Below, piece by piece: positions 1 through 37,020 of a stretch of DNA of 37,020 nucleotides; position 1 is the first letter of the stretch, and every line of letters begins with the position of its first letter. The translations under genes and the position numbers were made by a program. The stretch comes from a virus. The stretch lies in IMG/VR virus record IMGVR_UViG_3300025286_000053, positions 1 to 37,020 of that record; one strand, written 5' to 3'. The notes below the pieces were generated by a model. It was not told the DNA's origin. It did no database searches and saw only the letters and a list, made by a program, of their open reading frames with translations.

Positions 1-44
1 ATTCTACCTCCAAATCGTCTTAGGGGGGGGTAGGGGATAAAATA

Positions 45-73
45 TTGGCATTTATGCATGGCTATGCTATGTT
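45..73 (+). promoter_or_regulatory. Possible late promoter before terminase small subunit
   Basis: TTGGCA at 45-50 and TATGTT at 68-73 are separated by 17 bp, a sigma70-like arrangement with 4 of 6 matches in the -10 box. The predicted start of transcription would fall at about position 80, which is the A of the first ATG, and no Shine-Dalgarno sequence lies upstream of that ATG. If real, the terminase message would be nearly leaderless. Upstream are G-tracts (eight G at 23-30, four at 33-36). In a circular genome, transcription could also enter from the right end, so this is a weak call. Confidence 0.25.
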
Positions 74-79
74 ATAAGC

Positions 80-853
80 ATGACTGAGCCTCAAGAAAAC
101 GTCTTATCGATACTAAATGACAACGGGTGTAATATATCGAATGCCCTTGACTCTTGCGGAGTAAGTCTGGAGGAGTTCGAGGGCTTTTTGCGTAACGCCG
201 AATTCGAGAAGTATTTCAAATCAGCCAAACAGAAAGCAGATGATCTTACTCGGCAGCAATTAGATATTCTATGCGCTAAGGGTATCATATCTGCCATTAT
301 TGAAAAGAATAAATACCTGCGCCAGTCTGATGAAGCAAATGAATCTAAGCGTATCCGGCGAGATACCGCTGCGGAGCTGATTGGATTGTGTGATACTAAA
401 CATGATGTTCTTAAGAAGTTCTGTAATATCTTTAAATGTTCCAAGAATTCAGCGGATGACTTTTTTAAAGCAGCAATAACTGAGTACGGTTTAGACACCC
501 CGGCTGCCAGAAACAAAAAAGAGCGAGCCAAAAACTCCAGAAAACTGATCTCACAATTTGAGGCGGGTGAGTTAAATCAAGAGAGCTCATTACGTGGTTT
601 ATATAAGATTTGTTTAAGAGATGCCCAAGACTCAGAATATCCCAGTGAAAGAAAAGGCGCTATTGACCAAAGCTTAAAAATTATGGAGTTTATACACACC
701 CTAGAGGATCGCCGCAAACGGGAAGCAGAGCAGGATAATATACCTTTATATTTAAAAGTTGATGCGCTCCTAATGAGTTCCAGCCCGCAGCGTGTTGAAG
801 AAATCCAGGAGAAGGTTAATGCTATCAAGCACATTTCTTCCTTGCCAGATTGA
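80..853 (+). CDS. terS: Terminase small subunit (probable)
   Basis: This 257-residue protein is probably the DNA-recognition subunit of the packaging terminase. The N-terminal 35 residues look like a helix-turn-helix in which the stretch NISNALDSCGVSLEEF resembles the HTH of phage terminase small subunits. The rest is highly charged and helical. The main support is position: it is the first gene of the window and overlaps the large subunit gene, whose start codon lies 35 bases before its stop. No Shine-Dalgarno sequence is visible before ATG 80, and no later in-frame ATG preserves the HTH. I do not recognise a specific family, so the assignment rests on context plus the HTH-like segment. Confidence 0.65.
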   Translation: MTEPQENVLSILNDNGCNISNALDSCGVSLEEFEGFLRNAEFEKYFKSAKQKADDLTRQQLDILCAKGIISAIIEKNKYLRQSDEANESKRIRRDTAAELIGLCDTKHDVLKKFCNIFKCSKNSADDFFKAAITEYGLDTPAARNKKERAKNSRKLISQFEAGELNQESSLRGLYKICLRDAQDSEYPSERKGAIDQSLKIMEFIHTLEDRRKREAEQDNIPLYLKVDALLMSSSPQRVEEIQEKVNAIKHISSLPD

Positions 854-2240
854 ATATATCCTAGATGACTCGCCTTTGTTGGTTTGTGAAAAAGGCCGCC
901 AGCAGGGGTTTACCTGGATATCAGCATATAAAATTATCAGGCGCATAAACGTCCATCCAGAGCCTCTTGATCATTATTGGATATCTCGCGATGAGTTCAC
1001 AGCCAAGCTTTTTTTACAGGACGTTCTTCAGTGGCTCAGGGTATGGGATGAAGTGGCAAACCACGGGCTAACCTATAAGCAGTCGATAATTGATTGGTCA
1101 GGGGTTCAGGCAATGCGTATCAAATTTTCAAACGGTGCTAATCTATATGTTCTGTCTAGCTCTGTTGATGCCGTGGTTGGTAAGCGTGGACATTTTTATC
1201 TAGATGAGTTTGCTATACATAAGGATGCTGAGGCTTTATATAATATTGCTGAGCCTTGTACTACTTGGGGTTTTACCTTAACAATATTTAGCACCCACCG
1301 AAGTAAGCAGACTTTTTTCTATAAGTTATGTGACCGAGTTAGAAAGGGGGAGATACCTGGGGCTAAATTAATGACCGTAAATCTTGAGCGGGTATTGGAA
1401 GAGGGCTTTATTGATCGCATAAACTTTAAAAAAGTACTAGCCGGTCAGGAGCCATACGCCAACCCTATTGATTTTTTTAATGAAAAGCGCAATAAAAGCA
1501 GTTCTGACGCTATGTTTTTGCAAGAATATATGTGTATTCCTGCTGATGCTGACGCCGTGCAGGCTATTACTGAAGAAGATTTACACCGAATTATGCGGCC
1601 TTTTAGTGAGCTATTCACGGCACCTCGTGCCAGTGGCCGCTACTATGCCGGAATTGATGTAGGCCGAAACCGAGACTTAACAGTATTTTGGGTTTGTGAA
1701 GATGTGTCAACGGGTTCCCAGCCTTTGTTAATCACTAGACATGTTGAGGTAATCGAGAGGAAACGATTCTCAGAGCAAGAGGATATTTTAGTTGGTTTGC
1801 TGCAACGATGGAAGCCGCGCAAGTGCCTTATAGATGGAACTAATACGGGTGCGGGTATCGCAGAACGACTAGAGGAGCGCTTTGGTTATTGTGAAAAAGT
1901 GAAAATCACCCGGGTAACAAGACCTCTATGGATTTCAAACCTAGCTGCTTTTATCCGCCGCAAACACACCTGTTTATACGTTCCAGACACTAACGAGGTT
2001 TGGGAGGACTTTCTTAGCGTTGAGCGTTATATCAATAAAGAGGGTAAAGAAGACTTTTTTATTCCTTCCCATAAAGAGCGTGGCCACGGAGACCGGTTTA
2101 TGTCTCTGGTTTTATGTTTAGAGGCATTTGTTTCGCAACGTCCATTGGCTCGATACACATTAGACTCGGAGGGGATTGAAATAAAACAGGCACCTCAAAA
2201 GAAAATAAAGCGGCCAAGACGTAGTAATATTAGATTTTAG
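819..2240 (+). CDS. terL: Terminase large subunit (ATPase-nuclease)
   Basis: This is the motor that translocates DNA into proheads and cuts it. In the 473-residue product, CEKGRQQGFTW (23-33) is the Walker A-like P-loop of the Mu gp28/terminase type, FYLDEF (126-131) is Walker B with the catalytic acid, and FSTHR (157-161) is the coupling motif. The C-terminal RNase H-like nuclease shows acids at D280 (GIDVGR), D339 (IDGTNTG) and D425 (HGDRF). The frame is open upstream to GTG 792, but ATG 819 has AGGAG at 807-811 with 7 bp spacing, so I choose it. The gene starts inside the small subunit gene. A terminator-like hairpin follows. The order of motifs is complete and the length is normal for the family. 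Confidence 0.93.
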   Translation: MLSSTFLPCQIEYILDDSPLLVCEKGRQQGFTWISAYKIIRRINVHPEPLDHYWISRDEFTAKLFLQDVLQWLRVWDEVANHGLTYKQSIIDWSGVQAMRIKFSNGANLYVLSSSVDAVVGKRGHFYLDEFAIHKDAEALYNIAEPCTTWGFTLTIFSTHRSKQTFFYKLCDRVRKGEIPGAKLMTVNLERVLEEGFIDRINFKKVLAGQEPYANPIDFFNEKRNKSSSDAMFLQEYMCIPADADAVQAITEEDLHRIMRPFSELFTAPRASGRYYAGIDVGRNRDLTVFWVCEDVSTGSQPLLITRHVEVIERKRFSEQEDILVGLLQRWKPRKCLIDGTNTGAGIAERLEERFGYCEKVKITRVTRPLWISNLAAFIRRKHTCLYVPDTNEVWEDFLSVERYINKEGKEDFFIPSHKERGHGDRFMSLVLCLEAFVSQRPLARYTLDSEGIEIKQAPQKKIKRPRRSNIRF

Positions 2241-2260
2241 GTCTTATATTTATTTAATGC

Positions 2261-2310
2261 GGGGCTGCCTAGATCTCTCCCCTTTTCTCCTTATTTAGTC
2301 TGGCAGCCTC
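2261..2310 (+). terminator. Possible terminator after terminase
   Basis: GGGGCTGCC (2261-2269) pairs with GGCAGCCTC (2302-2310) as a 9-bp stem with one G-U pair. AGA/TCT can extend it inward past a one-base bulge. The loop is long (about 30 bases) and contains pyrimidine-rich sequence. A short T-rich run, GTTTTATTTATG, follows. The position immediately after the terminase stop fits, but the long loop makes an intrinsic terminator only moderately likely. Confidence 0.4.
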
Positions 2311-2390
2311 GTTTTATTTATGTAGTCCACTATTTGCATTGTCTAAAATATCCGCTACGTTAAAACTATGGGGCGTTAGCGAGGTATAAA

Positions 2391-2624
2391 ATGGTTAATC
2401 ACCCGTTTCAGCGGAAAATATATACACTTGATGCAGATGAATATAAGCATGTTCTAAACTGCAACCTCAAGTCATTAGAGCTCGAGTATGGCATGTATAA
2501 AAAGCGCGGAGATGAAGAGTCCTGCGCTGAAATCCGCCTTGAGTACAAGTACACCCTCCATGAGTTGCTCAACTTTGGGAGTGCCCTAACAAGATTAAAC
2601 AAGTATCATAAGGATAAAATATAA
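2391..2624 (+). CDS. Small charged protein of unknown function
   Basis: A 77-residue, highly charged, mostly helical protein without cysteine pairs or membrane segments that I would assign to a family. It is preceded by GAGGT about 8 bases before ATG 2391, and its TAA overlaps the ATG of the following protease gene by one base (TAATG), so it heads this small operon. Bases 2532-2563, coding for IRLEYKYTLH in the middle of the protein, are repeated exactly at 36955-36986 near the right end of the window. No function can be given. Confidence 0.7.
   Translation: MVNHPFQRKIYTLDADEYKHVLNCNLKSLELEYGMYKKRGDEESCAEIRLEYKYTLHELLNFGSALTRLNKYHKDKI
2532..2563 (+). repeat. 32-bp exact repeat, left copy (inside a gene)
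   Basis: Bases 2532-2563 are identical to 36955-36986. This copy lies in frame inside the 77-residue gene and looks like ordinary coding sequence. The flanks differ immediately on both sides (A/T before, G/A after). It therefore appears to be the source copy and the right-end copy the derived one. Confidence 0.95.
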
Positions 2625-3253
2625 TGCGTGTGTGTGTTCTAATGTTTGCCCTTACAGTGCTAACGTGCTGTACATCTACAACAGTCTATGAGAATAGATA
2701 TGTGTCCACTGCTTCCGAGGCTTTAGAGTCCACCAAGCAAATCATAATCAATTATCATGGCTCCGGCTCTGCTTTCTATCTGGGCAATGATATCTGGGCA
2801 ACAGCAAAGCACTGTGTTATGGATATGGATACTCCCGGCTGGTTACCGCCAGAATTCTATCACATTTCAATAGGTGGCGCTGAAGCCGAAGTCATAGCCG
2901 TATCAAATGATTTTGACGTGGCTCTATTTAAGATTGATACCCCGGACGATGTCAAGCCATTTAAGTTTGCCGACCACCGGCCCAGGTTAATGGATATGGT
3001 TTATTCAGTTGGTTGGCATCTGGGATATGAAGAGACTTTTTCAATAGGCTTTGTTAGCAAGCTTTATGATGATGCCGTTATTCATACGGCGCCAATGAAT
3101 CCAGGCTGCTCCGGCGGGCCTACACTCAATACAGATTTTGAAATAATCGGCGTAAATTCTATGATTTTAACCGCCGCCGGTGGTTGGAATGGAGTCTCAT
3201 ACAGTGTGGATTATATGAAGTTATTCCAATTAACGTTTGATGGGTTAAAATAA
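2624..3253 (+). CDS. Trypsin-like serine protease with lipoprotein-type signal
   Basis: A 209-residue chymotrypsin/trypsin-fold (S1-like) protease, probably exported. The triad is visible as H63 in TAKHC, D98 in NDFDVALF and S163 in NPGCSGGP, with the expected spacing. The first 16 residues are hydrophobic and end in LTCC, close to a lipobox, which suggests acylation at C15 or C16. It is not the head maturation protease, because a ClpP-type protease lies at 7885. It is tightly coupled upstream (TAATG overlap with the 77-residue gene) and downstream (TAATG overlap with a 34-residue membrane protein). A role in envelope modification, superinfection interference or processing of the adjacent surface proteins is possible but inferred. 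Confidence 0.82.
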   Translation: MRVCVLMFALTVLTCCTSTTVYENRYVSTASEALESTKQIIINYHGSGSAFYLGNDIWATAKHCVMDMDTPGWLPPEFYHISIGGAEAEVIAVSNDFDVALFKIDTPDDVKPFKFADHRPRLMDMVYSVGWHLGYEETFSIGFVSKLYDDAVIHTAPMNPGCSGGPTLNTDFEIIGVNSMILTAAGGWNGVSYSVDYMKLFQLTFDGLK

Positions 3254-3357
3254 TGACTGATTCTCAAACAGAAAGAATAGCTTTTTGGGTGGCTTTTTTG
3301 GGTGGCGTAGCCATTTATATAATGGCCTTGATAACTAAGATTTTAAAACTACTATAA
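3253..3357 (+). CDS. Small single-pass membrane protein
   Basis: This 34-residue ORF begins at the ATG that overlaps the protease stop by one base. Its sequence has a short polar N-terminus (MTDSQTERIAFW) and then a hydrophobic span of about 20 residues ending in KILKLL. One transmembrane helix is predicted by eye. Tight coupling to the protease gene suggests joint function in the envelope, perhaps anchoring or a holin-like activity, but nothing in the sequence proves this. Confidence 0.5.
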   Translation: MTDSQTERIAFWVAFLGGVAIYIMALITKILKLL

Positions 3358-3373
3358 TTAAAAACGGGTTTTT

Positions 3374-3616
3374 ATGTCAAAAGGACGCGATCAAATAAAG
3401 GGAAAGCGTAATAACCAGCTTTCTCAGAATGGGCTTTTAAAAGCGAAGAACGGTGAAATATTTGATTTAACTCAATGGTATATTGATAACTCTGCCAGTT
3501 TTATGCGCTCAAATTTAGAGATACAGGGCAAGATTTTACGAGAGCTTAAGAAGCTTAACCTTTATTTAGAATTAATAACAGATGAAAAAATAAATTGTGA
3601 GGATTTACCACGATGA
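3374..3616 (+). CDS. Hypothetical protein, helical
   Basis: An 80-residue protein with a very basic N-terminus (first 20 residues rich in K, R, N and Q) followed by a helical segment containing MRSNLEIQGKILRELKKLNLYLE, which could form a short coiled coil of about 23 residues. It is the first gene of the surface-protein run, and its stop overlaps the next ATG (ATGA). A role as a small linker or chaperone for the structural proteins is only a guess from position. Confidence 0.6.
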   Translation: MSKGRDQIKGKRNNQLSQNGLLKAKNGEIFDLTQWYIDNSASFMRSNLEIQGKILRELKKLNLYLELITDEKINCEDLPR

Positions 3617-4200
3617 TTATTGAGAACGGTGTAGGCGATGCCACTAAGGCAAAAGTAAACGGCAGAAATGAGCTGACCGTTTTTAGTGTAACGGAATCAG
3701 AATCACAACATGCCGCTTCGATTGGTGATGCATATAATATTAATACCGGAGAGGAGACTTTTGCGGCCTCTACTAGCTCCGGACTTCTGTATTTTAAAAA
3801 CGATGAGACAGAAGATATTATCATAGAGGCCATAGCTTTGGGTTTCAAAAATAGCACTACCACTGATGACCTATTATCTATATATGTTGTCAGAAACCCT
3901 ACTGGGGGCACCCTATTCGACGCTGCAACTGCGGTCGACATGAATCAAAATAGAAACTTGGGAAGCTCTCAAACTTTAAAGACAACAACTCTAGCATATA
4001 AGAGTACAGCCCAAAATCAAACACTAACCGGCGGCGATGACATTATATTACTACATTGTTCTAAAGCTGGTAGAACATTTGCAACAATAAATTTGGAAAT
4101 ACCAAGGGGGGCAGCGATTGGTTTAAGGGTAGATTCTGCAAGTTTGGCTACCACTTGTTATGCTGCATTAGTATTGCATGTTAAGGACGGCGTTAGATAA
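3613..4200 (+). CDS. Probable virion surface/decoration protein
   Basis: This 195-residue protein is Thr/Ser/Asn-rich with beta-strand-like alternation and no enzymatic motif. The opening pattern, GVGDATKAKVNGRNELTVFS followed by AYNINTG, resembles a family of phage structural proteins that begin with a short repeat-like 'G.G..AKV....L' segment and are encoded beside other virion surface proteins; I make that comparison from memory. It overlaps the preceding gene by four bases and abuts the next one without a gap. The likely role is capsid or tail decoration, or a fibre head. Confidence 0.55.
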   Translation: MIIENGVGDATKAKVNGRNELTVFSVTESESQHAASIGDAYNINTGEETFAASTSSGLLYFKNDETEDIIIEAIALGFKNSTTTDDLLSIYVVRNPTGGTLFDAATAVDMNQNRNLGSSQTLKTTTLAYKSTAQNQTLTGGDDIILLHCSKAGRTFATINLEIPRGAAIGLRVDSASLATTCYAALVLHVKDGVR

Positions 4201-4842
4201 ATGTTGACATCTGTCATAGTTGATGGCTTTGGCGGTCATAATAAGCTAAGTATTCAGCCGGAGGGTACAATAAACGCTGTTATCCATCCGCACCCGCCAC
4301 GGGGTGAACAGCTTAGCGCCGATCCATTCCGCCAATACTTTACAAATGACGGTACAAGTTCAGGGTCAATAGATTGGGCTGTGGATGGTTCTAGTACATC
4401 GGTAGAGTTTTACATAAGTGCTAGTCCAGATGTTGACATATATATTAAATCAATATCAATACTTATCGGCGATGGCGGCAATCCGGCTCTTAATAAATAC
4501 GGTGCTTTAACTGCTCTCACAAATGGCGTTGAATGGCGTTTGAGTAGCCAGGATACCGGCGATTATATTTTACATGACGGTATAAAATCTAACTTAGAGT
4601 TTATCCGGTTAGCAGTGGATACAGCAGGAATAGGAACCGGGACAGATGCATTTCTTGCTGATGTATCCGGCGGTGGTACTGAAAAAAGTTATCTTCCAAC
4701 AATAGACCTTGCTGAGACATTTGGTTTAAGATATGGCATAAGATTGCGAAAAGGAACCACTGACAAAATGGTGTGGAAGATAAACGACGATTTAACAGGC
4801 TTAACGACACACAATGCAATTGCATACGGGATTAGAATATAA
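4201..4842 (+). CDS. Probable virion surface protein
   Basis: A 213-residue beta-rich protein starting at an ATG immediately after the previous stop. It contains the early motif HPHPPRGEQLSADPFRQYF and many Gly/Ser/Thr/Asp residues, with no catalytic motif and no signal peptide. It lies in the same run as the 195-residue protein and the BppU-like protein and overlaps the next ATG by one base (TAATG). Translational coupling suggests stoichiometric production with its neighbours. It may be a fibre-associated or capsid-surface protein; the exact role is unknown. Confidence 0.55.
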   Translation: MLTSVIVDGFGGHNKLSIQPEGTINAVIHPHPPRGEQLSADPFRQYFTNDGTSSGSIDWAVDGSSTSVEFYISASPDVDIYIKSISILIGDGGNPALNKYGALTALTNGVEWRLSSQDTGDYILHDGIKSNLEFIRLAVDTAGIGTGTDAFLADVSGGGTEKSYLPTIDLAETFGLRYGIRLRKGTTDKMVWKINDDLTGLTTHNAIAYGIRI

Positions 4843-5207
4843 TGGATATAATAAACTTAACAAGACAAAACAAAACTCAAGCCATAGTGGGAGAGGATTA
4901 TTACCAGCAATTTGTGTATAAAGATCCAGACGGGGCCGCCATAGATATATCAAGCGGTTACACTGTGGCCGGTGTCATAAAGGACTCTGGCGGGTCAACC
5001 TTGGTTGCACTACCTCAGACTGCAAGCCTTGCGACAACCGGCATACATTCTGGAGGGTTTGCGAATGGTGTTATTACTATATTTCTAGACTCTTCAGATG
5101 TAGCTGCCGCCGGGGACAATACCTACACTATTAAGATTACTGATGCAGACCCGAAAACCACACCTATATTTGGTGGAAACTTCCAATTCTGGACTAATCC
5201 ATATTGA
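4842..5207 (+). CDS. BppU-like immunoglobulin-fold structural protein
   Basis: 121 residues with the layout of the N-terminal domain found in phage baseplate-upper/fibre proteins: an opening 'GEDYYQQFVYKDPDG', a 'DISSGYTVAGVIKD' strand pair, then 'GVITIFLDSSDVAAAGDNTYTIKITDAD' and a final strand. A related pattern occurs in the N-terminal half of the fibre protein at 17082-18731. It probably attaches the following adhesin gene product to the particle. Its stop overlaps the TTG start of the next gene (TTGA). Confidence 0.55.
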   Translation: MDIINLTRQNKTQAIVGEDYYQQFVYKDPDGAAIDISSGYTVAGVIKDSGGSTLVALPQTASLATTGIHSGGFANGVITIFLDSSDVAAAGDNTYTIKITDADPKTTPIFGGNFQFWTNPY

Positions 5208-6199
5208 ATAAAGTATCTTTAAAACAGGGGAATGGCGTCTCAGTTATTGATCCTAATACAGTATCCGTAAAACAGGGTAACAGGGTTGAGCTTGCCCCAG
5301 AATTAGTGTCCTATGCTGGCGGTCCCAACTTAGCCTTCCAGTTTACAGTAAATGCCACTGATGGGACTTTTGCTATTCCTACAGTTTCAGATGGTACGTA
5401 TAATTGCAATATCACTTATGATTTAGGTGGCGCTAATGAGGTTACCTACTCTGGAATAACCACATATAATGATGCTAATATGTCCCATACATTTCCCGGA
5501 GGTGTTGGAACTTATACAATAAGCATTACCGGCACCTTTACCGGTTGGCGCTTTAATAATGGCGGCGATAAGCTTAAGATGTTAGCAATTACTAATTGGG
5601 GTGACGGCGTACTGACTATTATACACACGGGGGCATTTTTTGGCTGCACTTCTTTAACAATAACCGCAGATGGCGCACAAAAGCCGACATTTACAGGCGC
5701 ACTATATGCTATTCAATTTATGCGGGATTGTTCATCGGTAACAACTGTACCGGGAATGGAAGATTGGGTCTGGTCTACGTGCACCTCAGCTTACCAGTGT
5801 TGGCGCGTGGCTGCTAGTTTCAATCAAGCCTTACCGGATATGCCATTAATAACTAGAATAGATGACGGTATCAGAAACACAATTTTCAATCAGCCCTTCC
5901 CCTCAATGCCACTTGTGACAAATATTAATACCGCCCTAACATCTGTTAGCGCCTTTGATCAAGATTTAACATCACTACCCTGGGCCACAATCACCACAGC
6001 CACAAACTTTATGTTACTTGCTGACGGCATAAGTACCGTCAATTACGATGCCTTGTTATTACACATGGACTCTGAAGTTGTTAGTAGTTTAACTGTTCAC
6101 TTTGGATCAGCGACATATACAGGCGGCGGAGCCGTTGCCACTGCAAGAGCGAATTTAGTTAGTCGTGGCTGTGTTATAACTGATGGAGGAATTGCGTGA
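5204..6199 (+). CDS. BspA-like leucine-rich repeat adhesin, probable receptor-binding protein
   Basis: 331 residues, TTG start overlapping the previous stop by four bases. After a short N-terminus, residues about 45-115 form a PKD/Ig-like beta domain ending in TYTISITGTFTGWRFNNGGD, which normally precedes BspA-type repeats. Repeats follow with the features AFFGCTSLT, FNQALPDMP, FNQPFPSMP and FDQDLTSLP, similar to the DUF285/BspA 'FNQDIS.W' repeat. The C-terminus (SATYTGGGAVATARANLVSRG...TDGG) matches the usual cap of this family. Such proteins are surface adhesins in bacteria and fibres in phages, so a host-binding role is likely. Confidence 0.7.
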   Translation: MNKVSLKQGNGVSVIDPNTVSVKQGNRVELAPELVSYAGGPNLAFQFTVNATDGTFAIPTVSDGTYNCNITYDLGGANEVTYSGITTYNDANMSHTFPGGVGTYTISITGTFTGWRFNNGGDKLKMLAITNWGDGVLTIIHTGAFFGCTSLTITADGAQKPTFTGALYAIQFMRDCSSVTTVPGMEDWVWSTCTSAYQCWRVAASFNQALPDMPLITRIDDGIRNTIFNQPFPSMPLVTNINTALTSVSAFDQDLTSLPWATITTATNFMLLADGISTVNYDALLLHMDSEVVSSLTVHFGSATYTGGGAVATARANLVSRGCVITDGGIA

Positions 6200-6492
6200 T
6201 TGAGTTAAAGCCGGAATCTATTAAATACGTAATGATATTAAATGCCGAAACAGACCGGGCTGACTTTACTTGTGTTTTAAACAATCAGACGTTAACTTGT
6301 GGGCAACCATGTATAATATATGCGGATGATCACGATGCAGTTTTAGATTGTATTTACTCTGAATATACTACAACTGTTTTGAGCGGCATGCACATTGAGG
6401 TATCTGGGACGAAGCGACTCGAGGTAGATATCAGGAATAAGATAAACATTAAAGTTGCTGCGGGTGATATTTCGACATCCGGAACATTTTAA
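6196..6492 (+). CDS. Hypothetical protein at end of surface module
   Basis: 98 residues, GTG start overlapping the adhesin stop (GTGA). It contains five cysteines (one in FTCVLN, two in LTCGQPC, one in DCIYSE), unusual for this structural region, and a beta-rich pattern. No family is recognised. As the last gene before a terminator and directly coupled to the adhesin, it may be a fibre chaperone or a second small surface protein. Confidence 0.5.
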   Translation: MIELKPESIKYVMILNAETDRADFTCVLNNQTLTCGQPCIIYADDHDAVLDCIYSEYTTTVLSGMHIEVSGTKRLEVDIRNKINIKVAAGDISTSGTF

Positions 6493-6508
6493 ATCTTCAG
6501 TAGCATCA

Positions 6509-6554
6509 AGCGATGGAAGCATCGCTCTCTTATTAGGGTTGAGCCTTTTTTTTT
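6509..6554 (+). terminator. Probable terminator of the surface-protein module
   Basis: AGCGATG (6509-6515) and CATCGCT (6520-6526) form a perfect 7-bp stem with a GAAG loop. Further on, a short AGG/CCT stem leads into a run of nine T at 6546-6554. The T-run is not directly under the strong stem, so the strong hairpin may be a pause and the second, weaker stem the release point. The position, just after the stop at 6492 and before the portal operon, fits termination. Confidence 0.5.
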
Positions 6555-6585
6555 ATTTCATTTTTCAAAAAAATACAAGATAATA

Positions 6586-6640
6586 TGGCGTTTTACGCCA
6601 ATGCCTAAAGCGGGGGTTGGTGTTTTACGCCTTCTTTTTA
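6586..6640 (+). terminator. Two tandem near-identical hairpins (GGYGTTTTACGCC)
   Basis: TGGCG-TTTTA-CGCCA at 6586-6600 is a perfect 5-bp stem with a TTTTA loop. GGTG-TTTTA-CGCC at 6619-6631 repeats the same stem-loop with one G-U pair and is followed by TTCTTTTTA. The second could act as an intrinsic terminator. The repeated loop sequence could instead be a protein-binding or RNA-processing site. Bases 6493-6713 contain no gene. Confidence 0.4.
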
Positions 6641-6713
6641 CTTGCAATATGCTTTTTTGGGGCAATTGTATTATTATAAGACACTTATTTTGCAAAATAG
6701 GACAATCCAATTT

Positions 6714-7892
6714 ATGGCTGTACTTAAGAGAGGCGGAAATATTGACCGCTACCAGATAGATGTATCCCTAGATTTAACACCGCTTGAAGTAAAGAATGTT
6801 TTTAACTCTTCAAACGGCGGAAACGTTAAAAGACAATCAAAACTAGCCAATGAACTAACCGAGAAAGATGCTGCTATATCCCAGGCGTGGAATGTGAGAG
6901 TTTCTAGTATTGCTGCTTGCCCGTGGGAGATTATTGGCAATAAGGCAGAGTTTATTGATCGTTCCCTAAGATCGATTAACCCAAGTTTTGACAGCGGGTT
7001 AGTATCCTTTGGTAAATGGATCAATTATCTGCAATCGGCGGTATTACATGGTTTCGCAGTATCACAGGCTGATTATCAGAATGCCGGTGCCGTTATTCAT
7101 GGTTTTAAATGTTACTCACACTCACTTTTTTCATATGTTGACTCAGAGTTGCCGTATTACTCAGACAAGAACGATGGCAAGAAAAAAAAGCCGATTTTTA
7201 GCCCCAGGTGGATTTATCACACCGCTACCAACGCTCGGGACATGGAGCCATTGCGGGCTGGTCTCGTTCGCCCTCTTGCTTATTTATATGCTTTCCGTAG
7301 ACATGTTTTAATAGAGTATTTAAGGGGTCTTGAAAAGTATGGGGTCCCATATATTCAAGCAAATGTTTCGCCTTGGTTATGGGAAGACAGTGCCGAGAAA
7401 ACCAAAATAGAGAACGCTTTGGGGAATATGACCTATGACGGTTATATGGTTTGCCCGGCGAATAATGTCGAATTGAACTTTCCGACCGCAAACAGCGGTT
7501 TTGATGTAATGGTTTTTGACCAGTATTTGAAATACTCAGAAAAACAGATTTTTAGGTTAATCCTCGGTCAGGACTCAACGAGCAGCGCCGACAACTCTAA
7601 TAGAAGTACCGCTCAAGTCCATAACCTTGTTAGGAAGGATATCCTGGAGGCTGATGTAAAAGCAGTGGAAGAGACGGTTAACAATCAGATAATTAAGCCA
7701 CTCATGGAAGCTAATTTTGGTAGTGCCGAGGCTCCTAGATTTAGGTTTATTACAAAAGGAATTGATGAGTTGAATATGTTTGCCAATTTCGTAAACACAC
7801 TATCAGACGGGGGATATGAATTGGATAGTTTGGATGATTTTGAGAAAAAGACTGGTTTAAAAATCGTAAAAAAAGAGGCTGAGAATGATTAA
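6714..7892 (+). CDS. Portal protein, Mu gp29-like (DUF935)
   Basis: 392 residues that form the dodecameric portal ring through which DNA is packaged. The recognisable family section is the C-terminal half: YDGYMVCPANNVELNF, then DQYLKYSEKQIFRLILGQDSTSS, a helical 'VHNLVRKDILEADVKAVEETVNNQIIKPL', matching the DUF935/Mu gp29 portal group. The frame is open to TTG 6642, but ATG 6714 is the first ATG and gives a normal N-terminus; only a weak AGGA lies upstream. The gene overlaps the protease gene by 8 bases. A separate MuF/SPP1 gp7-like minor head gene, often found next, is absent here. Confidence 0.85.
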   Translation: MAVLKRGGNIDRYQIDVSLDLTPLEVKNVFNSSNGGNVKRQSKLANELTEKDAAISQAWNVRVSSIAACPWEIIGNKAEFIDRSLRSINPSFDSGLVSFGKWINYLQSAVLHGFAVSQADYQNAGAVIHGFKCYSHSLFSYVDSELPYYSDKNDGKKKKPIFSPRWIYHTATNARDMEPLRAGLVRPLAYLYAFRRHVLIEYLRGLEKYGVPYIQANVSPWLWEDSAEKTKIENALGNMTYDGYMVCPANNVELNFPTANSGFDVMVFDQYLKYSEKQIFRLILGQDSTSSADNSNRSTAQVHNLVRKDILEADVKAVEETVNNQIIKPLMEANFGSAEAPRFRFITKGIDELNMFANFVNTLSDGGYELDSLDDFEKKTGLKIVKKEAEND

Positions 7893-8910
7893 TATTTTTG
7901 GAGTTGTCGGTGAAGATGTGAGGGCGTCTGATATCCTGCAGCAAATACAAGCCGAGGGCGGCGATTCTGTAGAGGTGGTTATTATGTCACCTGGAGGGTC
8001 AGTCATTGAGGGGTTAGCAATCTATGACGCTTTGAGAGCAACGGGCAAAACAATTATCACTAAAGCTATGGGCCAAGCTGCCTCAATTGCGTCTATTATT
8101 TTTATGGCTGGCGATGTCCGTGAAGTGGCCGACAATGCCGAGATTATGATACATAATGCTTGGGGTGTGGTTGCTGGCAATAAGCACCAGTTGGGCGAGG
8201 CTATGGAGCGTATGAATGAAATTGATAATAGGTTGATCAATGTCTATGTTGACCGCGCCGGAATGCCCGCAGAGGATGTAAGGGCGATGCTTGATGATGA
8301 AACTTTTATGTCAGCGGATGAGGCCATATCTAAGGGCTTTGCAACTGATAAAATCAACGCAATGGCACTAGTGGCCATGTATAACAAAAAAGAGGAGCCT
8401 ATAAACATGGCTGACGATAAACAGGCTGAGGAAATCAGCGAAAAAGAACAGGGCTTGTTTGCTAGATTTACAGCATGGCTCAAGAATGAAAATCCTACTG
8501 AAGAAGCAGAAACTGTTTCTAAAGAAGAGTATGACGCACTTAGAGTAGAGCTTGATTTACTTAAGTCTGCCGAGTCTGATAGACTCGAGGCTGAGGCATT
8601 GTCACTTGCCGAGGAAAAGGCAGAAGATGCGGAGCAGCAGGATAAAAACACATTACTTTTCCAGGCGATGCAGGATAATAAAATCCTCCTGGCCGATGCC
8701 ATTAAACTATCTAAAAAACCACTAGATGAAGTAGTCAGCTTCGTTGCTGAGTTGGGTAAAAATGCTACTAAGCGTGGAAATGCGGGCGAGCCTGAGGGCG
8801 AAGTTACAAATTCTATGTATGAAGAGTATCAGACCCTGCAAGGCGCGGACCGTGTGGCTTTTTTCAATGAAAACAGAGAAGAAATAATCAAACAAGCTAA
8901 GGAGTCATAA
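7885..8910 (+). CDS. ClpP-type head maturation protease fused to scaffold
   Basis: 341 residues. The first 165 are a ClpP-like (S14) serine protease: MSPGGSV strand, nucleophile S67 in GQAASIAS, H90 in MIHNAWG, and an acid in the LDDETFMSADEA segment. This type cleaves scaffold and head proteins during prohead maturation. Residues 175-341 are acidic, Glu/Ala-rich and coiled-coil-like, as expected for a scaffold. An internal ATG with a strong Shine-Dalgarno sequence at codon 175 suggests separate scaffold synthesis (see nested entry). The gene sits between portal and major capsid gene, the usual order, and overlaps the portal stop by 8 bases. Confidence 0.87.
   Translation: MINIFGVVGEDVRASDILQQIQAEGGDSVEVVIMSPGGSVIEGLAIYDALRATGKTIITKAMGQAASIASIIFMAGDVREVADNAEIMIHNAWGVVAGNKHQLGEAMERMNEIDNRLINVYVDRAGMPAEDVRAMLDDETFMSADEAISKGFATDKINAMALVAMYNKKEEPINMADDKQAEEISEKEQGLFARFTAWLKNENPTEEAETVSKEEYDALRVELDLLKSAESDRLEAEALSLAEEKAEDAEQQDKNTLLFQAMQDNKILLADAIKLSKKPLDEVVSFVAELGKNATKRGNAGEPEGEVTNSMYEEYQTLQGADRVAFFNENREEIIKQAKES
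8407..8910 (+). CDS. Nested in-frame scaffolding protein (internal start)
   Basis: ATG 8407 lies in frame inside the protease gene and is preceded by AGAGGAG at 8391-8397 with 9-bp spacing, the strongest ribosome binding site in the area. It would give a 167-residue acidic coiled-coil protein beginning MADDKQAEEISEKEQG. This mirrors lambda C/Nu3, where the scaffold is made from an internal start in the protease gene. The site is plain in the sequence; use as scaffold is inferred from the lambda-type precedent and the composition. Confidence 0.65.
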   Translation: MADDKQAEEISEKEQGLFARFTAWLKNENPTEEAETVSKEEYDALRVELDLLKSAESDRLEAEALSLAEEKAEDAEQQDKNTLLFQAMQDNKILLADAIKLSKKPLDEVVSFVAELGKNATKRGNAGEPEGEVTNSMYEEYQTLQGADRVAFFNENREEIIKQAKES

Positions 8911-8912
8911 AA

Positions 8913-9821
8913 ATGGCCTCAACTACTGCAAACCTAGACATTAACATCTTGGCGGACATCTGCCTTGGTGCTCTAATGATCAAACTTGACGAAATGTCCG
9001 CTTTTGCTTTCGGCGTTCGCTCAAACGTTAACCTTAATGATAGCGTAAAAGTACTTGTAGAATCTTATACCAAGGATGCTGCAGCCTGGAACGTTTCCTC
9101 CAATAACTATGAGACTTCAGATGATGACGTCACCACTGGTGTGGACATCACCCTAGATCAAAAAATTAAGAAGACTGCTTTCGTTGAAGAAGACGATTTC
9201 AGTAAAATTGATATCAGTAAAAAGCTTACGGGCCTTGGTCACTCTTGTGCTTATCAGATGCTGCTTGCTAATTACGATACACTGATTGCCGCTTCCTATA
9301 CAGAAACAGAGGAAGTTGTTGGCGCTGCATCAACTTTCGACTGGGATGCTGTTGTTGACCTTGAAGTCGTTGCTGATGATGCTGAATTTGGCATGAATCG
9401 CTACATGGTTGTAGCTAATACCTACATGGCCAACCTTAAGAAAGATGGTATCCTTGTCGCTAACAAAGCAGCCAATGTTGATCCGGGTCTATCTGCTAAC
9501 CGCTTTGATATCATAGGCGGATTTAACAGCATGGGTTCAACTGTTATTAAGAATATCTCTGGTACTGCCTCTACTGAGAATCTGGTTGGTTTTATTACTG
9601 ATGGTTCCGCAATGGGCGTTGGCCTTGGCACTCCAGCCTTCACTGGTTCAAGTGATGGTGGTGTTGAAGTTGCCACTTCTATTGATCCTAAGACAGGAAT
9701 TGGCATCCAGCTCCGTAGACACTATAGCCGTCCAACTGGCCGCTGGTATCTCAATGCAGTAATCCTTTATGGGACTGCCGTTGTTAGATCTGGTTCACTT
9801 GTTAGACTTGTATCTGCTTAA
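8913..9821 (+). CDS. Major capsid protein
   Basis: 302 residues, with AAGGAG at 8899-8904 8 bp before the ATG and the gene placed directly after the protease-scaffold gene. The protein has the usual traits of a major head subunit: even composition, few cysteines, a mid-protein region with NRYMVVANTYMANLKKD (the P-domain helix and strand pattern), and a C-terminal TGIGIQLRRHYSRPTGRWYLNAVILYG segment. Codon use is clearly optimised (many C-ending codons, a long stretch without rare codons), consistent with high expression. The HK97 fold is assumed, not visible. Confidence 0.83.
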   Translation: MASTTANLDINILADICLGALMIKLDEMSAFAFGVRSNVNLNDSVKVLVESYTKDAAAWNVSSNNYETSDDDVTTGVDITLDQKIKKTAFVEEDDFSKIDISKKLTGLGHSCAYQMLLANYDTLIAASYTETEEVVGAASTFDWDAVVDLEVVADDAEFGMNRYMVVANTYMANLKKDGILVANKAANVDPGLSANRFDIIGGFNSMGSTVIKNISGTASTENLVGFITDGSAMGVGLGTPAFTGSSDGGVEVATSIDPKTGIGIQLRRHYSRPTGRWYLNAVILYGTAVVRSGSLVRLVSA

Positions 9822-9885
9822 TTAATTGCACCATAGGCGGGGAGATCGCTTCAAACCGTCTAATGGCTTAAAAAGGATTATAAAA

Positions 9886-10350
9886 ATGAGAAACGCAGTT
9901 GTTACAGCCAAAGACCCCAAAGAGGGTTGGCTCACCATGTATAACGGTGAAAACATTGCTGAGGCAAAAGCATGCTATAGAGGTCTTAAGCTTGACATGA
10001 AAGACTATCTTCAAATAAGTATCTTTTTGGCGCCGAATCAGAGACGAGTAAGCCGTCTTGGTCGGGTTTCTGAAGCAGAGCTCAAAGAGCAAGCGAAGAT
10101 TAAGCGCGAAAAGGAAAAGCACATTGCTAAGGAACTTAAGAAGAAGGCTGAAGCTAAAGCCAAGGCTGAAGAAGCGGCCGAGAAAGAAGCGGCTGAAGTT
10201 GCAAAAGCACATGTTGAAAGACGCGCCAAAGAAAAGAAAGAGCAGTTGAAAATGAAAGCAGCTAATGCGAAAGCCAAGGCTGATAAAGAAGCGGCCAAGC
10301 ATTCAGATATTGCTGATGCCGTGGTTGAGAGAATAAGTAAGAAAAAGTAA
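9886..10350 (+). CDS. Lys/Ala/Glu-rich coiled-coil protein after the capsid gene
   Basis: 154 residues. Residues 1-60 form a small domain (AKDPKEGWLTMYNGENIAEAKACYRGL), and residues about 65-145 are an almost uninterrupted K/A/E coiled coil. The frame is open to 9826, but ATG 9886 with AAGGA at 9873-9877 is the supported start. Its place between the capsid protein and DUF1320-like connector genes suggests a head-related protein such as a head fibre or an assembly factor; no family is recognised. Translation in other frames of this repetitive stretch is a composition artefact. Confidence 0.6.
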   Translation: MRNAVVTAKDPKEGWLTMYNGENIAEAKACYRGLKLDMKDYLQISIFLAPNQRRVSRLGRVSEAELKEQAKIKREKEKHIAKELKKKAEAKAKAEEAAEKEAAEVAKAHVERRAKEKKEQLKMKAANAKAKADKEAAKHSDIADAVVERISKKK

Positions 10351-10360
10351 AGGTTTATAG

Positions 10361-10828
10361 ATGGCATATATTACATTAGCGCAATCGAAGCAGATTTTAG
10401 GGATTGATCTCTATGCATCCGCCTATGATGATTTTACATCACCGGACACACCTAATGATACAACTCTTCAAGAAGATATTGATTATGTATCAGCGCAAAT
10501 TGATGCTGCCATTTTAAAAGCTTACAACAGTGTTGCTGAGGCTATCACAGGCACCGGCGCACTGGCTTTACTTAAGGGTTATGCTGAGGATTTAATTAAA
10601 TATAAGGCATACCGCCGTTTTGATGATGCTGAGGTGCCGCCGGTCGTAGTTGATCGTTACCGGGAAGTGTCCGACAAACTGGACAGGATAGCGGATGGTA
10701 TTGATTTCCTCCCTGGTGAGTCACAAGACCCATTAGGGGATGCGATAGTTTATTCATATAATTCAGCGGATGAAAACAGCACAAGTAATAGCACATTGTT
10801 TAAGCGGTCACAAATGAGGGGCTTTTAG
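10361..10828 (+). CDS. Head-tail connector, Mu gp36-like (DUF1320)
   Basis: 155 residues resembling the DUF1320/Mu gp36 family. The visible family pattern is an opening MAYITLAQSKQILG, an early acidic 'EDIDYVSAQIDAAILKAY' helix, 'AEDLIKYKAYRRF', then 'VPPVVVDRYREVSDKLDRIADG'. Proteins of this family form the adaptor ring beneath the portal. The stop overlaps the GTG of the next gene by one base. Order (portal, protease, capsid, gp36-like) agrees with a Mu-type head module. Confidence 0.72.
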   Translation: MAYITLAQSKQILGIDLYASAYDDFTSPDTPNDTTLQEDIDYVSAQIDAAILKAYNSVAEAITGTGALALLKGYAEDLIKYKAYRRFDDAEVPPVVVDRYREVSDKLDRIADGIDFLPGESQDPLGDAIVYSYNSADENSTSNSTLFKRSQMRGF

Positions 10829-11208
10829 TGGTTAAGTCCAATATATCAACGCAGGCTCGAAGGCTTAAGAAGATGGTCCAGCCGGATAAGGAGATCATCA
10901 CAGCAGCACGTCTCAAGAATTTAGCGCAGGCATATTTGCCTATTTTCGCTAATGCAACCCCAAAAGTTTCAGGGGAGGCCGCTGCTAGTCTTGAAGTTGT
11001 AGAGAAACGGGACGCTAAAAATACTACTATCAGAATGCAGTGGGATAATGATTATATAGATGACGTTAATGCTGGCGATGGTGAAAATGCAGGATTTGCT
11101 GACCAGCAGTTTAATAGCGTTGCAAATAGAATAGATATCCAGGCTAAGAAAGAGATTGCCGACAGTTTTAAATTGGTGGGTAAAAAAAATAAACTCCCGG
11201 TGAGATAA
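10828..11208 (+). CDS. Head-tail joining / tail completion protein (gp10-like)
   Basis: 126 residues, GTG start sharing a base with the upstream stop. The basic, helical N-terminus (SNISTQARRLKKMVQP) followed by 'AYLPIFANATPKVSGEAAASLEVV' resembles the start of HK97 gp10-type neck proteins, which have a helix and then 'aP..tG.l..s' strands. The position between connector and tail terminator candidates supports the call. It overlaps the next ATG by one base (TAATG). Confidence 0.55.
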   Translation: MVKSNISTQARRLKKMVQPDKEIITAARLKNLAQAYLPIFANATPKVSGEAAASLEVVEKRDAKNTTIRMQWDNDYIDDVNAGDGENAGFADQQFNSVANRIDIQAKKEIADSFKLVGKKNKLPVR

Positions 11209-11699
11209 TGGCAAGTTTTAGAGCGGATTTAATTGATGGTATGTTGGCTGAAGAGTCTATATCTGACCATGTTGGAAAGAGGGTATACCCTATAATCTTC
11301 ATTTTTGAGGATATGAAAAACACCGCCGCAAACTCCCGGCAGTTTCCGCGCATTACTGTCGAACAGGTTACACGAGAAAAGGAAGACAATCTCAGCGAGT
11401 TTAGCTGTTTGGTAACAAGCACAATGCAGATATCATTATTTCATGAGGTGCATGTTAAGAGTTTAAAAAATAGAAGTGAGTCCAGAAAGTTGGCGGAACG
11501 CAATAAAATCAGAACATCATTGGATGAATTGTTTGATGCCGTTGAGACTTATTTGGAAGGTTTAAGAGTTACAACCGTGGGCGATCACTTTGTTAGACGC
11601 TCCCGGATTTCAAACAGTATTGAAGAAGAGTTTCAGATTGACCGGAACCGCACAATTTTAGCTAACCGGATAATCTACGAAGTTGTTTATAGTAAGTAA
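11208..11699 (+). CDS. Tail terminator protein (probable)
   Basis: 163 residues in the slot normally held by the tail terminator, which caps the polymerised tail tube. Visible features agree with that fold: an N-terminal helix, 'GKRVYPIIF', then 'FPRITVEQVTRE' and 'STMQISLFHE' strands, a long basic helix (SESRKLAERNKIRTSLDELFDA) and C-terminal strands. This is the DUF3168-like layout. There is no signature residue to prove it, so the assignment leans on order: connector, completion, terminator, tube. Confidence 0.55.
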   Translation: MASFRADLIDGMLAEESISDHVGKRVYPIIFIFEDMKNTAANSRQFPRITVEQVTREKEDNLSEFSCLVTSTMQISLFHEVHVKSLKNRSESRKLAERNKIRTSLDELFDAVETYLEGLRVTTVGDHFVRRSRISNSIEEEFQIDRNRTILANRIIYEVVYSK

Positions 11700-11718
11700 T
11701 AAAAAAGAGGTAAAATAA

Positions 11719-12138
11719 ATGTCAGCAACATCAATTGGCATAATCCCCGAGGGAAGCACACTAACACTTGATGCCTCCTCCGTGGGTGTAATTATCGGGT
11801 TCTCAATTCCTGGTAACGAGTACAAGGAGTTTAGAGTTGACGGCTTGGCCGATACTCGCGAACTATTCAAGAGATCATCTAAACAGGTTGGCCAGATTTT
11901 TGAATTTACAACCCGTTATGATTCTAAAACTAATGCAGTAGCGGATAATGACACTGGTGAGTTTGTCTTGACACTGCCAAAGCAGGATAGCGCATCAACA
12001 GCTCAAAATAGTTACACATTCGACGGTTATGTATTGAATGCTGGACCACTTGAGGGTGAGCAGGATCAGGCCGATGGTATCACACAGACTTTTACAATCC
12101 GTCTGGATGGTGAGATTACGGAAGTTGTAGAATCTTAA
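11719..12138 (+). CDS. Major tail tube protein
   Basis: 139 residues preceding the tail chaperone genes. The protein is short, acidic and beta-rich (GEFVLTLPKQDSAST, SYTFDGYVLNAGPLEGEQD, ITQTFTIRLDGEI), the pattern of tail tube subunits. An AAGAGGT lies upstream of ATG 11719. No sheath gene is present before it, which indicates a non-contractile tail. Short tube proteins of this kind form stacked hexamer rings around the tape measure. Confidence 0.72.
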   Translation: MSATSIGIIPEGSTLTLDASSVGVIIGFSIPGNEYKEFRVDGLADTRELFKRSSKQVGQIFEFTTRYDSKTNAVADNDTGEFVLTLPKQDSASTAQNSYTFDGYVLNAGPLEGEQDQADGITQTFTIRLDGEITEVVES

Positions 12139-12154
12139 TCTGGGGTATGGTGCA

Positions 12155-12433
12155 ATGTTAGATTTAAGAAAATATACAAGCCCAATAAAAACAATTAAGT
12201 TTGAAGAGGGTGAGGTCTATTTAAAAAAGATGTCAACGGCAGACGCTGACGAGTGTGAAGAGATTGAGGGCGTAGAGAGACCTATTGAAACTCTGCGCCG
12301 CTCCCTCTGCAAGAAAGATGGTAAACTTTGTAATTATAGTGTTGAAGAGTTAAAGGCCATGGATAATGACTTAATAACTTCAATCTATATCGAGGCTATT
12401 GATTTTAATAGACCTAAAAAAAAACTAGATTAA
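12155..12433 (+). CDS. Tail assembly chaperone (gpG-like), unshifted product
   Basis: 92 residues, acidic, directly between the tail tube and tape measure genes, the place of lambda gpG-type chaperones that coat the tape measure during tail assembly. Residues near the end encode RPKKKLD over a run of nine A. Most ribosomes would stop at TAA 12431-12433 and make this short form. Some should slip to the -1 frame (see the next entry). Family identity is by context plus the shift site. Confidence 0.75.
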   Translation: MLDLRKYTSPIKTIKFEEGEVYLKKMSTADADECEEIEGVERPIETLRRSLCKKDGKLCNYSVEELKAMDNDLITSIYIEAIDFNRPKKKLD

Positions 12434-12762
12434 CCGATTCGGACTTAATCTGGCATCATATAGCGAGAGAAATAGGCTGCACAGTAAAAGAGGCAAAATG
12501 TAGAATTGATAATGATGAGTTTCAAGATTATTTACTGTATTTTACTGAATGCCCTCCGCTACATGAGCAGATCACCGCAATGCTCGCCAATGTATGTTTT
12601 GCAATATGGGAAATTAACAGAAACTCAAAAACAAAAAAGACAAAGCCTTCAGATTGGATGATCAAATATAGAACAGACACCCAATCAGAAAAAGCAGAGA
12701 AGGCAACGAAACTTTTAAAAGCAACTCTTGGAGCTTTAGTAAATGGCAACAAAAAACGATAG
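12155..12762 (+). CDS. Tail assembly chaperone fusion (gpGT-like) by -1 frameshift
   Basis: Shifting -1 within the A-run at 12416-12424 continues translation as TRLTDSDLIWHHIAREIG and on to a stop at 12760-12762, giving about 202 residues (90 zero-frame plus 112 shifted). The shifted part has no ATG of its own near its start and is open exactly to the tape measure start (ATG 12743, overlapping 20 bases). The segment DEFQDYLLYF resembles the gpT-type domain, which recruits tail tube subunits. Lambda gpG/gpGT supplies the model. Slippage itself is inferred; the open frame, register and position are visible. Confidence 0.72.
12416..12424 (+). promoter_or_regulatory. -1 ribosomal frameshift slippery site (A9)
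   Basis: Nine consecutive A follow CCT, read in the zero frame as AAA-AAA-AAA before CTA-GAT-TAA. A homopolymer A run with two tandem AAA lysine codons in the P and A sites is a known efficient slip site in bacteria. The zero-frame stop lies 7 bases beyond the run. A stimulatory structure downstream is not obvious by eye. Confidence 0.7.
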
Positions 12763-14290
12763 AGTCGGCCTATTATCATGGGAGATGCAAATTAATGTTA
12801 AGGGCTTTGAGAATAAAATCAAAGACTCTGCCCAAAGCTTGCAAAAACTCGATAAGAAAGGCACTAAGGGACTTAAGCGGGTATCGAAGGGCTTTTCAAT
12901 GGCCTCGGTTGCTGCCGGCGTATTTGCTGTAAGCCTGACAAGGCTGGTCTCGGAATCCATAGCGGTTGCCACCGCATACGATAGAGTTGATAAGGCAATG
13001 AATACTGTCTTCGGAGATGAGGCAACGAGTCAAATGCAATTTGTTACTGACTTGTCTGATAAATTGGGCTTAAGTATAAGAAGCGCTTCTTTTGAATACG
13101 CTAAGTTATCTGCGGCGGCCAAGGGCACAATAATAGAGGGTAAAGGCGTTGAGGAGGTTTTTAAGGGCGTTTCAGAAGCCTCCACAGCATTAGGGCTTTC
13201 AACAGACGAGACCAGTGGCGCATTCCTGGCAATCAGTCAAATTATATCTAAAGGTAAGGTCCAGGCTGATGAGCTTAGGGGTCAATTAGGCGAGAGGATA
13301 CCTGGGGCATTTCAGATAGCAGCCCGAGCTATGAATATGACCACCATAGAACTCGACAAGTTTATGGAACAAGGAAAATTAACCTCAGATGAGTTTATTC
13401 CAAGGTTTGCCGAGCAACTTAGAAAGGAATTTGCCGGGGCGGCAACGGAGGCTGCGGATAGTATCACTGCAAACACCAACCGCATGAAAAATGCTTGGGA
13501 AGGGTCATTAAAGGGAATGGGTAAAGTTGCAGCCGATTTCTTCCCGTTGGTAACTAAAGGGCTTAATCAATTTAACGAGGGTGTCGAAGAGGCTTTTGCT
13601 CAGAGAAACAGATTGCTAGGTATTGGCGAGTTCGCACCGGGTGCGGACGATTATTTCGGAAAAGCAGCAACACGAGCTGAGATTGAAGCTAAGATGACTG
13701 AGAAGCAACGTGAACGGATGCGCTTAAATCTCATGACCAAAGAGGAACGTGAGGCGGAGGTAAAGGCAGCCAAACAATTACTAAAAGAAGAGAAAAACCT
13801 TAAAGGCCTCAAGTCCTTCTCTGAGCTTGGTGTTGGCTTGCAATATAAGCAGATTTCCGAAGATATAAGAAAGGAAGCCCGCTTAACTGCTAAAGAATAC
13901 GAAGCCCTACAGCCCGCGATTGAAAAGGCTTTAAAGGGTGGGGTTGAAAAAGGCGAGATAGTTAAGGAGGCTCAGGCAATGGCTCGACTCTTTGGCGATG
14001 AAATGAATAAGGGCGCAAAGGCCGACCTATCCATGCTTGACGATATTGATAAGGCGCAGAAAGGTATTGAGAGAGAGCAAGCCGAAGCAGCCAACAAAAG
14101 ACGCAGGGCAGAGATGGAGTTTCTAAAGAAGAAGATTGCTATGCAAGACCCGAGAAGATTTGCCCAGCGAGCCATGGCCGGAAGTATTGAAGAATATAAG
14201 ATTTTAATAGGTCAGGATAACACGGCGAAGAAATCAGAGCAACACCTTAACGCCATGAAGAAGCACTTGGTAAAACTGGAGTCTGTGTAA
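12743..14290 (+). CDS. Tape measure protein
   Basis: 515 residues. It sets tail length and probably enters the cell with the DNA. An Ala/Ser-rich hydrophobic segment (about residues 48-75) follows the charged N-terminus. The region 'AYDRVDKAMNTVFGDEATS...LGLSIRSASFEYAKLSAAAKGT' and 'SQIISKGKVQADELRGQLGERIPGAFQIAARAMNM' is the tape-measure core domain found in many siphoviruses. The C-terminal third is a charged coiled coil. By the usual rule of about 0.15 nm per residue the tail would be near 75-80 nm. The start overlaps the shifted chaperone frame, and its stop shares a base with the next ATG. Confidence 0.9.
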   Translation: MATKNDRVGLLSWEMQINVKGFENKIKDSAQSLQKLDKKGTKGLKRVSKGFSMASVAAGVFAVSLTRLVSESIAVATAYDRVDKAMNTVFGDEATSQMQFVTDLSDKLGLSIRSASFEYAKLSAAAKGTIIEGKGVEEVFKGVSEASTALGLSTDETSGAFLAISQIISKGKVQADELRGQLGERIPGAFQIAARAMNMTTIELDKFMEQGKLTSDEFIPRFAEQLRKEFAGAATEAADSITANTNRMKNAWEGSLKGMGKVAADFFPLVTKGLNQFNEGVEEAFAQRNRLLGIGEFAPGADDYFGKAATRAEIEAKMTEKQRERMRLNLMTKEEREAEVKAAKQLLKEEKNLKGLKSFSELGVGLQYKQISEDIRKEARLTAKEYEALQPAIEKALKGGVEKGEIVKEAQAMARLFGDEMNKGAKADLSMLDDIDKAQKGIEREQAEAANKRRRAEMEFLKKKIAMQDPRRFAQRAMAGSIEEYKILIGQDNTAKKSEQHLNAMKKHLVKLESV

Positions 14291-15195
14291 TGGCTATAAT
14301 ATCTATTGATTATCCACAAGATGAGTTAGAGGCAGAGCTCGGTAATACCATTCAAGTTCAATCAGAGGTTGCTGTAGTTGTTTTTGACACTCCTCCGGCG
14401 TCAGGCTTAGACGCTATAGCTCAGGCGGGTTTTTATCCTGGAATGCCTCATAGAATCATGCCATGGCTGGCAATAGAGGAAGGAAGCTTACAGTCTAAAA
14501 CTATTCACGGCGGTCATGAATGGGCTATCTCTGCCACTTATTCAATAGAGGGCGCAACGGCGTCAAAGGCTTCTACGGACACGTCAAGTTATAGAACGGA
14601 GGTAGTGCCTTTTAATTGGTCTTATCAGCGTGTTGTAACGGTCGATAAAGAATCCGGTGTCGCAATTGAGAATAGCGCAGGTGATCCATTTGACCCGCCA
14701 TTTATAGAAGTTGTGCCCAATATCGGTTGGCGTGTTACCATGAGAGAGACCTCAGCAAATATGAACCGGTGTTTTTCCGTTGGTAGTATTAATAATGCGA
14801 GTTTTCAGATGATCGGATTAACTATCCCTAAATATTGCGCACAATTAAGCAATTACACTCCGGTACCACAATATGATCAGTATGGGAATTTTTTCAGTCT
14901 TAACACCTACGAAGTAAAGTGGAACTTTGCTCTAAGTAAGGAAACGGGTGACAAAATAGGATTTAGACAAGAGGTATTAAACGCCGGTTACAATGCGTTA
15001 AGGACAGCAAACGACCTAACTACAAAAGCACGTAGATATATTAAGGGGGAGCCGTGTGTTACTCCGCAAAAGCTTAAGTCTGATGGAACTCCTGAACTTA
15101 CAGCGGCCGTTGACTATCTGCAATTCACCGTAAATGACTTGGTTGACTTCTCGGCCTTTGGTTTACCTTTACAGTATCCTAGCTCTCAGGTTTAA
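14290..15195 (+). CDS. Tail tip protein of unknown family
   Basis: 301 residues immediately after the tape measure (TAATG overlap), where distal tail or tail-hub proteins are encoded. The protein is beta-rich with aromatic segments (WKTS-free, but HRIMPWLAIEEG, VVPFNWSYQRVV, IEVVPNIGWRVTM). The paired pattern 'PPFIEVVPNIG...TYEVKWNFALSKETGDKIGF' suggests a structural beta domain. No enzymatic motif is seen. It may be equivalent to a distal tail protein, but I cannot name the family. Confidence 0.6.
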   Translation: MAIISIDYPQDELEAELGNTIQVQSEVAVVVFDTPPASGLDAIAQAGFYPGMPHRIMPWLAIEEGSLQSKTIHGGHEWAISATYSIEGATASKASTDTSSYRTEVVPFNWSYQRVVTVDKESGVAIENSAGDPFDPPFIEVVPNIGWRVTMRETSANMNRCFSVGSINNASFQMIGLTIPKYCAQLSNYTPVPQYDQYGNFFSLNTYEVKWNFALSKETGDKIGFRQEVLNAGYNALRTANDLTTKARRYIKGEPCVTPQKLKSDGTPELTAAVDYLQFTVNDLVDFSAFGLPLQYPSSQV

Positions 15196-15197
15196 CT

Positions 15198-15773
15198 ATG
15201 GGTAAGATATTAAAGGATAGCACCGCCAGGGATTTAATTACAACCATCCAGGCTGTTAAAGATATGGCGCCAGCGGCCTTCTCCAGTAAACCTCGGTCTG
15301 GAGCAATGTATATCATGTTAAAGCTTACAACAGAGATAGCCGGTAATAATGACCTCTGGAATTCTGAAGAGGCTCAATATAATACAAATACCAATGTTTG
15401 GGATGATATTGCAGATGGACGAGGAACTGATATTGACTTGCCGGTATTGGTTGAGGGTGGCGGCAGTGCGGGTGATATAGTAAGGGCTTTTCCATCTAGG
15501 GATACTGATGGGAACCCGTTATATATTGCTGCTCGTGGCGGTGGCGGTTCAATATCCACGGTTAAGATTACTGTAGTGACTAACGACAGCACTTACACGG
15601 GCCGGATAATTAACAACGACACAGATCAGGGTGAGATAACAGGCACCAATATTACAGTGAAGGCGCTCAGGCATAGTGACGGGGAGTTTCCGGTTAATAC
15701 AATCTTAGACTGTTATTATGACGCAGTGAATGACGTTTATTGCCCTGTCGGCTATAACTATTTTTACGGGTGA
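15198..15773 (+). CDS. Tail-associated protein of unknown function
   Basis: 191 residues starting two bases after the previous stop. The N-terminal 55 residues are helical; the middle is Gly/Asp-rich (ADGRGTDIDLPVLVEGGGSAGD, AARGGGGSIS), and the C-terminus is a beta domain ending in a Tyr-rich NDVYCPVGYNYFYG. The shape suggests a linker with a carbohydrate-like or spike-type C-terminal domain. Position between tail-tip and fibre genes supports a structural role. Confidence 0.55.
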   Translation: MGKILKDSTARDLITTIQAVKDMAPAAFSSKPRSGAMYIMLKLTTEIAGNNDLWNSEEAQYNTNTNVWDDIADGRGTDIDLPVLVEGGGSAGDIVRAFPSRDTDGNPLYIAARGGGGSISTVKITVVTNDSTYTGRIINNDTDQGEITGTNITVKALRHSDGEFPVNTILDCYYDAVNDVYCPVGYNYFYG

Positions 15774-15777
15774 ATAA

Positions 15778-17034
15778 ATGGCTTCAAAGTGGTTAGATTT
15801 TTGGGCATATGCCGACTGGACGGACGTAACAAATCGCCCATTATTTACTATACTTGACGAAGAAGCCGCCGTTTGCGCAGAGCGCCAAGCGTTCACAGAA
15901 GTAGAGCACGACTCCAGTTTTAACGCAGATAATACATGGCCGATAACTTCAGGCGATTTATACGGCAATATCGACAGTTCACCAAACACTCGAACAAGAA
16001 TATTAAACGCTATATATCCTGAAAATTGCGTAAAAACTGACGAGGTTAATAGTTCAGGAACCGACACGACTTTGCCGTCTGTTTTAACATTGGCCAATTT
16101 ACTACAAGATATTTTTAGTTACTCTTCTGGCATACCGTTAAGCAATACGGAAAAGCTCGCGAAAATGACACATGTAAAGCAATGGTTTCAGGTTTTGGAT
16201 TATCCAGAGTTTTACTGGCGGCCATTTTTAACCGAAACCGGTGGCGCAGATTATGCGTGGATTACAGATTTGCAGATTCAATATTTAAGAGTTGAAGTTT
16301 TTTATACTTATAATGTTTCAGCCGGTACTTTTCTTTCAGCAACGGCGCACGTAACTGACCCAGCAACGGCTCAAACGGATATTTACAGTACAAACGATTT
16401 AAATGAGTCTGCACCGTGGTCAAATACTCAGGACGTGAGAGATTATGCAATAGGGTTAATGAATGATTTAATCACCAATGACGAATGGACGGCAAATCAA
16501 AACAATTTGGCGGGACTTGCCTTTGGAACATTAAAACCGCACTCAGCCTATGTATCGATAGATGAAACGGCGGGTAGAGGTGTTTTAGGTGCGGGGCCAG
16601 ATGACGAGGTTGTAATTGAATGTGATTTATATATAGCTCGTTTTCGGTTTAAATTGGCCGACCACAAAAGAGCAACAAGCCCGAACACATACACGGCGCC
16701 AGTTCAGTTTAATTACCATTATGAGCAAGGAACTGGAAGCAATAACGGCGATTACGATGACTTTTCCACCGGCGCAGTTGAAGGCAATGTCCATCTAGAC
16801 ACAATAACGCCAGATGTCAGCGACTGGCATTATATAGAAATAGACAGTCCAGATTTTGATAATTCGGCAGTTTTAACCGATCCAGTCGCTAGGGGCGAGC
16901 ACTATTTTCGGGTTTTAGGATTATATAAACAGCCGTTAAGCGTTGGCGGAAAAGGCGGGACTACAAATACAAACGGATATTATGTAAAACCCAATCAAAG
17001 TGATGGAACGGCGTGGGAATGGTATACGCCGTAA
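15778..17034 (+). CDS. Large tail/baseplate protein of unknown family
   Basis: 418 residues, rich in Trp, Tyr and Asp, with no recognisable catalytic motif. Notable segments are WLDFWAYADWTDVTNRPLF at the N-terminus and a C-terminal beta region (HLDTITPDVSDWHYIEIDS). It lies between tail-tip and fibre genes and is followed by a 47-base gap before the next start with its own AGAGGT site. Composition and place suggest a tail-hub or receptor-related protein. Confidence 0.58.
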   Translation: MASKWLDFWAYADWTDVTNRPLFTILDEEAAVCAERQAFTEVEHDSSFNADNTWPITSGDLYGNIDSSPNTRTRILNAIYPENCVKTDEVNSSGTDTTLPSVLTLANLLQDIFSYSSGIPLSNTEKLAKMTHVKQWFQVLDYPEFYWRPFLTETGGADYAWITDLQIQYLRVEVFYTYNVSAGTFLSATAHVTDPATAQTDIYSTNDLNESAPWSNTQDVRDYAIGLMNDLITNDEWTANQNNLAGLAFGTLKPHSAYVSIDETAGRGVLGAGPDDEVVIECDLYIARFRFKLADHKRATSPNTYTAPVQFNYHYEQGTGSNNGDYDDFSTGAVEGNVHLDTITPDVSDWHYIEIDSPDFDNSAVLTDPVARGEHYFRVLGLYKQPLSVGGKGGTTNTNGYYVKPNQSDGTAWEWYTP

Positions 17035-17081
17035 TTGAAATGAACGATTTGAACGTTATTATAAAATTAAGAGGTAATTAA

Positions 17082-18731
17082 ATGATTGATCCAACATATA
17101 CAGACACAGTGACGGTCGGAGGTGTTCAAAGTTCATACCGTTTCAGCGCTTTTCCTAATCCAACTCAGTCTCTTGCGGCATCCGGCTCTGGTACTGGTAG
17201 CGGCTTACAGTCCTTACAGTCCTTGATTCTTGCCCTTAATTTTGAAGATTCCAGTGGAACTGATTATGATATATCTGGAGCCACAGCCACCCTCTATGTG
17301 ACCGCAAATCAAGACCCCGATTATGACCCGGTAAACTTAGGCTCTGGCGTTTTATCGGCATCGGTTAGTACTACTGATACAGTAACCTTCACAGTCGCTA
17401 AAGATCAAATCCCTAACGACTTAGGCGCTTATGGTAGAACAGCGGCAGGGAATGCTAAGTTTTATGTCATTTTAGAGGATGCTGATACTTACCTAGAATT
17501 TTATGAGGGTGTAAATGTTTATGATACTCAACATGGCGGAACTGGTGGAAGTGCACCAAATGCAAATGTAGTTAGAAAAAACAATCTTGGGGTTGTAATA
17601 GACACTTTAAATACCCCTCCTGGGTCACCTGCTACAAATGATGCTTATTTAGTCGATACATCACCAACCGGCGCATGGCTCACCCCCACAGACTTGAGTA
17701 ATAACCTTGTTATTTATAATGGGGCTGCTTGGGTTGCTACAGCACCACAAGAGGGTGATTTTCTTTTTGATAAAGATTCTGACGTTCAAAGGAGATACGA
17801 TGGATCTTCATGGGCTACTGAGGATGGATCGCCATTTGATGACGCAAACCCATTAGTAAAAGATACCGCAGATGCCACAAAGCTTTTAAGGGTTGACGTT
17901 GGTGCGATTACCACAGCGACCACTCGCGTCCTTACAATACCCGACCAAGATATTGATTTAACTCCCGGTACTGGATCTTTTGCAACTGAAGCCGAGGGCG
18001 GATTAGCTGCCACAGCGATGCAGAATTTAGTTGACGATACCACACCACAAGCAGGCGGTGACATCTCCATGAATTCTAATATGATGCAATGGAGCAAGGG
18101 CGCAGATGTAGTGAGTGCTACGGCGCTTGCCCTTGGCACAGACGGCAATGAGTTTGATATTACAGGGACCACGGCAATAACCAGCATTAACACGGTTGCG
18201 GTGGGCACTGTTGCCATTCTCCACTTTGATGGGATATTGACCTTTACTCATCATGCAACTGATTTAATACTTCCAGGTGCGGCCAATATTACAACAGCGG
18301 CCGGTGATATAGCGTTTATGTATGAGTACGCTACTGGAGATTGGCGGTGTATATCTTATCAGGTGGCAGCAACCGCCCCAGGTGGTGGCGGTGCAGGTGG
18401 TGGCCTACTTACAAGTGATAACGATGACAAGACTGGCAATTACACTATAGTAGCAGGTGACATAGACGCTGGAACTAAAAAACGGATCACTCTAACTTCG
18501 GGCGCATCTGCAGATAGTACATTTACTCTTGATGTATCATTATTCTCTGACGCTTCCGAGGCTATACAGTTTAAAAATGAGAGTGCATATCTGCTTAAAA
18601 TTGAGGTGTCAAATACAGGGACTATGACCTTTAATGATAATGTAACTGAAATTGTCATCTCTAAAGGTGATGGAATTCTGGTAATCTGTGGGGATACTTC
18701 AACCAATGCTGATGTAATCGCTGGGGGATAA
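17082..18731 (+). CDS. Tail fibre protein with BppU-like and DUF2793-like segments
   Basis: 549 residues. Residues about 15-155 resemble an Ig-like BppU N-terminal domain (ILALNFEDSSGTDYDISG..., FYVILEDADTYLEFYEG). Residues about 175-245 (TPPGSPATNDAYLVDTSPTG, LVIYNGAAWVATAPQEGDF) look like the DUF2793 type segment of phage fibres. The remainder is Thr/Ala/Gly-rich with beta-helical features. A Gly-rich spacer (PGGGGAGGGL, near 435) separates a C-terminal beta domain. AGAGGT precedes the ATG. It is most likely the fibre shaft anchored at the tail tip. Confidence 0.7.
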   Translation: MIDPTYTDTVTVGGVQSSYRFSAFPNPTQSLAASGSGTGSGLQSLQSLILALNFEDSSGTDYDISGATATLYVTANQDPDYDPVNLGSGVLSASVSTTDTVTFTVAKDQIPNDLGAYGRTAAGNAKFYVILEDADTYLEFYEGVNVYDTQHGGTGGSAPNANVVRKNNLGVVIDTLNTPPGSPATNDAYLVDTSPTGAWLTPTDLSNNLVIYNGAAWVATAPQEGDFLFDKDSDVQRRYDGSSWATEDGSPFDDANPLVKDTADATKLLRVDVGAITTATTRVLTIPDQDIDLTPGTGSFATEAEGGLAATAMQNLVDDTTPQAGGDISMNSNMMQWSKGADVVSATALALGTDGNEFDITGTTAITSINTVAVGTVAILHFDGILTFTHHATDLILPGAANITTAAGDIAFMYEYATGDWRCISYQVAATAPGGGGAGGGLLTSDNDDKTGNYTIVAGDIDAGTKKRITLTSGASADSTFTLDVSLFSDASEAIQFKNESAYLLKIEVSNTGTMTFNDNVTEIVISKGDGILVICGDTSTNADVIAGG

Positions 18732-18732
18732 A

Positions 18733-20883
18733 ATGAGGGCTAGAAGAATATACAATAAGAAGTTCGCAAGCCGTGATTTTAACGCATCCCCTTTGACCAT
18801 TTCAAGTCTAGAGGGTGACTTATATGATTATAGAGTATTTCTATTTACGGGTCTTGGCCTCGATGATGTAACAGCCTGTCAGTGGTATTTACAATGCAAT
18901 TCTGACACCGCAACTAATTACCGAAATTACGAACTAAAAGGTGCCGGTATATCCGCCACTGCCGCCGCCGGTAACTCAGATAGCTCAATCAATATTATGG
19001 AGGGACCGGGAAACACATTCACCACCTCCACCGGTTTTATGACTATGATTGATATAACCGGTCCTTCTGGAGATGAGAGGTCTGTATCCTCATGGGAGTG
19101 TGGGGCTGACACGAATTTGGTGTCAAAATTAAATTATGGTTGGTGGCAGAATACAGCCGACGAAATCACCTCAATAACAATCGGTAGCGATGACGCTGAT
19201 ACATATGATGCTCATATAATGATTTGGGCAATTCCAAGAGATGCCTCACAAAGTAAGTGGCAGTTAATTGAAAAACAATCTCTAAGCTCTACAGACATTA
19301 ACGCCAGCCCCATTGATTTTACAGGCCTTTCTGGTGATACAGATATTCAATACAAACTTGAGTTAGATTTGGAGGCAACAGCAACAGAACTATATAGACT
19401 GTTTCTAAATAATGACACTGGGGCTAATTATGAGGAACAATTTCACAGGACAAACACCGGAACAGACTTCTCAACTAATCTAACCTCAAACGAAGTTAAT
19501 CTTTCTTATACCTCTGCAATGGCTGACCAAATATTCTATAGCGCTGTTATAAACGCTGAGTCAGGAGAGGATAGGACGATTTTAAGTAAGTTTACTAATA
19601 ATGATGCGTCTGGGATTGAGACGGCTGAAGAAGTGGCATGGTGGAAAAATACCGCCGATGAGTTAACTAGTATTAAGATTGACACATCAACCGCAAGCTC
19701 GGTGACTGGCGAGGCTCGTCTATACCGGCGCTCAAACCCTGATTCAATATCTGATTTGTTACCTTATGAGCTATTTCATAGTAAAGATTTATCAAGCACT
19801 GATTATTCAGCGGGCGATACCATAAGCATAACAGGCAACTCTTACGGCCTTATAAAAATTGAAGGGCTTATAAAAAACACTACTGGCGATATAGAATTGC
19901 GGGCTCAGTTCAACGCAGATACGGGCTCAAATTATGAGGAGCAGGACTTAAAAGCAGATAGCGCGACTAGTTCAGCCGCAGCCAATACTCGGACTTATTT
20001 AACGCTCTGTAAACTTCAAAATGCTAATATGAGCTATTTCGAAACCTATATGTATTTGCCTAACACCGGAAGATCAAGACCAGCTGTAACTCGTATGGGT
20101 TATGATGATAATGCGGTGGAACATATATCTCAAGCTTGGGATAATACCGCCGATGAAATCACCAGTATAAAAATATTTGCATCCTCTACAGATGGGATAA
20201 CCGGAACCTTGAAAGTCTCACGGCTTGACCCTAATAAATGGACACCGGACGCATTAGGGACAGACCTTAAATTGTGGCTAAGGGCTGATGACGGGATAAT
20301 TGATTTGTCTGCCAATGCAGTATCATTAACCAATAATAATTCTGTCACAATTACAAGCAGTGCAATTAATGGTCATGACGCTTTAGAGTTGAACGGAACT
20401 AATCAATATTTATCATGTTCGACTTTATTTTCCGGTGCTTCGGCTCGTTCGGTTATTGCTGTTTATAAAAATACTAATACCGGAAGTTATATAGACTGTG
20501 CAGCCGGTACGGGATCAGGGACAACAAACTCAACATGGTTTGCAGTTCAAGCCAGGAACTCAGGGCCAAGCGCTGACCCTTATTTAGCTGGTTATGGTGA
20601 TGACCTCGACAGCGGTGACTCTCCCGATAATGCTTGGAAGTATGTGGTGGCAACCTATGACGGAACTAACGCATATTTAAGGGCTGACGGAGTTGCCAAG
20701 GCTTCAGGCGCTAAAACCCTTAATACTGGAACTTGGGACTTTTACATCGGCTCTAATAACATCGGTGGAACTGCAGAATATTTCGAGGGCCAAATTGCGG
20801 AAGTTATTGTTACTTCCTCACGTGTCTCAGGTATCGATTTAATTAATTTAGAACACTATTTAGCTAAGAGGTATAACTTATGA
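18733..20883 (+). CDS. Tail fibre protein with three repeated domains and a LamG-type C-terminus
   Basis: 716 residues starting one base after the previous stop codon. Three repeats of about 150 residues cover roughly 13-165, 175-330 and 345-500. Each ends in a near-identical motif (WWQNTADEITSITI, WWKNTADELTSIKI, AWDNTADEITSIKI), and each begins near 'LSSTD.. AS/AG'. Residues about 510-716 are a concanavalin/LamG-like domain, shown by LKLWLRADDGI, ALELNGTNQYLSC, WKYVVATYDGTNAYLRADG and FEGQIAEVIV. The domain would bind surface glycans, so this is a good candidate receptor-binding fibre. Its stop overlaps the next ATG. Confidence 0.78.
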   Translation: MRARRIYNKKFASRDFNASPLTISSLEGDLYDYRVFLFTGLGLDDVTACQWYLQCNSDTATNYRNYELKGAGISATAAAGNSDSSINIMEGPGNTFTTSTGFMTMIDITGPSGDERSVSSWECGADTNLVSKLNYGWWQNTADEITSITIGSDDADTYDAHIMIWAIPRDASQSKWQLIEKQSLSSTDINASPIDFTGLSGDTDIQYKLELDLEATATELYRLFLNNDTGANYEEQFHRTNTGTDFSTNLTSNEVNLSYTSAMADQIFYSAVINAESGEDRTILSKFTNNDASGIETAEEVAWWKNTADELTSIKIDTSTASSVTGEARLYRRSNPDSISDLLPYELFHSKDLSSTDYSAGDTISITGNSYGLIKIEGLIKNTTGDIELRAQFNADTGSNYEEQDLKADSATSSAAANTRTYLTLCKLQNANMSYFETYMYLPNTGRSRPAVTRMGYDDNAVEHISQAWDNTADEITSIKIFASSTDGITGTLKVSRLDPNKWTPDALGTDLKLWLRADDGIIDLSANAVSLTNNNSVTITSSAINGHDALELNGTNQYLSCSTLFSGASARSVIAVYKNTNTGSYIDCAAGTGSGTTNSTWFAVQARNSGPSADPYLAGYGDDLDSGDSPDNAWKYVVATYDGTNAYLRADGVAKASGAKTLNTGTWDFYIGSNNIGGTAEYFEGQIAEVIVTSSRVSGIDLINLEHYLAKRYNL

Positions 20884-21458
20884 TTAGAAAAATAATGCTA
20901 GGCGGTGAGGTTCAAGGTATAGAGATTCTCTCAGCCAATTACAGCAAATACAATGCACAAGAATTGTTCAATCTTGCAGGCGTCCCTAAACGGTATGTAA
21001 CTTTTGAAGTTATGGAAGATGTCGTTATTGAGTCGGCAACCTATGACGATGACGGAAACGTTATTACTCCAAAAGTAACAGAAAGCCAGAACGTCACTAA
21101 ATGGCGCTTTTTTAATCAGGCCGAGTTAGAAGTGGAAAAGCTTGAAAACAGCGTTAAGAAAGCAACCCAAGAGGCTGAAAGGCTATATAGAGAATTGAAA
21201 ACTAAGAGGGTTATTATGGTAGGCGGTAATGAATATGACCTCACTGACACGTTTGAATTTGATTTTCAGCGGCGGGCCGGTGGATCAGTCCGCATGAAAT
21301 TAAAGGGCGGCAAAACTGCGGTTAAGACCAAGCAGCAGACTGACACAATCAAAGAGGCCTTATTGTTTTATCTTAACTCAGTGGCGGATGCGCTTGATGC
21401 TGATATTGACGCAATAGGAAACGGCGATTATTCAAACAGTAATCTAAAGGCGTTGTAA
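20880..21458 (+). CDS. Probable tail fibre-associated protein or chaperone
   Basis: 192 residues, ATG overlapping the fibre stop by four bases. The middle holds a coiled coil (AELEVEKLENSVKKATQEAERLYRELKTK, residues about 80-110) followed by a small beta domain. Genes directly after a fibre gene and overlapping it often encode fibre assembly chaperones or tip proteins, which is the basis for this call. No sequence family is recognised. Confidence 0.45.
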   Translation: MIRKIMLGGEVQGIEILSANYSKYNAQELFNLAGVPKRYVTFEVMEDVVIESATYDDDGNVITPKVTESQNVTKWRFFNQAELEVEKLENSVKKATQEAERLYRELKTKRVIMVGGNEYDLTDTFEFDFQRRAGGSVRMKLKGGKTAVKTKQQTDTIKEALLFYLNSVADALDADIDAIGNGDYSNSNLKAL

Positions 21459-21856
21459 TGCTTAATAGTCCGGTATTTAAGCGCAAGAAAGACTCAAAGG
21501 CTTTCCAGGTTCTTATTATCTCATATATCGAGATATTCAGGGGCTTGCGTTTATTTGTGCCGGATGGCTTTTGCTGGGACGGTGCTTCAATTCCCCGCGT
21601 ACTTTGGAGGCTCTATGGGCATCCTCTGACAAATAAGTATCAAGCTGCGGCGGTCGTTCATGACTGGCTTTATAAAATCAAAGGGGAGTATGACTGGGGT
21701 TATTCAATGACCCGAAAGGAAGTCGACCAACTATTTTATCATATGCTTAGAGCTGACGGTGTTGGCTTTATAAAAGCAAGAATGTTATATCGTGGAGTTC
21801 GTGCCGGTGGATGGATGAGCTTTAGAAAAAAATCACCAACTTTTACAGAGGAATAA
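21458..21856 (+). CDS. DUF1353 family protein
   Basis: 132 residues with the DUF1353 pattern: LFVPDGFCWDGASIPRVLWRLYG, then YQAAAVVHDWLYKIKGEY, 'VDQLFYHMLRADGV' and 'ARMLYRGVRAGGW'. The conserved His-Asp pair in VVHDWLY and the acidic helix that follows suggest metal binding. The biochemical role of DUF1353 is not established. Here it precedes the spanin-like pair, in the usual slot for lysis genes, and I see no conventional endolysin in the window, so a lysis-related role is a possibility rather than a finding. Confidence 0.75.
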   Translation: MLNSPVFKRKKDSKAFQVLIISYIEIFRGLRLFVPDGFCWDGASIPRVLWRLYGHPLTNKYQAAAVVHDWLYKIKGEYDWGYSMTRKEVDQLFYHMLRADGVGFIKARMLYRGVRAGGWMSFRKKSPTFTEE

Positions 21857-21858
21857 TT

Positions 21859-22128
21859 ATGGGTAAGGCACCGGAAAAGATAAACCACTGGGTTACCCTG
21901 GTCATTAGTGTTGTTTTAATACTTGGCGTTGGTTTTAAGATTCAGTATGATGTAGAAAGTTCAGAGACCACGAACACAAAACAAGATAAAAGTATTGAAA
22001 TGCTTGAGAAGCAATTACAGCAAGAAAGGCAAAACAATGCTGTTATACAAAATGAATTAAAACACCTTAAGGATGAGCAAATGAAACAGGGTGACAAGCT
22101 CGATAAAATACTGGAGCGCTTGCCATGA
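21859..22128 (+). CDS. i-spanin-like single-pass membrane protein with coiled coil
   Basis: 89 residues: residues 12-27 (WVTLVISVVLILGVGF) form one membrane helix, and residues 40-88 a coiled coil (SIEMLEKQLQQERQNNAVIQ...). This N-in, periplasmic coiled-coil layout is that of an inner-membrane spanin; it also fits a small holin-like protein. The following gene encodes a lipoprotein, and the two overlap by four bases (ATGA). Together they resemble Rz/Rz1 arranged in tandem. Confidence 0.6.
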   Translation: MGKAPEKINHWVTLVISVVLILGVGFKIQYDVESSETTNTKQDKSIEMLEKQLQQERQNNAVIQNELKHLKDEQMKQGDKLDKILERLP

Positions 22129-22313
22129 TTAAGAAAATTATTCTTTTGTGTGCGGTATTATTCTTTTGTTCATGCTCTTTAACGATTGTATGTGTTGAAA
22201 AAAACTCTTACCAGATCGGGGAAGATAATTCAGCAGAAATAACCGGGTCAGATTTAAAAGATAATCAAGCCACCCAGTCCGCAGACGGGCAGCTTGATAT
22301 TCCCCTTCCCTAG
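22125..22313 (+). CDS. o-spanin-like outer membrane lipoprotein
   Basis: 62 residues with a classic lipoprotein signal: basic MIKK, hydrophobic IILLCAVLFF, and FCSC as lipobox with C17 as the acylated residue. The mature part is about 45 residues, Asn/Asp-rich and ending in IPLP. Position and size suit the outer-membrane partner of a spanin pair. The stop (22311-22313) directly touches the stop of the opposite-strand gene at 22314. Confidence 0.58.
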   Translation: MIKKIILLCAVLFFCSCSLTIVCVEKNSYQIGEDNSAEITGSDLKDNQATQSADGQLDIPLP

Positions 22314-22499
22314 TTAGCCGTAGCCGTCGCCGTTGTCGTAGCCGTAGCCGTTGCCGCTGCCGTAGCTGCAGCCGCCGCCGTCGCCGTTGCCGTAGCCGTA
22401 GCCGTCGCCGTAGCCGTTGCCTTTGCCAGCGGCTTTGCCGTCGCCACAGCCGTCGCCAGTCTCTAACTCATCATCAAAATATGGATCAGCCATTTTCAT
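22314..22499 (-). CDS. Gly-rich repeat protein (GYGDGYG type)
   Basis: 61 residues: a 20-residue acidic head (MKMADPYFDDELETGDG) and then a run of Gly alternating with Tyr, Asp, Asn, Ser or Cys (GNGYGDGYGYGNGDGGG). In DNA this is a run of GCCGTN hexamers read from the other strand. ATG 22499 overlaps the end of the DUF6948-like gene by 14 bases. The second ATG, 22493, is also possible. Gly-rich tails of this kind occur at the C-terminus of DUF6948-like proteins in other phages as far as I recall, so this may be a detached tail. Function unknown. Confidence 0.6.
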   Translation of the reverse strand: MKMADPYFDDELETGDGCGDGKAAGKGNGYGDGYGYGNGDGGGCSYGSGNGYGYDNGDGYG

Positions 22500-22863
22500 A
22501 CTCTCTAATAGACTCTATACTCTCCCGAGCTTCTTTTGTGCAGTATATAACCTCACACACATCAACCTCGGTCAAGTCGAGCTTAGCAAGTACACAAGCA
22601 AAGCGAACTTCCGCCTTCCTACTCTCCAATACACCACAAGTCGCAAGGCCGGAAAGAGTAAATTTACTCCACCATCTCCACAGCCTGCGCGAATTTTCAA
22701 GAGTTACCACTCCATTTTTACGCGACTTTAAATAACCGGCATGTACTCCGGCATTTCTGCAACGCACGATTACATAATCACCTTCAGGTTGAGGCGCGGG
22801 ATTGGCTGTATCTTCTCTGATGTATTTCACTTCATCAATCATCATTGTCTTTGGTTTACTCAT
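22486..22863 (-). CDS. DUF6948-like protein
   Basis: 125 residues. The pattern DYVIVRCRNAGVHAGYLKS, VTLENSRRLWRWW, TLSGLATCGVLESR and VCEVIYCTKEARESI matches my memory of the phage family DUF6948 (short beta-barrel-like proteins beside recombination genes). AAAGGAG lies upstream of ATG 22863. It follows the SSB-like gene in the leftward operon and overlaps the Gly-rich gene. No experimental role is known to me. Confidence 0.62.
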   Translation of the reverse strand: MSKPKTMMIDEVKYIREDTANPAPQPEGDYVIVRCRNAGVHAGYLKSRKNGVVTLENSRRLWRWWSKFTLSGLATCGVLESRKAEVRFACVLAKLDLTEVDVCEVIYCTKEARESIESIREYENG

Positions 22864-22875
22864 TTTTTTTCTCCT

Positions 22876-23208
22876 TTAATATGTTAGTTCGTCTGTGATT
22901 CTCATGAATGGTATATCTCCAGCGTCCACCGTTCCGCCTTGCTGCGGCTGTGGTTCAAAGCTCGGTGTCTGCTGCGCTGGCTGAGCGCTACCAGATGGCT
23001 TCCACGTATCCAAAACTACAGAATGAGTATGGCCGTACTGTGACGGAGTTAATCGCTTCTGACATTTCAGATTTATATATCCGGCTTCGTTAAGCAGTCC
23101 CATCATCCGCTGTAGGTCATCGCGGTTGAATGATATCCGGATAAGGCTTCCGCCATCCTGAAAGTTTACCTCTTTGGCATTACCGAAATATGTTTTTAGT
23201 TCAGACAC
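22876..23208 (-). CDS. SSB-like protein of the recombination operon
   Basis: 110 residues, GTG start overlapping the exonuclease stop by 8 bases. Residues 1-65 form a compact beta domain (SLIRISFNRDDLQRMM, GYINLKCQKRLT, THSVVLDTWKPSG), then a Gln/Pro/Ser linker (QPAQQTPSFEPQPQQGG) and an acidic end containing DAGDIPF. The arrangement of a nucleic-acid-type domain, flexible Pro/Gln linker and DxxIPF tip is that of single-stranded DNA-binding proteins. The domain is smaller than a full OB fold of bacterial SSB, so I call it SSB-like only. Confidence 0.5.
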   Translation of the reverse strand: MSELKTYFGNAKEVNFQDGGSLIRISFNRDDLQRMMGLLNEAGYINLKCQKRLTPSQYGHTHSVVLDTWKPSGSAQPAQQTPSFEPQPQQGGTVDAGDIPFMRITDELTY

Positions 23209-23992
23209 TTATTCTATTCTCCTTAATTAACGTTTCTATATGTTCACGACACAGAATAACCTTTTGGTTTATACGTTCTTCTACATCATGCCTTTCAACT
23301 GGAAAAGATTTAACCCTCTTCCATACTTCCAAATCATCATACTTGTGTTTCTTTTCCTGCTCCTCTAATACCTCAATATAATCACGATTATCTCTCCATG
23401 AGATCCTTTTAGACTCCTGCTCTATTATCCTATCAGGAGTGTTAACTAGACAGTAATCAACCCATCCATATTCCGCATCCCATAAAATGAGATATGCTTG
23501 ATTCTGCCAGTAGTATTCATAGCAGACATCGACCGCTAGCATTGGAAAGGATTTAACCGACCAAGAGCATTTTGTATCCCGGATGATACGGTTTTTGTGA
23601 ATATCGCATTCACCGGTCATAAACTCATTACTTAGCCGCTCAGTGTTCTTGGTGTAATCCTCCTGGTATAGTTTATTTAATAACTGAATAGCCCCTGATT
23701 CTGCAATAATCCCTTTATCTAAATATTTACTTGCAATCTCCGGCTCTCTACCGAGTAGTTTATGCTTTAGCCACTCTTTGCAATAAGTTTTAGCACCTTC
23801 ACTCAATCCCTCTGGTTTATGTTTCTTCTCCAGTAGATAATCATACTTCTCCTGCTGCTTTTCGGTCATGGGTTTATCGCGTTCATCCATATCATTCAAA
23901 AACTCTTGCTGAGTATCTGTAATCCCGCCAGAGTCTTTTGGTTTGGTCATTATCTTTGACAGTTGAGATGCGCGTATTTTAAACGATTTCAT
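23201..23992 (-). CDS. Recombination exonuclease, YqaJ/lambda-exo-like (PD-(D/E)XK)
   Basis: 263 residues. E98, D130 (GECD) and D139-x-K141 (RDTKC) form the PD-(D/E)XK nuclease core, and YYWQNQAYLILW (161-172) contains the conserved helix glutamine of the family. It should degrade one strand of dsDNA ends, giving ssDNA for the annealing protein encoded two genes upstream. A TTG at 24013 would add seven residues, but ATG 23992 overlaps the preceding stop by four bases (ATGA), so I choose it. The operon order annealing protein, small genes, exonuclease, SSB-like is typical of phage recombination modules. Confidence 0.8.
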   Translation of the reverse strand: MKSFKIRASQLSKIMTKPKDSGGITDTQQEFLNDMDERDKPMTEKQQEKYDYLLEKKHKPEGLSEGAKTYCKEWLKHKLLGREPEIASKYLDKGIIAESGAIQLLNKLYQEDYTKNTERLSNEFMTGECDIHKNRIIRDTKCSWSVKSFPMLAVDVCYEYYWQNQAYLILWDAEYGWVDYCLVNTPDRIIEQESKRISWRDNRDYIEVLEEQEKKHKYDDLEVWKRVKSFPVERHDVEERINQKVILCREHIETLIKENRISV

Positions 23993-24156
23993 AGTTGAAA
24001 GAAACCACCGCAATAAAGAACAATTGCACTTATTAAAACTTTCATAAAAGATAGCATAAAATTATGCTCCCCTTCTATAGGTTTTCCGTGCTCCGAAGCC
24101 TTAAAAACTAAACCTAAAAGCCAGAAAATAATCACTATAACTTGTGGCCAATTCAC
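23989..24156 (-). CDS. Small membrane protein in recombination operon
   Basis: 55 residues, GTG start overlapping the previous stop (GTGA) and stop overlapping the exonuclease ATG (ATGA). It has two hydrophobic segments (VIVIIFWLLGLVF and VLISAIVLYCGGFF) separated by a polar loop (KASEHGKPIEGEHN). AAGGAG lies upstream. The overlaps on both sides argue that it is a real gene although it is short. Membrane function is unknown. Confidence 0.6.
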   Translation of the reverse strand: MNWPQVIVIIFWLLGLVFKASEHGKPIEGEHNFMLSFMKVLISAIVLYCGGFFQL

Positions 24157-24305
24157 TTCTTCAACTCCTTTTCCTTATCACAAAACGCCTTTTTCATTTC
24201 CCGGTCATTATTATACGCCGGGTAGTATTCACACCACAGAGCACCTAACTGTGATAGCGTTGTGCATTCGTTGAGGCGGTCGATGTCTTTTTGTCTATAC
24301 GTCAT
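24153..24305 (-). CDS. Small helical protein resembling the annealing protein C-terminus
   Basis: 50 residues, ATG 24305 with GGAG 10 bases upstream, overlapping the annealing protein stop by 11 bases. The pattern ...LNECTTLSQLGALWCEYYP...MKKAFCDKEKELKK mirrors the last 50 residues of the annealing protein just upstream (SCKKMDELKNRWSKFV...KDEMKEKL): Cys, then a Leu-x(4)-Trp helix, then a charged helix. It therefore looks like a free copy of that helical C-terminal module, perhaps a protein-interaction unit. Confidence 0.6.
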   Translation of the reverse strand: MTYRQKDIDRLNECTTLSQLGALWCEYYPAYNNDREMKKAFCDKEKELKK

Positions 24306-24897
24306 TAAGTTTCTCCTTCATTTCGTCCTTAACCGGCGTTAACTTATCCACCAGTTCAGGGTTAAATTTTACAAACTTGCTCCAGCGATTTTTTAGCTCG
24401 TCCATTTTTTTACAGGATTGCAGCGCGATGGTGGCTGATTTGGTTTTGTCCTCCGCTTTCTCTTCTGCGGCCTCCTCTTTACGTTCGTTAACATAATTGT
24501 TATCGTCGAACTTTCCGAGGAATACATCTGCATTGAAGCCGAGCTTAGACAGTGCTTTAGTCAGCATATCAGTTTCAGCTTTCTTGGCAAACTGGTCATC
24601 CGGTTTAGTCCGCTTGCCGTCACGCCACACACTGGTGCTGTTTATTATTTCAAACTCTCCACCAGGAAAGAAGAATAAACCCTTTATTATTACCAGTCCA
24701 TTAACCAGTGCAAGAGCAGTGTCAATCTCAATGGTTTTAAATCCCCATTTCTCGCCATATAAACCAAACCGCTTAGTGGCTTTCTTTACCTGATAATGAG
24801 GACATATAGCAGTGTACTGATATGGTATAGTAACCAGTTTAGTATAAGCGGGGTCTGTTTTTTCAACTGCGCTCCATAACTCAAGATTATCGCTCAT
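24295..24897 (-). CDS. Single-strand annealing protein (ERF/Rad52-superfamily, DUF1071-like)
   Basis: 200 residues. The N-terminal domain shows LWSAVEKTDPAYTK, YTAICPHYQVKKATKRFGLYG and then KKAETDMLTKALSKLGFNADVFLGKFDDNNYV, a pattern shared by phage single-strand annealing proteins of the DUF1071/ERF kind. Residues about 135-150 are an acidic linker and 155-200 a helical C-terminal module. It would anneal ssDNA made by the exonuclease and promote strand exchange. The start overlaps the RHH gene stop by 11 bases. Confidence 0.75.
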   Translation of the reverse strand: MSDNLELWSAVEKTDPAYTKLVTIPYQYTAICPHYQVKKATKRFGLYGEKWGFKTIEIDTALALVNGLVIIKGLFFFPGGEFEIINSTSVWRDGKRTKPDDQFAKKAETDMLTKALSKLGFNADVFLGKFDDNNYVNERKEEAAEEKAEDKTKSATIALQSCKKMDELKNRWSKFVKFNPELVDKLTPVKDEMKEKLNDV

Positions 24898-25030
24898 TAT
24901 GGCAAATCTCCGTATTAATAAGATAATTAATCAACTCATCATGAGTCATCTTTTTTATCTTTGCTATAAGCTTGAACCGCTCTGCCGTTTCCGGCCTCAA
25001 AGCGATGTGTTTTCTATTGTCTTTACTCAT
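24887..25030 (-). CDS. Ribbon-helix-helix DNA-binding protein
   Basis: 47 residues: a short strand (KHIALRPETAERFKLIAK) followed by two helices (THDELINYLINTEI), the RHH/CopG fold. The frame is open to TTG 25141, but ATG 25030 has AAGGAG 6 bases upstream. It is the first gene of the leftward operon, next to the divergent control region with three GTTAAAY direct repeats, so autoregulation is plausible. Alternatively it regulates the rightward early promoter. Confidence 0.65.
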   Translation of the reverse strand: MSKDNRKHIALRPETAERFKLIAKIKKMTHDELINYLINTEICHNER

Positions 25031-25066
25031 ATTTACTCCTTGAGTTACAATAAAAACTAATCCCAT

Positions 25067-25106
25067 GTTAAACTCTATGCAAGTTAAATTATTAAAAAAG
25101 TTAAAC
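25067..25106. repeat. Three GTTAAAY direct repeats, possible operator
   Basis: GTTAAAC (25067-25073), GTTAAAT (25083-25089) and GTTAAAC (25100-25106) recur at spacings of 16 and 17 bp, in the same orientation, in the intergenic region between the divergent operons. Such helically related short direct repeats are typical of RHH binding sites; the RHH gene 24887-25030 starts 37 bp away. The region lies just upstream of the -35 box of the rightward promoter. Confidence 0.45.
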
Positions 25107-25112
25107 ACTTGC

Positions 25113-25141
25113 TTGACTGTGTAATAAATCGGACTTAACAT
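25113..25141 (+). promoter_or_regulatory. Rightward early promoter
   Basis: TTGACT (25113-25118) and TAACAT (25136-25141) with a 17-bp spacer, 5/6 and 4/6 matches to the sigma70 consensus. Transcription would begin near 25148, about 18 bases before ATG 25166, whose AAAGGAG is well placed. No other gene lies between, so it probably drives the early/replication operon. Confidence 0.6.
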
Positions 25142-25165
25142 TAATTAACGACCAAAGGAGAAAAC

Positions 25166-25444
25166 ATGAATAAATACCAAACCCAGGCAGGTGACATACT
25201 CCGCGTTTACCCGGAAGAGGATACCTGTTCTATAGCGTTCAGCCTTAAATCACCACTACCGGCGGATGCGCACATTTGCTATTTCGAGCTCGATACAGAA
25301 TCAGCTCGCCATATGGCCGAATACGTCCGTGGCGATATCTTAATGGAGTTTATAGAAGACCCGTCAAAGATTGAGCCAGCGCTGCGGAAATTATTGCAAG
25401 ATACAATAAACGAGTATTACGAGGGGAAGAAAGATGAGCACTAG
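25166..25444 (+). CDS. Early protein of unknown function
   Basis: 92 residues, first gene of the rightward early operon with AAAGGAG upstream. Acidic; residues 1-55 beta-like (DILRVYPEEDTCSIAFSLKS), residues 60-92 helical (ALRKLLQDTINEYYEGKK). No family is recognised. The end overlaps the next ATG by 11 bases. First-position early genes in phages often shut off or redirect host functions, but no specific evidence exists here. Confidence 0.6.
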   Translation: MNKYQTQAGDILRVYPEEDTCSIAFSLKSPLPADAHICYFELDTESARHMAEYVRGDILMEFIEDPSKIEPALRKLLQDTINEYYEGKKDEH

Positions 25445-25760
25445 TCAATTTAAGCCAAATTTCCGGATGCTGTACGGAAGCTCCCTGGACAGGATCGCAG
25501 AGTACCAGGATCGTATTAGAGCACTTGACGATGACAACAGAGCACTTGACGATGACAACAAGAAAATGAACCGGGCACTAGACAAGCAGATTAAAAAATG
25601 CCGACACTTAGGCAACCATATTAAAGACAGAGACAAGGAGATAGAAATGCTAAAAGATAAACTGCAATGCAAGCAGGAAAAGCCGAATAATATTGCCGCT
25701 GCGGTTACTTCGGTGTGCATTCTGGGGATAATGATAATAATTTACCTGGGGGGTAAGTAA
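25434..25760 (+). CDS. Coiled-coil protein with C-terminal membrane anchor
   Basis: 108 residues. Residues 18-80 are a coiled coil (RIRALDDDNRALDDDNKKM...), and residues 87-105 (NIAAAVTSVCILGIMIIIYL) form a tail-anchor membrane helix. The 7-residue duplication RALDDDN arises from a 21-bp tandem repeat (25518-25559). The next ATG shares a base with its stop. Topology suggests a cytoplasmic coiled coil held on the membrane; function is unknown. Confidence 0.6.
   Translation: MSTSQFKPNFRMLYGSSLDRIAEYQDRIRALDDDNRALDDDNKKMNRALDKQIKKCRHLGNHIKDRDKEIEMLKDKLQCKQEKPNNIAAAVTSVCILGIMIIIYLGGK
25518..25559 (+). repeat. 21-bp perfect tandem duplication in coding sequence
   Basis: AGAGCACTTGACGATGACAAC occurs twice in tandem (25518-25538 and 25539-25559; 21 bp each) inside the coiled-coil gene and adds exactly one heptad (7 residues). 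Identity of the copies suggests a recent slippage event. Confidence 0.9.
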
Positions 25761-25951
25761 TGAATAAATGGGAGGAGTTGAAAAAGATCTTAGAGAGCAA
25801 TATAGCAGCATGTTTCACAGTCGGCTTGACAGGATCTGCAGCGATTGTCGGGCAGGTTTTAGGGATAATGACCGAACTCGAAACCGAAGAACTAACAGAC
25901 TGTAGTTTTCCGGAAGTGGTCGAGGTGGAGCGGGCAGACCTTGAAAAATGA
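25760..25951 (+). CDS. Small early protein, possibly membrane associated
   Basis: 63 residues; ATG overlaps the previous stop (TAATG). A hydrophobic stretch (AACFTVGLTGSAAIVGQVLGIM, residues 16-37) could be a membrane helix, followed by an acidic C-terminus (TELETEELTDCSFPEVVEVE). No family is known to me. Confidence 0.5.
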   Translation: MNKWEELKKILESNIAACFTVGLTGSAAIVGQVLGIMTELETEELTDCSFPEVVEVERADLEK

Positions 25952-25979
25952 GAAAGGCGCGGTAAGGTAATGGTAGGGG

Positions 25980-26082
25980 CTTCGGGCTTACAGGATAGCT
26001 ACCTGCCGAAGGTCTCAGACATAGGTTTTCTCACTGTTACCTATCCCCCATCTTTTTTAAACACAGTGAACAAAACAGTGAG
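25980..26082 (+). promoter_or_regulatory. Structured leader before the replication initiator
   Basis: Within the 139-base gap, CTTCGG (25980-25985) pairs with CCGAAG (26006-26011) around an inner hairpin CAGG-A-TAG/CTACCTG (25991-26005). Further on, CTCACTGTT (26030-26038) pairs perfectly with AACAGTGAG (26074-26082), the right arm of which overlaps the GAGG ribosome binding site (26080-26083) of ATG 26091. The second stem would hide that site. A 38-codon ORF with a weak GGTA site (25970-26086) also spans the leader and ends 5 bases before ATG 26091, so translation of it could open the stem. Confidence 0.45.
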
Positions 26083-26090
26083 GTAATAAT

Positions 26091-27083
26091 ATGCGTTTTA
26101 CAGACGAGAAGAAATGGTCTGATAAATGGTTTAGGGGGCTTAGTAGCTCAGATAAATTAATTTGGATATTTCTTTGCGACAATTGTAGCGTGGGTGGTTT
26201 CATCGAATATGACCCAGAATATATTTCTTTTATGACTAAACTTTCTGAAGATACAGTCAACCAATCTATTGACAATATATGTAGTAAATTGGAAATTATT
26301 AATGATGTTATTTGGATTAAAAAATTTATTCACCATCAGAAGAATTTGCCATTGAACCCAGCTAATAATGCCCATAAGGCAATCATACGGGACATTAAAG
26401 AGCACGTGCTTTTTATAGATGCACAAGATTTAATTGATGAAAATTCAAACGATGAGTTTAGAGTTTGTTTGTCTCAGCGCGAGACGGTATGGATAAGAGA
26501 TAAAGGAATTTGTCAATATACTAGCGCTGTATTAAAATCTAACGATGATTATGAAGTGGATCATATTCACCCAAGGTCTAAGGGTGGCAGTGACAGGTAT
26601 ATTAATCTTGCTTGTTGCTCTAAATCATTTAATAGAGACAAGAGTGATTCATTGATTCCTTTAACTGTTCGAGATTATTCGGCATCAGCAGCAAAAAAGG
26701 CTTTAATGCTTGATCCTGTTTTACTTAATAGTTTTAATAGTTTTTTTAATAGATCTATACACTTAAATGATCAACAGAGGTTAGTTGAAGTGAACGGCTA
26801 TCTAGGGGCTAACGATACGTCAGTGAGCCCCATAGGTAAAGGTAAGGGTAAAGGTAAGGGTAAAGGTAGGCCCGTAATATTAGCCCCGCCAACACTTGAA
26901 GAGGTTAAGGCTTATTTCAAGGAAAAGGGTTATAAAACTGATTCGGCTATCAGGGCTTTTAATGCCTACTCTGAAAATAATTGGCATGACTCAAATAATA
27001 AACCGGTTAAGAATTGGAAACTGAAAATGAATAATGTTTGGTTTAAGCCTGAGAACCTAGCTTCGGAGGATCACCCGTTTTGA
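26091..27083 (+). CDS. Replication initiator with inserted HNH endonuclease domain
   Basis: 330 residues. Residues 1-115 match the wHTH domain of phage replication organisers (KKWSDKWFRGLSSSDKLIWIF, 'GGFIEYDPEYISFM', 'VIWIKKFIHHQKNLPLNP'). Residues 128-230 are foreign to that family and contain an HNH motif: C141, D157-H158 (EVDHIHPRSKGGS), N172 and N181. Residues about 240-260 are a Gly-Lys linker (PIGKGKGKGKGKG), and 266-320 the usual C-terminal segment (PPTLEEVKAYFKEKGY...VKNWKLKMNNVWF). It should bind the origin and load the downstream helicase. The insertion resembles a homing-type nuclease captured in an essential gene. Confidence 0.8.
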   Translation: MRFTDEKKWSDKWFRGLSSSDKLIWIFLCDNCSVGGFIEYDPEYISFMTKLSEDTVNQSIDNICSKLEIINDVIWIKKFIHHQKNLPLNPANNAHKAIIRDIKEHVLFIDAQDLIDENSNDEFRVCLSQRETVWIRDKGICQYTSAVLKSNDDYEVDHIHPRSKGGSDRYINLACCSKSFNRDKSDSLIPLTVRDYSASAAKKALMLDPVLLNSFNSFFNRSIHLNDQQRLVEVNGYLGANDTSVSPIGKGKGKGKGKGRPVILAPPTLEEVKAYFKEKGYKTDSAIRAFNAYSENNWHDSNNKPVKNWKLKMNNVWFKPENLASEDHPF

Positions 27084-28339
27084 ACAATAACACAGATCAA
27101 TTACTCTTAGGCCTTTTAATGAAAGAGCCGGAACTTCTGGACGATTGCCAACTAATTTGTAATATCGAATCGCCCTTTATGGATTACGACCATAACAAGA
27201 TATTCAAAGATATGCAGCGGATTTATGGCGAGACTGGCGCGATAGATAAAAAGTCTTTAATGATAGCCGGAAAGTCCCAGGGAATTCCCTTGCAGAAATA
27301 TACTACTATTCAGACTAACGGCGGATTTCGTGAGCAGTTAACAGAGTATGTCAGAGATGTATATAATGAGGCAGTTAAACGGCACTTACAGGTATTGGGT
27401 CAGAATATAATCAATTGCACCAATGATGATTTAAACCCAGCTGAGAAGTATTTAGAGATTGCCAGGAATGCGATAGAAAGTATTGACAAAGCGTCTGCGG
27501 TACAATCACGGGTTACATTAAAGGACGCAGTTAAACAGGTGCTGGATGAGGCTATAAAATTATCTGAGGGTAATACTGAAGATTACCTTAAGACGGGTAT
27601 TTATGCTGTTGACAGGATTATTCAAGGTTTCCAAACTAAAACAATGTCGGTTATCGGTGCCCGTCCTTCTGTCGGTAAGTCTGCTTTAGGTTTAACGATT
27701 ATGTCAAATATGATAACGGCGAATATTCCATGTGCTTTTATATCTGTTGAGATGTCGGAAAAAGAATGTGCTACAAGAGTAATACAAGTGCGGTCTAATG
27801 CTTCTATGAGTGATTTTGCGCAAGGTATGAATGCAGGACAATTTAAGATATTTGCGGATACTGCTAAAGAATTTGCTAAGTGCCAACACGCTGAGATTAT
27901 CCGAACAACTAACCGGACTATAGGAAACATCCGCGCTATTATCCGGAAGTTGAAAAATAAGCATACCGGCCTTAAAGTTGTATTCATAGACTACATTCAG
28001 AAACTAGGCGCAGACCGTGAGGAGATTATGAAAGTTTCAGGAGTATTGACAGATATTGCAAACGACCTAGACATTCATGTGTGTGCCCTTGCTCAGTTAA
28101 ATAGAGACGGCGCAGAATCACCGAAGATTAAGCACTTAAAAGAATGTGGCCGGATCGAAGAGGATGCGCATTATATCATCCTGATTGATCGAGATCTAGC
28201 CGAACAATTCACCGGTAATTATGATCAGGATTGCCGGTTATTTATAGCAAAAAACAGAGGAGGCAGGACAGGCATGGCCAGTATAAAATACAACGCGAGA
28301 ACAACAAGGTTTTACGATTCGAACGAAGGAGGATTTTGA
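27080..28339 (+). CDS. dnaB: Replicative DNA helicase, DnaB family
   Basis: 419 residues, TTG start overlapping the initiator stop (TTGA), GGAGG at 27065-27069. Walker A GARPSVGKS (193-201), the FISVEMS segment (220-226), Walker B KVVFIDYIQ (299-307), ALAQLNR (336-342) and a final arginine-bearing 'IAKNRGGRTG' segment show an active RecA-type hexameric helicase. The N-terminal DnaB domain is short but present. It should unwind the phage fork and bind primase; no primase gene is seen, so the host DnaG is probably used. Confidence 0.93.
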   Translation: MNNNTDQLLLGLLMKEPELLDDCQLICNIESPFMDYDHNKIFKDMQRIYGETGAIDKKSLMIAGKSQGIPLQKYTTIQTNGGFREQLTEYVRDVYNEAVKRHLQVLGQNIINCTNDDLNPAEKYLEIARNAIESIDKASAVQSRVTLKDAVKQVLDEAIKLSEGNTEDYLKTGIYAVDRIIQGFQTKTMSVIGARPSVGKSALGLTIMSNMITANIPCAFISVEMSEKECATRVIQVRSNASMSDFAQGMNAGQFKIFADTAKEFAKCQHAEIIRTTNRTIGNIRAIIRKLKNKHTGLKVVFIDYIQKLGADREEIMKVSGVLTDIANDLDIHVCALAQLNRDGAESPKIKHLKECGRIEEDAHYIILIDRDLAEQFTGNYDQDCRLFIAKNRGGRTGMASIKYNARTTRFYDSNEGGF

Positions 28340-28512
28340 TGAATATGTACGGCTGGAATGGCTATGAAAAAAGAAGACTTAAGCGCGCAGTTAAACAGGC
28401 TAGGAAAGTCTTATACAGTTCGCGCAATTTTTCACACCTATTCCGATTGGTTCCATTGATTGTAACTTGCTATAATAATCCTGATATATTATTTGGCGAG
28501 TTTTATGACTGA
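28339..28512 (+). CDS. Small basic protein of unknown function
   Basis: 57 residues from ATG 28339, which overlaps the helicase stop by one base (TGATG) and is preceded by GAAGGAGGATT. The frame continues upstream to 28231 but only inside the helicase gene. The protein is basic (YEKRRLKRAVKQARKVLYSS) with a hydrophobic C-terminal half (LFRLVPLIVTCYNN). No family recognised. Confidence 0.5.
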   Translation: MNMYGWNGYEKRRLKRAVKQARKVLYSSRNFSHLFRLVPLIVTCYNNPDILFGEFYD

Positions 28513-28738
28513 CCTCGAAATCGAACTCTTGGCAATGGAATCTGCCGAGCCTGAACCGTCAACCTCTCCCGATTGGTTTTTAATCGGTATGGGGATTAAA
28601 CCGGCGCCGGCTGCAGTTTACGCCGGAGCTAGGGCGATTTACTTAGAGTTTGTGAAGTTCGAGGCAACACCGTTTGCGGAAACGTTTGAGGACGTTCTGC
28701 AGGAGTTTAAAGCATATAAAGGAGAAGAAAATGAGTGA
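28505..28738 (+). CDS. Small acidic protein of unknown function
   Basis: 77 residues from ATG 28505 (upstream start codons lie inside the previous gene). Acidic overall with SAEPEPSTSPDW and a helix 'AAVYAGARAIYLEFVKFE'. It overlaps the previous gene by 8 bases and shares bases with a tiny ORF downstream. No family is recognised. Confidence 0.5.
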   Translation: MTDLEIELLAMESAEPEPSTSPDWFLIGMGIKPAPAAVYAGARAIYLEFVKFEATPFAETFEDVLQEFKAYKGEENE

Positions 28739-28781
28739 AGAAATTAAGCCGGAAGTTATGAAGGAGGGAGTGGAAGTATGA
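28731..28781 (+). CDS. Possible 16-residue ORF
   Basis: ATG 28731 follows AAAGGAGAAGAAA, an excellent ribosome site, and is open for 16 codons (MSEEIKPEVMKEGVEV) to TGA 28779-28781. It overlaps the previous gene by 8 bases. It could be a real tiny acidic protein or simply a leader for coupling to the resolvase-like gene that follows. Confidence 0.3.
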   Translation: MSEEIKPEVMKEGVEV

Positions 28782-28800
28782 AATGGCCGGAGGAATCATC

Positions 28801-29136
28801 ATGAAACGAGCAGCGCGCAAGGATGCGAATCATAATCGAGTAATGAACGCTTTTATTGAGTACGGCTGGACGGTGCTGGATATATGGCAGATCAAAAACG
28901 CCTGCGATATCATAATAACCAAGAACGGGCAAACGGTAGCCTGCGAAATCAAAGACGGCAACAAACCGCCATCCGCAAGAAAACTTACCGCCGGAGAAAA
29001 AGACTTTCGCGACCGGTGGAGTGAAAACGGACATTGGAGACTGGTCAAAAGCCTGGACGATGTGACTGCGGTAAATCGGGAATTCAGCCGGAGAAACATT
29101 GTTAGCGTTATGAATGACTATCGATTTTGGGGTTAG
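28801..29136 (+). CDS. Holliday junction resolvase-like/VRR-NUC-type nuclease
   Basis: 111 residues. The PD-(D/E)XK core is visible as E20, D36 (ACDIIIT) and E49-x-K51 (ACEIKDG). The order and spacing match small phage resolvase-like nucleases that debranch replicating or packaged DNA. CGGAGGA at 28788-28794 precedes ATG 28801; an upstream ATG at 28783 is less well placed. It is the last gene of the replication operon before the intergenic promoter. Confidence 0.72.
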   Translation: MKRAARKDANHNRVMNAFIEYGWTVLDIWQIKNACDIIITKNGQTVACEIKDGNKPPSARKLTAGEKDFRDRWSENGHWRLVKSLDDVTAVNREFSRRNIVSVMNDYRFWG

Positions 29137-29181
29137 GGTGGGTTACTATCAAGAAAGTGTGATATTTTTGCACGTATGGTA

Positions 29182-29209
29182 TTGACAGGTGTATTTACGG
29201 AAGTATAAT
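29182..29209 (+). promoter_or_regulatory. Consensus sigma70 promoter of accessory operon
   Basis: TTGACA (29182-29187) and TATAAT (29204-29209) match the sigma70 consensus at all 12 positions with a 16-bp spacer. Transcription should start near 29216, about 18 bases before ATG 29234 with its AAAGGAG site. It is by far the strongest-looking promoter in the window and opens the methyltransferase/accessory operon. Confidence 0.8.
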
Positions 29210-29233
29210 TAAGCAACGATAAAGGAGAACCAA

Positions 29234-29362
29234 ATGAATAAAACCAAGACAACCTGGCTTCAAGTCCGCCTAACGCCACAAGAGCGCGAATGGCTCAAGC
29301 AGAAAGCGAAGAAAGCCGAAATGACGGTAAGCGAGTATATTAGAGCTAAGGCGGGGTTATAG
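29234..29362 (+). CDS. Ribbon-helix-helix/Arc-MobC-type small protein
   Basis: 42 residues, with AAAGGAG before ATG 29234. The strand WLQVRLTPQEREWLKQK and second helix 'AEMTVSEYIRAKAG' form the RHH fold of Arc/MobC-type DNA-binding proteins. It is the first gene after the strong promoter and could repress it. The stop overlaps the GTG start of the methyltransferase (TAGTG). Confidence 0.68.
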   Translation: MNKTKTTWLQVRLTPQEREWLKQKAKKAEMTVSEYIRAKAGL

Positions 29363-30246
29363 TGTATGAGTTGGCAATGTTTGAGCTTGCCTTGTTTGCC
29401 GGAGCAGGAGGGGGAATACTCGGCGGGCACTTATGCGGCTTCACTTGCGTTGGAGCTGTTGAAATCGAGGAATACCCCAGAGAAGTCCTTAAGCAGCGAC
29501 AAAGAGACAGAATCCTGCCAAAATTCCCAATATGGGACGATGTCTGCACCTTCAGAATCGACAACCCCGAATGCAGAGAGTATATCGAACTATTACGAGA
29601 ACACAGAGAAAACCTTATCATTTCGGGTGGATTTCCTTGCCAAGATATATCATCAGCAGGTAAAGGCGCAGGGATTACAAAAGATACTCGATCCGGATTA
29701 TGGTTTGAATTTGCCCGTATCATTGACGAAATACGACCCGCAAGAGTCCTTGTGGAAAACTCACCAATGCTTACTTCTCGGGGGCTTGGAGTCGTTCTCG
29801 GAGACCTGGCCGAAATGGGGTATGATGCAAGATGGGGAGTGTTGGGCGCTGTCGATGTCGGAGCTCCTCATAAGCGTGAGAGAATCTGGTTACTCTGTTC
29901 CAACTCCAACATGCAATCCAGATTTACCGAACAAGAACGCCAACACAAACGGCCCGAAAAACTTAATGGATGTAGCAGAGGGAAAATGGCAACATCTTTT
30001 GCCAACTCCAGGGACAACAGGAATGTCGAACGGGTCAGGAAACTGCGAGAAGGTGAACAAGCTTCATGCGGAGGGGCTGGTCTCGGAGGAGGAGAGGAAG
30101 TCTATGAGAGCAGGGAATGGTGGACAACTGAACCCAAACTGGGTCGAGTGGCTAATGGGGTGGCCAAGCGGGTGGACCGACTTAAGGCCATTGGGAATGG
30201 ACAGATCCCTCAATGTGTATTTGCAGCATGGAGGACATTAAGATGA
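29362..30246 (+). CDS. C5-cytosine DNA methyltransferase, Dcm-like
   Basis: 294 residues, GTG start with GCGGGG upstream (ATG at 29377 is an alternative). Motif I LFAGAGGG (11-18), motif IV GGFPCQ (89-94, catalytic C93), motif VI EN (132-133), motif VIII RERIWL (172-177) and motif X GNGQIPQ (278-284) are complete. The target-recognition region (about 185-255) is short and Arg/Asn/Ser-rich. It methylates cytosine, probably protecting phage DNA from host restriction. A second frame (29366-30241) runs through nearly the entire gene with family-like motifs of its own. No matching restriction endonuclease is seen. Confidence 0.88.
   Translation: MYELAMFELALFAGAGGGILGGHLCGFTCVGAVEIEEYPREVLKQRQRDRILPKFPIWDDVCTFRIDNPECREYIELLREHRENLIISGGFPCQDISSAGKGAGITKDTRSGLWFEFARIIDEIRPARVLVENSPMLTSRGLGVVLGDLAEMGYDARWGVLGAVDVGAPHKRERIWLLCSNSNMQSRFTEQERQHKRPEKLNGCSRGKMATSFANSRDNRNVERVRKLREGEQASCGGAGLGGGEEVYESREWWTTEPKLGRVANGVAKRVDRLKAIGNGQIPQCVFAAWRTLR
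29366..30241 (+). CDS. Overlapping +1-frame ORF with own family-like motifs
   Basis: This 291-residue frame begins at ATG 29366, four bases after the methyltransferase GTG, shares its GGGG ribosome site and ends five bases before its stop. Segments ESLWKTHQCLLL (126-137), SFSETWPKWGMMQDGECWAL (143-162), SVPTPTCNP and LNPNWVEWLMGWPSGWTDL (255-273) match, from memory, proteins widely annotated in phages near Dcm-type methyltransferases (WRTSQTCLL, SETWPRSGMMRNG, LNP.WVEWLMG.P.GWT). Its conserved points coincide with methyltransferase motifs VI and X in the other frame (WKT with VEN; GWTDLRPLGM with VDRLKAIGN). Either both proteins are made, or this frame is passively conserved. Confidence 0.45.
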   Translation: MSWQCLSLPCLPEQEGEYSAGTYAASLALELLKSRNTPEKSLSSDKETESCQNSQYGTMSAPSESTTPNAESISNYYENTEKTLSFRVDFLAKIYHQQVKAQGLQKILDPDYGLNLPVSLTKYDPQESLWKTHQCLLLGGLESFSETWPKWGMMQDGECWALSMSELLISVRESGYSVPTPTCNPDLPNKNANTNGPKNLMDVAEGKWQHLLPTPGTTGMSNGSGNCEKVNKLHAEGLVSEEERKSMRAGNGGQLNPNWVEWLMGWPSGWTDLRPLGMDRSLNVYLQHGGH

Positions 30247-30341
30247 AATCCGCGATATATATCACCCTTTCCGCAATCGGAGTAATCGGATTTGTCTGGA
30301 TAATGGTAGTGGCTGTTTTTAAGGCTGCAAACGGGAGCTAA
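30243..30341 (+). CDS. Tiny membrane protein
   Basis: 32 residues from ATG 30243, overlapping the methyltransferase stop. A single hydrophobic span (IYITLSAIGVIGFVWIMVVAV) between MKSA and FKAANGS predicts one membrane helix. Overlap with the preceding gene and AAAGGAG for the following gene fit an operon. No family recognised. Confidence 0.45.
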   Translation: MKSAIYITLSAIGVIGFVWIMVVAVFKAANGS

Positions 30342-30356
30342 AGGAGAAAACGACAG

Positions 30357-30749
30357 ATGGAATATAATCAATATAATCAACAAGAATTAGATATAGCCGA
30401 CTTAGAAAATTACGCCGGTGAGCCATTGCCATATAAATTGGCCGAGAACATTAAGCCTATGGAAGGATCAAAGTATAAATCTATATTACCTAGCGGTTCG
30501 GAAGAGAGGAAAGCTATACCGATTTACTCCGGATGTATTAATTACTTTCCGCTGGCTTTAATTGAGGTTGCCAGGCTCAGTAAAAAAGGTAACGACCAGC
30601 ACAACCCAGGGCATCCACTACACTGGGACAGATCAAAATCAGGTGATGAACTCGACGCTTTAATGCGGCATTTAATCGAGGGCGATTGGGTGGCGGTAGC
30701 TTGGCGGGCCTTGGCACACTGCCAGAAAGAACTGGAGAAAAACCGATGA
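30357..30749 (+). CDS. DUF5664-like predicted nucleotide phosphohydrolase
   Basis: 130 residues. RKAIPIYSGCINYFPLALIEVARLSKKGNDQHNPGHPLHWDR followed by 'DALMRHLIEG' and 'AVAWRALAHCQKEL' matches the phage DUF5664/dATP-dGTP diphosphohydrolase-like pattern as I recall it: an N-terminal helix, a GNDQHN loop and an RHL...AHC helical pair. The enzyme would adjust dNTP pools or modify nucleotides. AAAGGAG precedes ATG 30357. Activity is inferred from the family, whose name is from memory. Confidence 0.62.
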   Translation: MEYNQYNQQELDIADLENYAGEPLPYKLAENIKPMEGSKYKSILPSGSEERKAIPIYSGCINYFPLALIEVARLSKKGNDQHNPGHPLHWDRSKSGDELDALMRHLIEGDWVAVAWRALAHCQKELEKNR

Positions 30750-30877
30750 CCTGTCAAAACTCGCTATGCACTCGGCCGGAACTGAAGAGAAAGCCGGAGC
30801 TCGATAAAATGGGATTGTTGTTTTACTGGTGCCCGAAATGCGAAAAAACTTACACGGAAAAGGAGAAAAGCAAATGA
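30746..30877 (+). CDS. Small zinc-ribbon protein
   Basis: 43 residues from ATG 30746 overlapping the previous stop (ATGA). C3 and C8 (TCQNSLC) and the pair in YWCPKCEKTY form a four-cysteine zinc ribbon. The tail is basic. It overlaps the next gene by four bases (ATGA). A DNA/RNA or protein-binding adaptor role is likely but undefined. Confidence 0.55.
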   Translation: MTCQNSLCTRPELKRKPELDKMGLLFYWCPKCEKTYTEKEKSK

Positions 30878-32796
30878 AAAAGAAAGATACGCTAACGCAA
30901 GAGGAGCTGGACTTAATGCCAGTTGTGAGAGAAGAATGGCTTGACCGACTATTGAACCCGGTTGGGATTGACCGAGAAAAATCAACAAAATGGGTTGAAT
31001 GGCTGTATGATTTTGGTGGATTGAAAAAACCTGCAATATTATTTGTCGATTCGCCAATGGCTGGGCAGTATACTTGTAATTTATTATCTAAACTTAATTT
31101 AGCTCAGGTTTTGGATCAGGTTAGGGATCAGGTTGGGGATCAGGTTGAGGATCAGATTATAACTCAGGTTGGGGATCAGGTTGGGGATCAGGTTGGGGAT
31201 CAGGTTGGGGCTCAGGTTGGGGCTCAGGTTAGGAATCAGGTTGTGCATCAGGTTGATCGTCAGGTTAGGGATCAGGTTAGGAATCAGATTTGGAATCAGG
31301 TTGGGGATCAGGTTTGGCGTCAGGTTTGGAATCAGGTTGGGAATCAGGTTTGGAATCAGGTTGAGGATCAGATTGAGGATCAGATTGATCGTCAGGTTGA
31401 GGATCAGGTTGAGACTCAGGTTGGGGTTCAGGTTGGGGTTCAGGTTTGGAATCAGGTTTGGAATCAGATTAGGGATCAGGTTGCGGATCAGGTTGAGGGT
31501 CAGGTTAGGGATCAGATTGAGGATCAGGTTGAGGATCAGGTTAGGAATCAGATTTGGAATAAGGTTGGGGATCAGGTTAGGGCTCAGGTTGAGGATCAGG
31601 TTTGGACTCAGGTTTTTGATCAGGTTATGACTCAGGTTGGGGATCAGGTTGGGGATCAGGTTAGGGCTCAGGTTGAGGATCAGATTGAGGATCAGATTGA
31701 GGATCAGGTTTGGGTTCAGGTTATGGATCAGGTTAGGCGTCAGATTGGGGTTCAGGTTGGGGTTCAGGTTTGGAATCAGGTTGAGGATCAGATTGGGGTT
31801 CAGGTTGGGGATCAGGTTAGGAATCAGATTTGGAATCAGGTTGGGGATCAGGTTTGGCGTCAGGTTTGGGATCAGATTGGGGTTCAGGTTGGGAATCAGG
31901 TTAGGAATCAGGTTGTGAGTCAGGTTGATCGTCAGGTTAGGGATCAGGTTGAGGATCAGGTTGTGAATCAGATTTGGAATCAGGTTAGGAATCAGGTTGT
32001 GGATCAGGTTGGGGTTCAGGTTAGGAATCAGGTTGATCGTCAGATTTGGAATCAGGTTGAGGATCAGGTTGGGGATCAGGTTAGGAATCAGGTTGGGGAT
32101 CAGGTTGGGGATCAGGTTTGGGATCAGGAATTAAAACACTACGGGACCGCTTGGAGGGCATCATGTTTTGATTTTAGCTGGTTAGCCTTTTATGAATATT
32201 TTCAGAGGGTAGGTATAGAGTATAAAGTCAGTAAAGAGTTTAATGAGTTCTTGAAATTTAAAGACTTAGGTATATTCGGAATGATACAGTTAGATGGATT
32301 ATGTGTCGTTTATGGTATGCCATCCAGTATACAAAGGGATTCTGATAATAACCTTCACTCTGATGATGGCTACGCTATTCAGTGGCCTGATGGTTATGGC
32401 ATTCACTTCATGCACGGAACCGCTGTACCTGAATATTTAGTAACAACCCCGGCAGATGAGTTAGATGTTAAACAGGTGCTGGCAGAGGGGAATGTAGATA
32501 TCAGAATTGAGGGTATGCGCAAACTGGGGACTGAAAAACTAGCGAAACATGGTAAGTTAATTGATAGCTATAAGAATTATTCAAAAAAAGATCATTACTG
32601 GTGGTATGCTTCAGAGTATGAGCTATACGACCTAAATTCAATCTATGAGGGTTTAGGGTTATGGCTTAAGATGAAACACCAAACTATAGAGCAATATTGC
32701 GTGGAGGGAGTTGAGAACTGTAAAACAATTCAAGACTGTTTAAACTATCGCAATAACAAGAATATGGATCAATACGAAACAATCAACATTAAGTAA
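30874..32796 (+). CDS. DUF6745-like protein with 85 tetrapeptide (QVxx) repeats
   Basis: 640 residues from ATG 30874 (AAAGGAG upstream, ATGA overlap). Residues 1-77 contain the opening EEWLDRLLNP...AILFVDSPMAGQYTCNLL. Residues 78-417 are 85 four-residue units of the form Q-[V/I]-x-x, where x-x favours G-D, W-N, R-N, E-D. Residues 418-640 contain YGTAWRASCFDFSWLAFYEYF, LHSDDGYAIQWPDGYGIHFMHG and VPEYLVTTP, which recall the C-terminal half of DUF6745 proteins: '.H...GPA..YPDG...Y..HG..VPE' with an 'N...R' element. I recall shorter QVxx runs in that family. Function is unknown; the protein is probably a long fibrous or helical spacer joining two globular ends. Confidence 0.72.
   Translation: MKKKDTLTQEELDLMPVVREEWLDRLLNPVGIDREKSTKWVEWLYDFGGLKKPAILFVDSPMAGQYTCNLLSKLNLAQVLDQVRDQVGDQVEDQIITQVGDQVGDQVGDQVGAQVGAQVRNQVVHQVDRQVRDQVRNQIWNQVGDQVWRQVWNQVGNQVWNQVEDQIEDQIDRQVEDQVETQVGVQVGVQVWNQVWNQIRDQVADQVEGQVRDQIEDQVEDQVRNQIWNKVGDQVRAQVEDQVWTQVFDQVMTQVGDQVGDQVRAQVEDQIEDQIEDQVWVQVMDQVRRQIGVQVGVQVWNQVEDQIGVQVGDQVRNQIWNQVGDQVWRQVWDQIGVQVGNQVRNQVVSQVDRQVRDQVEDQVVNQIWNQVRNQVVDQVGVQVRNQVDRQIWNQVEDQVGDQVRNQVGDQVGDQVWDQELKHYGTAWRASCFDFSWLAFYEYFQRVGIEYKVSKEFNEFLKFKDLGIFGMIQLDGLCVVYGMPSSIQRDSDNNLHSDDGYAIQWPDGYGIHFMHGTAVPEYLVTTPADELDVKQVLAEGNVDIRIEGMRKLGTEKLAKHGKLIDSYKNYSKKDHYWWYASEYELYDLNSIYEGLGLWLKMKHQTIEQYCVEGVENCKTIQDCLNYRNNKNMDQYETINIK
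31105..32124 (+). repeat. 12-bp tandem minisatellite, 85 phased units
   Basis: Eighty-five consecutive units of consensus CAGGTTGGGGAT occupy exactly 1020 bp with no frame slip. Variation is concentrated at the third and fourth codon. About 42 GATC sites arise, 38 from GAT-CAG junctions and four from GTT-GAT-CGT units. Because the unit is a multiple of three, other frames stay open as well (repeated GIRL or RFGIRL-type peptides); these are artefacts. Blocks such as VRNQIWNQVGDQVWRQVW recur (units 14-19 and 59-64), showing larger internal duplications. Confidence 0.97.
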
Positions 32797-32807
32797 GGAG
32801 AAAACAA

Positions 32808-33161
32808 ATGAATAAACTAAAACACTTTGCACACGGTGAGTGCAATCTATTCGAGACTGCGGAACTGCCAAGAGGAGCTAAGAAAGTTACTGAGTACCAA
32901 ACGGCAAAAGGGCTGTATGTATTGGCTGACTCTGAAACACTGAATAATTATCATGTGATTGAGAATACCGACTATGAACAGTTTATTGATTTCTATGAGG
33001 TGGATGGTAAAACCTTTATTAAGGCTGAAAAACCCTTTGAGGTGCGCTGCTTAAACCTGGGCAGGCATGAGCGGATAACCATACCGGCTGGAATATGGGA
33101 AAAGACCATTGCTCAGGAGTTTGACCCGTACAGTCAGTTAAAGCGTGAAGTAGCAGATTAA
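32808..33161 (+). CDS. Partner gene of the DUF6745-like protein
   Basis: 117 residues, with AAGGAG upstream. The pattern FAHGECNLFETAELPRGAKKV, VLADSETLNNYHVIE, YEVDGKTF, EVRCLNLGRHERITIPAGIWE and 'AQEFDPYSQLKREVAD' matches a small family I remember lying beside DUF6745 proteins in bacteria and phages ('HGD...LADSET.GN.HVI...H..I.LP.G...'). It looks like a small double-psi/cupin-like beta fold with conserved His. It follows the repeat protein by 11 bases, so the two form a likely functional pair. Confidence 0.6.
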   Translation: MNKLKHFAHGECNLFETAELPRGAKKVTEYQTAKGLYVLADSETLNNYHVIENTDYEQFIDFYEVDGKTFIKAEKPFEVRCLNLGRHERITIPAGIWEKTIAQEFDPYSQLKREVAD

Positions 33162-33349
33162 TGACTGAAATCATAGAAATCACAGTGCCAAGCTTCCCGG
33201 GGTATAAGTACACCGGGGAGTATCGGATGGCTCAACCTGGAGAGATTTTTATAAGCGCTTTTGATCGCGATACGATACAGAGGATGGAGGGGGGAGAGAG
33301 CCCGGCTAAGGTTTTAATAGTAGAGGAGATAAAGAATGAGCGCAAATAA
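33161..33349 (+). CDS. Small protein of unknown function
   Basis: 62 residues, ATG overlapping the previous stop (TAATG). Segment VPSFPGYKYTGEYRMAQPGE is a short strand-turn motif; the C-terminus is charged (VLIVEEIKNERK). It overlaps the phosphatase start by 14 bases. Part of the same operon; no family is recognised with confidence. Confidence 0.5.
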   Translation: MTEIIEITVPSFPGYKYTGEYRMAQPGEIFISAFDRDTIQRMEGGESPAKVLIVEEIKNERK

Positions 33350-34211
33350 AATAAAGAAATATCAAACGCTGCTGAAGTACTGCCAGACGCAGACGCAAAG
33401 GGATTATATTAATGCCTTGATTGAAACGCCTAACCACAAAAAAGTAGCGAAGGGGTTCGGGGTTTCGGAGAGATCGGTGGGTTATGCCTTGGCTCAGGTT
33501 AAAAAGCATGCAGGCCGTTTGTCAGATACTAACACAAAGATCGTGGGCATAATAGGGGATACTCACCTCCCTTATGAGCTTGATGGATACATAAGTTGGC
33601 TCCAGGGTGTATTTAAACGTGAGAGGGTTGATTATGTTGTTCATATAGGCGATTTATTCGACCACCACGCTTTAAGCTTCCATGACTCTGAGCCTGCGTT
33701 AAAAGGGGCTTACGGTGAGTATATAGATGCATTGAAACATTTGCAGCCTTGGAAGGATGCATTCCCTCAGATGACGATCATTTCTGGGAACCACGATAAA
33801 ATACCAGCAAGGCAGATGTCTAAACTGGGTATTAACCCCTCCAGGTGGATGCGGCCGCTATCAGATGTTTATGAGTTTCCGCCGGGATGGTGCGAGGTTG
33901 AGGAAATAGTCATTGATGGGGTTATGTATCACCATGGTCATACTGCGATGGGTGTAAACGGATTCAGGAATGATGCTAAAAACCGGATGCAGAATTGTGT
34001 CAGTGGTCATGCACATGGTAATTTAGGCGTATCATGGACATCCAGTCATCACAGGGCTGTGTGGGGTATGGCTGTAGGTTGTGGAATTGATAATAATAAA
34101 ATGGCGTTTGCATATGGTAGACACTTTAAACACAAACCCATGGTAGGCTGCGGTGTTGTTAAATACGGGAAATATCCTATGCCGTTTGCAATGGATTTAG
34201 GAGAGGCATAA
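33336..34211 (+). CDS. Metallophosphatase with N-terminal HTH
   Basis: 291 residues. An HTH-like N-terminus (residues 20-56: DYINALIETPNHKKVAKGFGVSERSVGYAL) precedes a calcineurin-like phosphoesterase: GDTH (74-77), HIGDLFDH (103-110), GNHD (151-154), HGHT (200-203) and GHAH (224-227), all metal-binding motifs present in order. It may act on nucleic acid ends or nucleotides, and the HTH suggests DNA contact. GAGGAGAT precedes ATG 33336. Similar fusions occur in many phages, generally without proven substrate. Confidence 0.8.
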   Translation: MSANKIKKYQTLLKYCQTQTQRDYINALIETPNHKKVAKGFGVSERSVGYALAQVKKHAGRLSDTNTKIVGIIGDTHLPYELDGYISWLQGVFKRERVDYVVHIGDLFDHHALSFHDSEPALKGAYGEYIDALKHLQPWKDAFPQMTIISGNHDKIPARQMSKLGINPSRWMRPLSDVYEFPPGWCEVEEIVIDGVMYHHGHTAMGVNGFRNDAKNRMQNCVSGHAHGNLGVSWTSSHHRAVWGMAVGCGIDNNKMAFAYGRHFKHKPMVGCGVVKYGKYPMPFAMDLGEA

Positions 34212-34214
34212 ACT

Positions 34215-34727
34215 ATGGGCAAGATTTGGACAATAATTAAAGTTTTAGCTTTAATCGGAATATGTGTTTGCTCTTATATTTATGGGCAAGAGATTAAATA
34301 TTCTGTACAGGAAAAGCTGTTAAATTCTTTAATAAATATCGCTGGAATCATTTTTGGAGTTATGGGGCTGTGGCTGGGCCTTATATATCCAGAAAAGTTT
34401 AAGTCTCTATTCAAACCAAAATCAGAGAATAAGAACGATGCCGGTTTAGATGATATAGATAAAATCTTATCTGCAATAGTTTATTCAACTCTAATAATAG
34501 TTACATCTCTGAATGTGTTATTGCTGGCTCCGCTATTAAAAGAAGTTGATTTCCTAACGGCCAATAAAGAGATCTTACGAGGCTGTTTATATACATTAAT
34601 GACCTTTTTATCTCTTATGCAGTTATGGAGTTTATTGATGATTATATGGAATGCCAGTTCTCTGAGATCAAACTTGATATTAGAGAAGAAGAAAAAGGAA
34701 ATTGCTGACCGTTTAGGAGAGGTATAA
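34215..34727 (+). CDS. Four-helix membrane protein of unknown function
   Basis: 170 residues, four hydrophobic spans: about 5-25 (WTIIKVLALIGICVCSYIYG), 38-58 (LINIAGIIFGVMGLWLGLIY), 85-107 and 124-146, with a charged cytoplasmic loop (PKSENKNDAGLDDIDK) and a basic end (EKKKKEIADRL). It starts four bases after the phosphatase stop. The region from here to 36213 is more AT-rich than its neighbours by eye, suggesting recent acquisition. A superinfection-exclusion or anti-defence role is possible only. Confidence 0.6.
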   Translation: MGKIWTIIKVLALIGICVCSYIYGQEIKYSVQEKLLNSLINIAGIIFGVMGLWLGLIYPEKFKSLFKPKSENKNDAGLDDIDKILSAIVYSTLIIVTSLNVLLLAPLLKEVDFLTANKEILRGCLYTLMTFLSLMQLWSLLMIIWNASSLRSNLILEKKKKEIADRLGEV

Positions 34728-34754
34728 AAAATAAACCAGAAGGAGAAACGAAAA

Positions 34755-35039
34755 ATGAACAGAAGCGAAGCAGAAATAATAGAAGAAATATTCAGACTTG
34801 GATATTACCAAACAAGTAACGTCATGGGCAAGAGAAAAGAGCAGGCGATAATTAGCGTAGTCAAACAATTCTTTATGGTCTGTAATCTAATACACATTTA
34901 CAAAAAAAGTCCTGAACTTGACTATGAAATGATTGTTATTCAACCTCAATCAGAAAGCTATCACCCAGAACCTGAAATAGGAAAAAGAATTACTATTGAT
35001 GATTTTGTCAGCTTAGTTGAAAGACCGGAAAAAGACTGA
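34755..35039 (+). CDS. Hypothetical protein
   Basis: 94 residues with AGAAGGAGAAACG upstream of ATG 34755. Residues 1-45 are helical (SEAEIIEEIFRLGYY, KEQAIISVVKQFF), the rest mixed. The stop overlaps the next ATG by one base (TGATG). No family recognised. Confidence 0.55.
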   Translation: MNRSEAEIIEEIFRLGYYQTSNVMGKRKEQAIISVVKQFFMVCNLIHIYKKSPELDYEMIVIQPQSESYHPEPEIGKRITIDDFVSLVERPEKD

Positions 35040-35122
35040 TGAAAAAGCAATGTACGAGCTTGGAGATGAGTGATAGATATATTGTGCATTTCTCATGCGG
35101 TGCACTAAAGGATTTAAAATGA
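35039..35122 (+). CDS. Small ORF before second methyltransferase
   Basis: 27 residues (MKKQCTSLEMSDRYIVHFSC to ...LKDLK). The ATG overlaps the previous stop (TGATG), and its TGA overlaps the methyltransferase ATG 35119 (ATGA). Overlap on both sides supports translation, at least as a coupling device. It has two cysteines but is too short to assign. Confidence 0.4.
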   Translation: MKKQCTSLEMSDRYIVHFSCGALKDLK

Positions 35123-36213
35123 AATTTAATTATGAATGGAATATTTCTGATAAATACCCTGCCTCCGGAATTGAAAAACATGGATCAACAGTTTTTTCCT
35201 GCTTCTCTTGTGGTGGCGGTTCATCAATGGGTTACAAACTAGCTGGCTATGATGTTATAGGAAATAATGAAATAGATCCTAAAATGATGAAAATTTATAG
35301 GGAAAACCATAAACCTGAATTTAGTTATTTAGAACCAATTCAAACATTTAAATTGAGGAAAGATTTACCTGATAAATTATACAATTTGGATATTCTTGAT
35401 GGTTCACCGCCTTGTTCATCATTTTCAATGGCTGGCAACAGGGAAAAAGACTGGGGAAAAGAAAAGAAATTTAGAGAGGGACAATCTGAGCAGATTTTAG
35501 ATAGATTGTTTTTTGATTTTCTTGACCTTGCTGAACTTTTGAAGCCAAAAGCAATAGTTGCAGAAAATGTAAAAGGAATGCTTTTAGGTGATGCAAAAGC
35601 ATATGTAAATGAAATACTTATAAGATTTGAGCAAATTGGTTATTTTGTGGATTATAAGCTGCTTGATGCTTCAAAAATGGGAGTGCCGCAAAAAAGAGAA
35701 AGAGTATTTTTTACAGCAATTAGAGAAGATATCTACAAAGGTGGTTTTACTGATTTATTTGGTAGGCAGCCTTTGCTTGATTTACATTTCACAGAGAACG
35801 AAATCAAGTTCAAAAATGTAAGAGATTCAAAAAATTATGAAAATAAATTATCAGATTTCTATACTGAACTCTGGTCTCAAAGAGAAGATTCTGACAAGGA
35901 CTTTTCATGTATAAATGGCCGTGTAAGGAATAAGCCGAATACAGGATTCGGATGCACATTTGTGAAATCTGAAAATGTGTGCGGCACACTCACATCACAT
36001 AAAGATTGCTATTGTGATTTTGAGGAGGGTAGATATTTAAGTGAGTTAGAATGGAAAAGAATAGGTTCATTTCCTAAGGACTATAATTTTCTAGATAACC
36101 AACCTCAATATGTAATCGGCATGTCAGTTCCTCCTGTGATGATGGCACAAGTTTCACACAGAATTTACACCGAATGGTTAAAGCCTATTCATGAATGGGA
36201 GGGAAGATTATGA
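35119..36213 (+). CDS. Second C5-cytosine DNA methyltransferase
   Basis: 364 residues from ATG 35119 (upstream starts are inside the 27-codon ORF). Motif I FSCFSCGGGSSMG (26-38), E51 in NEID, motif IV SPPCSSFS (catalytic C99), motif VI ENV (149-151), motif VIII QKRERVFF (191-198), a target region with GRVRNKPNTGFGCTF and a C-terminal 'VIGMSVPP' motif X make a full enzyme. It differs clearly from the Dcm-like gene at 29362 and is more AT-rich by eye (many AAA, GAA and TTT codons), so probably of separate origin. It would provide a second methylation specificity. Confidence 0.87.
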   Translation: MKFNYEWNISDKYPASGIEKHGSTVFSCFSCGGGSSMGYKLAGYDVIGNNEIDPKMMKIYRENHKPEFSYLEPIQTFKLRKDLPDKLYNLDILDGSPPCSSFSMAGNREKDWGKEKKFREGQSEQILDRLFFDFLDLAELLKPKAIVAENVKGMLLGDAKAYVNEILIRFEQIGYFVDYKLLDASKMGVPQKRERVFFTAIREDIYKGGFTDLFGRQPLLDLHFTENEIKFKNVRDSKNYENKLSDFYTELWSQREDSDKDFSCINGRVRNKPNTGFGCTFVKSENVCGTLTSHKDCYCDFEEGRYLSELEWKRIGSFPKDYNFLDNQPQYVIGMSVPPVMMAQVSHRIYTEWLKPIHEWEGRL

Positions 36214-36237
36214 ACAAATTTAGAAGGATGGAAAACG

Positions 36238-36420
36238 ATGGATGACATAGACCGTAGAGAAAAGACTAGTGAGAATAAGATTAATACACGCTTTACAAGA
36301 GGAGGTAAAGGGGACGCTAATAGGACAACACAGGCAGAGTATGAGGCGGGAGTCGTGTGGTGTGTACATGGTAGGTTTAAAGATAAATGTGATAAGTGTA
36401 AGAAAAGGAGAAAGAAGTGA
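36238..36420 (+). CDS. Small basic protein with Cys pair
   Basis: 60 residues, ATG 36238 preceded by AGAAGGATGG. C42 in WCVHGR and the CDKC pair near the end (KCDKCKKRRKK) may bind zinc. The final residues are strongly basic. Its stop overlaps the next GTG (GTGA). It may bind nucleic acid; no family recognised. Confidence 0.5.
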   Translation: MDDIDRREKTSENKINTRFTRGGKGDANRTTQAEYEAGVVWCVHGRFKDKCDKCKKRRKK

Positions 36421-36584
36421 ATAGAAGTGATCGACGCACTAAAGCAACTAAGGGTCAAGTAATGCAGACCGCTAAGGATACAGCGCAGTTAATTGGCGTG
36501 GTTAAGATACTAGTTGAGAAGATGGACCAGTTAGAGCAGAGGGTTAAGGCGTTAGAGCCACTCAAAAAAGGAGAAAAGAGATGA
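36417..36584 (+). CDS. Small coiled-coil protein
   Basis: 55 residues, GTG start overlapping the previous stop, with AAAAGGAG upstream and stop overlapping the next ATG (ATGA). Residues 25-50 form a coiled coil (LIGVVKILVEKMDQLEQRVKALEPL). Basic N- and C-termini. Overlaps on both sides support a real gene; function unknown. Confidence 0.6.
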   Translation: MNRSDRRTKATKGQVMQTAKDTAQLIGVVKILVEKMDQLEQRVKALEPLKKGEKR

Positions 36585-36775
36585 GGGGAATAACAAAATC
36601 ATACACAATTTGGTGCGCCAGCTGTGCTAAACGGGAGCATTGGTCAGGATTCAAGAATAAAAAGGCTTTTGTTAGCGACAGATTAGACTCTGGGGATTGG
36701 CTCAGGTTTATGGGTGAATTCTACTGCAAGGAATGCATCACATTAGAACACTTGATCTGTCCTATACAGCTGTAG
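36581..36775 (+). CDS. Small zinc-ribbon protein
   Basis: 64 residues. WCASC (12-16) and YCKEC near residue 50 form a four-cysteine zinc ribbon. AAAGGAG precedes the ATG. It is the last clear gene of the rightward operon, followed by an AT-rich non-coding stretch. Probably a nucleic-acid or protein-binding adaptor. Confidence 0.55.
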   Translation: MRGITKSYTIWCASCAKREHWSGFKNKKAFVSDRLDSGDWLRFMGEFYCKECITLEHLICPIQL

Positions 36776-36798
36776 ATGATATTGATTTTTGTATAAAT

Positions 36799-36824
36799 GT
36801 TGATACTTTTATATATCAATCAAC
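36799..36824. promoter_or_regulatory. AT-rich palindrome, possible operator
   Basis: TTGATA (36800-36805) and TATCAA (36814-36819) are an exact inverted repeat with an 8-base AT spacer; GTTGAT/ATCAATCAAC extends it imperfectly. The same GTTGATA core recurs at 36948-36954. The stretch 36776-36960 is very AT-rich with a TATATATATA run near 36910, and could be a control or replication region. No strong promoter is visible. Confidence 0.35.
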
Positions 36825-36836
36825 AAATAGAGTAAA

Positions 36837-36899
36837 ATGAGTAAGACAGAGAAAATAATACTAAAGTACTTTGAAGATAATCCTGGGGTCCATGCATAG
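36837..36899 (+). pseudogene. Short ORF, truncated by an amber codon
   Basis: ATG 36837 opens 20 codons (MSKTEKIILKYFEDNPGVHA), resembling the first helix of a winged-helix protein. TAG 36897-36899 ends it, but the same frame stays open for 21 more codons to TGA 36963-36965 inside the 32-bp repeat. No clear ribosome site (AGAGTAAA). It may be the remnant of a small regulator or just AT-rich chance. Confidence 0.3.
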
Positions 36900-36954
36900 T
36901 ACATAATGTATATATATACAAATAGTATTATACTTAATTTAGAGAGGTTGATAT

Positions 36955-36986
36955 ATCCGCCTTGAGTACAAGTACACCCTCCATGA
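36955..36986 (+). repeat. 32-bp exact repeat, right copy
   Basis: Identical over all 32 positions to 2532-2563. Here it is not part of a recognisable gene; it lies at the edge of the AT-rich end of the window and is followed by a hairpin. A chance match of this length in 37 kb is negligible. It may be a recombination scar, a captured spacer-sized fragment, or an assembly junction. Confidence 0.95.
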
Positions 36987-36988
36987 AA

Positions 36989-37014
36989 GGATTTTTCCCC
37001 ATTTCAAAAAATCC
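36989..37014. terminator. Hairpin at the right end of the window
   Basis: GGATTTTT (36989-36996) and AAAAATCC (37007-37014) form an 8-bp stem with a 10-base loop. It is symmetrical enough to act on either strand, but no T-run follows on the + strand. It starts two bases after the 32-bp repeat. It could be a terminator, a packaging-related site, or the edge of unrelated sequence. Confidence 0.35.
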
Positions 37015-37020
37015 CGTGAG

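Follow-up and report, generated by a model that had tools for sequence, protein, structure and literature searches.

A DUF6745-type phage protein with a rearranging tetrapeptide array as a candidate tuning element

The array gene and its surroundings

The window analysed here is an entire virus record (IMGVR_UViG_3300025286_000053) and comprises 37,020 bases. Its plus strand encodes a protein of 640 amino acids at positions 30874 to 32796, which consists of an N-terminal domain, an array of 85 QVxx tetrapeptides and a DUF6745-type C-terminal domain; an alternative, longer start is possible at the GTG codon at 30829, which would yield 655 amino acids. The N-terminal domain (30874-31104, plus strand; 77 amino acids) is homologous across the family described below. 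It is followed by the tandem array (31105-32124, plus strand), 1020 bases that are divided into exactly 85 units of 12 bases with the pattern CAG RTT NNG NNT and that encode residues 78 to 417 with zero slips; 33 unit types are found among them. Tandem Repeats Finder reports 85.4 copies with a period of 12, 0% indels and a score of 1021, which together with the exact unit count confirms the original prediction of 85 perfectly phased QVxx units, and this regularity is far beyond chance. The first residue of the unit is Gln in 84 of 85 units and Lys once, and the second is Val (70) or Ile (15). The third position is more diverse, with 24 Gly, 16 Arg, 16 Trp and 15 Glu besides others, as is the fourth, with 38 Asp, 21 Asn, 8 Val and 7 Arg besides others. 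At the DNA level, unit bases 2, 3, 5, 6 and 12 are invariant; a single unit deviates at base 1, and 79 of 85 have G at base 9. Appreciable variation is thereby confined to bases 4, 7, 8, 10 and 11. As a by-product of the 12-base period, a second forward frame over the array (RLGI) is rather open as well, at 31169-31630 and 31637-31918.

The C-terminal domain (32125-32793, plus strand) matches the Pfam family DUF6745 (PF20530) at 32302-32538. With 29.0 bits for the C-terminal part alone against a curated cut-off of 27, the window sequence is a divergent member, and its membership is borderline, since the genome search gave 28.3 bits and a scan of the whole protein 26.7 bits, just under the cut-off. 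The conserved core of the domain, taken as W..FY near the start plus the invariant columns LH, A, G and N, was compared in an alignment with eight relatives, in which the residues Y, L, H, A, G and N of the window protein fall in columns without variation. It also shares the complete order of an N-terminal domain with [FW]xxSP, a [SQ][VLI]xx array and DUF6745. The predicted resemblance to DUF6745 and the placement of the array between two domains are thus borne out. A search with the N-terminal domain sequence alone returned a near-isolate as the sole match. Pfam matches of the protein to YpjP and Trigger_C are repeat artefacts, and its PADLOC matches are weak and located in the repeat.

AlphaFold, run on input from which rows of the phage collection had been left out, predicts confident folds for the N- and C-terminal domains and long helices for the array, with pLDDT values mostly between 35 and 70. 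The suggestion that the array forms one continuous fibrous structure is weakly backed by this model: extended helices are predicted, their confidence is low. A fold search with the model of a relative (L166) gave no PDB match below an E-value of 0.5, the best VIA-align Z being 4.0, and a viral structure library returned only other DUF6745 proteins and fragments. These searches assigned no fold, although the protein may well have a known one, and no function was named by the fold and defence library searches.

The array gene is flanked by two C5-cytosine methylase genes in a helicase/methylase region of the window, and the genes around family members, mostly recombination, replication, integrase and unknown genes, include RecE/RecT and methyltransferase genes. 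This neighbourhood fits an accessory early role, and the RecE/RecT genes near some relatives could aid reshuffling of the arrays. A virion-attached fibre or adhesin, in which a variable array alters host binding, would be in line with the frequent variation of phage tail proteins and with one tandem set of array genes (L161, see below) that adjoins long baseplate- or tail-looking proteins. However, structural families are absent from the commonest neighbours of the family and the window protein has no match to a tail or virion family, which makes this explanation very unlikely.

Three further features of the window were noted. Two ORFs of about 290 amino acids (29362-30246 and 29366-30241) overlap almost fully in different frames; one of them is a C5-cytosine methylase (PF00145), and the other also reads protein-like and ends with NPNWVEWLMGWPSGWTDL... 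At 22315-22427, just before a block of minus-strand genes, the 6-bp unit TAGCCG is repeated about 18 times. The large terminase (792-2240) shares about 33% identity with its counterparts in Pseudomonas phage B3 and in Microcystis and Leptolyngbya phages.

The array family and its composition rules

Searches with the C-terminal domain and one search with the DNA pattern of the array yielded 78 distinct related ORFs, mostly on viral contigs and a few on bacterial or archaeal assemblies; the pattern search of viral contigs returned mostly unrelated low-complexity sequence. Members from isolate or prophage genomes were found in a Mycobacterium abscessus prophage and a Manatee Spring siphovirus, and further members in Microcystis phages. 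The common layout is an N-terminal domain (consensus IEKLTPEQ..W..IGLST.PADR..AE.AI..MY..AGL..P.IVWCGSP), a [SQ][VLI]xx array and DUF6745, and relatives with a matching N-terminal domain carry SVxx, SLxx, QLxx or QVxx arrays, whereas the DUF6745 members of Microcystis phages are array-free. The same QVxx array is also borne by a second, unrelated protein frame (L247, L248, L250, L251, L252 and L253) with the N-terminal sequence MCQGIPIFANNKKALYGK... and the C-terminal sequence SYWAIKVVLGLPIKHWFFDFLKLGIMIVFVQGKAKVFGKHGKYLGEY. A literature search for experiments on any DUF6745 protein found none.

Complete arrays of the family span 0 to 151 units, and the 85 units of the window are the second longest array of 48; the array is long but, contrary to its earlier description as extreme, not exceptional for the family. 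Short-read metagenome assemblies are the source of most arrays, and several contigs stop within the array, which renders those copy numbers approximate; despite these limits, the prophage and isolate-phage sets agree. A fused array with a frameshift or stop was not found among the family arrays, in agreement with the earlier assumption that the array is under selection as protein. The sole broken ORF of the family (L198) is interrupted by a stop in the C-terminal domain. In L001, the unusual frame at the start stems from an inverted contig end: positions 1-80 repeat part of the contig's own array in inverted orientation, which is probably an artefact of assembly or amplification.

The composition of the arrays was determined for a set of 60 arrays with 1885 units. 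Position 3 is mostly Arg (597), Gly (563) or Trp (431), followed by Glu (95), and position 4 is mostly Asp (852) or Ala (445), followed by Asn (207), Gly (125) and Ser (108). Third codon positions are nearly constant within arrays; 54 of 60 arrays have exactly three letters at base 7, and 51 have exactly two at base 11. In 53 of the 54 three-letter arrays, the letters at base 7 are A/G/T or C/G/T, precisely the sets that give Gly, Arg and Trp (p about 3e-15); this value treats the arrays as independent, and they are partly related, yet they span 20 backbones of codons 1 and 2. All three residues are present at position 3 in 59 of 60 arrays. The one array with NGC in place of NGG at position 3 lies in L222 (858-1946), where Arg, Cys and Ser replace Arg, Trp and Gly.

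Arg is encoded by AGG in 36 arrays and by CGG in 18, hardly ever by both, and a single codon is used in 365 of 407 combinations of amino acid and column. Since the trio is kept although the Arg codon differs, and since each array uses one codon, the Gly/Arg/Trp alphabet is held by selection, and the units of one array descend from few founders. Nonsynonymous exceeds synonymous variation in 54 of 60 arrays (mean pN 0.173 vs mean pS 0.065). Furthermore, 32 codon backbones occur among the 60 arrays, for which the C-terminal domain tree implies at least 39 changes, and arrays have thus been rebuilt repeatedly; L187 and L188, for instance, are close on this tree, yet use different serine codon families.

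The functional element might instead be the DNA repeat, as a set of binding sites or a recombination platform, or the array might be a functionless selfish expansion, and the great regularity of the 12-bp DNA and the largely open additional frame are compatible with either. Across lineages, however, the DNA consensus differs wholly (CAG GTT, AGC GTC, TCC GTG, CAG CTC and others), but the amino-acid pattern persists, and neither a stop nor a frameshift was seen in a fused array. The differing backbones rule out a constraint at the DNA level, and the explanation as a whole is highly improbable.

The order of units looks close to random in most arrays. Periodicity of unit types over lags 1 to 18 is at most weak, with the largest z of 2.8 at position 4 for lags 2, 4 and 6, and a clear helical or solenoid signal was not found. 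The near-random order, this absence of a strong periodic signal and the long, low-confidence helices predicted by AlphaFold would all suit a pure molecular ruler, a stiff, possibly helical spacer that acts through its length and phase, with nearly neutral variable residues and a unit number that drifts by slippage and recombination. Neutral residues, however, would not give Gly, Arg and Trp at position 3 in 59 of 60 arrays over 20 backbones, and the separate array genes described in the next section cannot space the two domains of a DUF6745 protein. We consider a role as a ruler only rather unlikely.

Block rearrangement and separate array genes

The window shares 13.9 kb at about 99.4% identity with the near-isolate IMGVR_UViG_3300008217_000095 (locus L146). 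The first 63 array units of the window (31105-31860, plus strand) are the same base for base in L146, and the last 22 units (31861-32124, plus strand) correspond to a stretch in which the same unit types stand in another order: of the 21 three-unit words in the L146 tail, 16 are missing from the window array, and no new unit type occurs. The L146 contig ends inside the array, which has at least 86 units, and the isolate comparison of the window thus consists of one incomplete contig; the fork between the two arrays is located at a 62-base internal repeat and could itself reflect either recombination or an assembly jump. The M. abscessus prophages L013, L226 and L227 have flanks of 99.4-99.8% identity and arrays of 46, 19 and at least 21 units, which are related by block insertions and deletions. 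L147 and L148 (nearest flanks about 97% identical) contain 30 and 35 units in an almost unrelated order, L148 and the G004 record are one base change apart, and L151 and L152 are identical throughout. Block changes brought no new unit types where this was checked. In near-isolates whose flanks are 97-99.7% identical, block changes thus alter both the order and the number of units, and the anticipated variation of copy number between phage isolates is indeed seen in near-identical phages with different unit numbers. Point hypermutation at bases 7 and 11 was rejected as the main driver of variation, because the 63 units shared by the window and L146 are unchanged despite a flank difference of about 0.45% (P about 0.03 for no change at this divergence), because the L146 tail changed without a new unit type and because one codon is used per amino acid in each array.

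In some phages, the array is encoded by separate genes. Among DUF6745 lineages that were found through the domain, four of five array-free ones (L009, L190, L189 and L197; the Microcystis phages are the exception) have separate array genes nearby, whereas none was found in the 454 kb of sequence flanking 61 fused loci (p about 7e-6); if L211 with three fused units and no separate array is added, the count becomes four of six (p about 2e-5). In L190, seven small array genes with ATGA overlaps follow DUF6745 directly (6603-8159), and in L189 the first of two small array genes (6618-6898) overlaps the DUF6745 stop. L009 contains five small array genes before DUF6745 (4568-5643) and two after it (6601-6938), and a six-unit stretch lies about 470 bases past DUF6745 in L197. 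A further chain of small array genes is found by the array-free DUF6745 gene of L160 (12071-12832). Within the chains of L190, L009, L189 and L160, the small genes have common first and last residues, differing unit order and 4-base ATGA overlaps. G019 and G023 also have separate array genes beside DUF6745; both were found via their arrays and are hence biased. A guessed DNA pattern for small array genes gave no matches. In the Microcystis phages (LMM01 group), the DUF6745 gene itself lacks an array and none lies less than about 7 kb away, and the domain can therefore act without one.

The largest set is present in L161 (G020:C1; reverse strand, reverse-complement coordinates 6208-9987) and comprises at least 14 small array genes for proteins of 67-86 amino acids. 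Most of these genes are ATGA-coupled, and their products share a conserved leader MKTKQKQKVKVWDRA and an IRNHK-like tail around a variable QVxx middle. The set stands between long baseplate- or tail-looking genes in a record without DUF6745.

Taken together, these loci show an association of the array with DUF6745 both in cis and in trans, and this arrangement is new within the open-access literature searched. The original description of the array was incomplete: the unit and its phase stood, but the few variable codon positions with their Gly/Arg/Trp alphabet, the block shuffles and the separate neighbouring genes had been missed.

It is tempting to read the arrays as a rewritable combinatorial polymer of about six unit types, in which unit order, not just length, would encode the host or prophage target that is bound, either inside the DUF6745 protein or in libraries of coupled tandem small genes acting on it in trans; the order would be read out by a polymeric or repetitive target. 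Support for such a polymer comes from the nearly free combination, in many arrays, of three position-3 letters with two position-4 letters, from the completely different order in close relatives and from tandem sets in which 2 to 14 or more coupled array genes each have their own unit order. On the other hand, the order is not conserved, and neutral shuffling predicts random order equally; this explanation is unlikely.

A candidate tuning element for counter-defence

The array protein had been put forward as a candidate for an undescribed phage system, but it is not entirely undescribed, since the pattern of 12-bp units with fixed and variable bases was reported in 2007 for gp54 of mycobacteriophage Tweety (PMC2884959). 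Like the DUF6745 arrays, the array of gp54 (also Che8 gp57 and PMC gp51; PHROG 3416) stands between two unique termini and consists of 12-bp units in a fixed frame, with bases 1-6, 9 and 12 invariant and bases 7, 8, 10 and 11 variable. Position 3 is Gly, Trp or Gln, with Arg and Glu in gp54 relatives. In the isolate phages Tweety, DeadP and Taj, both termini are 100% identical at the DNA level and the unit number differs (49, 39 and 31). In contrast to QVxx, the repeat of gp54 is AAxx with Ser or Tyr at position 4, and its N- and C-terminal parts are unrelated to DUF6745 proteins: hhalign of gp54 against the DUF6745 profile A2 gave a probability of 0.1%, the N-termini gave no BLASTP alignment and no Pfam or PHROG family is common to both. 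A further difference is that no separate array genes were found in the flanks of gp54. The two proteins are thus related in kind, not family; the shared features are the 12-bp units, the fixed third codon positions, the variation at bases 7, 8, 10 and 11 and a unit number that varies between identical flanks.

According to two reviews (PMC9262239, PMC8549241), Tweety mutants that escape the prophage defences of Phrann and MichelleMyBell carry more or fewer repeats, gp54 is termed a tunable counter-defence, and domain juxtaposition is suggested as the reason for the escape. A pure ruler would likewise find support in these mutants.

Variable region 2 of bbp36 of the Bordetella phage BMP-1 is, as cited in PMC2884959, also an in-frame repeat with an isolate-dependent number, but with 24-bp repeats in 9-20 copies, and it is set beside the window gene by description only. 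The targets of diversity-generating retroelements likewise vary at certain codon positions while the remainder is fixed; these systems differ from the arrays, in which variation consists of unit shuffling with one codon per amino acid per array. A reverse transcriptase or template repeat was not recognised among the window ORFs read.

Our preferred explanation, which we propose tentatively and with somewhat less than even confidence, is that the window gene encodes an accessory, non-virion DUF6745 protein whose array is a quickly rebuilt tuning element, most likely directed at a defence system. The sequences show that each array is a string of few unit types with Gly, Arg or Trp at position 3 and mostly Asp versus a small residue at position 4. 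Through recombination between units, whole blocks come, go or change places while the flanking domains stay intact and in frame, and in some phages the array is housed in one to many small genes adjoining the DUF6745 gene. We infer that the array determines the manner in which a target is met by the N- and C-terminal domains, or by the DUF6745 protein together with its small partners, and that it does so through its total length, its phase and its exposed residues (Trp/Arg/Gly and Asp/Ala). Retuning would occur by unequal exchange, which always preserves the reading frame. The target would most likely be a defence encoded by the host or a prophage, by analogy with the unrelated gp54; as gp54 is not homologous to DUF6745 proteins, this functional step rests on analogy. 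The comparative evidence shows selection at the protein level and reshuffling in blocks; a role in counter-defence appears most likely for the DUF6745 array protein, and the gene of the window is probably an adjustable part that is retuned against hosts or rival phages.

A Pfam family of unknown function that is frequent in uncultured phages may thereby be tied to a described, poorly understood kind of tunable counter-defence. The rules found here, namely fixed third bases, a Gly/Arg/Trp alphabet, block shuffling and forms in cis and in trans, make the role of repeat number and order testable, and operons with separate array genes provide a natural test of the interaction between array and domain.
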